Of a DNA stretch of 64,000 nt, positions 1 through 64,000 are shown piece after piece. Each line of letters starts with the position of its first letter. Position 1 is the first letter of the stretch. A model generated the notes under the pieces. It saw only the letters and a program-made list of their open reading frames with translations, searched no databases and was not told where the DNA came from. A program made the translations under genes and the position numbers. Source of the DNA: Bacteroidales bacterium. GTDB taxonomy: Bacteria > Bacteroidota > Bacteroidia > Bacteroidales > UBA932. The DNA lies in the NCBI GenBank assembly GCA_017620335.1, contig JAFZQO010000010.1, forward strand, positions 1 through 64,000, given 5' to 3'.

Positions 1-95
1 AGCTCACGGACGGCGCCGGTCTTCTCGAACTTCCTCTTGAACTTCTTGAGTGCTCTCTCGATGTTTTCGCCTTCTTTGATGGGAACTATAATCAT
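1..95 (-). CDS. rpsU: 30S ribosomal protein S21 (5' part, runs off the window)
   Basis: Only the first 31 codons are inside the window. The protein starts MIIVPIKEGENIERALKKF and continues with the basic KRKFEKTGAVRE stretch, which is the conserved N-terminal half of bS21, a small-subunit protein at the platform near the 3' end of 16S rRNA. The ATG at 95 is fixed by the strong Shine-Dalgarno sequence just upstream. It lies 47 bases after the sirtuin gene on the same strand, so it may be co-transcribed with it. The rest of the gene is outside the window. Confidence 0.93.
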   Translation of the reverse strand, partial: MIIVPIKEGENIERALKKFKRKFEKTGAVRE

Positions 96-101
96 GCTTT
101 T

Positions 102-112
102 ATCACCTCCTT
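102..112 (-). promoter_or_regulatory. Extended Shine-Dalgarno sequence of rpsU
   Basis: On the minus strand the bases AAGGAGGTGAT end six bases before the rpsU ATG. They match eleven consecutive positions of the complement of the bacterial 16S 3' end. Bacteroidota rarely use Shine-Dalgarno pairing because their 30S subunit sequesters the anti-SD tail with bS21, bS18 and bS6. A perfect SD on the bS21 gene itself fits autoregulation by bS21 supply, as proposed for Flavobacterium. The match is seen; the autoregulation is inferred. Confidence 0.8.
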
Positions 113-142
113 TTTATTTGCGGACTGCAAAGGTAGCACAAT

Positions 143-850
143 TTATCTTTCTTCCAAAATTTTTATGAATTTCTCCATGCCTTTCGTCGCAACGTCCTTT
201 ATGTGAGTGATCCTGGGGTCGTGGAGGGGAAGGTCGGCGGGGTCCACTACGTATATCGGAGTCTTCGGGTCCGCGTAGCGGTACAGGCCCGCGGCGGGGT
301 ACACCTGCATCGACGTGCCGACGATGAGCAGGAGGTCCGCCGCGGCAACCACGTCGATGGCCGGCTCGATCTTCGGCACGGACTCCCCGAAGAAGACGAT
401 GTGCGGGCGCAGCTGGCAGCCGTTCGGGGCCTTGTCCCCGAGGTTCACAGGCTCGTAGCCCACGTCAATGACCTCGCGCTCGCTGAAACTCTCGTCATAT
501 ACCCCGTTCTCCGGACGGACCTTGGTCGCCTCGCCGTGGAGGTGTATGACCTTGGTGCTGCCGGCCTTCTCGTGGAGGTTGTCCACGTTCTGCGTGATGA
601 CGGTGACGTCGTAGTCCTTCTCCAATGCTGCTATCGCAAGGTGCGCGGCGTTGGGTTTCGTGTCCTTCAACTTGGCCCTCTGCATGTTGTAGAAGTCCAG
701 GACAAGCTTGCGGTTCTTGTACCAGCCCTGGATGGAAGCGACCTCCATTGGGTCATAGTTGTCCCAGAGGCCCCCGTTGTCGCGGTAGGTCCCGAGCCCG
801 CTCTCTGCGCTCACTCCTGCGCCGGTGAGCACGGCTATCTTCTTTTTCAT
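143..850 (-). CDS. cobB: Sir2-family NAD-dependent protein deacylase
   Basis: A 235-residue sirtuin that removes acyl groups from lysines at the cost of NAD. The Rossmann motif is GAGVSAESGLGTYR (about residues 10-23), followed by TQNVDNLHEKAG (86-97) and the catalytic His105 in HLHGE. GTSMQVYPAAGL is the second NAD-binding motif. The CxxC zinc-ribbon pairs usual in sirtuins are absent, so this is a zinc-less form. Class III desuccinylases carry Tyr-x-x-Arg; here Tyr54 is followed by Gln57 and Arg58, so acyl preference is uncertain. It starts three bases after the ATPase gene stop and is probably translated from the same message. Confidence 0.93.
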   Translation of the reverse strand: MKKKIAVLTGAGVSAESGLGTYRDNGGLWDNYDPMEVASIQGWYKNRKLVLDFYNMQRAKLKDTKPNAAHLAIAALEKDYDVTVITQNVDNLHEKAGSTKVIHLHGEATKVRPENGVYDESFSEREVIDVGYEPVNLGDKAPNGCQLRPHIVFFGESVPKIEPAIDVVAAADLLLIVGTSMQVYPAAGLYRYADPKTPIYVVDPADLPLHDPRITHIKDVATKGMEKFIKILEER

Positions 851-853
851 GGC

Positions 854-2014
854 TTATACCGTGATTTTGAAATAATATTTCTTGACCCAATACTCGAACA
901 GGGGGTCGAGGATGTGCGGCTCGTCCTTCTCGTCGAAGGTCAGGATCTCCTTCTTGCAGAGAGCGTCCTTGAGACGCCGGACGTTTGCCGAGGAATTGAG
1001 CCCGTACCGTCCTATGACTTCGGCGGTGCTGAACTTGGTGTGGCCTTCCACCACGGCGCGCAGCAGGCTGACCTGATAGGTAGTAAGGTCGAACATGGTG
1101 GCCTTGAAGCGGGGCTCGTGGATGGCGAGGATCATCGAGAGGGACTCCAGCAGGACGGGCTCCATGATGTAGCCCTTTGAAAGCGAGTCGCAGATGGCGA
1201 TGAAATGGTTGATGTACCAGAGATGCCCCTTGAAGAGGTGGCAGACTCCGAGCAGGAGGTCGCGGTCTATGACTTTTCCGCTCGCCAGGAAGCCCTTGAC
1301 TATGTGCTCGATGATCTCCTTGTCCTCCACCTGGTTCAGGGGAAGGTGCTCCACCTGGCGGTAGAAAAAACGGCGGTGCTCGAATATCTCCTTCATGGCG
1401 TTCACCTGCGAACCGCAGAGCAGGAACGAGGCGAGGGGCCTGACGTTCCCGGCCTCGCGCATCTCCTTCATCACCCCCTCCAGGAGCTTGCAGACCTTGT
1501 CTCCGTTCTCGGTAAGGCCCACGTTCTGGAACTCGTCGATGATGACGAACAGCTGGGTGGCGTTCTCGGCTGCCAGGCGGTAGGGGAGACGCATGATTGC
1601 GCGGATGTCCTCGTCGTCGACGTCCCAGGTGAGGGACAGCACTGTGTCCGTCTCGGCATAGTTCTGCTGGTCGAAGACCAGGTGGGTGCCCTGCAGCATG
1701 CGTTCGGCAATGTCGGCGAATTCGCCTGGCGTGGACGCGAAGGCGCGGATGCAGGCGTCGCCGAGCTGCAGCAGCAGCTGGCCGATGCCGCGCGTCGCCG
1801 TCATGTCCACTTCCGCGATGGCGAATCTCCTGCCCTGGATGCGCATGTTGAAGAACGCCTGCTGTATCGCGGAGGTCTTGCCGCTGCGCGGCGGCTCGTA
1901 CATGGAGATGTTCTCCCCGGCGGCCATGAGGTTGCCGAGGATGGTGATGTCGCCCTTGCGGCCGATGAAATTCTTGCCGGTGACGTACTTGTTGTATATG
2001 AACGGAGAATCCAT
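854..2014 (-). CDS. P-loop ATPase with C-terminal winged-helix-like region
   Basis: A 386-residue ATP-binding protein of the AAA/STAND-like 'archaeal ATPase' type common in Bacteroidota. Walker A is EPPRSGKT, in a context like SMYEPPRSGKTSAIQQ. Walker B is LFVIIDEFQNVG. LLCGSQVNAMKEIF looks like sensor 1. The last 100 residues resemble a winged helix. The start at 2014 (MDSPFIYNKYV, then the GRKGDI motif) is chosen because the in-frame 27 residues upstream (MDCKFSVFRPFCK...) read through AT-rich promoter sequence. It is the first gene of the minus-strand run ATPase-cobB-rpsU. Its substrate is unknown; related proteins have been linked to mobile-element or DNA-related tasks, but nothing here proves that. 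Confidence 0.8.
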   Translation of the reverse strand: MDSPFIYNKYVTGKNFIGRKGDITILGNLMAAGENISMYEPPRSGKTSAIQQAFFNMRIQGRRFAIAEVDMTATRGIGQLLLQLGDACIRAFASTPGEFADIAERMLQGTHLVFDQQNYAETDTVLSLTWDVDDEDIRAIMRLPYRLAAENATQLFVIIDEFQNVGLTENGDKVCKLLEGVMKEMREAGNVRPLASFLLCGSQVNAMKEIFEHRRFFYRQVEHLPLNQVEDKEIIEHIVKGFLASGKVIDRDLLLGVCHLFKGHLWYINHFIAICDSLSKGYIMEPVLLESLSMILAIHEPRFKATMFDLTTYQVSLLRAVVEGHTKFSTAEVIGRYGLNSSANVRRLKDALCKKEILTFDEKDEPHILDPLFEYWVKKYYFKITV

Positions 2015-2039
2015 GGCGATTAACAAAAATGTTTCAGTG

Positions 2040-2047
2040 CAAAAATA
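2040..2047 (-). promoter_or_regulatory. Candidate -7 element for the ATPase gene
   Basis: TATTTTTG on the minus strand matches the Bacteroidota -7 consensus TAnnTTTG and lies 25 bases before the chosen ATG. No good TTTG is visible 19-21 bp upstream, so support is partial. Confidence 0.4.
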
Positions 2048-2056
2048 GCAAATAAT

Positions 2057-2087
2057 TTTGCAGAATGGACGAAAAACGCTAAATTTG
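2057..2087 (+). promoter_or_regulatory. Promoter of rplU-rpmA
   Basis: TTTG at 2057-2060 and TAAATTTG at 2080-2087 are separated by 19 bp, an exact match to the Bacteroidota housekeeping promoter. The leader of about 85 bases before rplU contains a small hairpin (CCGTT/AACGG, 2132-2146), which could be part of a ribosomal-protein leader. That last point is speculative. Confidence 0.75.
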
Positions 2088-2180
2088 CAGTCCAAAATTT
2101 TGTTATGACCGCTAAGCCACTGAAAAAGAGCCGTTTTGAGAACGGACGCTTACGGTTGAAACTTTTTGATAAAGTTTGTT

Positions 2181-2492
2181 ATGTACGCAATCGTAGACAT
2201 TGCAGGCCAGCAATTCAAGGTAGAGGCTGGCAATGAAATCTTCGTCAACCGCCTCGCGGCTGCGAATGGTGCTGATGTTGAGTTCGACAAGGTCCTCCTC
2301 GTCGCGGGTGACGCGGGTGTCAAGGTCGGTACTCCCTATGTAGATGGCGCAGTGGTCAAGGCCACCGTCCTCGATGACAACGCTAAGGCTGACAAGGTCC
2401 TCGTCTTCAAGAAGATCCGCCGCAAGGGCTTCCAGAAGTGCAACGGACACCGCCAGAAACTCACCAAGATCAAGATCAACGGCATTGCTTAA
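2181..2492 (+). CDS. rplU: 50S ribosomal protein L21
   Basis: 103 residues, beginning [19 protein letters not shown] and containing the L21 signature [16 protein letters not shown] near the C-terminus. bL21 binds 23S rRNA in the large subunit. The ATG at 2181 is chosen over one five codons upstream because bL21 proteins begin at MYAIV. rpmA follows after 14 bases, the usual rplU-rpmA pair. The promoter at 2057-2087 drives both. Confidence 0.97.
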
Positions 2493-2506
2493 AAACAGAA
2501 CGAATT

Positions 2507-2767
2507 ATGGCACACAAGAAAGGTCAATCAAGTTCCAAGAACGGTCGTGAGTCGCAGAGCAAGCGCCTGGGTCTCAAGAAGTTTGGCGGCCAGGTCGTGA
2601 AGGCCGGCAACATCATTGTACGTCAGAGGGGCACTGTCCACAATCCCGACCGCAACGTCGGCATGGGCAAGGACCACACCCTTTATGCCCTCGTGGACGG
2701 TACCGTGAAGTTCACCAAGAAGAAAGCTGACAAATCCTACGTTTCAGTCATCCCGTTTGAGAACTAG
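2507..2767 (+). CDS. rpmA: 50S ribosomal protein L27
   Basis: 86 residues starting [19 protein letters not shown], followed by [11 protein letters not shown] and the [20 protein letters not shown] signature of bL27. The N-terminal tail reaches the peptidyl-transferase centre. There is no cleavable Firmicutes-type N-terminal extension. The start follows the family; an in-frame reading further upstream overlaps rplU and is not conserved. A strong terminator follows at 2791. Confidence 0.97.
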
Positions 2768-2790
2768 TCTCGAAGGGTTTGCAATGGCAT

Positions 2791-2833
2791 AAAGAGGACT
2801 GCACTTCGAGAGCTGTGCAAGTCCTCTTTTGTT
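2791..2833 (+). terminator. Rho-independent terminator after rpmA
   Basis: A long stem, AAAGAGGACTGCAC paired with GTGCAAGTCCTCTTT with one bulged A, is followed by a T-rich run. It closes the rplU-rpmA unit. Its 3' end is only about 27 bases before serS. Confidence 0.85.
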
Positions 2834-2859
2834 TTACCTGAATCTAACAGTAACACGAT

Positions 2860-4131
2860 ATGCTCACATTGAAAGTGCTCCGTGACGATCCGGAGAAAGT
2901 GATCGCTAAACTCGCAGTCAAGAACTTCGACGCCCGCGAGATCGTCGAAAGGGTGCTCGAACTGGATGGCCGCCGTCGCGCCCTCCAGACCGAAAGCGAC
3001 GCCATCCTGGCCCAGCAGAAGGTCAAGGCAGCCGAGATTGGCAAGTTCATGAAGCAGGGCCTGAAGGCCGAGGCCGAGGCCGCCAAGGCCGAAGTGGCTG
3101 AGATGAAGGCCCGCTCGGGCCGCCTCCTCGCCGAGTACGACGAGGTCACGGCCGAGCTCGACGCCAAGATAGTCCTCCTTCCCAACCTCCCCTGCGACCT
3201 CGTCCCCGAGGGGAAGGGCGCCGAGGACAACCTCGTCGTCAAGATGGGAGGCCCTGAGGTGAAGCTTCCCGAGGGCGCCCTCCCGCACTGGGAGCTCTGC
3301 AAGAAGTACGACATCATCGACTTCGACCTCGGCGTGAAGATCACCGGGGCCGGATTCCCCGTCTACAAGGGCAAGGGAGCCAAGCTCCAGAGGGCCCTCA
3401 TCAACTTCTTCCTCGACTGCAACACAGCCGACGGATACAAGGAGGTCGAACCGCCCGTGATGGTCAACGCCGCCTCCGGCTTCGGCACCGGCCAGCTCCC
3501 CGACAAGGAGGGCCAGATGTACCACGCCAACCTGGACGACTTCTACATGGTCCCCACCGCCGAGGTCCCCGTCACCAACATTTTCCGCGACGTCATCCTC
3601 CAGAACGACCAGCTGCCGCAGGCCCTTACGGCCTATACGCCCTGCTTCCGCCGCGAGGCGGGCTCCTACGGCAAGGACGTCCGCGGCCTCAACCGCCTGC
3701 ACCAGTTCGACAAGGTCGAGATCGTGCGCGTGGAGAAGCCCGAGGACAGTTATGCTGCCCTCGACGCCATGGTCGCCCATGTCGAGGAGATCGTGAACAA
3801 GCTCGGCCTGAAGTACAGGATCCTCCGCCTCTGCGGCGGCGACATGTCCTTCACTTCCGCCATCACCTACGACTTCGAGCTCTGGAGCGCCGCACAGGGC
3901 CGCTGGCTGGAGATTTCCTCCGTCTCCAACTTTGAGACCTACCAGGCCAACCGCCTGCACCTGCGCTACCGCGACGAGAACGGCCGCACGCAGCTCTGCC
4001 ACACCCTCAACGGCAGTTCGCTCGCGCTTCCTCGCGTCGTCGCCGCCCTGCTCGAGGACAACCAGACCCCCGACGGCATCGTCATCCCCGAGGTGCTGAG
4101 GCCTTATACCGGATTCGACAGGATTGACTAA
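2860..4131 (+). CDS. serS: Serine--tRNA ligase
   Basis: 423 residues. The N-terminal arm (about residues 1-110, rich in K/E/A with an AEAEAAKAEVAEMKAR stretch) is the antiparallel coiled coil that grips the long variable arm of tRNA-Ser. The class II catalytic core carries motif 2 as FRREAGSYGKDVRGLNRLHQF and motif 3 as HTLNGSSLALPRVVAALLE. SNFETYQANRLHLRYR is a conserved seryl-tRNA synthetase segment. Length and motifs are complete. It overlaps ruvC by eight bases, so the two are translationally coupled. Confidence 0.97.
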   Translation: MLTLKVLRDDPEKVIAKLAVKNFDAREIVERVLELDGRRRALQTESDAILAQQKVKAAEIGKFMKQGLKAEAEAAKAEVAEMKARSGRLLAEYDEVTAELDAKIVLLPNLPCDLVPEGKGAEDNLVVKMGGPEVKLPEGALPHWELCKKYDIIDFDLGVKITGAGFPVYKGKGAKLQRALINFFLDCNTADGYKEVEPPVMVNAASGFGTGQLPDKEGQMYHANLDDFYMVPTAEVPVTNIFRDVILQNDQLPQALTAYTPCFRREAGSYGKDVRGLNRLHQFDKVEIVRVEKPEDSYAALDAMVAHVEEIVNKLGLKYRILRLCGGDMSFTSAITYDFELWSAAQGRWLEISSVSNFETYQANRLHLRYRDENGRTQLCHTLNGSSLALPRVVAALLEDNQTPDGIVIPEVLRPYTGFDRID

Positions 4132-4681
4132 GGACAGAATCATACTCGGAATAGATCCCGGAACCAACATACTCGGTTTCGGGATCATTTCCGTTGATTC
4201 ACACGGGCCGCATTATGTCAGGATGGGTGTGTTCGACCTGCGCAAGATATCCGATCCTTTCGAGAAGCTGGCCAACATCAACGCCGGAGTAAAAGAGCTG
4301 ATTGCCGAGCACTGTCCGGATGAGATGGCCGTCGAGTCGCCGTTCTACGGCAAGAACGCCCAGGTTATCCTGAAGCTCGGCCGGGCCCAGGGCGCCGCGA
4401 TTATCGCCGCGACCGAGGCCGGCATACCCGTCCACGAATACGCCCCCCGCAAGGCCAAGATAGCCATCTGCGGCAACGGCGCTGCTTCCAAGGAGCAGGT
4501 GGAGACGATGGTGCAGAAGACCCTCGCCGTCGAGCTCAAGCCGGAACATCTCGACGCCACCGACGCGCTTGCCATAGCGCTCTGTCACTACTATCAGACA
4601 TCAAGCCCCCTGGCCGGCGTTTCCTCCGGTTCTTCGTGGGAGAAATTCATCGCAGCCAACCCGGGAAGGGTCAAGAAATAG
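4124..4681 (+). CDS. ruvC: Crossover junction endodeoxyribonuclease RuvC
   Basis: 185 residues, the Holliday-junction resolvase of the RuvABC system. The acidic active site is visible as GIDPGTN near the N-terminus, VESPFYGKNAQV in the middle and HLDATDALAIALCH near the C-terminus. The start is taken as TTG at 4124 (TTG ACT AAG GAC AGA ATC), overlapping the serS stop by eight bases. No ATG lies upstream of the first catalytic Asp, so a non-ATG start is required. A terminator follows. Confidence 0.93.
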   Translation: MTKDRIILGIDPGTNILGFGIISVDSHGPHYVRMGVFDLRKISDPFEKLANINAGVKELIAEHCPDEMAVESPFYGKNAQVILKLGRAQGAAIIAATEAGIPVHEYAPRKAKIAICGNGAASKEQVETMVQKTLAVELKPEHLDATDALAIALCHYYQTSSPLAGVSSGSSWEKFIAANPGRVKK

Positions 4682-4737
4682 GTTATACCTATATTATTGA
4701 AAAAATTTTAAAAAAATTCCCTTCGGGATTAAACCGC

Positions 4738-4773
4738 ACACATCCTTCCCTGTCTAAGAGGATGTGTTTTTTT
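4738..4773 (+). terminator. Rho-independent terminator after ruvC
   Basis: ACACATCCT pairs perfectly with AGGATGTGT (4759-4767), followed by six T. It closes serS-ruvC and ends about 22 bases before the next gene. Confidence 0.85.
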
Positions 4774-4795
4774 GAATGATAACATTACGATTTAT

Positions 4796-7700
4796 ATGAA
4801 AAGAAGTTTGATTCTTGTCCTGACGGCCCTGTTCAGCATGATGCTGGCGACGTCCGCATTCGCACAGTCAACTCATTCGGTCAGCGTCACCCTTCTTGAC
4901 GCATCCAACAACGAGCCAGTCAGTTACGCTACAGTATCCCTTACCCCCAAGGGTTCCACCGACCCCGCAAAATACACCCTCACGGGAGAGAAAGGTACCG
5001 CCACCCTTACCGGGCTCAAGGACGGCACCTATGTGTTTGCGGCCGAGTTGATGGGTTATCTCAAGTATGAAAAGGAAGTCGTCGTAAAGGGCGAGAACAT
5101 TGCCATAGGCGAAGTCAAGATGGAACTTGACCGCGAAATGCTCGAGGCCGCCAGCGTCACCGACGTGGGCGCCCCCGTCACGATCAAGAAAGACACCATC
5201 GAATACAATGCCGGTTCCTTCAAGACCACCGAGAGCGACGTGCTCGAGGACCTTCTGAAGAAGCTTCCCGGCGTAGAGGTCAACGATGACGGCTCCATCG
5301 TCGTCAACGGCCAGACCGTCACCAAGGTGTACATGGAGGGCAAGACCTTCTTCATGGACGATCCCCAGATTGCTACCAAGAACATCCCGGCCAAGCTCGT
5401 CGAGAAGGTCAAGGTGATCCAGAAGAAGTCCGACCAGGCCGAGTTCACCGGCATCGACGACGGCCAGGAGGAAACTGTCCTCGACCTCTCCGTCGTGGGC
5501 GGCACCATGAGCGGTCTCATGGCCAATGTCACCGCCGGCGTGGGACACGACCTCCCGGCATCCAACAATATCCCTTCCAACGCCGTCATCAGCGAGAAGG
5601 CTTCCAATCTCACCAACTACGATGATTACCGTTACCAGGGCAACCTCTTCCTCGGCAACTTCACCAACGGCACCCAGATCTTCGTCATCGGCAACGCCAA
5701 CAACGGCGCCGGCGGCATGGGCTTCGGCGGTGGCGGCGGCATGCCCGGCATGGGTGGCGGCGGCATGGGCGGCGGCATGGGCGGCGGCTTCGGCGGCGGC
5801 GGTGTTACCAGCTCCTACATGCTCGGTTCCAACCTCGGTTTCAACCTCTTCGACGACAAGATGGAGGCCAGCGGCAACTACAGCTTCAACGGCAGCGACT
5901 CCGACTCCCGTTCCCTGACCTATAGCAACAACCACCTCGAGGAGCTGGGATACGACATGATCACCAACCGTGAAAGCAACTCCCTCTCGAACAGCAAGGG
6001 CCACAGCATAAGCATGCGCATCGAGCATACGTTCAGCAAGAGCGCTTCCCTCATCTTCCAGCCCCAGTTCAGCTACAGGCTTTCCAACTCCGAGTCCATC
6101 AGTTCTTCTGACACTGACTACAACTACTTCGACCTCGGCTTGAAGGATATCAATGAAAGCTGGAGTATCAATTCCTCCAACACCAAGAGCCTGAGCGCCT
6201 CCGGTAACCTCATGTACCGCCAGAGGATCGTCATCCCCGGCCGTACCCTTACCGTCAACGTCAGGTACAACCTCAGCAACAGCCTCACCGACGGTTACAC
6301 CCAGTCCCTGACCCATATTTTCGAGAATGCTATCGCCAGGACCCTGGAATCCTATACTCCGATCAACCAGAGGAACGACCAGACCAGCAAGCAGGCATCC
6401 ATCTCGGCCAACGCTACATACACCGAGCCTCTCGGAAACTACTTCTACGTGGAGGGCAACTATTCTTACGCTTGGAACCATTCCCTGTCCGAGAAGAACG
6501 CCTTCAGCAGCGGACTCTATGACGTGGATTTGTACTCCAAGGACAATCATCCGTATAACAAGACTGGTGAGGTTCCCGATCCCAGCTACTCCAACAGCAT
6601 ACTGAATGACTACGTGAACCAGCAGATCGGAGCCAACCTTCTCTATCAGGGTGAGTACCTCCGCGCCCAGGTCGGTGCGAGCCTGCGTCCCACCACGACC
6701 CACAACGCCACCACCAGGGCCACCTACCAGATCGACACCACCTTCACCGTGATCAACTGGTCCCCTAACGCCCAGGTCATCTGGGATGCCAACGACTACC
6801 TGAACGTCCGCTTCTTCTACCGCGGCAACTCCAGCCAGCCGAACATCTCCCAGCTCATGCCTGTCCCTGACAACTCCAACCCTATCAACATCTCGCTCGG
6901 TAACCCTTCCCTGGCTCCGTACTTCTCGCACAACATCAACGGCGAGTTCCGCTACAATAACCGCCAGAGGTTCTCCTCCGCCAACCTCCGCTTCAACGCG
7001 GGCATGGTCCAGAACCCTATCGTCAATGCCCAGATGATCGTCAACGGCCGTACCTTCACGATGCCTTTCAACGGACATGACACCTACAACGGCAGCCTCA
7101 ACCTCACGACGAACTCCCCGATCTTCACGACCAGGTTCACGATGTCCACCCAGACCGGTATCAACGGCTCCCGCAACTACTCTTACATGGGTAACAATAT
7201 CGATGTCAAGAAGTATTTCAAGGATGAGGATCTTTTCGAGTTCGATTATCCTGCATTCCTCAGCGAGTACAGCGACATCAGCAACAGCAAGAATTTCATC
7301 CTGAAGTCCAATACTTCCATGAGCGCCAACGAGCGCATCACCTTCACCTGGCGTGCGGACGACTTCGACCTGAGGGTCGGTGCCAGCACCAACTACCAGA
7401 GGACCTGGGTTGACCAGACCGTCACCACCTCGACCTTCCGCAACGCCGCCACAGGTTCCTTCACCTGGAACTGGGAGGGCCCCGGCATCACCTTCGACAC
7501 CGACATGAACTACATGTGGTACAACGGTTACGCCACCAACCCCACCCCCACCTTCCTTTGGAACATGGAGATCGAGAAGCTCCTCTTCAAGAACCAGGCT
7601 TCCCTCTCGCTCCGCGGCTATGACCTGCTCGGCCAGACCAAGAACTTCTCCCTGAGCACCAGCGGCACCACCTACACCGAGTCCTTCACCAACTCCCTCG

Positions 7701-7846
7701 GACGCTACATCATCCTTGCTTTCTCCTGGCGCTTCAACTCCTTCGGAGGCCAGCGCGGACGTGGCGGCATGGGCGGTCCCGGTATGGGCGGTGGCCGTGG
7801 AATGGGCGGCGGCATGATGGGCGGCGGTATGCCCCCTATGATGTAG
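4796..7846 (+). CDS. Large outer-membrane beta-barrel protein (TonB-receptor-like, Gly/Met-rich)
   Basis: 1016 residues. A signal peptide (MKRSLILVLTALFSMMLATSAFAQ) precedes a carboxypeptidase-regulatory-like beta domain (about 30-115). A plug-like region contains DVLEDLLKKLPGVEVNDDGS and VTKVYMEGKTFFMDDP. The remainder is a long beta-barrel of the outer membrane protein beta-barrel family 3 type. A Gly/Met run (about residues 303-337, DNA 5703-5806) interrupts the protein after the plug. A second Gly/Met/Arg tail (about 983-1016) follows the aromatic last strand LAFSWRF. The ATG at 4796 is preferred because an earlier in-frame start at 4772 lies in the ruvC terminator. It is monocistronic between two terminators. 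The ligand is unknown. Confidence 0.85.
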   Translation: MKRSLILVLTALFSMMLATSAFAQSTHSVSVTLLDASNNEPVSYATVSLTPKGSTDPAKYTLTGEKGTATLTGLKDGTYVFAAELMGYLKYEKEVVVKGENIAIGEVKMELDREMLEAASVTDVGAPVTIKKDTIEYNAGSFKTTESDVLEDLLKKLPGVEVNDDGSIVVNGQTVTKVYMEGKTFFMDDPQIATKNIPAKLVEKVKVIQKKSDQAEFTGIDDGQEETVLDLSVVGGTMSGLMANVTAGVGHDLPASNNIPSNAVISEKASNLTNYDDYRYQGNLFLGNFTNGTQIFVIGNANNGAGGMGFGGGGGMPGMGGGGMGGGMGGGFGGGGVTSSYMLGSNLGFNLFDDKMEASGNYSFNGSDSDSRSLTYSNNHLEELGYDMITNRESNSLSNSKGHSISMRIEHTFSKSASLIFQPQFSYRLSNSESISSSDTDYNYFDLGLKDINESWSINSSNTKSLSASGNLMYRQRIVIPGRTLTVNVRYNLSNSLTDGYTQSLTHIFENAIARTLESYTPINQRNDQTSKQASISANATYTEPLGNYFYVEGNYSYAWNHSLSEKNAFSSGLYDVDLYSKDNHPYNKTGEVPDPSYSNSILNDYVNQQIGANLLYQGEYLRAQVGASLRPTTTHNATTRATYQIDTTFTVINWSPNAQVIWDANDYLNVRFFYRGNSSQPNISQLMPVPDNSNPINISLGNPSLAPYFSHNINGEFRYNNRQRFSSANLRFNAGMVQNPIVNAQMIVNGRTFTMPFNGHDTYNGSLNLTTNSPIFTTRFTMSTQTGINGSRNYSYMGNNIDVKKYFKDEDLFEFDYPAFLSEYSDISNSKNFILKSNTSMSANERITFTWRADDFDLRVGASTNYQRTWVDQTVTTSTFRNAATGSFTWNWEGPGITFDTDMNYMWYNGYATNPTPTFLWNMEIEKLLFKNQASLSLRGYDLLGQTKNFSLSTSGTTYTESFTNSLGRYIILAFSWRFNSFGGQRGRGGMGGPGMGGGRGMGGGMMGGGMPPMM

Positions 7847-7865
7847 AAAACAGTGTTTTAGATAA

Positions 7866-7908
7866 GAAAAACCGTAAAAAGGGTTAAACCTTCTTACGGT
7901 TTTTCTTT
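7866..7908 (+). terminator. Rho-independent terminator after the beta-barrel gene
   Basis: GAAAAACCGTAA (7866-7877) pairs perfectly with TTACGGTTTTTC (7894-7905), followed by TTT. The T tract runs into a TATATTTG (7908-7915), a candidate -7 element for the following reductase gene. No matching -33 element is seen. Confidence 0.8.
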
Positions 7909-7940
7909 ATATTTGTACGAATCGTATAAACCAACCAACT

Positions 7941-9347
7941 ATGACTAAGAAGATTACACGTCGCGAGGCCATCAAGGACATGTTTTTTGTCGGAGTGGGG
8001 CTCGCATCTGCAGGAACCCTCTTGCAAGCCTGCGGCACGCGCGGAGGCGCAGGCAAGAATCCAGCCGATCTGGTTTTCACTCCTATGCCCGAAGCTCCTG
8101 AAGGATCAAAGATTGATTCACGCAGATGGGACAGCCTGGGCGAGACTCTTGGAATGCTCGGCCTCGGCTGTATGCGTCTGCCTACTCTTCCGGGGGCAAA
8201 TGGCGGACACGGTGGACGCCTTGACCAGGATGCTGTCAATGATATGATAGATTATGCCATCGCTCATGGAGTGAATTACTTTGATACAGCTCCTGCATAC
8301 GGCGAGTCCGAAGTCGTGACCGGCAATGCCCTGAAGCGTCACCCGCGCGAGTCTTTCATGATTGCGACGAAGATGTCCAATATGGCCTGGGGCAATTCCG
8401 CTCCAACCCTCGAGGGTGCGAAGACGATGTTCGAGACTTCTCTCAGGAATCTTCAGGTCGACTATGTGGACTTTCTCCTCCTCCACGCGGTCTCCAGCAC
8501 TTCTGAGTTTGCTCTGCGATTTGAGAACAACGGCGTGATGAATTATATCCTGGAGCAGAAGGCTGCAGGAAAGATCCGCCATCTGGGATTCTCCTTCCAC
8601 GGCTCCAACGCAGACCTTCCCCCGCTTTTGGATAAGTATGCCTGGGATTTCGTCCAGATCCAGTTGAACTATGCCGACTGGAAGGACATGCCCTCCGGTT
8701 TCGGCCCGTCCGACGGAGATAACCCGACCAGTTCCGAGGCTCTGTACAACATCCTAGTCGAGCGCGGCATCCCCGTGCTGGTGATGGAGCCTGTCAAGGG
8801 CGGAGCGCTGGCCAATGTCAGTGACGCCCTCAGGGCGAAGATGCTCGAGCGTCACCCCAACCTTAGCCCTGCCGGCAACGCCCTCACTTTCGTGGGTTCG
8901 CTCCCGGGTGTCATGGTCACTCTCAGCGGAATGTCCAATATGGAGCAACTCAAGGAGAACGTCGCCCTGTTCACGGGCTTCAAGCCCTTTGACCAGAAGG
9001 AGATGGACTATATGTTGACCATCGCCGACCTCTATAAGTCCAACACGCATATCCCTTGTACAGCTTGCTCTTATTGTATGCCTTGCCCCAACGGAGTCAA
9101 CATCCCCGGCAATTTCAAGGTGTTCAATACCGCTAGCGACAATCTCAGCATCCCGGATCCTGCCCATCAGGACAAGGAGTACAAGCAGAAGCGCAAGGCC
9201 TTCCTGAAGGCGTTCAACGAGCTGGGAGATGGTGCAAAGGCCACGGCTTGCATCGACTGCAACGCCTGCCTGCCGAAGTGCCCTCAGCGCATCCGCATAC
9301 CCCAGCAGCTGCACATGATAAGCGGCCTCGTGGAGAGCCTTGGATAG
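7941..9347 (+). CDS. Aldo/keto reductase with two C-terminal 4Fe-4S motifs, Tat-type lipoprotein
   Basis: 468 residues. The N-terminus MTKKITRREAIKDMFF has the twin-arginine motif, followed by a hydrophobic segment and a lipobox (LLQAC), so it should be exported folded and lipid-anchored. The aldo/keto barrel begins around LGLGCMRLPTL and has the catalytic region NYFDTAPAYGESE (Asp and Tyr). The C-terminus holds CTACSYCMPCP and CIDCNACLPKCP, two ferredoxin-like cysteine clusters. The family is common in anaerobes; the substrate is not known. It is convergent with lnt, whose stop lies one base away. Confidence 0.9.
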   Translation: MTKKITRREAIKDMFFVGVGLASAGTLLQACGTRGGAGKNPADLVFTPMPEAPEGSKIDSRRWDSLGETLGMLGLGCMRLPTLPGANGGHGGRLDQDAVNDMIDYAIAHGVNYFDTAPAYGESEVVTGNALKRHPRESFMIATKMSNMAWGNSAPTLEGAKTMFETSLRNLQVDYVDFLLLHAVSSTSEFALRFENNGVMNYILEQKAAGKIRHLGFSFHGSNADLPPLLDKYAWDFVQIQLNYADWKDMPSGFGPSDGDNPTSSEALYNILVERGIPVLVMEPVKGGALANVSDALRAKMLERHPNLSPAGNALTFVGSLPGVMVTLSGMSNMEQLKENVALFTGFKPFDQKEMDYMLTIADLYKSNTHIPCTACSYCMPCPNGVNIPGNFKVFNTASDNLSIPDPAHQDKEYKQKRKAFLKAFNELGDGAKATACIDCNACLPKCPQRIRIPQQLHMISGLVESLG

Positions 9348-9348
9348 A

Positions 9349-10950
9349 TTATCTCTTCCTGATAAGGAAACGCACAAATACCGCGAGGAGCAGAAGCAGG
9401 AAGACGAAGGTGCATACCCTTCCGACGATGTCCCCGTGCTCCGCGAAGAAAGTCACCCTGGAATTGAAGTTCACGCTTCCTTCCAGGGTCGTCTTTTCCC
9501 ACCAGGGGCCGCGCTGGATGATGCGGCCTTTCTGGTCGATGATTCCGGATATGCCGGTGTTGCCGCAACGGACGATGTCGCGCCTGAGCTCGATGGCGCG
9601 CAGCGCGGAATAGCTCAGGTGCTGCCGGTAGCCCGGTGTATTGCCCCACCATGCGTCGTTGGTAATGACAGCAAGGTACTTCGCTCCCTCCCGGACATAG
9701 CCCGTGCAGTATTCGCCGTAAACGGACTCGTAGCAGACCGCACAGCCGTAAGGAACGCCGAAAGCGTGCAGCAGGGTGATTTTCTCCTGGCCGACGCAGC
9801 GTCCTATCCCGGTGCCGAGAAGGTGCGCGAGAGGCAGTATGATTTTGGGGAACGGAGTCATTTCGGTGCCCACGACGAGCTTGCTCTTGTGGAATATCTC
9901 CGTGGTGCCGTCCGGCTTCAGGTTGAGGGCGGAATTGTGCCTGCTGATCCATCCTCCACGGTCGAGCTTGTAGTCGCAGGGGTCCCTGGCAACGTCGCCC
10001 GGGTAAAACTCCATGGAGGTGGCCCCGAAGAGTATCTCCGTGCCGGGATGGTCGTTCAGGAGCTGCACGAAACGCCTCCAGGTGGGGCTGGTCTCGTATT
10101 CATCCACGACGATGTCATTGGTGAAGGTCTCGGGAGCGACCAGGAGCAGGGGGGAACCGGAATTGCGCGAACGGAGGGCATGGTCCGCAAGGTCGACCAG
10201 GATGGCGTTCTGCTGGCTCTGGTTGAGGAGCTGGAACTTCTGGTAGGGGTCGATGTTGGGCTGCAGGACCATGATGTCCTGTTTCCCTTCGCTGACCTCC
10301 TGATACCGGGCTCCGATTACGGCCGAGGTGACGGCGGGGCCGATGAAGAGCAGCGCGAGGCCTGCCACGGATGCGATGCGCGCCTTGGCGTTCCACTTGT
10401 CCGTGCGCCTCCCGCGCAGCGCCGTCCAGAAGCCGAAGAGCGCGAGGTTGCAGGCCCAGATCCAGAGCGAGCCGCCCAGGGATCCTGTGTATTCATACCA
10501 CTGTGCCAGGCCGGTAGAGCGGGCGAAGGCGTTGCCGAGCACCAGCCAGGGCCAGGATATCTGCGCGCTGAAATAAGCCCTTTCCCAGGCTATCCACGTG
10601 ACTGCCAGGAAGATGTAGGGGAGCGCCCCTCCGAGTTTCTTCTTCGAAAGGCGGAACAGTCCGAAGACCAGCGACATCTGGAGGGCGTTGGCAAGGACTG
10701 CGAATATGCCGCCTCCAACCGTTGCCCAGCACACCCAGAAGGTGGTGAATGCGTTCCACAGCACGAATGCGAGGTAGTGCCATATCCAGAACCGCTTTAC
10801 GCCATTGGCCGTGGCGTAGCGCTCCATCTCCAGCAGGGGGATGAAGCCGAAGAGTGCGATGAAGCCGGTATGGGGGACGAGCCAGGGCAGGCTCATCATG
10901 ACTGCGAAGGCCAGCGCGTACGCCGCCAGGTGTCTGGTATGTCGGGGCAT
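9349..10950 (-). CDS. lnt: Apolipoprotein N-acyltransferase
   Basis: 533 residues. It transfers the third acyl chain onto the N-terminal cysteine of lipoproteins in the inner membrane. About six membrane segments span the first 200 residues. They are followed by a nitrilase-like periplasmic domain with the triad Glu in APETF, Lys in HKSKLVVGTE and Cys in GCAVCYESVYGEY. A final membrane segment (CTFVFLLLLLAVFVRFLI) ends in a basic tail. The window contains several lipoprotein candidates it could modify. Transcription starts near a minus-strand TAACTTTG at 10975-10982. Confidence 0.95.
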   Translation of the reverse strand: MPRHTRHLAAYALAFAVMMSLPWLVPHTGFIALFGFIPLLEMERYATANGVKRFWIWHYLAFVLWNAFTTFWVCWATVGGGIFAVLANALQMSLVFGLFRLSKKKLGGALPYIFLAVTWIAWERAYFSAQISWPWLVLGNAFARSTGLAQWYEYTGSLGGSLWIWACNLALFGFWTALRGRRTDKWNAKARIASVAGLALLFIGPAVTSAVIGARYQEVSEGKQDIMVLQPNIDPYQKFQLLNQSQQNAILVDLADHALRSRNSGSPLLLVAPETFTNDIVVDEYETSPTWRRFVQLLNDHPGTEILFGATSMEFYPGDVARDPCDYKLDRGGWISRHNSALNLKPDGTTEIFHKSKLVVGTEMTPFPKIILPLAHLLGTGIGRCVGQEKITLLHAFGVPYGCAVCYESVYGEYCTGYVREGAKYLAVITNDAWWGNTPGYRQHLSYSALRAIELRRDIVRCGNTGISGIIDQKGRIIQRGPWWEKTTLEGSVNFNSRVTFFAEHGDIVGRVCTFVFLLLLLAVFVRFLIRKR

Positions 10951-10974
10951 GTCGTTTCAATAAATGGACATGAA

Positions 10975-11002
10975 CAAAGTTAATGAATTATTTGTAACTT
11001 TG
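10975..11002. promoter_or_regulatory. Divergent -7 elements for lnt and the PASTA-protein gene
   Basis: TAACTTTG on the minus strand (10975-10982) and TAACTTTG on the plus strand (10995-11002) both match TAnnTTTG exactly and are 12 bp apart. Neither has a clear TTTG at the expected distance upstream. The arrangement implies overlapping promoters for lnt and the 11023 gene. Confidence 0.5.
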
Positions 11003-11022
11003 CGTGTATATACTTGACAAGC

Positions 11023-11808
11023 ATGGAAGAAAAACCCAATACCAAGAAATACTGGGTGCTGAAGAACCTCCTGGGAGCGGTGCTGTTCTTCGTGGCCCTC
11101 GCCTTAGCCGCCAACATCCTCCTGGGCATCTTCACGCATCACGGCAAGGTCCTGGAAGTGCCCGACATGGTCGGCCTGTCCGTCCGCGAGGCGGACCACG
11201 TGGCCGACTCCGCAGGCGTGCGCATAGACGTCGTGGACTCCATTTACGTCCGCGGCATGGCCAAGGGAGCAGTCTACAAGCAGAACCCCGCTGCCGGCGC
11301 CAGCGTCAAGCGCGGCCGCCGCATCCTGCTGACCATCAACGCCGTCGTACCCAAGAAGGTCACCATGCCCAATCTCGTGGGCTATTCCATGCGCCAGGCG
11401 AAGGCCGAGCTCTCCACCCGCGGGCTCAACCTGGGCAAGCTGATTTACGTGAGTGACATAGCTACCAACAACGTCCTCAAGCAGCAGCTGCACGGCCGTG
11501 ACGTCGCCGCCGGCAGCCTCGTCGAGAGCGGCTCCGACATAGACCTCGTGGTCGGACTCAACGGCTCCGACAACCGCACTTACGTACCTAACGTCATAGG
11601 CATGAAGTATATCCGTGCCGTGGATGTCGTCCATGAGAACTCCCTGAACATCAGCCGCCTGGTCTTCGACGACAGCGTCAGGAACTACAACGACTCCACC
11701 AACGCCGTGGTGTACCGGCAGAGCCCCGGAGCCTCACAGGCCCCCACGCCTATGGGCTCGGACGTCACCCTCTACCTTTCCGTCAGTCCCGAACGCATTC
11801 CTAAATAA
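11023..11808 (+). CDS. PASTA-domain membrane protein
   Basis: 261 residues. A short cytoplasmic N-terminus is followed by one membrane helix (about 15-36, LLGAVLFFVALALAANILLG) and then three PASTA repeats beginning at VLEVPDMVGLSVREA, VTMPNLVGYSMRQAK and TYVPNVIGMKYIRA. PASTA domains bind peptidoglycan or muropeptides in serine kinases and PBPs; here they come without kinase or transpeptidase. The ATG at 11023 is chosen over a TTG three codons upstream. The stop overlaps the start of the pseudouridine synthase gene by one base (TAATG), a pairing seen in other Bacteroidota. Confidence 0.9.
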   Translation: MEEKPNTKKYWVLKNLLGAVLFFVALALAANILLGIFTHHGKVLEVPDMVGLSVREADHVADSAGVRIDVVDSIYVRGMAKGAVYKQNPAAGASVKRGRRILLTINAVVPKKVTMPNLVGYSMRQAKAELSTRGLNLGKLIYVSDIATNNVLKQQLHGRDVAAGSLVESGSDIDLVVGLNGSDNRTYVPNVIGMKYIRAVDVVHENSLNISRLVFDDSVRNYNDSTNAVVYRQSPGASQAPTPMGSDVTLYLSVSPERIPK

Positions 11809-12887
11809 TGGCCGGATTGGACGACGACCTGGAGCTGGAGATCCTCCCCGGTGACGAGGAGCAGGGAATGTTCGAGCATTTCCGCTTCCTTGTGGACAAG
11901 GGGCAGGAACCGATGCGCGTGGACAAGTACATGTCCACGCACATGGAGGACACCTCCCGCCACCGCATCCAGTGCGCCATCAAGGAGCAGTACGTGCAGG
12001 TCAATGACAAGGTCGTCAAGGCCAACTACATAGTCCGTCCCGGCGACGTCATCCGCTTCGTGATGCCGTACCGCCGCCGCGGCCTGGAAATCCTTCCCCA
12101 GGACATCCCCCTCGATATAGTCTACGAGGATGAGGACCTGCTCGTGGTGAACAAGCCCGCAGGCATGGTCGTGCATCCGGGCCACGGGCATTTCTCGGAG
12201 ACGCTCATCAACGCCCTGGCATTCCACCTGGGCATCTCACAGGGCCCCGAGGCCGAGGATGAGCGCATGGGCATCCTCGTGCACCGCATCGACAAGGATA
12301 CCTCCGGCCTGCTCGTGGTGGCGAAGAACGACGAGGCCCAGCTCAATCTCGCCCGCCAGTTCTTCGTACACAGCATCGACCGCGTCTATGTGGCGGTGGT
12401 CTGGGGCAACATCAAGGAGGACGAGGGCACCATTGACGCCAATATCGGCCGCGACCCCAACGACCGTCTCCGCTTCAGGGTCTATAACGACCCGGAGAAG
12501 GGCAAGAACGCCGTGACGCATTATCGCGTCATGGAGCGTTTCGGCTTCGTCACGGTCGTGGAGTGCCGCCTCGAGACTGGCCGCACGCACCAGATCCGCG
12601 TCCACATGAGCTCCATCGGCCATCCTCTATTCGGCGACGAACGCTACGGTGGCACCGAGATACGCAAGGGCACCATCTACGCCAAGTACCGCCAGTTCAT
12701 CCAGAACTGCTTCGAGCTGTGCCCCCGCCAGGCCCTCCACGCCAAGGTCCTGGGCTTCGACCATCCCCGCACGCGCAAGCGCGTCCGCTTCGACTCCGAC
12801 ATCCCCGGGGACATGAAGGCCCTCATCGCCAAGTGGCGCGCCTACGTCCAGACCGGCACCCACGCTCCCCAGGAGGAGGACCTTTGA
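11808..12887 (+). CDS. rluD: RluA/RluD-family ribosomal large subunit pseudouridine synthase
   Basis: 359 residues. The N-terminal S4 RNA-binding domain covers roughly residues 35-95 (MRVDKYMSTHMEDTSRHR, then VQVNDKVVKANY). The catalytic domain contains the conserved HRIDKDTSGLLVVAKND, whose Asp is the nucleophile, and HQIRVHMSSIGHPLFGD near the C-terminus. Such enzymes convert uridines of 23S rRNA to pseudouridine. The exact target cannot be told from sequence alone, so rluD is a family-level name. It is coupled to the PASTA-protein gene by TAATG. Confidence 0.9.
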   Translation: MAGLDDDLELEILPGDEEQGMFEHFRFLVDKGQEPMRVDKYMSTHMEDTSRHRIQCAIKEQYVQVNDKVVKANYIVRPGDVIRFVMPYRRRGLEILPQDIPLDIVYEDEDLLVVNKPAGMVVHPGHGHFSETLINALAFHLGISQGPEAEDERMGILVHRIDKDTSGLLVVAKNDEAQLNLARQFFVHSIDRVYVAVVWGNIKEDEGTIDANIGRDPNDRLRFRVYNDPEKGKNAVTHYRVMERFGFVTVVECRLETGRTHQIRVHMSSIGHPLFGDERYGGTEIRKGTIYAKYRQFIQNCFELCPRQALHAKVLGFDHPRTRKRVRFDSDIPGDMKALIAKWRAYVQTGTHAPQEEDL

Positions 12888-12921
12888 TTGTCCGTTTATA
12901 CCCTTTATTTGCGCTGCGCCT

Positions 12922-13000
12922 GGGCCTAGAACCCCCTTTCCCAGGCCCGTTTGGCTGGAAATCCTCCTATTAGGGCCCGGAACCGCCTTTTTCAGGCCCG
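12922..13000. repeat. Hairpin repeat pair A (28-bp units, 51 bp apart)
   Basis: Two 28-bp units at 12922-12949 and 12973-13000 match at 23 of 28 positions. Both begin GGGCC and end GGCCCG, so each can fold back on itself around an AAC(C/G)CCTTT core. The spacer is 23 bp. They lie in the 234-bp gap after the pseudouridine synthase gene, together with pair B. No coding sequence is seen in this gap. Confidence 0.75.
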
Positions 13001-13008
13001 CGGGTGTT

Positions 13009-13088
13009 GTTGAGGGTCCAGCGCCTGGACCTTCGACAGCATTTAGGGGCGTTTTTGACGTTGAGGGTCCAAGCGATGGACCCTCAAC
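13009..13088. repeat. Hairpin repeat pair B (29-bp units, 51 bp apart)
   Basis: Units at 13009-13037 and 13060-13088 share the arm GTTGAGGGTCC. In the second unit the arms are a perfect 11-bp inverted repeat (GTTGAGGGTCC and GGACCCTCAAC) around a 7-base loop; in the first they are imperfect. Each unit is followed by AGCA. No T tract follows, so they are not ordinary terminators. Confidence 0.8.
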
Positions 13089-13121
13089 AGCACTTTGAGC
13101 GGTATGTGAGGGGGGAGAATG

Positions 13122-15122
13122 TCAGAACTCCACCCTCCAGCTGAAGTTCGGCATGATGGGCAGTAGTGCGATCTCCTTCCAGGATTCCGTAGCAGGGTCG
13201 AAGTAGAGCATGAAGGGGTTGAAGTGGTTGGTGACATTGCATATGCCAAGGTTAACAGTATGTTCAATCCGACCGGTACGGAATACGAGTTCATAACCTA
13301 AATCCAGGCGGAAGACAGCAGGCATCTGGAAATTGTTGATTCCTTCATAGTACTCCGCATCCGTTTCCAGGCCGGGGATATGGATTTGATAAGTAAGCGG
13401 TGCGCCGTTCTCCCAATGGCCGCTCTGCAGGGTCATGGCCATGCTGAAGCCTTTCCATCGCCCCTGCATGTTAAAGATGTGCCGACGGTCAAAGCGGGCG
13501 TGGAACTTCCCGCCGTCGAAAAGTGTCGCGAACCCTTCCCGGTCCGTTTTGGACAGGGTATAGGCTGTCCGGAAATATATATCCCGACCCAGATATTCAT
13601 AGAGGAATTCACCGCCGAAGGAATTGCCGGAGCCGATGTCTACGTTGTTCTCCCATCCGGCAAAGGTGTCCGTGAACAGGGTCTGGGCGTACTTGTAATA
13701 GACGAGATTGCCCATCCGTTTGTAGTAGCCGCCCAGTGAGGCGGAGTGTCGGCCAATGGCAAGGCTGAACCCCAGGTTGCCCTGAAGTGCAAACTCCGGC
13801 GGCGCCGTCCTTCCGGACGGAACGATGACATCCGTCGACCAACCGAGAGGAAGGCCTTCAAGGGTATGGTAGTACTGATGCACGTAGTCGGCAGAGCCTT
13901 CCAAGGCAAATGACTTGGTGAGATTCCACTTGAAAGAGAGGCAGGCGTCTGGGCGGAGGCTCGTCAGGCCATCGGCAAAATTGTAATAGCAGTTCCCCCT
14001 CATCACAGCTTGCATGTGCAGCTTTCCGGGAATCTCGCGGGAGGCCTGCAAATAGGAGGATACCAACGTCACCCCTTTCCCGGCATGCGCGGCGACCGGT
14101 CCCATTGCGAACAGGCCGTAACGGGCCTTGAAGCCGTAGTCAAACCTCCAGCCGGAGTAGGATCTGGGAGTAAAATCTGCGGAAACCGCGGTTTCAAGCA
14201 TGCTGGAATTCAGGGATAGTAGGTTGTCAGCTCCATGGTAGTTCTTTTCCTGGCGCTGCATACTGCCGTACCTGTTCACATAAGCGTGGGCGTCCATCTC
14301 GGTCCGGTCAAGGATACGGTGGTATTTGAGGATGGCGATTTCGTTGTTCCATCCGAGGGCATCCCTGCTTCCTTCTCCCGTGGTGAAGCCATACTGGTCC
14401 AGGCTGAGGAGCGCAGATGCGGACAGCCGGCTGCGGTTGTCAATGGTCCAGTTGAATTTGCCATAGATGTCTCCGACGCCTGCCCGGAACCCTTGAAAGG
14501 CGGCCAAGCGGGATGGAAGCAATTGACTGAATGCTTTATACTCCGGTCCGATGGGTGAGATCCGGGCCGATGCCATAAAGGACATGCCGTGTCCGACAGG
14601 GGCTTCAGCGGCGGCCCCAGCGAGGAAGTTGTTGAGGGTTCCCTCCGCGTGGACCTTGTTGACGGCAGGATCGCGTGTAATTATGTTCAGGTGGGCGGCC
14701 GTGAAGTTTCCATAGCGGCCTTCAAACCCGCCTTTGGAAAGCGACGTGCTTTCCATGACAGAAGAAGGAATCGCTGTCGTCAGTCCCAAAATATGGGAAT
14801 AACCATAGACCGGTACGCCATCCAGTGAAAAGAGATTGTTCCCCATATTGCCGCCGTGGACATACATTGCGGAAGAACCGTCTGCTCCGGTGGATACTCC
14901 CGGCAACCCCTGCGACCACCTGACCGGGTCTCCTTCGCCCATCGGGGATACCACACCCCGGAGAATGACGGCACTGCTCTCCAATTTGTTGATAGAGCGC
15001 ACTATGCTCCGGGTATCCGTCTTCACCGCCGCGCGAAGCGTGTCGGTCCAAGCCACTTCCTGGGCTTGGGTGGACCAGGGCAGGAGCAAGGGAAGCAAGG
15101 ATAGCAGTTTGGAGACTTTCAT
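13122..15122 (-). CDS. TonB-dependent receptor (plug and barrel, no N-terminal regulatory domain)
   Basis: 666 residues. A signal peptide (MKVSKLLSLLPLLLPWSTQAQ) is followed directly by a plug domain with AVILRGVVSPMGEGDP, MYVHGGNMGNNLFSLDGVPV and KGGFEGRYGNF. The barrel then runs to the C-terminal VEF. It lacks the carboxypeptidase-regulatory domain of the second receptor (29244-31586) and is shorter than most. Its start overlaps the DUF4249 stop by one base (TAATG), so it is the second gene of the pair. Codon usage is clearly less GC-biased than in neighbours, suggesting acquisition with the DUF4249 gene. The ligand is unknown. Confidence 0.88.
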   Translation of the reverse strand: MKVSKLLSLLPLLLPWSTQAQEVAWTDTLRAAVKTDTRSIVRSINKLESSAVILRGVVSPMGEGDPVRWSQGLPGVSTGADGSSAMYVHGGNMGNNLFSLDGVPVYGYSHILGLTTAIPSSVMESTSLSKGGFEGRYGNFTAAHLNIITRDPAVNKVHAEGTLNNFLAGAAAEAPVGHGMSFMASARISPIGPEYKAFSQLLPSRLAAFQGFRAGVGDIYGKFNWTIDNRSRLSASALLSLDQYGFTTGEGSRDALGWNNEIAILKYHRILDRTEMDAHAYVNRYGSMQRQEKNYHGADNLLSLNSSMLETAVSADFTPRSYSGWRFDYGFKARYGLFAMGPVAAHAGKGVTLVSSYLQASREIPGKLHMQAVMRGNCYYNFADGLTSLRPDACLSFKWNLTKSFALEGSADYVHQYYHTLEGLPLGWSTDVIVPSGRTAPPEFALQGNLGFSLAIGRHSASLGGYYKRMGNLVYYKYAQTLFTDTFAGWENNVDIGSGNSFGGEFLYEYLGRDIYFRTAYTLSKTDREGFATLFDGGKFHARFDRRHIFNMQGRWKGFSMAMTLQSGHWENGAPLTYQIHIPGLETDAEYYEGINNFQMPAVFRLDLGYELVFRTGRIEHTVNLGICNVTNHFNPFMLYFDPATESWKEIALLPIMPNFSWRVEF

Positions 15123-16240
15123 TACAGTTCTATTTTCGGAAGAGAGGCGGTATCCTGATTGTAACCGTCAAAATTCACCCTGTCAGAAACCGATGTCCCG
15201 AATATCCCGAGACCGCCCTGTATGTTGGAATGGATATTGTCCCTCAAATAAATGGAAGACAGGTCATCACCCTCATGTACTTTCTTGAGTTGCCAGACAT
15301 CTTTCAGGAATTGGCCATAGTCCGGTGATAGCGAAGAGTAGAGAAGGTACTCATCATAATCGATCAGTGTATAATCTGGATTATAATACGCATGATTGAT
15401 GTAAAAGGAGCCGCTGATACAAAAGCCTTTCCCGTTTTCAAAATCATACAGATTGTCAAGCCCTGCATGATTGTCGTCCACACGCTTTATCAGCAGGAAG
15501 CCGTCGTGCAATTCCTTCCCGATCAGGTTGGGGAACATATATGTCCAGACGCCGTCCATACCTGCAACCGGACTGTCATGATAGACAAAGGAATCTCCTC
15601 CCCATGCCACTCCGGTTCTCCATTTCGGGTTTCCGTCGTATAATCTTCCCGTCGCGTTTATATCTTCAACTCCCGGATAATCAGTACAGAGATCTTCCAC
15701 CATGACATATTCCCCCGTTTCTTTGTTCCGTTTCGTTCCGCGGATAATCAGAAAGTCAGGAATGCTGTCTATGGTATAAAAGGCGCCATAACCCGTGTAT
15801 TTGGGGGGTACTCCATGCCCGATGGCCGCCCTTGCCAGTTCAACCTTTTCCGGCATTATCTGTTCTGCCCAGACAAGGTCATACCCATCGGCCTTCACTT
15901 CCAGCCGGTACTCGTGTCCGGGTATTCCCGCATAGTCAAGAGTCCATTGATTGTCCGACACTCTCACGAACTCGTTAAGTACTATGTCCCGGTTAAGTTC
16001 CTTGCTCTTAGTGACATCGATGAGCCTTATCTCGGTCTCCTGAACAGGGGGAACCACTTTCTCTCCCGGCTCTCCCGTGAGGGACAAATACAAGTTCTGA
16101 ACGTTATCCTCAGTCAGCACGAACTCGACCACCACTTTCCGCTCCAGCCCGGCATCCAAAGTGGTATCCTTCACGCATCCGCACAAAATGAAGGCAGCGA
16201 TGAATAGAGCCAATGCTTTTAGTGGTTCACGGATTGACAT
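15122..16240 (-). CDS. DUF4249 family lipoprotein
   Basis: 372 residues. The signal sequence ends in a lipobox (AFILCGC), so it should be a lipid-anchored periplasmic or surface protein. The beta-rich body has the DUF4249 layout: VVEFVLTEDNVQNLYLSLTG near the N-terminus, EIRLIDV, and LEVKADGYDLVWAEQIMP. Proteins of this family sit beside TonB receptors in Bacteroidota and may act as their surface partner, which is inference. The ATG at 16240 is chosen over a TTG two codons upstream. The coding sequence is noticeably AT-richer than the surrounding genes. Confidence 0.82.
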   Translation of the reverse strand: MSIREPLKALALFIAAFILCGCVKDTTLDAGLERKVVVEFVLTEDNVQNLYLSLTGEPGEKVVPPVQETEIRLIDVTKSKELNRDIVLNEFVRVSDNQWTLDYAGIPGHEYRLEVKADGYDLVWAEQIMPEKVELARAAIGHGVPPKYTGYGAFYTIDSIPDFLIIRGTKRNKETGEYVMVEDLCTDYPGVEDINATGRLYDGNPKWRTGVAWGGDSFVYHDSPVAGMDGVWTYMFPNLIGKELHDGFLLIKRVDDNHAGLDNLYDFENGKGFCISGSFYINHAYYNPDYTLIDYDEYLLYSSLSPDYGQFLKDVWQLKKVHEGDDLSSIYLRDNIHSNIQGGLGIFGTSVSDRVNFDGYNQDTASLPKIEL

Positions 16241-16335
16241 GTACAATCAGTTGCTTAATCTTCTTTTCAGATATATAAACTGCTTGTTTGCCGATTTCCT
16301 GCGTGGACAGCACGCCACTTTCCCTGCCAAGCTGA

Positions 16336-16424
16336 CTAGACGCGCTTGACCTTGATGACGTGCTTAAGGGCGGCGATCTGGGAGATGACCTTGTCGAGCT
16401 CCATGTTGGAGGGGACGAGGATGC
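16336..16424 (-). pseudogene. Broken 3' end of an ACT-domain gene (possibly relA/spoT type)
   Basis: On the minus strand a frame ending at the TAG at 16336-16338 reads RILVPSNMELDKVISQIAAL and then KHVIKVKRV. The pattern (hydrophobic strand, helix, then VIKVKRV at the end) resembles the last strand-helix-strand of an ACT domain such as that closing RelA/SpoT proteins. Its base composition is GC-rich like the core genes. Upstream of about 16424 the frame runs straight into hairpin repeat C and loses similarity, so only about 29 codons remain. The family assignment is tentative; that it is a gene fragment is more secure. Confidence 0.5.
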
Positions 16425-16501
16425 GGGAATGAAAAAGCCTTTTCTATTCCCGTTTGCCGTAAAAATGACGTTATGGGAATGAAAACGGCGTTTCTGTTCC
16501 C
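16425..16501. repeat. Hairpin repeat pair C (27-bp units, 50 bp apart)
   Basis: Units at 16425-16451 and 16475-16501 match at 23 of 27 positions. Both run GGGAATGAAAA to TTCCC and fold as hairpins (GGGAAT/ATTCCC outer stem, AAAA/TTTT inner stem in the first). The spacer is 23 bp, as in pair A, and the core GAAAAAGCCTTTTC recalls the pair A core. The first unit abuts the broken ACT-domain fragment. The rest of the 359-bp gap 16241-16599 holds this repeat, the fragment and the rng terminator, and otherwise nothing recognisable. Confidence 0.8.
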
Positions 16502-16582
16502 ATGGTATTATGCCACAAGACGTGTCTGCATGCAATAGGGGAGATAGCGCTCTATTATTGTGTTTCTGAAAAAAAAGAGGTC

Positions 16583-16616
16583 AAAAAAAGAGAGGAGCCC
16601 TAAAAGAGCTTCTCTC
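16583..16616 (-). terminator. Rho-independent terminator of rng
   Basis: On the minus strand the last codons of rng and the following bases form the stem GAGAGAAGC (16608-16616) with GCTCCTCTC (16590-16598), followed by seven T. The stop codon lies in the loop. Confidence 0.7.
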
Positions 16617-18162
16617 CTTTCTCGTTGTAGAATTCATACTGCAGGACGGTGAAGTCGTTGCTTTCGCTGACCCTGACCTTGCATTTGTACTTTCTCCTCC
16701 ATTTGCTGACGTAGGACGACAGTCCCCGTGTCAGGTAGGCTCCCAGTATCGGGCTAACTTTGAGCGTCACGGACTTCATGCCGGTGTCCTTCACCAGGTC
16801 CGCGAGGTCGCGCTCTATCTGCTCGTCGATGACGGCGCTCGAGGTTATCTTGCCCGTGCCGTGGCAGAGGGGGCAGATCTCGGCGGTGTTGATCTGGGTC
16901 GCCGGGCGGATGCGCTGGCGGGTGATCTGCATCAAACCGAACTTCGTGAGCGGCAGCACGTTGTGCTTTGCCCGGTCCTTGTCCATGAGCTCCTGCATGT
17001 ACTTGAAGAGGCTGTTACGGTGTTCTCCCGACGCCATGTCGATGAAATCCACTATGATGATGCCTCCCATGTCACGCAGCCTGAGCTGCCGGGCGATTTC
17101 CTCCGCCGCGAGCTTGTTCACCTCGAAGGTGTTCTCCTCCTGGTCCGTGGTCTTTGCGCGGGTGCCGCTGTTGACGTCTATCACGCCCAGCGCCTCCGTC
17201 GTCTCGATCACCAGGTATGCGCCCTGCTTCATCGGGACCACCTTCCCGAAAGAGCTCTTAATCTGGCGGCTGACCTCGAAATGGTCGAAGATCGGCTCCT
17301 TGCCTTCGTAGAGCTTGACGATTTTCTCCTGCTCCGGAGAGATCAGGGAAATATACTTCTTTGTCTCCTCGTAGATCTTGACGTCGTTCACATGGACGTT
17401 CGTGAACGATTCGTTCAGCAGGTCCCTGAGGATGGTGGTGGTTTTGGAATACTCCGTGAAGAGCAGACCGATACCCTTGTCCTTGGCGATCCTTTTCCAG
17501 GAGCCTTCCCATTTCTCTATCAGCGAGCGCAGCTCTCCGACCAGTACGGCGGCGTTCTTGCCTTCCGCGGCGGTACGGATGATGGCTCCGTAGTTCTTGG
17601 GCAGTATGCTCCTGACCAGCGTTTCAAGCCTTTTCTTCTCTTCCTTCGAAGAGATCTTCTGGGAAATGCTCACCTTCTCTGCGAAGGGGAGCAGTACAAT
17701 GTTGCGTCCTGCCAATGAAATTTCCGCGGTCAGCCGGGATCCCTTGGTGGAGATGGGCTCCTTCACTATCTGTGCGATGACCATCTGCCCCACCTTGAGG
17801 ACGTTTTCGATGTGGCCTTCCTTGGCCAGCACCGGACCGACCTTGATGCCCGAATAGAGCTTGTGCAGGTCGGTGTTGGGATTGGACTTCTTCACGAACT
17901 CGTCGAAGGAGTTGAAAAAAAGCCCGAGATCCAGGTAATGGATGAATGCTTCCTTGGAGTCTCCGATGTCCACGAACGCGGCGTTGAGCGCCGGCATGAC
18001 CTTCTTGACCCTTCCGAGGAAGACATCCCCGATCGAAAACGTGTGACCCTGACTGGATTCCTTGTTGAGCTCGATCAGCCTGTGATTCTCCATCAAGGCG
18101 ATCTGGACCTCCTTCGAACCTACGTCTACTATGAGGTCCTTTTCCGATTTCTCAGTTTCCAT
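16600..18162 (-). CDS. rng: Ribonuclease E/G family endoribonuclease
   Basis: 520 residues, the size of RNase G rather than RNase E. An S1-like RNA-binding domain lies near the N-terminus (GDVFLGRVKKVMPALNAAFVDIG). The catalytic DNase-I-like domain carries LGVIDVNSGTRAK and GGIIIVDFIDMASGEHR, whose Asp residues bind magnesium. The zinc-link cysteines are in CPLCHGTG. It processes rRNA and turns over mRNA in the cytoplasm. It follows hup and the small basic protein gene on the same strand, with a terminator between, so it probably has its own promoter or relies on readthrough. Confidence 0.95.
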   Translation of the reverse strand: METEKSEKDLIVDVGSKEVQIALMENHRLIELNKESSQGHTFSIGDVFLGRVKKVMPALNAAFVDIGDSKEAFIHYLDLGLFFNSFDEFVKKSNPNTDLHKLYSGIKVGPVLAKEGHIENVLKVGQMVIAQIVKEPISTKGSRLTAEISLAGRNIVLLPFAEKVSISQKISSKEEKKRLETLVRSILPKNYGAIIRTAAEGKNAAVLVGELRSLIEKWEGSWKRIAKDKGIGLLFTEYSKTTTILRDLLNESFTNVHVNDVKIYEETKKYISLISPEQEKIVKLYEGKEPIFDHFEVSRQIKSSFGKVVPMKQGAYLVIETTEALGVIDVNSGTRAKTTDQEENTFEVNKLAAEEIARQLRLRDMGGIIIVDFIDMASGEHRNSLFKYMQELMDKDRAKHNVLPLTKFGLMQITRQRIRPATQINTAEICPLCHGTGKITSSAVIDEQIERDLADLVKDTGMKSVTLKVSPILGAYLTRGLSSYVSKWRRKYKCKVRVSESNDFTVLQYEFYNEKGEKLF

Positions 18163-18202
18163 CAGGAAATTGCATTTTAAAGAACGTGTTTTTAGGTAAT
18201 GA

Positions 18203-18235
18203 AAAAGGGTCGGACCAGTCCGGCCAGACCCTTTT
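18203..18235 (-). terminator. Rho-independent terminator after hup and the small basic protein gene
   Basis: AAAAGGGTC pairs with GACCCTTTT, with a second inner stem GGAC/GTCC. On the minus strand it is followed by five T. It separates the hup unit from rng. Confidence 0.75.
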
Positions 18236-18274
18236 CCTTTAGCTGACTGCTAAAATGGCAGACCCGGAGAAGAA

Positions 18275-18364
18275 TTACTTCTTCTTGTGTCTATTCTTGC
18301 GCAAACGCTTCTTACGCTTGTGCGTAGCCATCTTATGCCTTTTGTGTTTCTTTCCGTTTGGCAT
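18275..18364 (-). CDS. 29-residue very basic protein, probably ribosome- or RNA-associated
   Basis: ATG at 18364 to TAA at 18275-18277 encodes MPNGKKHKRHKMATHKRKKR followed by LRKNRHKKK. Twenty of 29 residues are Lys, Arg or His. It starts 18 bases after the hup stop and ends before a terminator, so hup and this gene form one unit. I recall near-identical short open frames beside hup and rng in other Bacteroidales, which argues for a real protein. The composition suggests binding to rRNA or DNA, like the tiny ribosomal proteins of this phylum. No specific family name can be proven here. Confidence 0.75.
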   Translation of the reverse strand: MPNGKKHKRHKMATHKRKKRLRKNRHKKK

Positions 18365-18382
18365 AATTCAAAAGGTTTTTAA

Positions 18383-18661
18383 TTAGTTCTCCTTGACGGC
18401 AGCAACGAAAACCTTGGCCGGCTTGAACGCGGGAATGTCGTGCTCGGGGATGGTCATAGTGGTCCTCTGGGTGATGTTGCGGGCAGCCTTCTGAGCCCTG
18501 TGCTTGATGATGAAGCTGCCGAAACCACGGAGATAAACCGGGTTGCCCTTTGCAAGTGAATCCTTTACGCACTCCATGAAAGCCTCAATGACGGTCTGGA
18601 CTGCAATTTTCTCAATACCAGTTGCTTTTGCAACTTCGTTAACGATTTCTGCCTTTGTCAT
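18383..18661 (-). CDS. hup: HU/IHF-family DNA-binding protein
   Basis: 92 residues starting MTKAEIVNEVAKATGIEK, with the dimer core helices and the sequence VYLRGFGSFIIKHRAQKAARN leading into the beta-arm (ITQRTTMTIPEHDIPAFKP). It is a nucleoid protein that bends DNA as a dimer. A strong promoter lies at 18709-18739, giving a leader of about 45 bases. The small basic protein gene follows. Confidence 0.95.
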   Translation of the reverse strand: MTKAEIVNEVAKATGIEKIAVQTVIEAFMECVKDSLAKGNPVYLRGFGSFIIKHRAQKAARNITQRTTMTIPEHDIPAFKPAKVFVAAVKEN

Positions 18662-18708
18662 GATATAAAGAGTTTTATGTATATAAATGTCCTTTTTGTA
18701 AGGGATTG

Positions 18709-18739
18709 CAAAAATAGGCTTATTTTTTTAATAATCAAA
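18709..18739 (-). promoter_or_regulatory. Promoter of hup
   Basis: On the minus strand TTTG (18736-18739) and TATTTTTG (18709-18716) are separated by exactly 19 bp, matching the Bacteroidota promoter at every conserved position. Confidence 0.8.
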
Positions 18740-18805
18740 ATCATAAACACAAATTTCATCCTTTTTGTCCGCAGATGCTGTCATGTCCGGCCGTTGGCAT
18801 GGAGA

Positions 18806-18838
18806 TTGACAATAATCCGAGGTACAATAATAAGTTAG
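18806..18838 (+). promoter_or_regulatory. Candidate promoter of lon
   Basis: TTGAC at 18806-18810 and TAAGTTAG at 18831-18838 are 20 bp apart. The -7 element differs from TAnnTTTG at one base. The leader to the lon ATG is about 45 bases. Confidence 0.5.
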
Positions 18839-18843
18839 GCTAT

Positions 18844-18860
18844 CCTGACAATTTGGCAGG
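18844..18860. promoter_or_regulatory. Candidate operator (17-bp imperfect palindrome) before lon
   Basis: CCTGACAATTTGGCAGG reads almost the same on the other strand (arms CCTG-CAA and TTG-CAGG). It lies just after the -7 element, near the expected transcription start, a typical place for a repressor. lon is usually heat-shock controlled, so this may be a stress operator. The cognate regulator is not in the window. Confidence 0.45.
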
Positions 18861-18889
18861 GAAGCATACATACACCCCGATTCAAACAT

Positions 18890-21298
18890 ATGATCAACGA
18901 CAAGTTCAACAGCGAATTCATGCTTCCGGGAGGCTCCGGAGTCAATATCATACCCGTCATGCAGGACGAAGGCCCGCTCAAGTTCAACGAGGCCGACCTT
19001 CCCAGCAAGCTGGCCATCCTGACCCTCAGGAACGCGGTCATCTTCCCGGGAACGGTATATCCAGTAACCATAGGCAGGGAGAAGTCCATCAAGCTCATCC
19101 GAGAGGCCGAGCGCAACGACTTCTTCGTCGGCGCCGTCCCGCAGCTCGACATCAACGTGGAGGACCCCAAGGCGGAGGACCTCAGCCCCTACGGCACCGT
19201 GGTGAAGATAGTCAAGACCCTTGAGATGCCCGACGGCACCATCACCGCCATCCTTCAGGGATTCAAGCGCATCTCCGTGGACGGCATCATCTCCTACGAC
19301 CCCTATATTACCGCGCGCGTCCATTATCTGGACGAGTACATGAGCAACGAGAACTCGGTGGACAACCGGCTTATCGCCGACTCCCTGAAGGAGAAGGCCG
19401 GATACATCATCCGCGCTTCGTCCTTCGTCACCAAGGAGGCGGTGTCGGCCCTGCGCTCCATCACCAACTTCCAGTTCCTGGTCAACTTCATCGCCACCAC
19501 CATCGAGGTGGACAACTTCACGGACAAGGCCGACCTGCTTCAGTACGACGACCTCCGAGTGCGCGCCATGAAGCTCCTCACCGTCCTTGACATCCAGGTC
19601 GAGTTCCTGAAGATCAAGCAGGAGATCAACCAGAAGGTAAAGGGCGAGATAGACCAGCAGCAGCGCGAGTATTACCTCAACAACCAGCTCCGGACCATCC
19701 AGGAGGAGCTCGGCATGGACGAGTCCGGCGACTTCGAGAAGTTCCGCCAGAAGGCGGAGACCAAGAAGTGGCCCGAGGAGGTCAAGGCCATCTTCGACAA
19801 GGAGATGGCGAAGCTGGAGAAGTACAACCCCAGCTCGCCCGACTACAGCATACAGTACAACTACATCCAGTTCATGCTCGACCTGCCCTGGGGCGAGTTC
19901 TCCGAGGACAACCTCGACCTGAAGAACGCCCAGAAGGTTCTGGACGAGGACCACTATGGGCTCGAAAAGGTCAAGGACCGCATCGTCGAGTACCTGGCCG
20001 TCCTTAAGCTGAAGGGCAACATGAAGTCGCCCATCCTCTGCCTCTACGGCCCTCCGGGAGTGGGCAAGACGAGCCTCGGCAAGTCCATCGCCCGCGCCCT
20101 CGGCCGCAAGTACGTGCGCATCTCGCTCGGCGGAATGCACGACGAGGCCGAGATCCGCGGCCACCGCAAGACCTACGTCGGAGCCCTTCCGGGCCGCATC
20201 CTGAACGGCATCTGCCGCGCCGGTACCTCCAATCCCGTGATAGTCCTCGACGAGATAGACAAGCTCGCGAGCGACTTCAAGGGCGACCCTTCGTCCGCCC
20301 TTCTGGAGGCCCTCGACCCGGAGCAGAACTCCACCTTCCACGACAACTACCTGGACATCGACTACGACCTGTCCAACGTGCTGTTCATCACGACGGCCAA
20401 TACCACCTCCACCATCCAGCCGGCCCTCATCGACCGTATGGAGATGATCAACGTCACCGGCTACCTCGCCGAGGAGAAACTGGAGATTGCGAAGGACTTC
20501 CTGCTGCCCAAGCAGCTTAAGGAGCACGGCATAGGGAAGGATGAGCTGCGCATCAGCAAGCCCGGCCTGGCCGCCATCATCGACAGTTACACCCACGAGT
20601 CGGGAGTCCGCGGCCTTGAGAAGCAGATCGCGAAAATTGCCCGCGTGACCGCCAAGAAGATAGCCCTCGGGGAGAACCATCCCAAGGTCATCAAGCCGGA
20701 GCACCTCAAGGAATACCTCGGCCTGCCCACCAATTTCCACGACCTGCAGAAGGGCAACGAGATGCCCGGAGTGGTCACGGGCCTCGCCTGGACATCCATG
20801 GGCGGCGAGATCCTCTTCGTGGAGAGCCAGGTCAGCGTCGGCAAGGGCAATCTTTCGATGACAGGCAGTCTCGGCGACGTCATGAAGGAGTCCGCGACCA
20901 TAGCCTACCAGTACATAAAGGCGCATCCGGACATCGCCTGCATCACTCCCGAGGAGTTCGCGGCGAAAGACATCCACGTCCATGTTCCGGAGGGAGCCGT
21001 CCCGAAGGACGGTCCTTCAGCCGGCATCACCATGGTCAGCTCCATGGTGTCCGCGATGCGCGGCAAAGCCGTGAAGCCCGGCATCGCGATGACGGGCGAG
21101 ATGACGCTGCGCGGGCGGGTGCTGCCCGTTGGAGGCATCAAGGAAAAGATCCTGGCCGCGAAGCGCGCGGGAGTCACGACTATCGTACTTTCGGAGGAGA
21201 ACAGAAAAGATATAGAGGATATCAAGGATATTTACGTAAAAGGCCTTACATTTGTATATGTAAAGACTATCAATGACGTAATCGACAATATCTTCTGA
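18890..21298 (+). CDS. lon: ATP-dependent protease Lon
   Basis: 802 residues, full length. The N-terminal substrate-binding LON domain begins at [19 protein letters not shown], followed by a helical linker and the AAA+ module with Walker [10 protein letters not shown] (about residue 387) and Walker [11 protein letters not shown]. The C-terminal protease domain has the Ser-Lys dyad: Ser710 in DGPSAGIT and Lys753 in [12 protein letters not shown]. It degrades damaged and regulatory proteins in the cytoplasm. The ATG at 18890 gives a short N-terminal extension. Its stop overlaps the ung start by one base (TGATG). Confidence 0.97.
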
Positions 21299-21966
21299 TG
21301 GACGTTAAAATAGAACAAAGCTGGAAACAAGCCCTGCAGAGTGAGTTCGACAAACCCTACTTTGCGGAGCTTGTCCGTTTTCTGCACGAGGAGAAGGCCG
21401 GAGGGCAGGTCATATTCCCTCCCGGAAGCCGCATCTTCCGGGCGTTCGAGCTCACTCCTCTCGATCAGGTTAAGGTCGTGATACTGGGCCAGGACCCGTA
21501 CCACGGCTACGGGCAGGCCATGGGCCTGTCCTTCTCCGTGCCGGACGGGGTCCCGGCCCCGCCTTCGCTCAAGAACATTTTCAAGGAGATAGAGGACGAC
21601 CTCGGCATACGCATGAGCGGGCGCCCGAACCTCGAGGGCTGGGCCCGGCAGGGCGTCCTCCTGCTCAACGCCGTGCTGACGGTGCGGGCGGGCCAGGCCG
21701 CCTCGCACAGCGGCATCGGCTGGCAGGAGTTCACCGACGCCGTCATCCGCTGCATCAGCGACCGCTGCGACGGCGTGGTGTTCCTCCTTTGGGGCCGCTT
21801 CGCCCAGGCGAAGCGCGAACTCATAGACACTTCCAGGCACTACGTGCTCGAGGCGGCGCATCCCTCGCCGCTCGCGCGCGGCGCCTTCTTCGGCTGCAGG
21901 CATTTCTCCCGCACCAACGAAATACTTGTCCGTCAGGGCAAAACCCCCATCGATTGGCAGTTATGA
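21298..21966 (+). CDS. ung: Uracil-DNA glycosylase, family 1
   Basis: 222 residues. The water-activating loop is GQDPYHGYGQAMGLSFSV and the DNA-intercalation loop contains AHPSPLARG. LLLNAVLTVRAGQAASH is the conserved middle motif. It removes uracil from DNA. It is coupled to lon by a one-base overlap and to coaD by a four-base ATGA overlap, forming lon-ung-coaD. Confidence 0.97.
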   Translation: MDVKIEQSWKQALQSEFDKPYFAELVRFLHEEKAGGQVIFPPGSRIFRAFELTPLDQVKVVILGQDPYHGYGQAMGLSFSVPDGVPAPPSLKNIFKEIEDDLGIRMSGRPNLEGWARQGVLLLNAVLTVRAGQAASHSGIGWQEFTDAVIRCISDRCDGVVFLLWGRFAQAKRELIDTSRHYVLEAAHPSPLARGAFFGCRHFSRTNEILVRQGKTPIDWQL

Positions 21967-22433
21967 AAAAGACAGCATTCTTCCCGGGGTCCTTTGACCC
22001 CTTCACCGCAGGCCATCTGAACATCCTCAAACGTGCGCTGACGATGTTCGACGAGGTGGTCGTGGCCGTGGGTATCAACCAGGACAAGCGCGGCTTCTTC
22101 GACATGGACCAGCGAATGGACATCATACGCCAGGCCACCGCCGGTATGGAGGGCGTCAGGGTGGTGAAGTATGACAGCCTCACCGTCGACGCCTGCCGCG
22201 AGCTCGGCATCAGGCACATCGTCAGGGGAGTCCGCAACATGCTCGACTTCGAGAACGAACGCGCCATCGCCGACGCCAATCGCCGCATAGCCCCGGAGAT
22301 CGAGACGGTCATCATCCCGACCGCCCAGGAGTTCGCGCACATCTCCTCCTCCGCGGTCCGCGACATCCTCAAGCACAAGGGCGACACCAGCCTCTTCCTT
22401 TCGGACGGAGTCGTTCTCCCTGAGGTCGACTAG
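21963..22433 (+). CDS. coaD: Phosphopantetheine adenylyltransferase
   Basis: 156 residues. It makes dephospho-CoA from 4'-phosphopantetheine and ATP. FFPGSFDPFTAGHLNILKRA holds the T-x-G-H nucleotidyl-transfer motif, VRGVRNMLDFENE is the substrate region, and ISSSAVRDI is the C-terminal motif. The ATG at 21963 overlaps ung by four bases; the in-frame extension further upstream lies inside ung and is not conserved. Confidence 0.95.
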   Translation: MKKTAFFPGSFDPFTAGHLNILKRALTMFDEVVVAVGINQDKRGFFDMDQRMDIIRQATAGMEGVRVVKYDSLTVDACRELGIRHIVRGVRNMLDFENERAIADANRRIAPEIETVIIPTAQEFAHISSSAVRDILKHKGDTSLFLSDGVVLPEVD

Positions 22434-22436
22434 TTT

Positions 22437-23900
22437 ATGAAACGCCTGATAATCACCGTATTGGTCCTTGTCCTGCTGCCCTTCGGGCTGCGGGCGCAGG
22501 AGCGTACCCAGTTGGATTCGGCTGTCGTTGAGGCGCTCGACGCGCGGCTGGACGAATACTTCGCCGCTCTCGAGCGCGAGAGCATCCAGATCAAGCTCGC
22601 GGAGTGCGACTTCATGCTGGAGAACTGCGCCGACTCGCTGGTGAAGCAGTACGTGGCGGTACGCATATACGACCATTTCCTCGGATCCAAGGTCATGGGT
22701 GACGAGGCTGTGGCGGTGCATATGGTGGACGACTGGTTCATTCCCGGCAAGGTGTCGATGTACAGCGACATCGACCTTCTCAACGCCAGGGTTTACGCCC
22801 AGTTCCACAGGAGTTCGCTGATAGGGATGCCGGCGCCGGCGCTGGCGCTGCGGGGCCTGGACGGCTCCGCCGTCACCGCCCCGCAGCCGGGCGCCGTCAG
22901 CGTCCTCTTCTTCTATGACACCACCTGCTCCAAGTGCAAGCTCGAGCTCCTGAAGTTGCGGGAGTATCTCCCCGGCCTTGAGGTCCCGCTGGAGTTCTTC
23001 GCCGTCTATACGGGGACACTGGAGGAGCAATGGAAGGATTTCCTGAATGTACGCTGGGACTTCGACACGCCTTGCGTCAATGTGCATCATGCCTGGGATC
23101 CGGAGCTGGACTCCGCCTTCCAGATGCTATACGGCGTGCTGCAGACGCCCCAGATGCTCCTGATTGACGCTGACGGAACCATCGTGGGCCGCTCCCTGGA
23201 CACTGAAGCCCTCGCGCAGCTGCTCCCGACCGTCATGCCCGAGGCCTACGAATACGGCGCGTCAACCTCCCTTTTCGAGAATCTCTTCGGGGGGGAGGGC
23301 GTCACCGCGGCCGGCATGCTCGAGATGGCCCAGTACATCAAGGACCAGGCCCTGGAGCGCTCCGATTCCACCCTCTGCCGCCACATGCTAGGCGACATGT
23401 TCTACTACCTGATGGACACGCAGGGAGAGGAGTACAAGCTGGCCCTGAGGACTTTCATCACCATGTACATAGACGGTGACCCTGAGCTGTGGAGGAATCC
23501 TGCGGACGTCAGGCACGTGGTGGATCCCGCCGCGGTGTGCAAGGACCTCCTCGACCGCGTCCCCGCCGGTTCCAGGATCCCCCGCATGAAGGTCAGGGGA
23601 GTCCCGCTGAAGGACGGAGGCCCGGTGGATCTCACGGACGTGCGGACCTACCGCCTGCGTCGCCTTCGCGGCAACCCCTCCTATATCATCTTCCACAGCC
23701 CCGGCTGCTCCACCTGCGACGCGGAGCTGGAGGCGGTCCGCAGCGTCTTCGACGCCGAGCCCGCCGCCCGCGTACTGCTGGTGAATCCCGCCGAGAACGG
23801 CATTGAACTGCTGGAGAACTTCGACCTGTCGGTCCTCCCCTTCGCCATCAGTCTCGACCGGAAGGGCACGGTTCAGAGGAAATACATTTCATTCCTCTGA
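22437..23900 (+). CDS. Exported protein with two thioredoxin-fold CxxC regions (DUF5106-like)
   Basis: 487 residues. The signal peptide is MKRLIITVLVLVLLPFGLRAQ. A helical N-terminal part (about 25-125) is followed by a thioredoxin-like domain with YDTTCSKCKLELLKL. A second helical segment follows, then another thioredoxin-like stretch with IFHSPGCSTCDAELEAV near the C-terminus. Each has one CxxC, so two redox sites are likely. The arrangement resembles the DUF5106 thiol-oxidoreductase-like proteins of Bacteroidales. It begins three bases after the coaD stop and belongs to the lon operon by spacing. Partner proteins are unknown. Confidence 0.75.
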   Translation: MKRLIITVLVLVLLPFGLRAQERTQLDSAVVEALDARLDEYFAALERESIQIKLAECDFMLENCADSLVKQYVAVRIYDHFLGSKVMGDEAVAVHMVDDWFIPGKVSMYSDIDLLNARVYAQFHRSSLIGMPAPALALRGLDGSAVTAPQPGAVSVLFFYDTTCSKCKLELLKLREYLPGLEVPLEFFAVYTGTLEEQWKDFLNVRWDFDTPCVNVHHAWDPELDSAFQMLYGVLQTPQMLLIDADGTIVGRSLDTEALAQLLPTVMPEAYEYGASTSLFENLFGGEGVTAAGMLEMAQYIKDQALERSDSTLCRHMLGDMFYYLMDTQGEEYKLALRTFITMYIDGDPELWRNPADVRHVVDPAAVCKDLLDRVPAGSRIPRMKVRGVPLKDGGPVDLTDVRTYRLRRLRGNPSYIIFHSPGCSTCDAELEAVRSVFDAEPAARVLLVNPAENGIELLENFDLSVLPFAISLDRKGTVQRKYISFL

Positions 23901-23960
23901 TATTGAATCCTTTCATTTATTTTGTTATATTTGCAGGTACTGACCAACACTTGCAAAGCC

Positions 23961-24194
23961 TTGAAACGTAAAACCAAGAAATCCCCGGCCGTCTCGCCCG
24001 ACTTTTTGGACAGGCAGCGGGACTCCCTGCGCCGTACCCACAGGCAGGTCATCTATCTGAACGAAAAAGAACTGGCAGCCATAGATGAATATTGCCGCCA
24101 GTTCAAGATTTCCGCCAAGTCGGCCCTTTACCGACAGGCTATAATGGAGAGGATCCTGGCCGGTCTGGACCAGAACCATCCCACCCTTTTCTAA
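23961..24194 (+). CDS. Small conserved-looking protein, possibly ribbon-helix-helix
   Basis: 77 residues from a TTG start: MKRKTKKSPAVSPDFLDRQR, then a strand (RQVIYLN), a helix (EKELAAIDEYCRQF) and a second helix (SAKSALYRQAIMERIL). The strand-helix-helix pattern suggests a ribbon-helix-helix DNA-binding fold. An in-frame TTG at 23922 would add 13 residues, but that region carries a -7-like TATATTTG and is more likely promoter. It ends overlapping the convergent protease gene by four bases. Function is unknown; the fold is a guess from pattern. Confidence 0.6.
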   Translation: MKRKTKKSPAVSPDFLDRQRDSLRRTHRQVIYLNEKELAAIDEYCRQFKISAKSALYRQAIMERILAGLDQNHPTLF

Positions 24195-24862
24195 TTCCTC
24201 CGGGCCATCCCGATATAATAAAGCAGCGTCGCCAGAGAACCGACGGCTGCTATGACATACGTGTAGGCGGCCCATTTCAGGGCGTCGGAAGCCATCGGGA
24301 CGGTCTCGCTGTCCGCGATGCGCGACTGTTTGAGCCATGCCACCGCGCGCTGGCTGGCGTTGACTTCGACCGGCAGCGTGACGAAGCTGAACAGCGTCGT
24401 GGCGGCGAAGAGGGCGATGCCAAGCCAGAGCAGGGCGGGAGTGATGCTGATGAGCAGCACGCCCAGGAGGATTATCCACTGGACGGTCTTGTTGGCGAAA
24501 GTGACCACCGGGACGAGTTTGGTGCGCAGCCGGAGCGGGGCATAGCCCTGCGCGTGCTGCAGCGCGTGGCCGCACTCGTGCGCGGCGACGGCCGCGGCGG
24601 CGATGCTGCGCTGGCCGTACACCGACTCGCTGAGGTTGACGGTCATGGTCTCGGGGTTGAAGTGGTCGGTGAGCTCACCCTGCACGCAGGTGACGCGCAC
24701 GTTGGTTATTCCGTTGTCCTTCAGCATCTTGCTGGCAACTTCTGCGCCGGTAAGCCTGTCGGGAGTGGGTATCTGTGAATATTTCCTGAACTTGCTCTGC
24801 AAGGTTTGCTGGATGATGAAACTTGCGATCATCACAGCGATGACTATTATCCAGATATTCAT
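24191..24862 (-). CDS. YugP-type membrane zinc metallopeptidase
   Basis: 223 residues. An N-terminal membrane helix (MNIWIIVIAVMIASFIIQQ) is followed by a soluble part with NLSESVYGQRSIAAAAVAAH and the HECGHALQH zinc site. Two to three further membrane helices follow (WIILLGVLLISITPALLWLG and IALFAATTLFSFV). This matches the neutral zinc metallopeptidase family of B. subtilis YugP. Substrates are unknown; the active site faces the membrane. It has its own promoter at 24884-24915 and is divergent from alr. Confidence 0.88.
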   Translation of the reverse strand: MNIWIIVIAVMIASFIIQQTLQSKFRKYSQIPTPDRLTGAEVASKMLKDNGITNVRVTCVQGELTDHFNPETMTVNLSESVYGQRSIAAAAVAAHECGHALQHAQGYAPLRLRTKLVPVVTFANKTVQWIILLGVLLISITPALLWLGIALFAATTLFSFVTLPVEVNASQRAVAWLKQSRIADSETVPMASDALKWAAYTYVIAAVGSLATLLYYIGMARRN

Positions 24863-24883
24863 TTCTCGCTTGTTTTACAGTCC

Positions 24884-24915
24884 CAAATATACAAATTCCG
24901 CTCCTATTATTCAAA
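24884..24915 (-). promoter_or_regulatory. Promoter of the YugP-type peptidase gene
   Basis: On the minus strand TTTG (24912-24915) and TATATTTG (24884-24891) are 20 bp apart, an exact Bacteroidota consensus. Confidence 0.8.
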
Positions 24916-24939
24916 CATGTCTTTTTGTCATTTTTTTAG

Positions 24940-24947
24940 TAATTTTG
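24940..24947 (+). promoter_or_regulatory. Candidate -7 element of alr
   Basis: TAATTTTG matches TAnnTTTG and lies 20 bases before the alr ATG. No good -33 element is visible. Confidence 0.45.
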
Positions 24948-24967
24948 CAGGTTGTAAGAGAGTATAG

Positions 24968-26086
24968 ATGCAACATCCGGAAAACGATTTCTCGAGGCTG
25001 GAACTCAACCTCCCGGCCTGCCAGGAGAACTACCGATACTTCCGCTCCCGTCTGGAGCCGTCCACCAGGCTGCTTGTCCTGGTGAAGGCCAACGCGTACG
25101 GGCACGGGGCGGTGGAATTCGCCGCGATGATGCAGTCCTGCGGGGCGGATTACCTCGCCGTGGCCCTGCCCGTCGAGGGCATGGAGCTCCGCCAGTCCGG
25201 TATCAGCCTTCCCATACTCGTGCTTACCGCCGGGACGGACTTCTTCGACGAGATCATTGACAACCGCCTTGAGCCCGGCATCCCCAACCTTTACACCCTG
25301 AAAGCCCTCTGCGAGGTGCTGGCGTCGCGCGGGATGCGTGATTTCCCCATCCATATAAAGCTCGACAGCGGCATGCACCGTCTAGGATTCATGCCCGGCG
25401 AGCTGCCGGAACTGATGGATTTCCTTAAGGACTGTCCGTATGTCAGCGTAAAGTCCGTTTACTCGCACCTGGCCGCAGCCGAGGATCCGTCGTCGGACGA
25501 CTTCACGCTGGGGCAGATAAGGATGTTCAAGGAGGGGGCGGACACGCTTTCCGCTTCGCTCGGATACAAGCCCATGTACCACATCCTGAACTCCGCCGGC
25601 ATCGAGCGTTTCCCGGAGTACCAGTACGACATGGTGCGTCTCGGCATAGGCATTTACGGAATCAGTTCCCTTCCGGGAGTGAGGCTCGCCCCTGTGGCTT
25701 CATTGAAGGTGAAAGTGCTGCAGATAAAGGAGCTGGGGCCTTCTGACGGCACCATAGGCTATGGCCGGTACGGGCAGATAGCGCCCGGCGGGACCAGGAT
25801 AGCCACGGTGCCGGTCGGCTATGCCGATGGCATAGACCGGCACCTGGGCCGCGGCAGGGCGTCGTTCTCGCTGAACGGGCATCGCGTCCCCACGATAGGC
25901 AACATCTGCATGGACATGTGCATGCTGGACGTGACCGGGGTTCCCGCCAAGGCGGGCGACACCGTAACGGTCTTCGGCGAGGACCCGACCGTATCGGAGA
26001 TAGCCGACATACTCGGCACCATCCCGTATGAGGTCCTCACCTCAGTCCCGCGCCGCATCGAGCGCGTCATCATCAGGAAAAGGTAA
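24968..26086 (+). CDS. alr: Alanine racemase
   Basis: 372 residues. It converts L-alanine to D-alanine for peptidoglycan. Lys40 in LVKANAYGHG is the PLP lysine, and the catalytic tyrosine is in VGYADGIDRHLGRG (about residue 285). IGNICMDMCMLDVT is the conserved C-terminal barrel motif. Length is normal for the stand-alone enzyme, without the MurF fusion found in some Bacteroidota. It ends one base before the convergent S4 gene. Confidence 0.95.
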   Translation: MQHPENDFSRLELNLPACQENYRYFRSRLEPSTRLLVLVKANAYGHGAVEFAAMMQSCGADYLAVALPVEGMELRQSGISLPILVLTAGTDFFDEIIDNRLEPGIPNLYTLKALCEVLASRGMRDFPIHIKLDSGMHRLGFMPGELPELMDFLKDCPYVSVKSVYSHLAAAEDPSSDDFTLGQIRMFKEGADTLSASLGYKPMYHILNSAGIERFPEYQYDMVRLGIGIYGISSLPGVRLAPVASLKVKVLQIKELGPSDGTIGYGRYGQIAPGGTRIATVPVGYADGIDRHLGRGRASFSLNGHRVPTIGNICMDMCMLDVTGVPAKAGDTVTVFGEDPTVSEIADILGTIPYEVLTSVPRRIERVIIRKR

Positions 26087-26518
26087 CTATTCGTCGTCCT
26101 CTTCGTCGACCCCGTCTTCGAACGGGTCGGAAGAGAAGTCGATGCCGTCCCAGACGGCCTCCATCTCCCTCCGGTCCTTCTTCGTGGGACGGCCCGCCCC
26201 GCGGTCGCGCCGCACGAAGAAAGTCTCGTGCGGGGCCCGGAGCTTGTCTAGTTCGCTCTGGGGAGTCAGATTCTCAGCATACTCGGGAACCTTCTGGGCC
26301 CCCATGCGCTGCTCGGCAATCTGGAGGACCTTGAAGGTGTACAGCGCCACGCCCTTGCGGACGGAGACCGTGTCCCCGACCTTGACGGGCTTGGAAGCCT
26401 TGACCGGGGCGCCGTTGAGCTGGACCTTGTTGCCGTTGCAGGCTTCGGTGGCATCGCTCCGGGTCTTGTACAGGCGGATGGCCCATACATATTTGTCAAT
26501 TCTTACTGAATCTGCCAT
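26087..26518 (-). CDS. S4-domain RNA-binding protein (Hsp15-like)
   Basis: 143 residues. The S4 domain starts RIDKYVWAIRLYKTRSDATE, with VQLNGAPVKASKPVKVGD as its second half. The C-terminal tail is rich in Asp and Glu. Hsp15 recycles stalled 50S subunits carrying peptidyl-tRNA, and this protein has the same size and domain order. The ATG at 26518 (MADSVRIDKY) is chosen because the frame upstream runs inside the manA 3' end. It overlaps manA by 23 bases and is coupled to it. Confidence 0.88.
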   Translation of the reverse strand: MADSVRIDKYVWAIRLYKTRSDATEACNGNKVQLNGAPVKASKPVKVGDTVSVRKGVALYTFKVLQIAEQRMGAQKVPEYAENLTPQSELDKLRAPHETFFVRRDRGAGRPTKKDRREMEAVWDGIDFSSDPFEDGVDEEDDE

Positions 26519-27680
26519 ATACGCTGTTGAATTTGAATTCTTCGCCTTCGCCCGGGAGTTCGGGCTCGGCTGAAGGGTCGATATAGGCGTCCGCCTCCTC
26601 TTCCCTTTCCACCAGAACCTCGACAAGTACCGTGCCGCTCTGGCGGGGTACAAGGAAGAAATCATCGACTTCGGCGGGGACTAACACTGTCTCTCCTGCG
26701 GCCAGGACGGTGGACTCCATCCCTCCGGGGACGGGCACCTGCACGGAGGCTTCGCCGGATACGCAGAAGTACACCGCAAAGCCGCCGTTCTCGCCGGCCA
26801 TGATGTGCAGCGGGTCCTTGAGATCCATCTTTGTGGCTGTGAATTCGGGGCATTTGACGAGGGTCCCGGATTCCTTCGCTCCGCCCGGAATGACAGAGGA
26901 GGCGCCTGGAATGACATTGCTGTCATCCTGAGGAGCGTAGCGACGAAAGGACCTGAAGTCGATGAAATCCAGCGCTTCCTCGAGACTGAGGGCGGGGTCG
27001 AACTCGTCCTCGGGGACCTCGCCGCCCCAGCCATGGAGGCAGAAGTCGAGGGGGGAGGCCTCGCTGACCTCGAGAAGCACGGCGCCTTCGGCGGCGTGCA
27101 CAGTGCCGGGCCTGACTGCGAAGCAGTCGCCCGGCCGGGCCTCCACAGCGTTCAGCAGTCCTTCGACGCTGCCGTCCAGGCAGGCTGAGTACAGCTCCCC
27201 GGCGTCGGTATCGGCCTTGAAGCCAAGCCAGAGCCTGGCGCCTGGCCTAGTCTCCAGCACGTACCACATCTTGGACTTGCCGAGGAAATCGTAACGCTGC
27301 GAGGCCGTCTCGTCGTCGGGATGGACCATCAGGGGGGTACGCCCCTCTGCGTCTATAAGCTTGATGCTCAGCGGGAACTGCCTGCCATAGTATGCGAAGG
27401 CCTTTTCCCCGACTATACGGTCGAGGTACATGTCCATAACCTCGCTCAGGGTATTGCCCGCGAGCCATCCGTCCAGGATCTGCGAGTCGCGGTATCCCAG
27501 GTCGGCTATCTCGTGGCTCTCGGCCACGCGGCCGCCCTTTTCAAGCTTGCCCAGACGGCCCTGGCCGTCGCTCTCCACGAATGATTTGCCGTATTTCTTC
27601 TCGAGACGCGTTCCGCCCCAGGCGAAGGTTTCGCCTATGGGAAGGAACTTGAAGGGATATAATTTCCGGGGTTCTTCCAT
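26496..27680 (-). CDS. manA: Type I mannose-6-phosphate isomerase-like protein
   Basis: 394 residues. It would interconvert fructose-6-phosphate and mannose-6-phosphate in the cytoplasm. The N-terminal part reads KFLPIGETFAWGGTRLEKKYG. The metal motifs are PLMVHPDDETA and the cupin segment GTVHAAEGAVLLEVSEAS. The ATG at 27680 (MEEPRKLYPFKF) starts at the family N-terminus; the longer open frame upstream crosses the promoter region. About residues 243-273 come from a dispersed DNA repeat inserted in frame (26861-26953), which makes the protein longer than usual. The insert sits between conserved blocks and may be tolerated as a surface loop. Confidence 0.85.
   Translation of the reverse strand: MEEPRKLYPFKFLPIGETFAWGGTRLEKKYGKSFVESDGQGRLGKLEKGGRVAESHEIADLGYRDSQILDGWLAGNTLSEVMDMYLDRIVGEKAFAYYGRQFPLSIKLIDAEGRTPLMVHPDDETASQRYDFLGKSKMWYVLETRPGARLWLGFKADTDAGELYSACLDGSVEGLLNAVEARPGDCFAVRPGTVHAAEGAVLLEVSEASPLDFCLHGWGGEVPEDEFDPALSLEEALDFIDFRSFRRYAPQDDSNVIPGASSVIPGGAKESGTLVKCPEFTATKMDLKDPLHIMAGENGGFAVYFCVSGEASVQVPVPGGMESTVLAAGETVLVPAEVDDFFLVPRQSGTVLVEVLVEREEEADAYIDPSAEPELPGEGEEFKFNSVYGRFSKN
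26861..26953. repeat. Dispersed palindromic repeat inserted in frame within manA
   Basis: Two facing segments, ATTCCTTCGCTCCGCCCGGA then ATGACA (from 26870) and TGTCATCCTGAGGAGCG then TAGCGACGAAAGGA (from 26921), form an imperfect palindrome typical of interspersed repeats in Bacteroidales and other genomes. Between them a partial copy (GGAATGACA) recurs. On the coding strand it reads SNVIPGASSVIPGGAKESG, a known hallmark of translated repeats of this kind. It keeps the manA frame open. Confidence 0.65.
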
Positions 27681-27754
27681 ATTTTCGATCAATCCTTTTA
27701 CAAAGTAAACAAAAAATCGTAACTTGGCCAAGAATACCAAACCGGGCATCGAAC

Positions 27755-28342
27755 ATGAAAGGAGTCTATATTTTCCTGGCTGACGGCTTCGAGGACATCG
27801 AGGCCCTCGCCACCGCCGACGTCCTCCGCAGGGGAGGGGTCTACGTTGAACTTGTCTCTCTCGACGAAGAACCGTTCGTCGTTTCCTCGCACCGCGTAGC
27901 CGTCGGAGTAGACCAGTCATTCGACTATTTCGCCCTCCATTACGACCACGGAGCCAACGAGAAGGATGTCATGATATTTCCCGGCGGAATGCCCGGCACA
28001 CGCAACCTCGCACAGCACGGGATGTTGATGAACCTGATGCAGGAGCATTATAACGAAGGCGGTACCGTGGCCGCCATCTGCGCCGCTCCGGGCATGGTCC
28101 TCGGCCAGCTTGACGGCATTGCCGGCAAGCGCGTCACCTGCTTCGACGGCTTCGAGGGCATCCTGGAGGAGGCCGGTGCGGTGTTCGAGCCGCGGCCGGC
28201 GATCACCGACGGCCGCGTCATCACCGGCCGCAGCGCCGGTCATGCCGTCACCTTCGGCCTGGAGATCCTGAAGAAGATCAAGGGAGAAGAGAAGGCCGAA
28301 GAGGTCCGTCACGCCCTGATGCTGGAGACGCTGGAGGCCTAA
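27755..28342 (+). CDS. DJ-1/PfpI family protein
   Basis: 195 residues. The nucleophile-elbow cysteine is in AAICAAPGMVLGQ, and the conserved glutamate near the N-terminus is in DGFEDIEALATAD. GRSAGHAVTFGLEIL is the C-terminal motif. This is the YajL/DJ-1 subgroup, implicated in oxidative stress and deglycation (family knowledge; the activity is debated). TAACTTGG at 27720-27727 may be its -7 element. It is convergent with the DUF4249 gene and overlaps it by four bases. Confidence 0.93.
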   Translation: MKGVYIFLADGFEDIEALATADVLRRGGVYVELVSLDEEPFVVSSHRVAVGVDQSFDYFALHYDHGANEKDVMIFPGGMPGTRNLAQHGMLMNLMQEHYNEGGTVAAICAAPGMVLGQLDGIAGKRVTCFDGFEGILEEAGAVFEPRPAITDGRVITGRSAGHAVTFGLEILKKIKGEEKAEEVRHALMLETLEA

Positions 28343-29247
28343 AGGCCAGGCGGCAGCATTCCGTGGTCGGCGAGCATTTCCATCCGGGTGCGATCCGGAT
28401 TGCCGATGACGAGGCTCATCCTTATGCTTTGCGCCAGCGCGAAGACACCTGCGGCGCCGCCCTTTATGTTGGTCGGCAGGTTTGCCGGCTGTGGCGAGAA
28501 CAGCGGCATGTGGGCTATGCTCTCGTTCATAAGGGCCATCATGTAAGAGTAGAAGAAATCCGACATCGAGTACGTAAACAATTCTATCACATCGCCTTCC
28601 TTCAGGGGAGGCGTTTCTTCTCCAGTGCCTAGGATGTCGAAGGCGGTGTAGAAGAAGTATTCTCCTCCGTTGAGGTAGTTGCCGTCGAACATCTGGTATC
28701 CGTCAATCGTGATCCACTTGCCGTATCCGTGGACCTCGCCGTTGACGCGCAGGTCGGCGGCATAGTGGCTGACGATGCCCGGAAGGTCCTGGCCCCAGAT
28801 GGCGAATACCCATAGCGAGTCGGACATCTTGTAGTAGTCGATAGCGTCGCCGCGCACTCCCGCCGGAGGCATCGTGTCCTGGGCTTCGAAATGGAAATTC
28901 CCGTCCACGTCGCTGCCGTCTATGGTCAGTGTGTAGGTCTTCCCGACCTCTCCCGCATAGTCTTCAGGCGTATAGTAGCAGCCTGTGCCGGGGTCTTCCC
29001 GGAGGGTTATCTCTCCGGCCCCGTCGGAGATCCTGACGCTGGCACCGGATATGACGGGGATGCGCTCCGAAGGCGTCCCGTAGGGCGCCGAGGCGCTTAG
29101 GCGGACGCAGTGCGCCGTGGTGTCCGTGGTGAGGACCGCGTCCACCACGATGCGGCGCACGTCCGCCTCCTTGATGTCGGGGATGAAGTCCTCGACGCAG
29201 GAGACGGCCGCGAGCAGGGCCAGAATTATCAGCAACGTCCTTTTCAT
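28339..29247 (-). CDS. DUF4249 family lipoprotein (second copy)
   Basis: 302 residues. A lipoprotein signal ends in LAAVSC. The beta-rich N-terminal part reads RRIVVDAVLTTDTTAHCVRL, then ASVRISDGAGEITL and YTLTIDGSDVDG, as in DUF4249 proteins. It is 70 residues shorter than the copy at 15122-16240 and fully GC-rich. It lies downstream of its TonB receptor with a four-base ATGA overlap, the opposite gene order from the first pair. Confidence 0.82.
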   Translation of the reverse strand: MKRTLLIILALLAAVSCVEDFIPDIKEADVRRIVVDAVLTTDTTAHCVRLSASAPYGTPSERIPVISGASVRISDGAGEITLREDPGTGCYYTPEDYAGEVGKTYTLTIDGSDVDGNFHFEAQDTMPPAGVRGDAIDYYKMSDSLWVFAIWGQDLPGIVSHYAADLRVNGEVHGYGKWITIDGYQMFDGNYLNGGEYFFYTAFDILGTGEETPPLKEGDVIELFTYSMSDFFYSYMMALMNESIAHMPLFSPQPANLPTNIKGGAAGVFALAQSIRMSLVIGNPDRTRMEMLADHGMLPPGL

Positions 29248-31586
29248 AGCGTCAGCGTATATGAGATCGAAGGGATGGCGGTGAAAAGATAGACTTTCCG
29301 TGCCGTAATCTCCTCGGTATCGTCATCGTAATGGAAATCCAGCGCCCATGCGTTGTGGCGCGAATAGACGTTGTACACGGAGAGGTTCCACTCGCCGTGG
29401 CCGCGCTTGCCGGCGGGTACGCGCCTGCCCTGGAGCGTCAGCGAAAGGTCCAGGCGGTGATAGTCCGGGAAATGGTCGCGGTTACGGTCGGAGTATAGGG
29501 GAACGCGGGTGCCACCGACCTCGTAAACCCCGGAGGGGTACGTGGTCGGAGCCCCGCTGTAGTACACCCAGTCCGCCGAGGCGGAGAGCCTCTTCCCGAA
29601 GCGGTAAGTGCCTATCACCGAGATGCTGTGCTTGTGGTTCATGGGGGAGTCGTAGGGCTTGCCGCCGTTGATCTCCGGTATCTTGTAGCGTGCCTGGGCG
29701 AGGGTGTAGCTCACCCAGCCGTCGAACCTTCCCTTTTCATACTTCACCATGAATTCCGCACCTCGCGCAAAGGAGGTGCCGGTGCGTATCTCCGCTTCGA
29801 GGTCCTCGTTCATGATGACGTTGGGGTGGTCCTTGAAGTCGATGGTGTTGCGGTTGTCCTTGTAGAAGAGTTCCACCGAGGTTTCCAGTGCGTCGTTCAG
29901 GAAATTCTTGAAGATTCCGACCGTGTACTGGTCTGAGACCTGAGGCTTGATGTTGGGCGAGGCGGAGAACCAGATGTCCAGCGGCGACCCGGAGATGCTG
30001 TAGATGGCCTGCTGGATGTACTGGACGTTGCGGCTCCATGCCGCTTTTATCGACATCGACGGGTTGATGCTGAAAGAGGAGGAGAAGCGCGGCTCGAGCG
30101 CGTGCCAAGCCTTGACGGTTTCGCCCCTGGCGAAATCCTCGGTGTGGTCGAGCTCGTGCGCATCGTTGTAATAACGCTGCGTACGCTCGCCCACGGTGGC
30201 GAAGTTCGACATCCGCAGGCCGTAGCGCAGGGTCACTTTCGTCCCTATCTTCTGTTCATTCTGAAGATAGAAGTCCGGAGCGAGGGCCGTGGTCTTAGGG
30301 TAGGTGTATTCGCTGAAGATGCCCTCGCTCCTCGGGGTGAAGATGGCGGGGCTTATGACGTAGCGGTTGCCCTGGACACCGAAACTGACGGTATTGGAGG
30401 CGTTCAGGAACCAGTTGAAGTCGGCCTTGAAACCTTGGTTGTGCAGGTTCGAGCCCATGTCAATGTCAGTCGTGGAATACTCCAGCAGCGTGTTGAAATC
30501 GTAGTGCGAGTTCAGCAGGGTGAAGTTGGAGAAGAGCTTCGGGGAGAAGATATGGTTCCAGCGCAGGGACTGCGTGTTGTTGGCGAAGTCCATGTCAAGG
30601 TCGAGGTCAGCCGCCTCTGAATTCGCCATGGCGAATACGTCCTTGCCGTTGAACACGCTCAGGTACAGGCGGTTGTTGTCGTTGATTATCCAGTTGGCCT
30701 TGGCGTTGAGGTCGTGGAAGAACATCTTGTCTCCCTTCAGCGCCTTGACCAAAGGAAAGAAAAGGTCGATGTATGTGCGGCGCGCGGCTATCATGAAACT
30801 GGCCTTGTCTTTCACAATCGGGCCTTCCAGGAGGGCCTTTGACGAGATGAGGCCGATGCTGAGAGAGCCTCCGAACTCCTGCATGTTGCCGTCTATGGTG
30901 TGGATGTCCAGGAGGGAGGAGAGGCGGCCGCCGTACTTGGCGGAGATGTCACCCTTGTAGAGGTCGCCGGTCTTGACGGCGTCGTTGTTGAAGACGGAGA
31001 AGAAGCCCATGAAGTGGCCGGCGTTGTATACCGGGGCCTCGTCCATCAGGACTAGGTTCTGGTCCACCCCGCCGCCGCGGACGCTGAAGCCGGTCGAACC
31101 TTCGCTCGGGGCCTGCACGCCGGGCATCATCTGTATGACCTTGATTATGTCGGTCTCGCCGAACAGCACCGGGACTTTCTTTATGAAGTCGCCGGAGAGG
31201 TTGACCAGGCTGGTCTCCGGGCGCAGGAGCTTCTCGCGTTTCGAGACCGCCGTGACTGTCGAGCCTTCCAGCGACAGGGAGGACTCCTTCAAGGTGAAAT
31301 CCTGCTTCAGGTTGCTTCTGAGGTTGATTATGAGGGTATCGGTGATGTATCCCAGGGTCGAGCAGCAGAGCTCATATTCGCCCGCAGGCAGCTCGAGGGA
31401 GTAGAAACCGTATGCATTCGTGACCGCGCCCCTTGTGGATCCGACGGGATTCACCACCGCGCCTATCATCATTTCCCCAGACGCGGCGTCCTTGACATGC
31501 CCGCTCACGGTGAATCGGCGCCCCTGCCCTTGCAGGGCGGGCGCCAGCGCCGCGAGCAGCAGCAGTATGGTCACCAGTTTTCTCAT
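29244..31586 (-). CDS. TonB-dependent receptor with carboxypeptidase-regulatory domain
   Basis: 780 residues. The signal peptide is MRKLVTILLLLAALAPALQGQ. The regulatory beta domain covers about 25-110 (FTVSGHVKDAASGEMMIGAV). The plug contains KVIQMMPGVQAPSEGSTGFS, VRGGGVDQNLVLMDEAPVYN and GDISAKYGGRLSSLLDI. The barrel follows, ending IPSISYTLTL. It works with TonB-ExbBD to import an unidentified ligand; the downstream DUF4249 lipoprotein is the probable partner. A minus-strand TAACTTTG (31592-31599) ends five bases before the ATG, so the message may be leaderless. Confidence 0.92.
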   Translation of the reverse strand: MRKLVTILLLLAALAPALQGQGRRFTVSGHVKDAASGEMMIGAVVNPVGSTRGAVTNAYGFYSLELPAGEYELCCSTLGYITDTLIINLRSNLKQDFTLKESSLSLEGSTVTAVSKREKLLRPETSLVNLSGDFIKKVPVLFGETDIIKVIQMMPGVQAPSEGSTGFSVRGGGVDQNLVLMDEAPVYNAGHFMGFFSVFNNDAVKTGDLYKGDISAKYGGRLSSLLDIHTIDGNMQEFGGSLSIGLISSKALLEGPIVKDKASFMIAARRTYIDLFFPLVKALKGDKMFFHDLNAKANWIINDNNRLYLSVFNGKDVFAMANSEAADLDLDMDFANNTQSLRWNHIFSPKLFSNFTLLNSHYDFNTLLEYSTTDIDMGSNLHNQGFKADFNWFLNASNTVSFGVQGNRYVISPAIFTPRSEGIFSEYTYPKTTALAPDFYLQNEQKIGTKVTLRYGLRMSNFATVGERTQRYYNDAHELDHTEDFARGETVKAWHALEPRFSSSFSINPSMSIKAAWSRNVQYIQQAIYSISGSPLDIWFSASPNIKPQVSDQYTVGIFKNFLNDALETSVELFYKDNRNTIDFKDHPNVIMNEDLEAEIRTGTSFARGAEFMVKYEKGRFDGWVSYTLAQARYKIPEINGGKPYDSPMNHKHSISVIGTYRFGKRLSASADWVYYSGAPTTYPSGVYEVGGTRVPLYSDRNRDHFPDYHRLDLSLTLQGRRVPAGKRGHGEWNLSVYNVYSRHNAWALDFHYDDDTEEITARKVYLFTAIPSISYTLTL

Positions 31587-31653
31587 CGCCGCAAAGTTAA
31601 CCCTTTTTTCCGACCTTGCAGCGATTTTTGTCTCTCAGGAAGGGTGGGGAGGG

Positions 31654-34527
31654 CTATTTCATCACGTCGCCGGGCTTGAGCTGGGTGACGGTGCCGAACT
31701 TGGCGAGGTCCTCCATTCCGATCTTGTCGGGGTCGCCGACGACTGCCCAGACGATGGGCCGGCCTTCGACCTGCTTCTTCCAGAAGTCTTCGATGTCCTT
31801 CATGGTGACCTTTCCGAGAATGTCATAGAATAGGGGGGCGGTGTCCGAGTATATCTCGTTCCTTAAGTCACCTGCGATATCCATCGAAATGTCCCTGAAC
31901 TGGGGATATCCGGTCACAAGGTTGCTCCAGGCGTCCTTGACGGTCATCTCGAATCGCTTCTCGCTTAACGGAAGGTTCCGGATCAGGGAGTCAAGCACGG
32001 TCATGGCATCGATGGTCTTGTCGCCCTGGGTGCCAACGTAGGTGCTCAGGTATGCGGGGATACGCTCCCTCTCATGATAGGACTGCTTGTTGACGCTGCC
32101 GCTGGTGCTGTATGCCATGGAACGGAACTCGCGTATCTCCTGGAACAGGACCGATCCCATTCCGCCGCCGAAATACTGGCCGGCGATGCTGGAGATGAAG
32201 CGGTCTCCCAAGTCGGGTATTGTATCTCCGAGCACAAAGGCATTGATCCTGGTCTGCGGAGATTTCTTCTTGGGGATGAAATATACGCCGGACTTCCCTG
32301 ACAGGGTGATGTCGGTGGCGTCGAAGAACGGATGGGCTTTCCTCTGCCTGTCGGGGATCAGCGTCTCCGACAGTACGGCCGCCACCTTTTCATCGGACAG
32401 GGTGCCGCTGTAATGGATGTCGCATTCGTAACCCAGGGCTTCCTTGAGGGTGGAGAGCAGCACGTCGCTTTCCATCTTGCCCTTGTCCTGAAGGTATGAT
32501 GACCTGTCGCCATAAGTCAGGTACTGTATGAGTGCGCCGCCCAGTGCATCTAGGTCGCGTTTGGTCATGAGCTTGTCGGACATCTCGCTCTGTTTCAGGA
32601 TGGAAAGCTTCTTCTTGTCCGCTCCCGGATGCTCGATGAGGTCGGCGGCCAACCTTACTGTCTCCTCGAAGTCCTTGTCGAAGCCGGTTATGCTTACGAT
32701 GAAGGCATACCTGGCGGCGGTTATGCCGATGCTGCCGCCGAGGGCCTGCAGCGCCGCGCGGTGCTCATCGTAATCCATGGATTCCGTGCCTATCAGCGAC
32801 AGGTACGAAGCCACCCTTTCGAGGTTTGGATAAGCGAGGGTGCCGACGGGATATCTGACCTTCAGTTCGAAGACGTCGTTAAGGGGATTGTCCACGCTGT
32901 ACAAGGTCGCGAGCGGGCGGACCTCAGTACGGCGGACGTCGTTCTCATAGTCCATGGTCACCCTGGGAAGCTCGACCTTTGCGGCCTCGGCGCGGATGGC
33001 TTCGGCATAGGCGGAGGAAACGTCGTTCTTCGGGGCGATCCTGTCGTAAGGAGGCTTCGGGAGGTCGTCCTTCTCGGGGTCGCCGTATTTCTTGCGGATA
33101 ACCAGCTGGTCCTCGGTGAAATACTTGTTTGCAAGGGCCACCATGTCGGCTTTGGTCAGGGCCTCTATGGCTTCGATCTGGGTGAGGACCTCGTCCCAGT
33201 CCTTACCCTGGGCGTAGGCGTCGACCATTTCGCCCATACGGCCTGACAGGCCTTCGATCTGTGTGACGAGATTCCTCTTGTAGGTCATCTTGCAGCTCTC
33301 GAAGAACTCCTCGGTGAAGTCGCCCTTCTTGATCCGCTCAAGGACCGAGAGCACCTTGGCCTCTGCCTTGGGGTATTTCTGGAACAGGAGCTTGGGCATG
33401 ATTAGCACCGGGAAGAGGCCGGCCTCCTCGAAGGCGATGTCGGGGTACATGCACATGGCGGCGAGCAGCTGCTTGTCAGTGGTGAGCTTGTCCAGAAACC
33501 CGATACCCTCGGAATTGTTGAGCATGAAGGCCATCAGGGACATGGGCAGGCAGTCCGGGTCCTTCCTCGAAGGGCCGCGGAAGCACAGGGCGCTGATCTT
33601 GATGACGGGGATCTTGACGAGGGCTTCCACCTCCCTGCGGCCTTCGAAAGGCTTGAAGCCGGAGAAGGCCTGCCTTTCGGGCTTGCCCGTGCGGATGCGG
33701 CCGAAGGTCCGCTCCAGTACGGGCAGGGCCTTTTCTGCGTCGATGTCTCCGGTGAGCATCAGGCCCATGTTGCCGGCGACATAGTATTTATCGAAGAACT
33801 CCGCCATCTGGCTGAGGCGCGGGGTCTTGAGGTTCTCGGTCGTGCCGATGATGGGGAACTCGTACGGCGAGCCCTTGTATCCCTCGGACTGGAGGGCCTG
33901 GGAGAAGGCGCTGAGCTCGTTGCTCTCGGAGCGGTTCTTCTCCTCGTACACGGTCTCGAGCTCGCCCTGGAAGAGGCGGAAGACCGGGTCGATGAGACGT
34001 TCGGAGTTGAGCTCGGCCCACTGCTCGAAGTAAGCGGGGATGAACTCGTTGTGATATACGGTCACGTCGGTGCTGGTATATGCGTTGAGGCCGCTGCCTC
34101 CGCAGGCGGAGATGAGGTTGTCGAACTCGTTGGGCACCGCATAGGCGCTCGCGGCTATGTTCAGGCGGTTGATCTCCTTCTGAATGGCGGCGCGCTCCTC
34201 CTCCGGCACCGCGGCCAGGCGGTCGTACAGCACGGCGATGGAGTCGAGGTAGGGCTTCTCGGCGGCATAGTCAAGGGTCCCGATCTTGCCGGTGCCCTTG
34301 AACATGATGTGCTCGAAGTAATGGGCGATGCCCGTCCCGGGGCAGTCGCGGGCGCCGGCCTTCACGACCACGGCGCCGTAAGCCTTCGGAAGGCTGTGGT
34401 CTTCATTGATCCACACTTCCATTCCGTTGGAAAGGGTGAAAGTCTTGACCTCCAGGGGATTGGGGGTCTGTGCAAGCATCGCGGCCGCGTAGAGCAGGCA
34501 GATGCAGGTAAAGGCAAATCTTTTCAT
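31654..34527 (-). CDS. M16 family zinc metallopeptidase (pitrilysin-like), exported
   Basis: 957 residues with two M16 halves. The signal peptide is MKRFAFTCICLLYAAAMLAQ. The N-terminal half has the inverted zinc site HYFEHIMFKGTGK and the downstream glutamate in ELETVYEEKNR. The C-terminal half lacks the zinc site, as expected for a single-chain clam-shell protease, and contains the M16_C segment (AGQYFGGGMGSVLFQEIRE). It probably degrades peptides in the periplasm. It stands 67 bases upstream of the TonB receptor gene on the same strand. Confidence 0.94.
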   Translation of the reverse strand: MKRFAFTCICLLYAAAMLAQTPNPLEVKTFTLSNGMEVWINEDHSLPKAYGAVVVKAGARDCPGTGIAHYFEHIMFKGTGKIGTLDYAAEKPYLDSIAVLYDRLAAVPEEERAAIQKEINRLNIAASAYAVPNEFDNLISACGGSGLNAYTSTDVTVYHNEFIPAYFEQWAELNSERLIDPVFRLFQGELETVYEEKNRSESNELSAFSQALQSEGYKGSPYEFPIIGTTENLKTPRLSQMAEFFDKYYVAGNMGLMLTGDIDAEKALPVLERTFGRIRTGKPERQAFSGFKPFEGRREVEALVKIPVIKISALCFRGPSRKDPDCLPMSLMAFMLNNSEGIGFLDKLTTDKQLLAAMCMYPDIAFEEAGLFPVLIMPKLLFQKYPKAEAKVLSVLERIKKGDFTEEFFESCKMTYKRNLVTQIEGLSGRMGEMVDAYAQGKDWDEVLTQIEAIEALTKADMVALANKYFTEDQLVIRKKYGDPEKDDLPKPPYDRIAPKNDVSSAYAEAIRAEAAKVELPRVTMDYENDVRRTEVRPLATLYSVDNPLNDVFELKVRYPVGTLAYPNLERVASYLSLIGTESMDYDEHRAALQALGGSIGITAARYAFIVSITGFDKDFEETVRLAADLIEHPGADKKKLSILKQSEMSDKLMTKRDLDALGGALIQYLTYGDRSSYLQDKGKMESDVLLSTLKEALGYECDIHYSGTLSDEKVAAVLSETLIPDRQRKAHPFFDATDITLSGKSGVYFIPKKKSPQTRINAFVLGDTIPDLGDRFISSIAGQYFGGGMGSVLFQEIREFRSMAYSTSGSVNKQSYHERERIPAYLSTYVGTQGDKTIDAMTVLDSLIRNLPLSEKRFEMTVKDAWSNLVTGYPQFRDISMDIAGDLRNEIYSDTAPLFYDILGKVTMKDIEDFWKKQVEGRPIVWAVVGDPDKIGMEDLAKFGTVTQLKPGDVMK

Positions 34528-34547
34528 GTCCGTTTTTTATTAGCCCG

Positions 34548-34578
34548 CAAATATAGCAATATTCATCAAGAGTGTAAA
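34548..34578 (-). promoter_or_regulatory. Promoter of the M16 peptidase gene
   Basis: On the minus strand TTTA (34575-34578), 19 bp, then TATATTTG (34548-34555). The -7 element is exact; the -33 element differs at one base. Confidence 0.65.
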
Positions 34579-34589
34579 GGGAATACAGG

Positions 34590-34621
34590 AAAGGCGGCCG
34601 GCTTGGCTGCCGGCCGCCTTT
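34590..34621 (-). terminator. Hairpin terminator after the rubrerythrin gene
   Basis: AAAGGCGGCCGGC pairs perfectly with GCCGGCCGCCTTT around a six-base loop. The T run after it is short, so it may work as a weak bidirectional terminator. Confidence 0.65.
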
Positions 34622-34643
34622 GCGGGCTGTTCCCCGGACGGGG

Positions 34644-35192
34644 CTATTTCTTGAAGTAGCGGTTGTAGAGGCCCTGGAAGCCGGCTCCGTGACGGGCTTC
34701 GTCCTTGGCCATCTCATGGATGGAGTCGTGGACGGCGTCGTAGCCGAGCTGCTTGGCGCGGACGGCGATGGCGAGCTTGCCCTCACAGGCGCCGCACTCG
34801 GCCTCCATGCGCTTCTTGACGTTGGTCTCGGTGTCCCAGACCACCTCGCCGAGGAGCTCGGCGATGCGGGCGGCGTGGTCGGCCTCCTCGAAAGCGTAGC
34901 GCTTGAAGGCCTCGGCGATCTCGGGATATCCCTCGCGGTCCGCCTGGCGGCTCATCGCGAGGTACATTCCGACCTCGGAGCATTCTCCCGTGAAATGGTC
35001 GTGAAGGCCCTGGAGGACCTCGGCGTCCTCGACCTGGCCGTCACCGAGCTTGTGCTCGCAGGCCCAGTTCAAGCCTTCGTCCTTGATCTCTACGAATTTC
35101 TCCGCCTTGGCGCGGCATACGGGGCACTGTGCGGGCGGGGTGTCACCTTCGTGGACATACCCGCAGACGAGACATCTGAATTTCTTTTTCAT
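34644..35192 (-). CDS. Reverse rubrerythrin-type protein
   Basis: 182 residues. The N-terminal rubredoxin-like Fe site is [10 protein letters not shown] with CPVC. The ferritin-like di-iron domain follows, with [30 protein letters not shown] and [12 protein letters not shown]. Having the rubredoxin part first makes it a reverse rubrerythrin, which reduces hydrogen peroxide in anaerobes. The ATG at 35192 (MKKKFRCL) is chosen over one 12 codons upstream. It has its own promoter. Confidence 0.93.
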
Positions 35193-35236
35193 AAATGAAG
35201 TTTTTAGTATTATTTTGACAAATTCCAATTAATATG

Positions 35237-35268
35237 TAAAGATATCCATTTTCCGCGGGATTAGCAAA
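35237..35268 (-). promoter_or_regulatory. Promoter of the rubrerythrin gene
   Basis: On the minus strand TTTG (35265-35268) and TATCTTTA (35237-35244) are 20 bp apart, with one mismatch in the -7 element. No operator is obvious. Confidence 0.65.
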
Positions 35269-35328
35269 TGTTGGAAGATAAATGAAAAAAAGTTTTGCTT
35301 GTATCGCCAGCATGGCACAAGCTTTAGG

Positions 35329-35336
35329 TATATTTG
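35329..35336 (+). promoter_or_regulatory. -7 element of addB, very close to the start codon
   Basis: TATATTTG matches TAnnTTTG exactly and ends four bases before the addB ATG. Transcription would begin at or next to the A of ATG, giving a leaderless message. No -33 element is evident. Confidence 0.5.
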
Positions 35337-35340
35337 CACC

Positions 35341-38271
35341 ATGAAAGCTTTTTTGAGACAGGTGGCGGAGCATTGGTACGCCGCGGGGGACATAAGGAGG
35401 ATGTGTTTCATCTTCCCCAACAGGCGTTCCCTCGCATTTTTCCGCAAGTACCTGTCCGAGACTGTGGCGGAGCGCAGCGGGATTCCCGTCGAGGCTTCCG
35501 CCATGTTCACGGTCAACGATTTCTTCTACAGGGTGACCGGGTCGACGGCGGCCGGAAGGGTGACGCTGCTCTTGGAACTCTACCATTGCTATTGCAAGGT
35601 CTATCCGGGCCACGAGTCCTTGGACGACTTCATCTTCTGGGGGGACGTGCTGCTGCAGGATTTCGACGACGTGGACAAGTACCTGGTGGATCCGGCGCAG
35701 TTGTTCACGAACGTTTCCGACCTGAAGGATATACGCGACGGCTTTTCTTATCTGACAGACACCCAGCGCACGGCCGTCGAACGTTTCATCGGGCATTTCC
35801 AGAAGGGAACCCGCCCGGCCGCGGAGGGGAAGAAGGACGTCAAGGGCAGTTTCCTGCAGGTATGGAACATCCTCCTGCCGCTGTACAGGACTTTCAGGGA
35901 GGCGCTTGATGCGCGTGGCCTGGCCTATGAGGGCCAGGTGTACCGTACCCTCGCGGAGCGGCTCGCCGATGAGCCTGCGGCCGACATCCTGGCAGGGGTG
36001 TTCCCCGATACGGAACACTATGTGTTCGTCGGGCTGAACGCACTGAACGAGTGCGAGCGCCGCGTCATGCGCAGGATGCGAGACGCCGGGCTCGCGTCGT
36101 TCTGCTGGGACTGGTCCGAAGGCTGGATCAGCGACCCGCAGAACAAGTCCTCGGTCTTCATGCAGGACAATCTCCGGGACTTCCCGCAGGCTTTCCCGCT
36201 TGAGGACATCTCCGGGCACGAGCCGCGCATCGACGTGCTGGCAGTGCCTTCGTCCGTCGGGCAGGCCTTACAGCTGCCCGTCATACTCGGGGAGCTCGCG
36301 GAGCGCAGCTGCGGCGGGGACGTCTCGCGCCTTGGCATCGGCACGGCAGTAGTCCTGCCGGACGAAAGCCTGCTGCTTCCCGTCCTCAACTCCATCCCTC
36401 CGGAGATCGGGGACATCAACGTCACCATGGGCTATCCCATGCAGGCCAGCGGTTTCCATTCCTTCATAATGGAGGCGTGCGCCCTGCAGATGCACCTGCG
36501 CCGCCGCGGGGACGGCTGGTATTTCTACCACAGGCAGGTCCACTCTATATTGTCCAACAGCATTTTCAAAACCGCGGCGGGGGAGGCCGGAAGCACCGCC
36601 GCAGCACGCGTAAAGGCCGCTTCGCAGTACTATATTCCTTGGTCTGAACTTTCCGGAGACCCGGTGCTGGAGGCGGTATTCTTTCCTGTCGTAGAGGACC
36701 CCCGCAAGGCCGACGCAGGTACCATCCGCGCTTTCTGCCGCTATCTCCTGGATATCATCAGGACGGTGGCGCCGCTGCTGAAGGATGCCCCGGACATGGC
36801 CGTGGAGCTGGACTTCGCCAAGGAATGCTATGTCGCCCTGAACAGGCTGTCCGACGAGGAGCTTCCCATCCTCCCGGCGACCTTCGCCAGGCTGCTCTCG
36901 CAGGTCCTGGCCCCGATGTCGGTACCCTTCACCGGGGAGCCTTTGAAGGGCCTCCAGGTGATGGGCCCGCTCGAGACCAGGGCCCTGGATTTCCGGAACA
37001 TGGTCATACTTTCGGCGGGGGAGGGCGTGTTCCCCAGGCGCTCGGCCTCGTCTTCGTTCATCCCCCCGGAACTCCGCAAGGGCTTCGGCCTGCCGACGTA
37101 TGAGTACCAGGATGCTGTTTGGGCATATTACTTCTACCGGATGATACGCCGTGCGGAGAATGTCTGGATGGTGTACGACTCCCGTACAGAAGGGCTCAGG
37201 GCGGGGGAGGAGAGCCGGTACATCAAGCAGCTCGAGCTGCATTTCGGCGTAAGCCTGGTCAGGCATTCCGCCAAGGCCGCCGTGTCCGTGAGGAACGACG
37301 TGGAGCCGATAGCGAAGACCCCGGAGGACGTGGAGGCCATACGCGCCACGCCGCTTTCCGCGTCGTCGCTCCAGAACTACCTGTCCTGCCCGGCGAAGTT
37401 CTACTACCACACGGTCCGGAAACTCAAGCCGGAGGATGAGGTGGCGGAGTCGCTCGACGCCGGCATGATCGGCAATGTCTTCCACGACACCATGTGCGCC
37501 CTATATACCGGCCCCTTCGCGATGGATCCCTCCTTCCCTGTCGACAGGAAGACAATGAGGGAACACGCCGGAGAAGCGCTGCGTTCGGTGTCGAGGGATT
37601 ACATCCTCTCGTGGATGCAGCGTCCGGAAGCCGTGCGGGCGCGTATCCGCTCCCTTATCATGTCAGAGCTGCACACCTTCGAGGTGAGCGGGCGCAACCT
37701 CGTGTTCGAGGACGTCGTCTTCCAGTACGTGATGAAGGTGCTTGAACGCGATCTGGGGCACATGGACCGCTGCGGCGTGGAGTCCTTCGAGGTCCTGGGA
37801 CTGGAGAAGGAATGCTCCTGGTCGTATGAAGGGTTCCGTTTCACGGGATACATCGACCGCATGGACCGATTCCTTCCGGAAGAGGTCCGCGTGGTGGACT
37901 ACAAGACCGGAAAGGTCGAGGACGACGACATCGACGTCTTCGACTCCACGGCAGGGAAAGTGATAGCCAAGCTCTTCGGGACGGACAACGCCAAGCGCCC
38001 GAAGATAGCCCTGCAGCTGTTCCTCTACGACATGTTCGTGGAGAAGGAGGTCCCTGCGGGAGCCGTGCTGACCAACTCCGTATATGCTCCGGCGCGGTTC
38101 TTCGTCTCGGAGGTGCTGAATGTCCCGGTCAGCCCGCTGTTCACTTCCCTCATGAAGGAGCGGCTTTCGGACATGCTGCGTGAGATCGCCGACACGTCGG
38201 TGCCGTTCACGCACACCGCGGATGCCACGACCTGTTCCATGTGTGACTTCAAAATGATCTGCGGCCGATGA
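35341..38271 (+). CDS. addB: AddB-like exonuclease subunit with PD-(D/E)XK nuclease domain
   Basis: 976 residues. It would work with AddA in double-strand-break resection. The N-terminal helicase-like part lacks a functional Walker A (FPNRRSLAFF in its place), as in AddB. The C-terminal nuclease has RFTGYIDRMDRF and VVDYKTGK. Iron-sulphur cysteines are LSCPAKFYYH before the nuclease and CSMCDFKMIC at the end. The ATG at 35341 (MKAFLRQVAEHW) is preferred to a frame extension 14 codons upstream that crosses the -7 element. It overlaps addA by four bases (ATGA). Confidence 0.9.
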   Translation: MKAFLRQVAEHWYAAGDIRRMCFIFPNRRSLAFFRKYLSETVAERSGIPVEASAMFTVNDFFYRVTGSTAAGRVTLLLELYHCYCKVYPGHESLDDFIFWGDVLLQDFDDVDKYLVDPAQLFTNVSDLKDIRDGFSYLTDTQRTAVERFIGHFQKGTRPAAEGKKDVKGSFLQVWNILLPLYRTFREALDARGLAYEGQVYRTLAERLADEPAADILAGVFPDTEHYVFVGLNALNECERRVMRRMRDAGLASFCWDWSEGWISDPQNKSSVFMQDNLRDFPQAFPLEDISGHEPRIDVLAVPSSVGQALQLPVILGELAERSCGGDVSRLGIGTAVVLPDESLLLPVLNSIPPEIGDINVTMGYPMQASGFHSFIMEACALQMHLRRRGDGWYFYHRQVHSILSNSIFKTAAGEAGSTAAARVKAASQYYIPWSELSGDPVLEAVFFPVVEDPRKADAGTIRAFCRYLLDIIRTVAPLLKDAPDMAVELDFAKECYVALNRLSDEELPILPATFARLLSQVLAPMSVPFTGEPLKGLQVMGPLETRALDFRNMVILSAGEGVFPRRSASSSFIPPELRKGFGLPTYEYQDAVWAYYFYRMIRRAENVWMVYDSRTEGLRAGEESRYIKQLELHFGVSLVRHSAKAAVSVRNDVEPIAKTPEDVEAIRATPLSASSLQNYLSCPAKFYYHTVRKLKPEDEVAESLDAGMIGNVFHDTMCALYTGPFAMDPSFPVDRKTMREHAGEALRSVSRDYILSWMQRPEAVRARIRSLIMSELHTFEVSGRNLVFEDVVFQYVMKVLERDLGHMDRCGVESFEVLGLEKECSWSYEGFRFTGYIDRMDRFLPEEVRVVDYKTGKVEDDDIDVFDSTAGKVIAKLFGTDNAKRPKIALQLFLYDMFVEKEVPAGAVLTNSVYAPARFFVSEVLNVPVSPLFTSLMKERLSDMLREIADTSVPFTHTADATTCSMCDFKMICGR

Positions 38272-41200
38272 TAAAGATATTGAAAGCCTCCGCCGGTTCC
38301 GGCAAGACCTATAACCTCGCCAGGGAGTACATCTCCATCCTCCTGGGGAGCATAGACCGCCATGCATACCGCCACGTCCTCGCCGTGACCTTCACCAACA
38401 AGGCCACGGCCGAGATGAAGTCGCGCATACTCAAGGAACTGCATCTGCTCGCCACCGACCCGGAGTCGTCAGGGTATTTCAAGGATTTCGTCCCTGTCCC
38501 CTGCAAGGACGTGGAGACGCTCCGCTCGCGCGCAAGGCGCATCCTCGTGGACATACTCCACGACTACGGCTCATTCTATGTCAGCACCATAGACAAGTTC
38601 TTCCAGATGACGCTCAAGGCCTTCTCGAGGGAAGTCGGACAGTTCGCGTCGTATCAGATAGAGCTGGACAGGAAGGCGCTTGTCCACGAGTCCGTGGACC
38701 GCATCCTGGACGGGATCACGGAGGACTCGACGGAGCTGATAGGACGCCTTAACGAGGGCGTTATGGCGCAGCTGCGACAGGGGAAGAGGGTCAACCTCGA
38801 ACGCGGGCTCTACGACATGGCCGAGAAACTGAAGAACGAGGAGAGGCGCGAGCGCTCCGAGACGCTGGGGATAGATCCGGCCGTGGCGTTCTCCGAGGAG
38901 AACCTGGCCGCGGTGCGCGCGGAGTGCGACCGCGTCATCGACGCGTTCGCCGCCGCGCTCGGCGACGCGGCCAGGGCGGTCCTGGCCGTCCTCGACGAGG
39001 CCGGCGTTCCGCCCTCAGAGTCCAACAACCACTTCCTCTCCCAGGTGGAGAATTATGTCGACATAGTCCCGGGCCGTACCGTCGAGAAACCCACCGCTGC
39101 CTTCATGCTCAAGGCTGCGGACAGTTCATCCTGGTTCGCCAAGGCCAAGGCGAAGAAGTACCTGCCTCTGGTTGAAGGCGTGCTTGAAGGCCCCCTGGGG
39201 GACTTCTGCGCCATGTTCGATACCCCGATGAAGATGTACAACACCGCGGTCCTGCTCCGGGAGCAGGCTTTCAGCCTCAGGCTGGCGGGAGATTTCTACC
39301 GTGAGTTCGACGCGCTCCTCAAGGAGAAGAACGTCCTGGGCATAGACGACTCAAACACCCTTCTCAGGGACATCATCGACGGGAGCGACGCCCCCTTCGT
39401 CTATGAGAAGATGGGAGTCCGTTTCGAGGATTTCCTCCTGGACGAGTTCCAGGACACGTCCACCATCCAATGGCAGAATTTCCTGCCGTTGCTCCGCGAA
39501 AGCGACGCGTCCGGCAGGCCCAACCTGGTGGTCGGCGACGTCAAGCAGAGCATTTACCGCTGGCGCGGTTCCGACTGGAACCTGCTTGCCACCCGCCTTC
39601 CGGAACAGTTCAGAGGCGCTGATGTGAAGACGCTCGACTGCAACTGGCGCAGCTGCGAGGCCATAGTCCGCTTCAACAACACCTTCTTTGAATATGCTGC
39701 AGAGGCCGTCGGGGTTGAGGGTATCTACTCAGACGTGAAGCAGGAGGTATGCGCTTCGGACTCTCAGGAAGGCTATGTAAGGCTGACTTTCTGCGACGGT
39801 CCGGACCAGGAGGACCAGGCAGTGCTGGACAGCCTCAACGAGGCTTATGCCGCCGGGGCGAAATACGGCGACATGGCCGTCCTGGTTCGCAACAACGCAG
39901 AGGGAGGACGCATAGCGGCCTTCCTGATGGAAGCAGGCATACCGGTCATCAGCGACGATTCCCTCAGGCTCAAGTCTTCCGTGACCGTCCGCCGCCTTGT
40001 GTCGCTGCTCTCCTGTATGGAAAATCCAGACGATTCCGTCAGCAGTTATCTCGCCTCTTCGATGAACATCAGTTTCCCGGAAGGGTACCATTCGCTGACG
40101 GACCTTTGCGAGGGCCTTTTGCGCGAGATGTTCGACCATGACCCTTCGTGCTTCGAGGGGGAGGCCCTGTATATCCAGTCCTTCATGGATTATCTCCAGG
40201 ACTGGTGCGCCGCCAACGGCAACGGCCTCATGCGTTTCCTCAAAGACTGGAACGACCAGGGGACGGACCCCTTCCTGAGTTCGCCCTCCGGCGGAGACTC
40301 CGTCCGTATCATGACCATACACAAGTCAAAGGGTCTGGAGTTCCCTTACGTCGTCTTCCCCTACGCCGAGAAGGTCAGATTCTACAAGGGGGACTGGCAC
40401 TGGTGCCGGCCTGCGGATGCCGCCGACGAGTTCCCCGCCTCTTCCGGGGCCATCTTCCCGGTTTGCCTGACAAAGGGGGCGGCGGATACCGCTTTCTCGC
40501 CGGATTATGAGAAAGAGAGGTCCCTGCAGGTCGTGGACAACCTCAATACCTTCTATGTAGCACTTACGCGTGCAGAGAAATCCCTCCATGTCATTGCGTG
40601 CAAACCGTCCGCGGCGTCGAAGAAGGAAGGGCCTTCCGATTTCTCGCAGGTCCTCCGGATATTTGCCGGGACGGATCCGCTGATGCAGGAGATACTCACC
40701 GGAGAGGACGAACCGGACGTGTTCGAGTATGGCACTCCGTACGATTTCAACGTGATGGAGCGGTCTGAGCAGACGGAAGAGGAAATCTTCCCCTTGGCCT
40801 TCCGCTCCTGGCCGCTTGCCGGCCGCCTGCGCCTGAGCACGGACGCTTCGGACTTCTTCGCCGAAGACGGATCGGCCGGCGCTTCCGCCTCGAAGAGGCT
40901 TGGCGGCATCATCATGCACGACATCCTGGCGTCGGTGCGGCGGCCGGGTGACCTGCGGGCGGCCGTGGACGCCGCCGTCGCGGACGGACGGCTCACTGCC
41001 GCCGAGGGCAAGGCGGAGTTCGCGCTCCTGCGGGAGCGCATCGCCTCCGCCGCCGCGCGCGGCTGGTTCCCGCCAGACGGCGCCGGCGTGCTCAACGAGC
41101 ACACCGTCTTCGACGCCGACGGCCGGGAGTTCCGCCCCGACCGCGTCGTCGTCACACCCGGCCACACCTATGTGATCGATTACAAATCCGGAGAGCATTC

Positions 41201-41315
41201 GGAGGGCTACAGGGCCCAGGTACGACGTTATGTCAGGCTCTTCAGGCAGATGGGATACCCGGAAGTGTCAGGGCATATCTGGTACATTCATGACGACGTA
41301 GTCGAAAATACTTAG
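38268..41315 (+). CDS. addA: AddA/RecB-like UvrD-family helicase-nuclease
   Basis: 1015 residues. Walker A is ASAGSGKTYNLAREY at the extreme N-terminus, followed by VTFTNKATAEMKSRI (motif Ia). Motif II is LLDEFQDTSTIQWQNF and motif III GDVKQSIYRWRGSDW. MTIHKSKGLEFPYVV is motif V and YVALTRAEKSLHV motif VI. The C-terminal nuclease motif is YVIDYKSGEHSEGY. It is the motor and nuclease subunit paired with the upstream addB and closes with a strong terminator. Confidence 0.93.
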   Translation: MIKILKASAGSGKTYNLAREYISILLGSIDRHAYRHVLAVTFTNKATAEMKSRILKELHLLATDPESSGYFKDFVPVPCKDVETLRSRARRILVDILHDYGSFYVSTIDKFFQMTLKAFSREVGQFASYQIELDRKALVHESVDRILDGITEDSTELIGRLNEGVMAQLRQGKRVNLERGLYDMAEKLKNEERRERSETLGIDPAVAFSEENLAAVRAECDRVIDAFAAALGDAARAVLAVLDEAGVPPSESNNHFLSQVENYVDIVPGRTVEKPTAAFMLKAADSSSWFAKAKAKKYLPLVEGVLEGPLGDFCAMFDTPMKMYNTAVLLREQAFSLRLAGDFYREFDALLKEKNVLGIDDSNTLLRDIIDGSDAPFVYEKMGVRFEDFLLDEFQDTSTIQWQNFLPLLRESDASGRPNLVVGDVKQSIYRWRGSDWNLLATRLPEQFRGADVKTLDCNWRSCEAIVRFNNTFFEYAAEAVGVEGIYSDVKQEVCASDSQEGYVRLTFCDGPDQEDQAVLDSLNEAYAAGAKYGDMAVLVRNNAEGGRIAAFLMEAGIPVISDDSLRLKSSVTVRRLVSLLSCMENPDDSVSSYLASSMNISFPEGYHSLTDLCEGLLREMFDHDPSCFEGEALYIQSFMDYLQDWCAANGNGLMRFLKDWNDQGTDPFLSSPSGGDSVRIMTIHKSKGLEFPYVVFPYAEKVRFYKGDWHWCRPADAADEFPASSGAIFPVCLTKGAADTAFSPDYEKERSLQVVDNLNTFYVALTRAEKSLHVIACKPSAASKKEGPSDFSQVLRIFAGTDPLMQEILTGEDEPDVFEYGTPYDFNVMERSEQTEEEIFPLAFRSWPLAGRLRLSTDASDFFAEDGSAGASASKRLGGIIMHDILASVRRPGDLRAAVDAAVADGRLTAAEGKAEFALLRERIASAAARGWFPPDGAGVLNEHTVFDADGREFRPDRVVVTPGHTYVIDYKSGEHSEGYRAQVRRYVRLFRQMGYPEVSGHIWYIHDDVVENT

Positions 41316-41331
41316 TCCAAACTACTCTTTT

Positions 41332-41379
41332 TGACACAAATACTGCCGTTCCTGATACAGGATCGGCAGTATTTTGTCA
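41332..41379 (+). terminator. Rho-independent terminator after addA
   Basis: A very long stem, TGACACAAATACTGCCG with CGGCAGTATTTTGTCA, extends inward by TCCTG/CAGGA. It lies 16 bases after the addA stop and closes the addBA unit. Confidence 0.85.
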
Positions 41380-41395
41380 TTTACCAATTTCGGCA

Positions 41396-41426
41396 TTGAT
41401 TGTAACAAGCCGTAATTCTTACTTTG
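41396..41426 (+). promoter_or_regulatory. Promoter inside the addA-DUF362 gap (candidate sRNA promoter)
   Basis: TTG (41396-41398) and TTACTTTG (41419-41426) are 20 bp apart, close to the Bacteroidota consensus. It points away from addA toward no protein gene on the plus strand, only toward a terminator at 41533-41567. Confidence 0.6.
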
Positions 41427-41427
41427 T

Positions 41428-41567
41428 CTTGGAGTCTGGAACAATTATTTGATTTGCGAAAGATTCCAAGAACGCTGATTTAAGACAGATCGCTATTGGT
41501 TAAAGGCGATTAAAAGAGTTTAGTTATCAGGGTGGGGAAAGTCGTGAGATTTTCCCCATTTCTTTTT
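41428..41567 (+). ncRNA. Candidate small RNA of about 135-140 nt
   Basis: A promoter at 41396-41426 and an intrinsic terminator at 41533-41567 enclose about 135 bases with no open frame of note. The predicted RNA begins with a ten-pair stem, CTTGGAGTCT (41428-41437) with AGATTCCAAG (41461-41470, one G-T pair). A smaller ATCGC/GCGAT hairpin follows (41489-41510), then the terminator. It does not show the conserved loop of 4.5S RNA or a tmRNA tag frame. It lies between the addA terminator and the end of the DUF362 gene, whose stop overlaps the T tract. Confidence 0.5.
41533..41567 (+). terminator. Plus-strand terminator in the addA-DUF362 gap
   Basis: TGGGGAAA pairs perfectly with TTTCCCCA around a ten-base loop, followed by TTTCTTTTT. 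The T tract is on the plus strand, so it ends plus-strand transcription, although addA already has its own terminator upstream. Confidence 0.75.
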
Positions 41568-42693
41568 AAAGCCTGACGAGCTCATAGTCCCTGGAGCCGA
41601 GACCTATCTTTTCGGCATGTTCCAGACAGCTCTTCCAGTCGATGGTCGGACGGTTGTTCTTGAAGACATCCTTGTAGTCCACGAATCCGGGCCTCGCCAT
41701 GTTGTCTCCCACCTGGCTGTTCCTGAGGGGCGTGGCGGCGTTGCAGAGATCCGCGCAGGCCTGGTCGAGGGCAAGGGGGTCGAACGAGCAGAGCATCCCG
41801 AGATTGGGGATGATCGGGGCGTCGTTCTCCGAATGGCAGTCGCAGTTGGGCGAGACGTCCATGATCAGGGAGATGTGGAAATTGGGCCTGCCGTCCACAA
41901 CGGCCTTGGCATATTCGGCCATGCGGCGGCCGAGCAGTTCGTTGGCGACGTTGTCGGCGAAGCTGATGGCGTCGAAGTTGCAGGCGCCGAGGCACCTTCC
42001 GCAGCCCACGCAGCTCTCCGAGACGGTCATCTTGCGCCGGCTTTCATCGAAGACCAGGCCTCCGTTTGCACATTCCTTCTGGCATTTGCGGCACCCGCGG
42101 CAAAGGACTTCGTCGATGCGGGCCTTGCCCGCGCTGTGCTGGTCTTTCTTGCCGGCGCGCGAGCCGCAGCCCATGCCGATATTCTTTATGGCCCCGCCGA
42201 ATCCGGCTTCCTCATGCCCCTTGAAGTGGTTGAGGCTGATGAAGATATCGGCGTCCATCACGGCACGGCCGATATGGGCCGCCTTGACATATTCGCCTCC
42301 CGCAACGGGGACGTCGATGTCGTCGGTGCCCTTGAGGCCGTCGGCGATGATGACGGGACAGCCTGCGCTGAGAGGCGTGAAGCCGTTCTCCCAGGCGCAG
42401 TAAAGATGCTCCAGTGCGTTCTTTCTGGACCCTGGATACATGGTGTTGCAGTCGGTGAGAAAAGGCTTTCCGCCAAGTTCCTTTATGACGTCCACCACGG
42501 CCTTGGCGAAGTTGGGGCGAAGGAAGCTGATGTTGCCGAGCTCCCCGAAGTGGATCTTTATAGCAACGAATTTCCCGTCGAAATCGATGCCGCCGATTCC
42601 GGCTGTCCTTATGAGGCGCTGGAGTTTCTTAGGGATGGGCTCACCGTACATCTTCGTACGGAAATCGGTAAAGAAGACTTTTGACTTTTCCAT
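41566..42693 (-). CDS. DUF362 protein with ferredoxin-type 4Fe-4S domain
   Basis: 375 residues. The DUF362 part includes FVAIKIHFGELGNISFLRP, TDCNTMYPGSRKN and LNHFKGHEEAGFGGAIKNIG. The C-terminal ferredoxin insert has CRGCRKCQKEC and CVGCGRCLGAC, enough for two 4Fe-4S clusters. Such proteins are common in anaerobes, and their electron partner is unknown. It is monocistronic by context: a gap of 31 bases separates it from lolA upstream, which could also be read through. Confidence 0.88.
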   Translation of the reverse strand: MEKSKVFFTDFRTKMYGEPIPKKLQRLIRTAGIGGIDFDGKFVAIKIHFGELGNISFLRPNFAKAVVDVIKELGGKPFLTDCNTMYPGSRKNALEHLYCAWENGFTPLSAGCPVIIADGLKGTDDIDVPVAGGEYVKAAHIGRAVMDADIFISLNHFKGHEEAGFGGAIKNIGMGCGSRAGKKDQHSAGKARIDEVLCRGCRKCQKECANGGLVFDESRRKMTVSESCVGCGRCLGACNFDAISFADNVANELLGRRMAEYAKAVVDGRPNFHISLIMDVSPNCDCHSENDAPIIPNLGMLCSFDPLALDQACADLCNAATPLRNSQVGDNMARPGFVDYKDVFKNNRPTIDWKSCLEHAEKIGLGSRDYELVRL

Positions 42694-42724
42694 AGAGGGT
42701 TATATAGGTTGGTTTCTAGTCGGA

Positions 42725-43338
42725 TCATCTCAGGTCGGTGACGATGTAGCCCTTGCCCAGCTTGCCCGTGTCCAGGCGGAAGTCCTTGGCCGCGACTTTC
42801 TCCCCGACGGTGAAGTCCTTGACGATCACGGTGATGAGCCTGTCGTCGGAGGTCTTGACTAGCAACCCCGCAGGCTTATGTGCGGAAGCCATCATAAGCG
42901 ATAGCTCAACTATGTTGCCGCCTTCGGCGGCGGGCACGAGCACGGCCTCCGTGACGTTCTGCCCGTTGAACGTGGCGGCCTTGGTCCCGGTCAGTTTGAA
43001 AGCCTTGTCCACCGCTCCCACCAACAGGGCGGGATTGGCCTCGTAGTCCAGGCCACCGGCCTTGACGCCCTCGATGTAGCATTCTTCGGCGACGGTGTCC
43101 AGCGTCCAGCGCGTCTCGCCGTCGCAGTACACTTCCAGGCCGTCTCCCTTCATGGTGAAGGAGTCGCCCTGAAGCGAGACCGCACCCGAACCGCTGAGGG
43201 GCACCTGACCGCTCATGGAGTAGGTGTAGCCGAAGGTGGCGCATCCGTCGCGGAGAGTCCCTGCGAAGTCGGATACCATGTTCTGCCCCGCGGCGCTGAA
43301 GGCCGTGAGGACAAGGAGAAGTGCGGTAAATCTTTTCA

Positions 43339-43342
<4 letters not shown>
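42725..43342 (-). CDS. lolA: LolA-like outer-membrane lipoprotein carrier protein
   Basis: 205 residues. The signal peptide is MMKRFTALLLVLTAFSAAGQ. The body is a half-barrel-like run of beta strands (GYTYSMSGQVPLSGSGAVSL, VYCDGETRWTLDTVAEECYI) and ends with ITVIVKDFTVGEKVAAKDFR, as in periplasmic LolA. LolA ferries lipoproteins from the inner to the outer membrane. Sequence similarity is weak, so the name rests on fold pattern and the usual position downstream of ftsK in Bacteroidota. It overlaps ftsK by four bases. Confidence 0.72.
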
Positions 43343-45764
<2,422 letters not shown>

Positions 45765-45768
<4 letters not shown>

Positions 45769-46439
45769 TTCTTGCGGTTGTTCTTTCTTCTCTTGTTGTT
45801 CCAGCCCCTGTTCTGCTGCTGGGCGCCTCCCACGTTGATGCTTATGCCCGGTCGCGAGAATGAGGCGGAGTCGGCTATCTTGGACAGGCTGATGCCCTCC
45901 GGGACCTTGATGCGGTAGTCGGAGAGCTTCTCTATGTCGTTGAAGATGGTCTGGTCGGCGACGCTGTCCTTGTTCCAGATGAGGTACTGCTGGCGCATGT
46001 AGATGGCGAGCGAACGTATCATCGCGGTCTTGACCTCGCCCTCGGGCTCGCCTGCGATGAGCTCTATGATGCTCTCGATGTTGCGTCCGTAATGCGTGGC
46101 CTTGACGGGCTTGTTCTTGAGAGGGATAACCTGCGGACGGGACTGGAGGTCCTCGACGACCGGAGCGGGATAGGGGGCGTCGATGTCCAGGTCCAGCCCG
46201 GCCATCAGGTAAAGATGGTCCCATAGCTTCTGCTCGTAGTTTTCCTGCTGGTGGACCTGGGGATTGAGTATCTCCATGACCTTCACGACCGCTTTCGCCT
46301 GCTCGCTGCGCTTGTCCCTGTCCTCGATGTCCTTCAGCTGCTCGACCATCTCAAGGATGTTGCGGCCGTATTCGGGCATGCGGAGCTTCTCCCTCTCGGT
46401 ATTGTAATATAGCTTCACTGTATTCCTGTTGGCTTCCAT
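45765..46439 (-). CDS. DUF4290 protein
   Basis: 224 residues, matching the Bacteroidota-specific DUF4290 family: YYNTEREKLRMPEYGRNILE at the N-terminus and THYGRNIESIIELIAGEPEG in the middle. A basic, Gln/Asn-rich tail (GGAQQQNRGWNNKRRKNNRK) may bind nucleic acid. No function is known. It is the first gene of DUF4290-ftsK-lolA. A minus-strand TATCTTTG at 46465-46472 is its likely -7 element. Confidence 0.88.
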
Positions 46440-46464
46440 GAATCAAAACATTTTACATAACCCA

Positions 46465-46472
46465 CAAAGATA
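46465..46472 (-). promoter_or_regulatory. Candidate -7 element of DUF4290-ftsK-lolA
   Basis: TATCTTTG matches TAnnTTTG exactly. The upstream -33 position reads TTCG at 21 bp, a weak match. Confidence 0.5.
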
Positions 46473-46508
46473 ATCAAAAACTCCGTGTAAACCCGAATAA
46501 ATTTTAGA

Positions 46509-46540
46509 TTTGTCAAAGACTGTTTTTATGCGTAACTTAG
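46509..46540 (+). promoter_or_regulatory. Promoter of the kinase-peptidase-PqqD-ABC cluster
   Basis: TTTG (46509-46512), 20 bp, then TAACTTAG (46533-46540), one mismatch from consensus. The expected start site lies around 46547, which favours ATG 46566 over the TTG at 46545 as the first start codon. Confidence 0.6.
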
Positions 46541-46565
46541 CAGGTTGAAAACACTTTGCAGTTAT

Positions 46566-47462
46566 ATGACCAGGGCTTTCTGCGTGGCAGGACATACTTT
46601 CCATCTCGAGATGCCGGACGGGTCCCCCGCCTGGGATCTTCTTTCACAGTACAGGGACTTCACGGCCGATCCGGTCGACACCCCTCTTTTCGTCCTCAGG
46701 ACGGTGGAAGAGCTGCCGGAGTTGGAGAAGGAGCCGCTTCTGGTTCCCGGGAGCAGGGAGGAAGGCGAGCCGAGGCTTGACCTGTATTCCTGCGGGGAGG
46801 ATTTCCTCGTGGAGATGGCTCCGCTGGCCAGCCTGCCCGTCAGCAGCCGCTTGCTGATGAGTGGGGATTACCGCCGGGCGAGCCTCCTTTTCCTCAAGGG
46901 TTCCGGCCAGTCCATGCTCTTCGCGCTGAACAACGCCCTGATGCTTCTCTACGCCTTCAGCAGCGCTCCTTACATGACACTGGAGGTGCATGCGTCGGTC
47001 ATCGGGAACGGTGGTAAGGGATACCTGTTCCTGGGTAAGAGCGGAACCGGCAAGAGCACGCACAGCAGCTTGTGGCTCAAATATATAGAGGGGAGCGAGC
47101 TGATGAATGACGACAATCCCATCCTGCGTGTGGGCGACGACGGGGTTGCCAGGGTGTACGGCTCCCCGTGGAGCGGCAAGACCCCCTGCTACCGCAATGT
47201 CTGCGCTCCTGTCGGTGCGATAGTCCGGATACGCCAGGCAAAGCACAACACCCTCACACGCCAGAACACCCTGGAGTCATATGCCTCCCTGTATTCCTCG
47301 TGTTCCGGCTTCAAGGCTGACCGGAAGATTTCGGATGGGCAGCACAAGGCCCTGGAGCACATCGCCCTGAACGTGCCATGTTTTTGGATGGACTGCCTGC
47401 CGGACGCGGATGCCGCCCGAGTCTGCGCCGCCGGAGTGCGGAAGGAGGATGACGATGCCTAA
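46566..47462 (+). CDS. HPr-kinase/PEP-carboxykinase-fold putative serine kinase
   Basis: 298 residues. LEVHASVIGNGGKGYLFLGK then SGTGKSTHSSLWL carries the P-loop GKSGTGKST (157-165) in the fold seen in HPr kinase. NDDNP (181-185) is the acidic metal-binding motif and YGSPWSGK (198-205) a conserved loop of the kinase-like group. Related kinases occur in lasso-peptide clusters, where they phosphorylate the peptide. The ATG at 46566 is chosen from promoter position; a TTG start at 46545 would add seven residues. It is followed by peptidase, PqqD and ABC exporter genes with small overlaps. Confidence 0.75.
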   Translation: MTRAFCVAGHTFHLEMPDGSPAWDLLSQYRDFTADPVDTPLFVLRTVEELPELEKEPLLVPGSREEGEPRLDLYSCGEDFLVEMAPLASLPVSSRLLMSGDYRRASLLFLKGSGQSMLFALNNALMLLYAFSSAPYMTLEVHASVIGNGGKGYLFLGKSGTGKSTHSSLWLKYIEGSELMNDDNPILRVGDDGVARVYGSPWSGKTPCYRNVCAPVGAIVRIRQAKHNTLTRQNTLESYASLYSSCSGFKADRKISDGQHKALEHIALNVPCFWMDCLPDADAARVCAAGVRKEDDDA

Positions 47463-47901
47463 GATCGTCGTTCCCAACGCCATCCTCTTGGGTGAGGTGA
47501 AGCAGCTGCTTTCCGAGGGCAAGGACGTAGTGATCCCTACCAAAGGGAACAGCATGCTCCCGTTCATCAGGGGAATCCGCGACAGCGTGATGCTGCGCAG
47601 GCTGGACACCCTTGAGGTAGGGGATATCGTGCTGGCTGAGATACGCGAGGGGGTATATGTCCTCCACCGCGTGACGGCGCTGGACGGAGACGTGGTTTCG
47701 CTGATGGGCGACGGAAACCTCCGCGGCGTCGAACGCTGCAGGCGGGGTAATATCGCCGGCACGGCTATGACAATATTGAAGGACGGTGTCAAGGAAGTGG
47801 ACTGCAGGAGCCCCAGGGCCCTGCGCCGGGCCAGGAACTGGCGAAGGCTGATGCCCTTCCGCCGCATCATCCTTGGAATATATAGAAGGATTTTCCTATG
47901 A
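47455..47901 (+). CDS. Signal-peptidase-like S24/S26 family protein (Ser-His-Asp type)
   Basis: 148 residues. The nucleophile Ser33 is in KGNSMLPFI. The general-base position is His71 in YVLHRVTA rather than lysine, and Asp86 lies in LMGDGNLRG. This Ser-His-Asp pattern is that of SipW/Sec11-type signal peptidases. No clear membrane helix is seen, so it may be soluble. The ATG at 47455 has GGAGG eight bases upstream and overlaps the kinase gene by eight bases; an ATG two codons earlier is also possible. It is a candidate leader-removing protease for the cluster. Confidence 0.75.
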   Translation: MPKIVVPNAILLGEVKQLLSEGKDVVIPTKGNSMLPFIRGIRDSVMLRRLDTLEVGDIVLAEIREGVYVLHRVTALDGDVVSLMGDGNLRGVERCRRGNIAGTAMTILKDGVKEVDCRSPRALRRARNWRRLMPFRRIILGIYRRIFL

Positions 47902-48167
47902 AGCTAATCGAAGGATTCAGGCTCCGCCCCCTGGGCAAGGAGTACATAGTGACGCCGGAGAGCGTCGCACAGATCAATTTCAACAAGATGATCTCCCTCA
48001 ATTCGTCCGCAGCCTATCTTTGGAAGTCGGTCGAAGGGAAGGAATTCACCCCCGAGGACCTGAAGCAGCTCCTCCTCGACCGCTATGACGTGGACGAGGA
48101 GATAGCAGGACGCGACGCCGTAGCCATAGCGCAGAGCTGGATTGAGGCGGGCATAGCTGAAGCATGA
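47898..48167 (+). CDS. PqqD-family peptide-binding protein
   Basis: 89 residues with the PqqD pattern: EGFRLRPLGKEYIVTPESVA, then INFNKMISLNSSAAYLWKSV, and a C-terminal helix ending SWIEAGIAEA. PqqD-type domains bind the leader of ribosomally made peptides and present them to modifying enzymes. Start overlaps the peptidase gene by four bases (ATGA). It is stand-alone, not fused, and implies that a precursor peptide exists somewhere in the genome. Confidence 0.85.
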   Translation: MKLIEGFRLRPLGKEYIVTPESVAQINFNKMISLNSSAAYLWKSVEGKEFTPEDLKQLLLDRYDVDEEIAGRDAVAIAQSWIEAGIAEA

Positions 48168-48171
48168 TGCC

Positions 48172-49818
48172 ATGAAGGATTTCCGCACCTGCATGAAAGG
48201 CCTGACGGCCATGGGCCGTCCGCTCTGGGGCAAGGTCCTCGTGAGCTGTATCATCGGAGTGGTGAGGATCGCCGCTTCGATGGGCTTCGTGTGGGTGTGC
48301 AAGGCCCTCGTGGACATCGCCACGGGCGAATCTTCGGCCCCTATCGGGCTGTATGTCGGAATCATGGTGGGAATCATGTTGGTGCAGGTCGTTTTTTCCG
48401 TCGCCTACGGCTGGTGGGAGGGAATGATAGTCACCAAGGTGCAGAATGACTTCCGCTCGAAGGTATTCGGACATGTGCTTGAAAGCGAATGGAACGGTCG
48501 CGAAGCCTTCCATTCAGGGGATATGGTAAACCGCCTTGAAGAGGATACGCGCGTGGTCGTGGACTTGCTCTGCACCCGTGTCCCGGACTTCATCATCACC
48601 CTGGTCCAGCTGGTAGCCGCCTCGGGATTCCTCTTCGTACTCGAGCCCCGTCTCCTCTGGGTGCTCCTGATCCTGATGCCCGTGGCCGCCATCGGCAGCA
48701 AGATGTTCTTCAAGGTCATCCGAAGGCTCACTTCGCTCATCCGCGCCAAGGACAGCGAGATCCAGGGACACATGCAGGAGAACCTCCAACAGCGCGTCCT
48801 CATCAAGACCCTGGGATGCGAGGAGCGCGTTACCGGCCGTCTGGACGAACTGCAGGATGATGTGATGCGCAATACCGTGCGGAGGCTGAACTATAATGCC
48901 GGAGCGCGTTCGTTCTTGCGCACAGGTTTCATGGCGGGATACGCCGCGGCCTTCCTGTGGGGAGTGTTCGGCATCAGGAGCGGTGCCGTGACCTTCGGCA
49001 TGATGACCGCTTTCCTGCAGCTGGTCGGCCAGGTGCAGAGGCCTATAGCCGACATCAGCCGCCATATACCGGCTTTCATCCATTCCCTCACTTCCGTGGA
49101 GCGTATCATGGAACTTACAGAGATGAAAGCGGAAGACAAGGGTGGGGACATCCTTTTCGAAGGCGCACCCGGCATAAAGGTGGAGGATGTGACATTCGCG
49201 TATACCGACGTCCCCGAAGGCGTGGAGCCGCTGAAGGTCTTCGAGCATTTCTCATATGACTTCAAGCCCGGCACCGTGACCGCCGTCATGGGTGTGACCG
49301 GCGTCGGGAAGAGCACGCTGACGCGGCTGGTCCTGGCGCTGCTGCGCCCGGCCGCCGGCAGCGTGACCCTGTACGACGCCGGCCGCTCGGTCCCGGCCTC
49401 TCCCTCCACCCGCTGCAACTTCCGCTATGTTCCGCAGGGCAACAGCCTGATGAGCGGCACCGTCCGCGACAATCTCCTGATGGCCAATCCTATGGCCACG
49501 GAGGAGGAGATGAAGGAGGCGCTGCATCTGGCGGTGGCCGACTTCATCATGGACCTGCCTGACGGCCTGGATACAGTCTGCTCGGAGAAGGGCAGCGGCC
49601 TGAGCGAGGGACAGGCGCAGCGCGTCGCGATAGCCCGGGCGCTCCTTCACTCCGGAGGAGTCCTCATCCTGGACGAGGCCACTTCCGCCCTCGACCGCGA
49701 CACCGAGGACGAACTGCTGCTGCGCCTCTCTAAAAAACTGAGCGGCGGGAAAACCATTATCTGGATCACCCACCGCGAGTCTGTCACGAGCATCGCAGAC
49801 GCCGTGCTGAAAATCTGA
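48172..49818 (+). CDS. ABC exporter, fused permease and ATPase
   Basis: 548 residues. The N-terminal half has about six membrane helices (VLVSCIIGVVRIAASMGFVW through FMAGYAAAFLWGVFGI). The ATPase half has Walker A GVTGVGKST, signature GLSEGQAQR, Walker B GVLILDEATSALD and the H-loop histidine in WITHRES. There is no N-terminal C39 peptidase domain, so leader cleavage must be done elsewhere, possibly by the peptidase-like gene upstream. It starts four bases after pqqD and is convergent with the FISUMP gene. Confidence 0.92.
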   Translation: MKDFRTCMKGLTAMGRPLWGKVLVSCIIGVVRIAASMGFVWVCKALVDIATGESSAPIGLYVGIMVGIMLVQVVFSVAYGWWEGMIVTKVQNDFRSKVFGHVLESEWNGREAFHSGDMVNRLEEDTRVVVDLLCTRVPDFIITLVQLVAASGFLFVLEPRLLWVLLILMPVAAIGSKMFFKVIRRLTSLIRAKDSEIQGHMQENLQQRVLIKTLGCEERVTGRLDELQDDVMRNTVRRLNYNAGARSFLRTGFMAGYAAAFLWGVFGIRSGAVTFGMMTAFLQLVGQVQRPIADISRHIPAFIHSLTSVERIMELTEMKAEDKGGDILFEGAPGIKVEDVTFAYTDVPEGVEPLKVFEHFSYDFKPGTVTAVMGVTGVGKSTLTRLVLALLRPAAGSVTLYDAGRSVPASPSTRCNFRYVPQGNSLMSGTVRDNLLMANPMATEEEMKEALHLAVADFIMDLPDGLDTVCSEKGSGLSEGQAQRVAIARALLHSGGVLILDEATSALDRDTEDELLLRLSKKLSGGKTIIWITHRESVTSIADAVLKI

Positions 49819-49821
49819 TTC

Positions 49822-50817
49822 TTACTGATGGTCGCGGACGCAGCGTACGTTGGCCGCGAAAGAAGCCTTGTCCGCATGCCCCATGAAGAGGTCCGGACTC
49901 TCGTCGAAGAAATACCTGTAGAATGCCTGTTCTCCGTCCTTCTCGTCCGAGGTCCAGAAGGTCGCGTAATCGTACATGGAGTTGAAACGCGGCCTGGTCT
50001 CCTGCTTGATGGCGTAGCCGAGGGGGAGCATGGAGAGGCCAAGCTTGTTGGTGATCTGTACCTTGGGCCAGTACTCCCACATCTTGTTTCCGTTAAAATA
50101 GATGTCACCCATGAAGCCTCCGGCGACGGAATAGAAGCGTGCGGAGGGCTCGGGGCGCTCGCCGAGGATGGCCGAGGCGGCGTCAGCCCAGTCGTCGAGG
50201 CTTGACAGGCGCCATCCCTCCGGGCAGGCGGTCCCGGCTTCTCCCCATGTATAGAAGCGGCCGAACACGTCGGAAGTAGCCTCGCAGTTGGCGAGGGGGC
50301 TGCCGGCGCCCTTGAATGCGAGATTCTCCTTGAACCATTCGGTGGAACCCACAGTGGTGCACCAGTACTCGTGCCCGTCGCGGGGATCGGTGAACTTGAA
50401 ATCCTTGCCCTCGTCGAAGGAGAAGCCGCTGATGCTGCCGTTCTCCCTGTCGGACTTGACTATGGTGACGGACTGGGAAGAGCTGGAATTGTAGTATCCT
50501 TCGGCATAGGCGACACAATAGACGGTGACCGTGCAAAGCGTGTCGGGGAGGGTTATCGAGTAGGTGTAGGAGGTGTCCCTGTCGGTCTGGATGGGGCTGG
50601 AATACCAGTAATACTTGACGACCGCATCCTTGTCCGAAGCGCTGACGCCCTTGGCGGTGAAGTTGAAGCTGTCGCCCGCGACGGCATACTCAGGGAGGGT
50701 GAACTCCGGCGCTCCGTCGAGGTAATCGAACGTCTCCGTATTGTCTTTCTTGCAGGAAGCCAGGCTGAGAGCGGCAACTACTGCCAGGCCTGCAAGGATG
50801 TATCTTTTGATGTCCAT
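49822..50817 (-). CDS. FISUMP-domain lipoprotein
   Basis: 331 residues. The lipobox is ALSLASC after a hydrophobic signal. A beta-sandwich-like region covers about 25-115. The Fibrobacter succinogenes major paralogous (FISUMP) domain follows, with FKFTDPRDGHEYWCTTVGST and EWFKENLAF, FYTWGEAGTACPEGWRLSSL and FWTSDEKDGEQAFYRYF. Such proteins are surface or secreted in Bacteroidota; their role is unknown. The ATG at 50817 (MDIKRYILAG) is chosen over ones six codons upstream. It is unlikely to belong to the neighbouring ABC cluster, being on the other strand. Confidence 0.85.
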   Translation of the reverse strand: MDIKRYILAGLAVVAALSLASCKKDNTETFDYLDGAPEFTLPEYAVAGDSFNFTAKGVSASDKDAVVKYYWYSSPIQTDRDTSYTYSITLPDTLCTVTVYCVAYAEGYYNSSSSQSVTIVKSDRENGSISGFSFDEGKDFKFTDPRDGHEYWCTTVGSTEWFKENLAFKGAGSPLANCEATSDVFGRFYTWGEAGTACPEGWRLSSLDDWADAASAILGERPEPSARFYSVAGGFMGDIYFNGNKMWEYWPKVQITNKLGLSMLPLGYAIKQETRPRFNSMYDYATFWTSDEKDGEQAFYRYFFDESPDLFMGHADKASFAANVRCVRDHQ

Positions 50818-50874
50818 GATGGTCATTATGATCATTTAACTCGCAAATATCGTCATTTTTGGCTTAAAAACCAC

Positions 50875-50882
50875 TAACTTTG
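50875..50882 (+). promoter_or_regulatory. Candidate -7 element of apbE
   Basis: TAACTTTG matches TAnnTTTG and lies 24 bases before the ATG at 50907. No good -33 element is visible. Confidence 0.45.
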
Positions 50883-50906
50883 TACAAATACTTTGCCGTT
50901 CCCGCC

Positions 50907-51944
50907 ATGCGTCATAATGAATATCACTCCCACCGCTTCTCCGGCCTGCTGGCCGCAGCCGTCGCCCTGCTGGTCTGCGCCTGCAACGGCCCCGGCCGGT
51001 ATGTCGCCGTCACCGGATATGCACAGGGCGGGACATATTCCGTGAAATTCAACACGAGAGGCGTCAGGGTGCCGCGCGCGGAGATCGCCTCCGCCATCGA
51101 TTCCATCCTGACATTGGTAGACACGACGCTTTCCGGCTACAACAAATCCTCGCAGCTGAGCCGCTTCAACGCCGGGGAGACCATCGTCCCGAACCGGCTG
51201 TTCTCCGACATCTATTCTTATTCCCATGGCGTCTGGGAGGAGACCGGCGGATGCGTGGACGTGGCTGCAGGGCCGCTTTTCGATATCTGGGGCTTCGGAT
51301 TCTCGAACGATTCGCTGCCCTCCGACGACAGGGTCCGCTCCGTCCTCGAGAACTGCGGCATGGTGCGGCTTGAGCCTTCGATAACCCCGGGCGCGCCTCT
51401 CGACGCCGCCTCGTTCGGCGACGCCCTCCTGAACTTCAATGCCATCGCCCAGGGTTACACCTGCGACCTGGTCGCGGACTACCTGCGCTCGATTGGAGTC
51501 GAGGATATGCTGGTGGACATAGGCGAGATTTACTGCGCCGGCGTCAATCCCTCCGGACGCGACTGGAGCATAGGCGTCGACCGTCCGGTTGACGGCAACG
51601 ACACGCCCGGTGCGGACCTGGACGGCGTCTGGCAGTCTTCCGGCCGTTCCTGCGGCATCGTCACCTCCGGCAATTACCGTAAATTCTACGTCCGCGACGG
51701 CCGGAAGTATTCGCATACCATCGACCCGCGCACCGGCTATCCGGTTGAGGACTCGCTCCTCAGCGCCACCATAGTCGCGCCCACGGCAGCCGCGGCCGAC
51801 GCCTATGCGACCTACTGCATGGTCATTGGCTTCGAGGAGGCCAGGGCGTTTGTCGAAAGCCGTCCCGACCTCGAAGGCTACCTCATCTATGACGCCGACG
51901 GCACCATGACCGAATGGGCCTCACCAGGCTTCACCCTAAGGTAA
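50907..51944 (+). CDS. apbE: FAD:protein FMN transferase (ApbE family), lipoprotein
   Basis: 345 residues. It attaches FMN covalently to Thr of target flavoproteins such as Rnf or Nqr subunits. The signal has a lipobox (ALLVCAC), as in many ApbE proteins. Family motifs are FNAIAQGYTCDLVADYL, DMLVDIGEIYCAG and SHTIDPRTGYPV, then TAAAADAYATYCMV with the metal-binding Thr/Asp region. The ATG at 50907 (MRHNEY) is chosen by promoter position. It is convergent with purF, nine bases apart. Confidence 0.93.
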   Translation: MRHNEYHSHRFSGLLAAAVALLVCACNGPGRYVAVTGYAQGGTYSVKFNTRGVRVPRAEIASAIDSILTLVDTTLSGYNKSSQLSRFNAGETIVPNRLFSDIYSYSHGVWEETGGCVDVAAGPLFDIWGFGFSNDSLPSDDRVRSVLENCGMVRLEPSITPGAPLDAASFGDALLNFNAIAQGYTCDLVADYLRSIGVEDMLVDIGEIYCAGVNPSGRDWSIGVDRPVDGNDTPGADLDGVWQSSGRSCGIVTSGNYRKFYVRDGRKYSHTIDPRTGYPVEDSLLSATIVAPTAAAADAYATYCMVIGFEEARAFVESRPDLEGYLIYDADGTMTEWASPGFTLR

Positions 51945-51952
51945 TCAATTGA

Positions 51953-53347
51953 TTAAAACTGATTTTCGTGTCCGTACAACTCCGTAGGATACCTCCCGCT
52001 GAAGCAGGCGGTACAGAGTTCCGCCCGGCCTGAGGCCTCGAAGAGGGCCTTCTCAGAGAGGTAGTGGAGGGAGTCGGCGCCGATGTAGTCGCAGATCTCC
52101 TGTTCGGTGTGGTCTGCGCCGATCAGCTGGTCCCGGGTGCCGGTGTCGATGCCGTAGAAGCAGGGCCAGGCATATTTGGGGCTTGCGATGAGCATGTGGA
52201 CCTCCGTCGCCCCCGCGTCGCGCAGCATCTTCACTATTTGCCGCGACGTGGTTCCGCGGACGATTGAGTCGTCTATGACGGCGATGCGCCGGCCCTTGAC
52301 GATGCTCCTTACGGGGGACAGTTTCATGCGGACGCCGATGTCGCGCATCGACTGGGCCGGCTGGATAAAGGTACGGGCAACGTACATGTTCTTCAACAGA
52401 CCCATCTCCAGGGGTATATGGCCGGCTTCCGCATAGCCGATGGCGGCGCTCATGCTTGACTCTGGGACGCTGGCTACGATGTCCGCGGGGACGGGGTGCT
52501 CCTGATACAGGAGCCTGCCCGTCCGCTTGCGGAAAGCGTGGACGCTGCAGCCTTCGATGTCGCTGTCCGGCCGTGCGAAGTAGATGTATTCCATCGCGCA
52601 CATCCTCCTGCCGGCGGAATGCGAATGGCGGAGGCTCTTCAAACCGTCCGGTCCTATGGAGATGAGCTCGCCGGGCTCGACGTCCCTGATGAAATCCGCT
52701 TTCAGCGCGTTCAGGGCGCATGTCTCGCTGGCGATGACGTAGCCGTCCCCGAGCCGCCCTATGGAAAGGGGACGGAATCCATACTTGTCCCTGCAGGCAT
52801 ACAGGACGCCGTCCGCCAGCATTACGGTGCAAAAAGCCCCGTCAAGCTGGTTCGCCGCCGGAATGATGCTGGAGGCCCAGTCTCCCTTCTTCGCCCCCAT
52901 TCCGATCAGGTGGGCGAACAGTTCGCTGTCGGAAGTTGTATTGAAAAGGTGGCCCAGCGCCTCGAGCCTGGATTTGATGTCGGCCGCGTTGACGATGTTG
53001 CCGTTGTGTGCGAGGGCGAAGCGTCCTGCGCTGCAGGACATCATGAAAGGCTGGATGTTCTCCATGCCGCCCACCTCGGTGGTGGGGTAGCGTACGTGAC
53101 CTATGCAGATGCTGCCGTGGAGACCGGCGAGGGCGGATTCCGTGAAAACGTCCTTGACCAGTCCCGCACCCTTATGTACGCAAATGTTTCCAGCGGGGTC
53201 GCAGACGGCGGCACCGCAGGCCTGCTGGCCCCTGTGCTGCAGCGCCTGCAACGCCAGGAAGGCCTTCCTCGGGGCGTCCTCCACCCCGTAGATCCCCAAC
53301 ACGCCGCACTCTTCGTGCAACTCTTCGAAACAGTGACTAAAGTCCAT
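51953..53347 (-). CDS. purF: Amidophosphoribosyltransferase
   Basis: 464 residues, first committed step of purine synthesis (PRPP plus glutamine). The Ntn-type nucleophile is Cys14 after a 13-residue propeptide (MDFSHCFEELHEE, then CGVLGIYG). The PRPP loop is VIDDSIVRGTTSRQI. It is the last gene of the nitrogen unit and overlaps dapL by eleven bases. Cysteines near the C-terminus (ELCTACFSG) fit the Fe-S form of PurF. Confidence 0.95.
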   Translation of the reverse strand: MDFSHCFEELHEECGVLGIYGVEDAPRKAFLALQALQHRGQQACGAAVCDPAGNICVHKGAGLVKDVFTESALAGLHGSICIGHVRYPTTEVGGMENIQPFMMSCSAGRFALAHNGNIVNAADIKSRLEALGHLFNTTSDSELFAHLIGMGAKKGDWASSIIPAANQLDGAFCTVMLADGVLYACRDKYGFRPLSIGRLGDGYVIASETCALNALKADFIRDVEPGELISIGPDGLKSLRHSHSAGRRMCAMEYIYFARPDSDIEGCSVHAFRKRTGRLLYQEHPVPADIVASVPESSMSAAIGYAEAGHIPLEMGLLKNMYVARTFIQPAQSMRDIGVRMKLSPVRSIVKGRRIAVIDDSIVRGTTSRQIVKMLRDAGATEVHMLIASPKYAWPCFYGIDTGTRDQLIGADHTEQEICDYIGADSLHYLSEKALFEASGRAELCTACFSGRYPTELYGHENQF

Positions 53348-54542
53348 CTATGCAGTTTTCCAACCTGTCCATAGCTTCGATTGTCCGCTCCCTGCCGGCG
53401 AATGACGTCAGCCTGAAGTATCCCCGGCCCGCCCGGCCGAAGCCGGATCCGGGAGTTATGACTATTCCCGCCCTTTTCAGCAGGATGTCGAAGAACTCCC
53501 AGTCGTCCATCCCGTCCGGAGTCCTGGCCCATACGTACGGGGCATTCTCTCCGCCGGAGGCGTGCAGCCCCGCCCGCTTCAATCCGTCCCGGATGACGGC
53601 GGCGTTGCCGAGGTAGTAGCGGATGCTCTCGCGCGTCTGTTCCCTCCCTTCGGGAGAGTACACCGCATACGCTCCGCGCTGCGACACATACGACGCGCCG
53701 TTGAACTTGCACCCCTGCCGGCGCTCCCAGAGAGCGTTGAGGGTCTTATCCGCGCCGTCAGTGCTGCGGCCCCGGAGTTCTCCGGGGACGACGGTGTACC
53801 CGCAGCGGATGCCGGTGAAACCGGCCGTCTTGGAGTAGCTGCGGAATTCGACCGCGCATTCCCGCGCACCGTCTATCTCGTAGATGGAGTGCGGAATGTC
53901 CGGATCCTGGATAAAGGCCTCGTAGGCCGAATCGTAAAGGATCAGGGATCCGTTCCGGAGTGCATAGTCCACCCATCCTTCCAGCTTTTCGCGGCTTATC
54001 ACCGCGCCGGTCGGGTTGTTCGGGTAGCAAAGATAAACAATATCCAGCTTTTCTTCGGGGATTTCTCCCGTAAATCCGTCTTCCTGCGAGCAAGTGATGA
54101 ACCTGATACGCCTTCCGTCGATGACGTTGGTGTCCACGTATACGGGATAGACGGGGTCGATGATGCCCACGGAATTCCCGTCCGAGAACAGGTCCAGGAT
54201 GTTTCCGAGGTCGCTCTTGGCCCCGTCGCTGATGAACACCTCCTCCGGATCGACGGTGACGCCCCGGGAGGCGTAGTCTCCCTGGACGACGGCCTCGCGG
54301 AGCCAGCCGTAGCCGTGCTCCGGCCCATAGCCGTGGAACCTCTCCTGCACGGAGAGGTCGTCCACGGCCTCGTGCATGGCACGGATTACGGCCGGGGCGA
54401 TGGGGAGCGTCACGTCCCCGATCCCCATCCTGATGATGTCGGTCTCCGGGGAGGCTTCATGGAATGCGGCCACCCTGCGGGCGACCTCCTGGAACAGATA
54501 CCGGTGTTCCAGCCGGCAGTATCCGTCTTTGATGCGTATCAT
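53337..54542 (-). CDS. dapL: LL-diaminopimelate aminotransferase
   Basis: 401 residues. It makes LL-diaminopimelate from tetrahydrodipicolinate and glutamate in one step. The PLP lysine is in SYSKTAGFTGIRCGY. Other motifs are MGIGDVTLPIAP, FISDGAKSDLGNIL and YLCYPNNPTGAVI. The presence of this enzyme means the organism uses the DapL shortcut rather than succinylated intermediates. It stands three bases after dapF and provides the substrate for that epimerase. Confidence 0.95.
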   Translation of the reverse strand: MIRIKDGYCRLEHRYLFQEVARRVAAFHEASPETDIIRMGIGDVTLPIAPAVIRAMHEAVDDLSVQERFHGYGPEHGYGWLREAVVQGDYASRGVTVDPEEVFISDGAKSDLGNILDLFSDGNSVGIIDPVYPVYVDTNVIDGRRIRFITCSQEDGFTGEIPEEKLDIVYLCYPNNPTGAVISREKLEGWVDYALRNGSLILYDSAYEAFIQDPDIPHSIYEIDGARECAVEFRSYSKTAGFTGIRCGYTVVPGELRGRSTDGADKTLNALWERRQGCKFNGASYVSQRGAYAVYSPEGREQTRESIRYYLGNAAVIRDGLKRAGLHASGGENAPYVWARTPDGMDDWEFFDILLKRAGIVITPGSGFGRAGRGYFRLTSFAGRERTIEAMDRLENCIDGL

Positions 54543-54545
54543 GTC

Positions 54546-55397
54546 TCAGTCCTCCAGTTCAATGGTCCCTTCGAAAACGGTAGTCGCCGTACCGGTCATG
54601 CGGATTTCCTTGGTGGCGGGATCCCAGGACACTTCCAGAGATCCTCCGTCCATGATTACGGTACAGCCGTCCGGCCGTGTGTAGCCGGCCATCGCGGCTG
54701 CGACGGCCGTGGCGCAGGCCCCCGTGCCGCAGGCCTGCGTTATGCCGCTCCCGCGCTCCCAGACGCGCATGCGGATATGCCTCTCGTCGAGCACTTGCGC
54801 GAATTCGATGTTGGCCCGGTGGGGGAACATGACGTCCTTCTCGAACAACGGTCCGGCCTCGGCCACCGGAGCGGCTTCGGCGTCCGGTACGAAGAGCACC
54901 AGATGGGGATTGCCGACGTCAATGGCCGTCCCGCGGAAACGCTTCCCGCAGGCGAAGGCGTCCTCAAGGATCCACTGCCCGCGGCTCCCGTCGGGAAGGA
55001 CCACCTCGAGCGGAACTCCCTTGCCCATGTCCACGGTGACGTCGCGCACCTGGCCGGAAGGGTCCAGGTTCAGCTTGAGCATCTTGATGCCTGAAAGTGT
55101 TTCCAGAGCTATCAATGTCTTGTCTGACAGGCCCTTGTCATGGATGTACCTTCCTATGCAGCGGGAACCGTTGCCGCACATCATGGCCTCGGAACCGTCG
55201 GCGTTGAATATCCTCATGCTGAAGTCGGCGCAGTCCGACGCCCCTATGAGGATGAGTCCGTCGGAGCCGATGCCCTTGTGCCTGTCGCTCCAGAGGACGG
55301 ACAGCCGTGACGGGTCTTCGATAGGGTACTCCATGGCATTGACGTAGATGTAGTCGTTGCCGAGCCCGTGCATCTTGGTAAAAGGGATCTTTCTCAT
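54546..55397 (-). CDS. dapF: Diaminopimelate epimerase
   Basis: 283 residues. It converts LL- to meso-diaminopimelate. The two catalytic cysteines are in MMCGNGSRC (Cys74) and [11 protein letters not shown]. The N-terminus [15 protein letters not shown] is typical. The ATG at 55397 (MRKIPFTK) is chosen; the frame continues upstream inside gltD but is not conserved. It overlaps gltD by four bases. Confidence 0.95.
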
Positions 55398-56743
55398 AAT
55401 CTTCCGTTCAGATAATCGTCGACTTCCTGTGCCGTGGCCCGTCCTCCGGCCAGCGCCCTGACGACCAGGCTTGTCCCGGTCTTTGCGTCGCCGGCGAGGA
55501 AGACGTTGGGGCCGAACTGCGGGTGCTGGGGCTTCAGGAAGCCCATCGCCAGCAGCACCATGTCGCACTCGATGATACTCTTCCGGCCGGTAGGTTTCAT
55601 CTGGGGACGGCCTCCGTCCGGAGCAGGCAGCCAGTCGACTTCCTCGACTTCCACGCCGGCCACCCGGCCCTTGCAGTCGTCGATGAACCTGCAGGAAGAC
55701 AGGCTCCAGCGCCTGTCGCATCCCTCCTCGTGGCTGGTGGAGGTCCTGAGTATCATGGGCCAGGCCGGCCATGGAGTGGCCGGATTGTAACCCTCCGGCG
55801 GTTTGGGCATGATCTCGATCTGTGTGACGTTTTTGCAGCCCTGGCGGTGGCAGGTGCCGATGCAGTCGCTGCCGGTGTCGCCTCCGCCGATGACCAGGAC
55901 CGTCCGGCCTTTGGCCGATACGGTCTCCTCCTTGCTGAACTGCTCTCCCGCGAGCCTGCGGTTCTGCTGGGTCAGAAGGTCCAGCGCGAAGTATATGCCC
56001 TTTAGCTCCCTTCCGGGGATGGGCAGGTCGCGCGCAGTCGGGGTGCCGGTGGAGATGACATAAGCGTCATAGCCTTCCGGAAGGTGTTCCGTATCCACGG
56101 TCACGCCGTAGCGGAAGGTGATGCCCTCCTGCTCCAGCACTGCTATTCGCCTGTCTATCACATACTTGTCTAACTTGAAATTGGGTATGCCGTAGCGGAC
56201 GAGGCCGCCTGCGGAAGGCATCTTCTCCAGTACGGTTACGTCGTAACCCCGTTTGTTGAGCTGTACGGCTGCGGAGAGTCCGGCGGGGCCGGCTCCGACC
56301 ACCGCCACCTTCTTTCCGTTGCGGGGATACTGGCGAGGATGGACATATCCTTCGCGGAATGCGCGCTCGATGATCGAGCACTCGTTCTCGCGGACGGTCA
56401 CAGGCGCGTCCATGCTGTGGTTGAGCACGCAGCTCTTCTCGCAAAGGGCGGGGCAGATGCGCCCGGTGAATTCCGGAAAGTCGTTGGTCTGCGACAGGAG
56501 CTTGTAGGCAAGCTCCCACTTGCCCTTGCAGGCCGCGTCCTGCCACTCGGGCTGACGGTTGCCCAGCGGGCAGGCCCAATGGCAGAAAGGTACGCCGCAG
56601 TCCATGCACCGGGAAGCCTGGAGCATGCGGTCGCCCTCGTTGAGGACCTGCTCCACTTCTCCGAAATTGGAGATTCTTTCAAATACCGGCCTGTGGCCGG
56701 CTTCCTGACGGGGAATGGTCAGGAATGCATTCGGGTTTCCCAT
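55394..56743 (-). CDS. gltD: Glutamate synthase small subunit
   Basis: 449 residues. It passes electrons from NAD(P)H to GltB. The N-terminal Fe-S cysteines are [17 protein letters not shown] and [15 protein letters not shown] binding is at [14 protein letters not shown] and NAD(P) binding at [13 protein letters not shown]. The C-terminus [20 protein letters not shown] is the second FAD contact. It lies 12 bases after gltB. Confidence 0.95.
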
Positions 56744-56755
56744 AATCCTTTTCCG

Positions 56756-59700
56756 TTAATATTCCATCTGTACATTGTCGATCTTTTCGTTCAGCTTGCG
56801 GATCTGCTCCTCGTGGAGCACCCTCTTGTATTCGATAGGGGTGACCTGGATGAAGTCCTCGGCGTATTCGGACCAATGCTCGAGCATCCTTGCCGCCAGA
56901 GAGGAGCCTGTCAGCCTGCGGTGTTCCGCTATGAGGCCCTTCAGTTCCTCCATCCTGGCCTTCTCCTCGATCAGTCCGAGCTCTATCATCTCCATGTTGC
57001 AATAGTAGTCGAAGTTGTGGTCGGGGTCCCAGACATAGGCAAGGCCGCCGGACATACCGGCCGCGAAGTTGCGTCCCGTAGGTCCGAGGACCACGACGCG
57101 TCCTCCGGTCATGTACTCGCAGCAATGGTCTCCGACTCCCTCGACCACAGCGGTGGCGCCGGAGTTGCGGACGGCGAAGCGTTCGCCGGCCCGTCCGGCC
57201 ATGAACAGAGAGCCGGACGTGGCGCCGTAGAGCAGCGTATTGCCGGCGATCGTGTTCGCGGAAGCCTCGAAATGGGCGTCAGGGTCGGGCCGGACGACGA
57301 TTCGCCCTCCGGAAAGACCCTTGCCCAGATAATCGTTGGCCTCGCCTTCGAGCCTGAAGCTTACGCCCTTCATCAGGAAGGCCCCGAAACTCTGTCCTGC
57401 CGATCCGTGGAAGGTTACGTTCACCGTTCCGTCGGGCAGGCCTTCCTCGCCGTAGCGCTCCGCGATACGGCCGGAAAGCAGCGCCCCGACGGTGCGGTCG
57501 GTGTTGGCGATCCCGTAGTGCAGCGACACGCTGCGGCCGCTCTCAAGGGCGGGTCTGGCTGCCGCCAGGATATGCCTGTCGAGGACGTCTCCCAGCGTGT
57601 TCCTGAATCCCGGATCGGCGTGGAGGCAGCCCTCTCCATTCTGGAAGAGGAGGCGGCCGAAGTCCAGCGAAGCCGCCTTCGATCCGCTCTTTGCCTTGTC
57701 CACGACGATCAGGTCCGTACGTCCGACGATATCCTCGAACTTCCTGAATCCCATGTCTGCAAGGTACTCTCGCACCTCTTCGGCCAGGAAGAGATAGTAG
57801 TTCACTAGGGCGTCGCTGCTTCCACGGTACAGCTTGAGCAGCTGTGGGTTGCGCGTCGCAATGCCCATGGGACAGGAGTTGGCGTGGCACTTGCGCATCA
57901 GGACGCAGCCGAGCACTATGAGCTGGGCCGTTCCGAAGCCGAACTCGTCAGCGCCGAGAAGGGCCATCGAGACGACGTCGCGCCCGGTCTTGAGCTGGCC
58001 GTCGGTCTGGAGCGTCACCTTGTCGCGGAGTCCGTTCATTACCAGGGTCTGCCTGGTCTCGGAGAGTCCTATCTCCGGCGGCAGGCCGGCGTAGCGGATG
58101 GAGGACATGGGCGAAGCCCCCGTGCCTCCCTCCGCGCCGGAGATGACGATCAGGTCGGCCTTGGCCTTGGCAACGCCCGCGGCCACGGTTCCGACCCCGC
58201 TTTCCGCGACCAGCTTCACGCTGATGCGCGCATCGGGATTAACGTTGCGGAGGTCGAAGATCAGCTGCTTGAGGTCCTCGATGGAATAGATGTCATGATG
58301 GGGCGGGGGAGAGATGAGGGAAATGCCCGGGATTGAATGCCGGGTCTTCGCTATGATGCCGTCGACCTTGTATCCGGGCAGCTGTCCGCCTTCTCCGGGC
58401 TTCGCTCCCTGGGCGATCTTGATCTGTATTTCCCTCGCGTTGACGAGGTATTCGGTGGTCACTCCGAAACGTCCGGAAGCGACCTGCTTGATGCCGCTGT
58501 TCTTCGCCGTATGGAAGCGTTCTCGGTCCTCTCCGCCTTCACCGGTATTGCTGCGCGAGCCGAGGCGGTTCAGGGCTTCCGCGATGGCCTCGTGGGCGCC
58601 CTGGCTGATGGCGCCGAAGGACATCGCAGCCCCGACGAAGCGCTTCACAATCTCCTCCGCCGGCTCAACCTCCTCGATAGGAATAGGATTATGCTTGAAA
58701 GTGAAGAAGTCGCGCAGGAACAGAGGCTCCCGGTGGTTGTCAATTATGGAGGTGAACTCCTTGAATTTCTTGTAGTCGCCGGTCCTCGTGGAAAGCTGGA
58801 GGGCGGCTATGGCCTCGGGTGTCCAGGAGTGGGGGATTCCGTCCTTGCGGAAGGAATACTGGCCGACATGCGGAAGGATGTCGGACACCTCGCAGGCGAA
58901 TCCCTGCGAATGCATCCTTGCTGCGTCCAGCGCGATACGTGACAGCGAGATGCCCCCGACCGTCGAGGACGGGGTGCCGAAATAGTCCCTGAGCAGTTCC
59001 GCCCCGAGTCCGATGCTCTCGAAGATCTTGGCCCCGCGGTAGGAGCGTATCGTGCTGATGCCCATCTTGCTGAGTATCTTCTTGAGCCCCTTGTCCACGG
59101 CCTTGATGTAGTTCTTGCGCGCGGTCTCGAAGTCGAGCTGCAGGTCGCCTTTCTTCACCAGGTCGTCGATGATGGCGAAGGCCATGTAGGGGTTGACGGC
59201 GCTGGCGCCGTAGCCGAGCAGGAGGGCGGAATGCATCGTCTCCCTTATCTCCCCGCTTTCCACGATCAGAGCCGTCTGGACGCGCTTCTGTACCTTGACC
59301 AGGTAATGGTGTATGGCGCTGACGGCCAGCAGGGAAGGTATGGCTGCATGGGTCTCGTCCAGCCCCCTGTCGCTTAGGATGATGTAGTTGATGCCGCGGT
59401 CCACGGACGCCTCGGCCTCGCGGCAGAGACCGTCCAGGGCCTCCTTCAGCCCGACCTCTCCCTTCGATTTATCGAACAGGATGGGCAGGACCTCGGTGTT
59501 GAAACCCTTGTAGCGGATGTGGCACAGCATGTCGAGTTCGTCGTTGGTCAGGACGGGCTGAGGCAGGCGGACCATCTTGCAGTGGCTCTCGTTGGGGGTG
59601 AGGATGTTCATGCCCACGGCGCCGATGTACTCGGTAAGGGACATGACGAGGTCCTCGCGTATCGGGTCGATGGGAGGGTTCGTCACCTGGGCGAACTGCT

Positions 59701-61204
59701 GGCGGAAGTAATTGAACAGCAGCTGGGGACGCTCGGAAAGGGCCGCCAACTGTGTGTCGTTGCCCATGGACGAGACCGGCTCGGAGGCCGTGCTGCACAT
59801 GGGCACGATTATGCGCTCAATGTCCTCCCGGGTGTAGTCGAAGGCCCTTAGCCTTTTTTCGAAGTCGGGGACGGAATTCTCGGCCTTGCGGCCGCTGCGC
59901 AGCTTCGCCAGCTCGATGCGGCCGTTGGACAGCCACTGGCGGTAGTCCTGACCGTCCGCCAGGGCCTGCTTTATCTCGTCGTTGCGGAAGATGCGGCCGG
60001 TCTTGGTGTCGACCATCAGGATCTTGCCGGGCTGGAGGGAACCTTTCTCAACTACGGAGCCGGCGTTGACCGGCAGGCATCCGGCCTCGGAGGCGATGGC
60101 GAGCATGCCCCTGTCGGTGACCAGGTAGCGCGAAGGGCGCAGGCCGTTGCGGTCCAGCATGCCTCCGGCGTACCGTCCGTCCGAGAATAGAATGGCGGCG
60201 GGTCCGTCCCACGGCTCCATGAGGATGGAGTGGTACTCGTAGAATGCTTTCAAGTCGTTCCCGATGGGGTTCTTCTCATTGAAAGACTCCGGAATCATCA
60301 TCGACATCACGTGCGGCAGCTCCATCCCGGAATGGACGAAGAATTCCATCACGTTGTCGAAGGATGCGCTGTCGCTCATGCCCGGCTGGACGATTGGATG
60401 GATGTCCCGGACGTCGCCGAGGGCCTTGGAGGACAGCACGCTCTCGCGCGCCTCCATCCATCCGCGGTTGCCGCGGATGGTGTTGATCTCGCCGTTGTGC
60501 GCCATCATCCTGAACGGCTGGGCCAGGGACCAGGCCGGGAAGGTGTTGGTGCTGAAGCGCGAGTGGATCAGCGCCAGGCCCGAGGTGAAGAACGGGCTGG
60601 AGAGGTCGGGATAATACTCCTTCAACTGCGTGGAGGTAAGCATTCCCTTGTAAATCAACACTTTGCTGGAAAGGGAGACGACGTAGAAGTCCTTGTCGTC
60701 AATCTTCTGCTCAGCGTGCTTGCGGATGCGGTACAGCCTGGTCTCCAGGCCTTCCGGGGCGGCGTCTCCGCCCGTGACGATGACCTGGACTATGTGCGGC
60801 TCGCAGGCGAGGGCGGTCTCTCCGAGGATACTGCTGTCGACCGGGACTTCCCTGACGTTGGAGAGGATGAGCCCCTCCTTCTCGGTCTCCCTCCTGAGCA
60901 CGTCCAGGCACATCTCCCCTTTTGCCCCGTCCTTCGGAAGGAAGACAAGTCCGGTGCCGTACCTGCCCCTTTCCGGGACGGGGATGCCCTGGAGGAGGAT
61001 GAATTCGTGGGGTATCTGCACCATGATGCCGGCGCCGTCGCCTGTCCTGGCGTCGGCGCCCTCGGCTCCACGGTGCTGAAGGTTCTCCAGCATGGTGAGC
61101 GCATCGGATACCAGTTGGTGGGTCTTGTTGCCGTTCAGGTCGGCTATGAGTCCCACGCCGCAGGCATCGTGCTCGTATGCCGGATTGTAAAGGGTTCTGT
61201 CCAT
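56756..61204 (-). CDS. gltB: Glutamate synthase large subunit
   Basis: 1482 residues. The glutamine amidotransferase domain starts after a 14-residue propeptide, with Cys15 in HDACGVGLIADL. The central and FMN-binding domains follow, with GGTGASPMSSIRYAGLP and the 3Fe-4S cysteines in CVLMRKCHANSCPMG. The C-terminal GXGXG beta-helix ends the protein. The ATG at 61204 (MDRTLYNP) is chosen over one nine codons upstream because it gives the usual propeptide. It starts four bases after glnA. Confidence 0.96.
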   Translation of the reverse strand: MDRTLYNPAYEHDACGVGLIADLNGNKTHQLVSDALTMLENLQHRGAEGADARTGDGAGIMVQIPHEFILLQGIPVPERGRYGTGLVFLPKDGAKGEMCLDVLRRETEKEGLILSNVREVPVDSSILGETALACEPHIVQVIVTGGDAAPEGLETRLYRIRKHAEQKIDDKDFYVVSLSSKVLIYKGMLTSTQLKEYYPDLSSPFFTSGLALIHSRFSTNTFPAWSLAQPFRMMAHNGEINTIRGNRGWMEARESVLSSKALGDVRDIHPIVQPGMSDSASFDNVMEFFVHSGMELPHVMSMMIPESFNEKNPIGNDLKAFYEYHSILMEPWDGPAAILFSDGRYAGGMLDRNGLRPSRYLVTDRGMLAIASEAGCLPVNAGSVVEKGSLQPGKILMVDTKTGRIFRNDEIKQALADGQDYRQWLSNGRIELAKLRSGRKAENSVPDFEKRLRAFDYTREDIERIIVPMCSTASEPVSSMGNDTQLAALSERPQLLFNYFRQQFAQVTNPPIDPIREDLVMSLTEYIGAVGMNILTPNESHCKMVRLPQPVLTNDELDMLCHIRYKGFNTEVLPILFDKSKGEVGLKEALDGLCREAEASVDRGINYIILSDRGLDETHAAIPSLLAVSAIHHYLVKVQKRVQTALIVESGEIRETMHSALLLGYGASAVNPYMAFAIIDDLVKKGDLQLDFETARKNYIKAVDKGLKKILSKMGISTIRSYRGAKIFESIGLGAELLRDYFGTPSSTVGGISLSRIALDAARMHSQGFACEVSDILPHVGQYSFRKDGIPHSWTPEAIAALQLSTRTGDYKKFKEFTSIIDNHREPLFLRDFFTFKHNPIPIEEVEPAEEIVKRFVGAAMSFGAISQGAHEAIAEALNRLGSRSNTGEGGEDRERFHTAKNSGIKQVASGRFGVTTEYLVNAREIQIKIAQGAKPGEGGQLPGYKVDGIIAKTRHSIPGISLISPPPHHDIYSIEDLKQLIFDLRNVNPDARISVKLVAESGVGTVAAGVAKAKADLIVISGAEGGTGASPMSSIRYAGLPPEIGLSETRQTLVMNGLRDKVTLQTDGQLKTGRDVVSMALLGADEFGFGTAQLIVLGCVLMRKCHANSCPMGIATRNPQLLKLYRGSSDALVNYYLFLAEEVREYLADMGFRKFEDIVGRTDLIVVDKAKSGSKAASLDFGRLLFQNGEGCLHADPGFRNTLGDVLDRHILAAARPALESGRSVSLHYGIANTDRTVGALLSGRIAERYGEEGLPDGTVNVTFHGSAGQSFGAFLMKGVSFRLEGEANDYLGKGLSGGRIVVRPDPDAHFEASANTIAGNTLLYGATSGSLFMAGRAGERFAVRNSGATAVVEGVGDHCCEYMTGGRVVVLGPTGRNFAAGMSGGLAYVWDPDHNFDYYCNMEMIELGLIEEKARMEELKGLIAEHRRLTGSSLAARMLEHWSEYAEDFIQVTPIEYKRVLHEEQIRKLNEKIDNVQMEY

Positions 61205-61208
61205 AAGG

Positions 61209-63395
61209 TTAGTTGATAAAGAGGAGTTCACGGTACTTCGGAAGCGGCCAGAGGTCGTTGTCCACTATCTCTTCGAGCTTGTCGATGGGCCTGCGGATAG
61301 CGAAAAGGCTTTCAGCGATTTCGTGATAGGCCTTCGCCTTCTCGTATTCGTTCTCGATGGTGTTAGCGCTCTTTCTGGCTTCGATCATCTTGGCTACGCC
61401 CTTCTGGAGCTGTTCTATCCTGTGGGAGATTTTCTCGATAAGGGTAATGGTCACCGCCGCCTTTTCCTGATAGGAATCCGGGAAAGCCTCCTTCATCAAG
61501 GACAGGTTTTTCAGGAGCGTGTTCTGGTATGCGAGAGCGGCGGGGATGACGTGGTTGATGGCCATCCTTCCCATCACGCGGGATTCTATCTGCACCTTCT
61601 TGGTGTACATCTCCCACTTGACCTCGTTGCGGGCTTCGAGCTCCTTGAGGGAGTAGATGCCCAGCGAAGTGAACATCTCCACGGAAGCGGGCGTCGTGAA
61701 GGACTTGATCATCTCCGGTACGCTGGTCTCGGTGTCGAGTCCGCGGCGGGCGGCCTCCTCCTTCCACTCGTCGGAATAGCCGTTGCCGTCGAAGCAAACG
61801 ACGTCGATGATGGAGGAGATGATGGGCTTGAGCGTATCCATGACTGCGACTTCCAGGGTCTTGCCCGCGGCAAGTTCCTTGTCGAGGTCTTTCTTGAACA
61901 TGAGCAGCTGCTCGGCCACGGCGCCGCTGAGCGCGGTCATGGCGCCGGCGCAGTTGGCCGAGGAGCCGACGGCGCGGAACTCGAAGCGGTTGCCCGTAAA
62001 GGCGAAAGGCGAGGTACGGTTGCGGTCGGTATTGTCCACGAAGATTTCAGGAATCTCAACGATACCGACGGAAGTACCCTTCTTGCCGGCGATTTCGATA
62101 GGGGTGCCGGAAGGGAGTTCGAGCAATTTGTGGAGGACGTCAGTCATCGTGCGTCCGAGGAAGGCCGAGACGATCGCGGGCGGGGCCTCGTTGGCACCCA
62201 GACGGTGTGCGTTGGTGGCGCTGGCGATGCTGGCCTTGAGCAGGGAGTTGTGTCTCTGGACGGCGGCCAGGATGTTCACGAAGAAGGTGACGAACTGGAG
62301 GTTGCCCATGGAGTCCTTGCCGGGGGCGAGGAGCAGGGTGCCGGTGTCTGTACCGAGGGACCAGTTGTTGTGCTTGCCGGAACCGTTGATGCCATCAAAG
62401 GGTTTTTCATGCAGGAGCACCACGAAGCCATGCTTGCGCGCGACCTTGTTCATGATGTTCATTATCAGCTGGTTCTGGTCGTTGGAGAGGTTGCACTCTC
62501 CGAAGATGGGAGCGAGCTCAAACTGGTTCGGAGCCACCTCGTTGTGCCTGGTCTTGAGCGGGATTCCGAGCTTGTAGCCCTCATATTCGAGGTCCTTCAT
62601 GAAGGCCGCGACGCGGCTGGGGATGGCCGCGAAATAGTGGTCCTCTAGCTGCTGGTTCTTGGAGGACGCGTGCCCCATCAGGGTGCGGCCGGTGAGGATG
62701 AGGTCGGGCCTGGCGGCGTAGAGGTCCTCGTCCACGAGGAAGTACTCCTGCTCCCATCCGAGGTAGGAATGCACCTTGGAGACGGCCGGGTCGAAGAGCT
62801 TGCAGATGGGGACTGCGGCGTCGGAAACGGCCTTGAGGGCCTTCTTGAGCGGGGTCTTGTAGTCCAGGGCCTCGCCGGTGTAGGAGATGAACACCGTCGG
62901 GATGCACAGGGTGTCGTCCTGGATGAATACCGGGGAAGTCGGGTCCCAGGCGGTGTAGCCGCGCGCCTCGAAGGTGGCGCGGATGCCGCCGCTGGGGAAA
63001 GACGATGCGTCGGGCTCCTGCTGTATGAGGGACTTGCCGTTGAAGGACTCGATCATGCCTCCCTTGCGGTCGTATTCCATCAGGGAGTCGTGCTTTTCGG
63101 CCGTCACTTCGGTAAGGGGCTGGAACCAGTGCGTGATGTGGGTGACGCCGTGCCCGAGCGCCCATTCCTTCATTCCTTCGGCGACTTTGTCAGCCGTGGC
63201 AAGGTCGAGGCTGTGGCCATTGTCAATACAGTCTGTCAGTGCCTCGTAAGTCTTGACGTCGAGATACTTGCGCATCTTTTCGCGGTTGAACACCAGCTCT
63301 CCGAAATAGGCGGAAGGTCTCTCTGCGGGAGCGGTCACGTCCAAAGCCCTCTTCTTGAAGGCGTCCTGGACCACATCGAATCTTAAGGTACTCAT
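61209..63395 (-). CDS. glnA: Type III glutamine synthetase
   Basis: 728 residues, the long GSIII form typical of Bacteroidota (about 700-730 residues, versus 450-470 for GSI). Signature segments are FNGKSLIQQEPDASSFPSGG, EQEYFLVD, KTRHNEVAPNQFELAP, HEKPFDGINGSGKHNNWS and NRTSPFAFTGNRFEFRAVG. It forms glutamine from glutamate and ammonium. It lies 12 bases after asnB and four bases before gltB, giving a complete GS-GOGAT set in one unit. Confidence 0.96.
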   Translation of the reverse strand: MSTLRFDVVQDAFKKRALDVTAPAERPSAYFGELVFNREKMRKYLDVKTYEALTDCIDNGHSLDLATADKVAEGMKEWALGHGVTHITHWFQPLTEVTAEKHDSLMEYDRKGGMIESFNGKSLIQQEPDASSFPSGGIRATFEARGYTAWDPTSPVFIQDDTLCIPTVFISYTGEALDYKTPLKKALKAVSDAAVPICKLFDPAVSKVHSYLGWEQEYFLVDEDLYAARPDLILTGRTLMGHASSKNQQLEDHYFAAIPSRVAAFMKDLEYEGYKLGIPLKTRHNEVAPNQFELAPIFGECNLSNDQNQLIMNIMNKVARKHGFVVLLHEKPFDGINGSGKHNNWSLGTDTGTLLLAPGKDSMGNLQFVTFFVNILAAVQRHNSLLKASIASATNAHRLGANEAPPAIVSAFLGRTMTDVLHKLLELPSGTPIEIAGKKGTSVGIVEIPEIFVDNTDRNRTSPFAFTGNRFEFRAVGSSANCAGAMTALSGAVAEQLLMFKKDLDKELAAGKTLEVAVMDTLKPIISSIIDVVCFDGNGYSDEWKEEAARRGLDTETSVPEMIKSFTTPASVEMFTSLGIYSLKELEARNEVKWEMYTKKVQIESRVMGRMAINHVIPAALAYQNTLLKNLSLMKEAFPDSYQEKAAVTITLIEKISHRIEQLQKGVAKMIEARKSANTIENEYEKAKAYHEIAESLFAIRRPIDKLEEIVDNDLWPLPKYRELLFIN

Positions 63396-63407
63396 AATAT
63401 GGGAGAA

Positions 63408-64000
63408 TTAGATGGTTTGATATGCTTGTTCGTGGACTCCGGCGACGGCGCGGCCGCTGGGGTCGTTGAGGTTCTTGAATGCCGCGTCCCACTCGAGGGC
63501 GATGGCGGTGGAGCAGGCCACGCTGGCCTCGCTGGGTACGGAGAGGGCGGCGGAGTTGCTCGGGAAAAGCTCGGAGAAAATGCTCCGGTAGTAGTATTCC
63601 TCCTTGTTCTTCGGAGTATGTATGGGGAAGCGTTCGGCGGCGTGCTCCATTCGTTCGTCGCTGACGGCCTCGGCCGTGATGCGCTTCAGGGTGTCGATCC
63701 AGGAGTAGCCAACTCCGTCGGAGAACTGCTCCTTCTGCCTCCAGGCGATTTCGTCCGGAATCAGGTCTGCGCAGGCTTCGCGCACGATTTTCTTCTCTAT
63801 GGTAGAGCCGGGGCACATCTTCGCGGCCGGGTTCAGGCGCATAGCCACGTCGAGGAACTCCTTGTCCAGGAACGGAACGCGTCCCTCCACGCCCCATGCC
63901 GAGAGGCTCTTGTTGGCGCGTAGGCAGTCGTAGAGATGCAGCTTTGAGAGCTTGCGGACCGTCTCCTCGTGGAATGCCTGCGCGTCGGGGGCCTTGTGGA
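63408..64000 (-). CDS. asnB: Asparagine synthase B, C-terminal part (runs off the window)
   Basis: The last 197 codons are present. The frame enters from the right edge as HKAPDAQAFHEETVRKLSKL and HLYDCLRANKSLSAWGVEGR, then VPFLDKEFLDVAMRLNP. This is the conserved synthetase-domain region of glutamine-dependent AsnB. The C-terminal part with WRQKEQFSDGVGYSWIDTLK is also typical. The amidotransferase domain is outside the window. It is the most upstream visible gene of the nitrogen unit. Confidence 0.92.
   Translation of the reverse strand, partial: HKAPDAQAFHEETVRKLSKLHLYDCLRANKSLSAWGVEGRVPFLDKEFLDVAMRLNPAAKMCPGSTIEKKIVREACADLIPDEIAWRQKEQFSDGVGYSWIDTLKRITAEAVSDERMEHAAERFPIHTPKNKEEYYYRSIFSELFPSNSAALSVPSEASVACSTAIALEWDAAFKNLNDPSGRAVAGVHEQAYQTI

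Follow-up and report, generated by a model that had tools for sequence, protein, structure and literature searches.

The closest described counterpart of the locus analysed here is the LPP pathway, reported for the lpp cluster of Paenibacillus alginolyticus, a member of Bacillota (Nat Commun, May 2026; PMC13381572). In a Bacillota strain, this enzyme set was demonstrated to yield linear polyphosphorylated peptides, a class that the paper confines to Bacillota and for which no function is known (PMC13381572); the string 'bacteroid' has 0 occurrences in the main text of that paper. No paper on the cassette in Bacteroidota was among the matches listed from the open PMC literature. Paeninodin-type phosphorylated lasso peptides also rely on a kinase, a nucleotidyltransferase, a PqqD protein (B1) and an ABC exporter as an accessory set (PMC7533575; PMC13381572), and radical SAM/SPASM RiPP systems, such as one on contig C43 of the same genome, share with the system proposed here the stand-alone PqqD, the Y..P leader and a lipoprotein-type gene downstream, but have a radical SAM maturase where the cassette has a kinase and a peptidase.

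Part for part, the cassette in our window (the whole 64-kb stretch of DNA that was analysed, from a gut-type Bacteroidales bacterium) matches LppK, LppS, LppB and LppD. The likeness covers a putatively HprK-like kinase, a discrete RRE with equivalents of N33 and D70, a putative SipW-like Ser-His-Asp leader peptidase, an MsbA-like exporter, an NTP transferase, a YxxPx[hydrophobic] leader with a Ser shortly past it, and the lack of a cyclase in the cluster. The differences lie in the host, which is of Bacteroidota, in precursors that are mostly dispersed and often upstream of lipoprotein genes, in an NTP transferase often encoded in trans, and in the leader, where the full consensus YxxPxVLxHQxIxFETxxS is replaced by EVhEhxhE and [IF][AC/LM]xS, with no HQ and no FET. 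We consider it probable (about 0.8) that the operon is the core of a Bacteroidota LPP-like RiPP pathway with dispersed precursors, many of them paired with surface lipoproteins. The operon, its co-conservation, the conserved residues, the peptide family, its co-occurrence with the kinase and the lipoprotein pairing are directly supported by the data.

Operon organization and conservation

The four genes form one tight forward-strand operon (46566-49818; Table 1), with an 8-bp overlap between kinase and peptidase, a 4-bp overlap between peptidase and PqqD and a 4-bp gap between PqqD and exporter. The earlier note had described four genes overlapping or 4 bp apart behind a promoter, and all were recovered, together with an upstream TAnnTTTG box, which we take to be the Bacteroidetes -7 motif; such boxes number 23 in the window against 9.5 expected. 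The kinase ATG fits the family alignment, with an upstream TTG at 46545 as a possible start, and for the peptidase, whose frame is listed from 47410, the start at 47455 is preferred because the N-terminal stretch before it is mostly gap in the alignment of relatives.

Table 1. Features of the operon, in positions of the window
Feature	Position	Strand	Basis
-7-like promoter box TAGATTTG (TAnnTTTG)	46505..46512	+	~54 bp upstream of kinase ATG
HPr-kinase-like kinase (LppK counterpart)	46566..47462	+	family alignment, conserved motifs
S26B/SipW-like serine peptidase (LppS counterpart)	47455..47901	+	Ser/His/Asp triad, alignment
Stand-alone PqqD/RRE (LppB counterpart)	47898..48167	+	PF05402
MsbA-like ABC exporter, membrane domain + ATPase (LppD counterpart)	48172..49818	+	PF00664, PF00005

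Kinase relatives are present in 59 of 149 family genomes, and in 118 kinase loci the contiguous run around the kinase includes the peptidase in 106 and PqqD in 108, while the ABC exporter was found in 85, some counts being interdependent owing to near-identical relatives. The earlier note had staked its reading on co-conservation of the four genes; they are shared across genera, with the full order K-S-B-(N)-D kept in 65 of the 118 loci, which is more than chance, and the four proteins have correlated distances (Spearman 0.70-0.79, 80 loci). Of the 118 loci, 28 have a nucleotidyltransferase within the contiguous run, and in relatives both it and a short conserved open frame, the two neighbours that the earlier note had suggested seeking, do occur near the cassette. 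Where none adjoins the kinase, NTP_transf_5 was found elsewhere in the genome in 14 of 18 carriers vs 1 of 18 non-carriers; the window genome itself has two LppN-like PF14907 nucleotidyltransferases over the cut-off, both on contig C51 and none in the window, that is, in trans only. Lineage synteny appears to account for some of the neighbours that recur beside the cassette.

Properties of the four proteins

PqqD is firmly assigned (PF05402, E 2.3e-13). In the solved LppB-leader complex, an Asn and an Asp hold the Pro and Tyr of the leader (PDB 9x8z, PMC13381572), and by alignment N35 and D73 of our protein map onto these residues, N33 and D70 of LppB. Both are kept in 112 of 112 PqqD sequences, including a second PqqD of the window genome, so that the peptide-binding surface whose absence would have spoken against the earlier note is predicted to be in place.

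The kinase carries H142, a P-loop at 157-165, N181-D182-D183 and 199-GSPWSGKT-206, and since H142, the P-loop and NDD are conserved across 118 aligned sequences, it is assigned as putatively HPr-kinase-like. The earlier note had allowed for a grouping with general metabolic kinases; the protein stayed under every model cut-off, those of metabolic kinases included, though its best weak NCBIfam matches include PEPCK (18.1 of 369 bits) besides HprK_rel_A (16.2 of 200), and among solved structures a search by sequence gave only a weak match, again to PEPCK (E 0.021). The HPr-rel-A system (NCBIfam TIGR04352/TIGR04353) similarly combines an HprK-related kinase with a PqqD-like protein, but those 16.2 bits stand far from the TIGR04352 cut-off of 200.

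The Ser-His-Asp description of the signal-peptidase-like protein held up, with S33, H71 and D86 (numbered from the 47455 start) all invariant in 106 of 106 sequences, though the protein is below the Pfam cut-offs (S24, 18.1 of 23.3 bits) and those of NCBIfam. No N-terminal membrane anchor is evident by eye, and its solved relatives by sequence are weak (LexA, E 0.021; SEC11C, E 0.55). Both domains of the ABC exporter are over the Pfam cut-offs, MsbA is among its best NCBIfam matches though under its cut-off, and Pfam and NCBIfam models found no C39 peptidase domain, as the earlier note had read it. A defence system was set aside: PADLOC matched the ABC protein only (mad3 E 7e-25, mad8 E 1.5e-6), which we read as shared ATPase sequence.

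Candidate precursor peptides

Clustering of small ORFs, with no motif assumed, yielded a small-peptide family with the leader Y..P.hEVhEh.hE..[IF].xS. Of the 89 kept peptides, 84 have a Ser at Tyr+18 to +21, the Tyr having been a requirement for part of the set; the cores are short, with Trp among the last five residues in 51 of 89, and pN is lower than pS in all 35 pairs compared, which is how coding sequence evolves. Up to 13 leader matches occur per genome. In 23 of 118 loci, peptide and kinase belong to one uninterrupted run of genes on a single strand; elsewhere the peptide genes are scattered. A held-out record of Phocaeicola massiliensis (OY725995.1) encodes in one direction the peptide, a 1089-aa lipoprotein, PqqD, NTP transferase, ABC exporter, kinase and S26 peptidase, and its peptide score of 52.6 exceeds every match of the earlier leader-profile search.

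These shared runs bear on a rival reading in which what the cassette modifies or exports is not a peptide but a surface polysaccharide or the anchor of one, with the small-peptide co-occurrence indirect. Polysaccharide genes (Wzc, sugar transferases, flippase) are found close to some cassettes, one PF14907 gene of the window genome follows a Wzc-like gene, and Bacillota LPP clusters are also found in capsule loci (PMC13381572). Nevertheless, we regard this reading as quite improbable, given the peptide genes in those 23 runs and in the Phocaeicola record, a stand-alone RRE with invariant leader-binding residues, and Bacillota counterparts that were demonstrated to act on a peptide (PMC13381572).

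Among the 149 genomes, the peptide is present (E<=0.1) in 51 of 59 kinase carriers vs 9 of 90 non-carriers, and with the 14 seed genomes removed in 37 of 45 carriers vs 9 of 90 others (Fisher 5e-17, a test that ignores phylogeny). In a separate order sample, from which two overlapping genomes were removed, it occurs in 3 of 6 full-length-kinase genomes vs 3 of 160 others (p 5e-4) or, counting any kinase match, in 5 of 36 vs 1 of 130 (p 0.002). The nine matching non-carriers are about the chance number at E<=0.1, yet six are below 1e-3, and eight of the nine have no matching PqqD. No peptide match was obtained in 8 of the 59 carriers, and six of the seven searched among these have PqqD.

The earlier note had seen no precursor and expected the substrate to be encoded elsewhere or to be atypical, and our search agrees with the absence and with a location elsewhere: scanned over every small ORF in the 64 kb, the leader profile had its top score, 9.8 where 12.5 was required, in a frame running antisense to a large gene, and three candidates lie on other contigs of the window genome (C51:164507, C53:3017 and C43:90163). 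The assembly has 4% contamination, and C53 is a contig of 6 kb. We set aside a fourth leader match (E 0.8), which lies within an 832-aa frame.

Next to the C43 peptide are a radical SAM enzyme, a PqqD belonging to it and a lipoprotein, so the Y..P leader type is not exclusive to the cassette. The peptides might on this basis mainly serve other PqqD systems, leaving the cassette with another, unseen substrate; we find this quite improbable, since the peptides occur within cassette runs and co-occur strongly with the kinase, and no radical SAM ORF was found by motif in 40 peptide loci (L167-L206).

Sixteen peptides gave no Pfam match and touched only five NCBIfam families, with one weak member each; the peptide profile gave nothing useful against the PDB (one ribosomal protein, E 0.18), and one Prevotella-like peptide had no match in a plasmid collection. 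We give very little credence to a lasso-peptide tailoring set acting with a cyclase and B2 protease encoded elsewhere to yield a phosphorylated lasso peptide, for although the cassette shares the paeninodin-type accessory genes and one of the 16 peptides is weakly matched by the model of the paeninodin precursor (E 0.069) and one by that of a lasso peptide (E 0.077), the window genome has no B2 (PF13471) over the cut-off, the SipW-like peptidase occupies its place, the leader and RRE are of Tyr rather than Trp type, with Asn and Asp in place of the Gly and Gln of the paeninodin RRE, no cyclase adjoins the cassette, and a cyclase is unlikely to be a standard neighbour, because beyond the core genes no family occurs in >16 of the clustered loci (recurrent families being only partly annotated).

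Pairing with lipoprotein-type genes

Directly downstream of the peptide, a lipobox gene within 200 bp was found for 59 of the 88 examined peptides, compared with 126 of 553 genes of these loci. In genome G258, all eight peptides lack a lipoprotein neighbour. The downstream genes are fimbrillin-like, LRR, Big_2, DUF4465 or of no family, and five of ten such proteins had no Pfam match. Given this position of the peptide genes, the modified peptide probably serves the paired surface protein.

Proposed pathway and implications

By homology, the LPP-like pathway is expected to phosphorylate, cleave and export its peptides and to transfer a nucleotidyl or sugar group, and it may act together with the lipoprotein. 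PqqD, as the RRE, would bind small precursor peptides by their Y..P leader and present this leader to the SipW-like peptidase for removal, the HPr-kinase-like enzyme would phosphorylate the Ser just past the leader, typically at Tyr+19, the PF14907 nucleotidyltransferase may add a further group, and the ABC protein would export the linear product. The precursor genes are dispersed, often with several per genome, and most of the examined ones stand just upstream of a lipoprotein-type gene; in the window genome the candidate precursors and the nucleotidyltransferases lie on other contigs and would be supplied in trans. The sequence of recognition, phosphorylation, leader cleavage and export that the earlier note had envisaged for a peptide encoded elsewhere thus gains support from co-conservation, the PqqD residues and the LPP counterparts, from which it is predicted by analogy.

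Tentatively, and at slightly less than even odds, the cassette may provide a genome-wide service in Bacteroidales, in which one central kinase-peptidase-RRE-exporter machine handles many scattered precursors, each translated with its own adhesin/fimbrillin-type lipoprotein, and the phosphorylated, perhaps nucleotidylated or glycosylated, peptides join or act on surface adhesins. If true, this would be the first likely function for the LPP class. With a counterpart in many Bacteroidales, a small-peptide family that has no name would become a set of predicted substrates, and since these are scattered rather than clustered, cluster-based RiPP mining would be apt to miss them. The pairing with lipoprotein-type genes, some fimbrillin-like or LRR, suggests a directly testable function in which the modification of peptides is linked to the cell surface, and the compact Phocaeicola operon makes such a test practical.

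Four-gene operon of the window and its conservation

The earlier note had proposed four genes as a machine for peptide recognition, phosphorylation, leader cleavage and export, and these genes, encoding a kinase-like protein (K), a signal-peptidase-like protein (S), a PqqD protein (B) and an ABC exporter (D), were confirmed as a tightly packed set on one strand, preceded by a TAnnTTTG box that we take to be a promoter-type consensus. The identity of the PqqD protein is firmly predicted from its PF05402 match, and the exporter contains a membrane domain and an ATPase domain, with no C39 peptidase domain found in the domain scan. Peptidase S and kinase K score under the curated model cut-offs, and their identities were judged from motifs kept in homologues; the kinase gives weak matches, also under cut-off, to models of the PEPCK and HPr-kinase types, which have a fold in common. 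The DUF4290 gene on one side and the converging, opposite-strand FISUMP lipoprotein gene on the other are outside the operon, and no Y..P peptide (the candidate precursor described below) was found ahead of the FISUMP gene with the leader profile.

Features of the window, of its genome (contigs C43, C51, C53) and of related cassette loci (L-numbers; N, nucleotidyltransferase)
Feature	Location	Strand	Remark
TAnnTTTG box	46505-46512		sequence match
Kinase-like gene K	46566-47462	+	best-supported start
Signal-peptidase-like gene S	47455-47901	+	best-supported start; 8-bp overlap with K
PqqD gene B	47898-48167	+	4-bp overlap with S; PF05402, E 2.3e-13
ABC exporter gene D	48172-49818	+	4-bp gap after B
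FISUMP-domain lipoprotein gene	49822-50835	-	converging on operon
Precursor candidate	C51:164507		ahead of 617-aa lipoprotein-like ORF
Precursor candidate	C53:3017		ahead of 587-aa lipoprotein-like ORF; 6-kb contig, misbinning possible
Precursor candidate	C43:90163		between radical SAM/PqqD pair and 1003-aa lipoprotein-like ORF
Radical SAM/SPASM maturase, PqqD, Y..P peptide, 1003-aa lipoprotein-like ORF in row	L034 7312-12325 (C43)		maturase TIGR04463-like, below cut-off
Y..P peptide, ORF weakly like SipW-dependent biofilm-matrix proteins, 820-aa secreted protein	L159 9153-13645 (C51)		DxSxS motif in 820-aa protein (by eye); adjoins Wzc-like/PF14907 locus
Peptide with similar leader, F for Y	L159 14255-14446		Trp near C terminus; possible degenerate precursor
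K-S-B-N-D-peptide-523aa	L140
B-N-D-peptide-667aa-K-S	L060
K-S-B-D-peptide-644aa	L048, L051		window's order plus one peptide

Among the 149 family genomes searched, 59 encode a relative of the kinase, and in an order-level sample of 168 genomes 38 gave a kinase match at E<=1e-5, eight of them strong and near-full-length (>270 bits). A scan of named GTDB contigs yielded at least 590 confirmed kinase relatives; the closest 80 among the matches listed were retained for comparison, Bacteroidales records, many ruminant-derived, including some Prevotella and Bacteroides, and one labelled Fibrobacter. With 39 loci from family genomes and the window, less two duplicates, this gave 118 loci, in which the contiguous run around the kinase was defined by gaps <400 bp on either strand. 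Counted as lower bounds, some loci stopping at contig edges, S lies within the run in 106 loci and PqqD in 108, the window's order K-S-B-D occurs in 55, K-S-B-N-D in 10 and K-S-B-N in 8, and N, a nucleotidyltransferase assigned to PF14907, is inside the run in 28, so that both the conserved gene order and the nearby nucleotidyltransferase sought at the suggestion of the earlier note were found. Over the 80 loci in which K, S, B and D are all present, their pairwise protein distances are correlated (Spearman 0.70-0.79), and neighbour clustering gave no family beyond the core genes that recurs in more than 16 loci.

Polysaccharide-type genes, as reported for the linear polyphosphorylated peptide (LPP) RiPP pathway of Bacillota, lie close to some cassettes, namely Wzc-like, sugar transferase and glycosyltransferase genes at L056 and L066, and a MatE flippase-like gene at L072 and L073. 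In one subgroup (L093, L094, L103, L106, L110, L112, L115, L120), K-S-B-N is directly followed by a peptide starting MKK.N and then a 327-372-aa gene.

N35 and D73 of PqqD are invariant in 112 sequences, among them a second PqqD from the window genome. In the profile alignment they fall on LppB residues N33 and D70 (PDB 9x8z), which hold the Pro bend and the Tyr of the leader according to PMC13381572. At these positions Gly and Gln occur in the paeninodin RRE; among solved structures, the lasso RRE TfuB1 is the best match to the PqqD profile (E 3e-6). The catalytic triad of the peptidase is kept in 106/106, and kinase H142, SG-GKSTH, NDD and G-PWSG in 118/118.

Candidate precursor peptides

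Clustering of every small ORF around the cassettes that does not lie within a large gene, with no motif presupposed, placed a peptide bearing a Y..P leader at the top (17 loci), and iterating the leader profile over all loci gave a clear member (score >=31) in 30. The conserved short open frame that the earlier note had advised looking for is represented by this peptide, which runs in the direction of the kinase with no opposite-strand gene between in 23 of the 118 loci; in seven further loci it is on the opposite strand or has genes intervening. Among 89 distinct kept peptides, for part of which Tyr was a requirement, the leader consensus is Y..P.hEVhEh.hE..[IF][AC/LM].S. A Ser lies at Tyr+18 to +21 in 84 of them, 57 having it at Tyr+19, and 51 carry Trp among the last five residues. 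All 35 related peptide pairs have pN<pS, and the 16 peptides scanned are not covered by any model of Pfam or NCBIfam.

A tblastn search with the kinase against plasmid records gave two matches. Phocaeicola massiliensis OY725995.1, held out from profile building, encodes in one direction the peptide, a 1089-aa lipobox ORF, PqqD, nucleotidyltransferase, exporter, kinase and peptidase, and its peptide scores 52.6, above every match in the cassette loci. Prevotella sp. oral taxon 299 has kinase, peptidase and PqqD together, with no peptide within the 16 kb searched.

Peptide and kinase were searched separately over the same 149 family genomes, the peptide by a 33-row leader model, and in counts that ignore phylogeny the peptide occurred in 51/59 kinase carriers versus 9/90 non-carriers at E<=0.1 (37/45 versus 9/90 without the 14 seed-supplying genomes; 47/59 versus 6/90 at E<=0.001). 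The order sample, minus two overlapping genomes and likewise uncorrected for phylogeny, gave 3/6 with a full-length kinase versus 3/160 others, or 5/36 versus 1/130 when any kinase match was counted. Within one genus (g15, 11 genomes whose genus was listed), peptide numbers were higher in carriers than in the other genomes (one-sided p 0.016). A matching PqqD was not found in eight of the nine peptide-bearing non-carriers and was present in 6/7 searched carriers lacking the peptide. Furthermore, PF14907 occurred elsewhere in 14/18 carriers without a kinase-adjacent copy versus 1/18 non-carriers (18 of the 90), the single exception (G002) having the gene next to a PqqD.

Carriers held a mean of 4.1 peptide matches at E<=0.1 (maximum 13). 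Among 99 tabulated matches from carriers that supplied no seeds, nine, some closely related to seeds, were within 10 kb of the kinase (~0.9 expected) and 90 beyond; precursors are therefore mostly encoded in trans. The lack of a visible precursor remarked on earlier held over the whole window with the leader profile, and three candidates were located on other contigs of the genome, where two PF14907 genes score over cut-off, both on C51. By its gene content, the row on C43 is a predicted second RiPP system, which shares the leader type and has a similar lipoprotein pairing.

Pairing with surface lipoproteins

Leaving out those at contig ends, 72 of 88 distinct peptides are followed by a same-strand ORF of >=150 aa starting within 200 bp (median gap from peptide to ORF start 17 bp), and 59 of these 72 ORFs have a lipobox, compared with 126 of 553 called genes of the same loci. 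A Pfam scan of ten downstream proteins gave four over cut-off (Big_2 with Lcl_C, DUF4465, LRR_5, Mfa_like_1), one beta-helix match under cut-off and five without any match; two downstream proteins match the FISUMP model and that on C51 of the window genome the SipW-dependent biofilm-matrix model, all under cut-off. In genome G258, 0/8 peptides had a lipobox neighbour; its peptides (L168-L174) are scattered, most with Trp then acidic residues at the end.

Relation to LPP and proposed mechanism

According to PMC13381572, Paenibacillus LppK repeatedly phosphorylates core Ser3, LppS together with LppB removes the leader, loss of the nucleotidyltransferase LppN had no visible effect in a heterologous host, and LPP is called restricted to Bacillota. 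Compared with LPP as described there, the Bacteroidota set, with its operon, conserved residues, peptide family, co-occurrence and lipoprotein pairing documented at sequence level, has the same predicted parts and the same recognition residues, but differs in leader sequence, dispersed precursors, N often in trans and lipoprotein pairing, and is therefore called an LPP-like variant, not proven LPP. There is a strong case that PqqD would bind the precursor leader; it is likely that a Ser of the precursor would then be phosphorylated, the leader removed near [IF][AC]-x-S and the linear product exported. Beyond that, N may transfer a nucleotidyl or sugar group, and the product may act on its paired surface lipoprotein or together with it.
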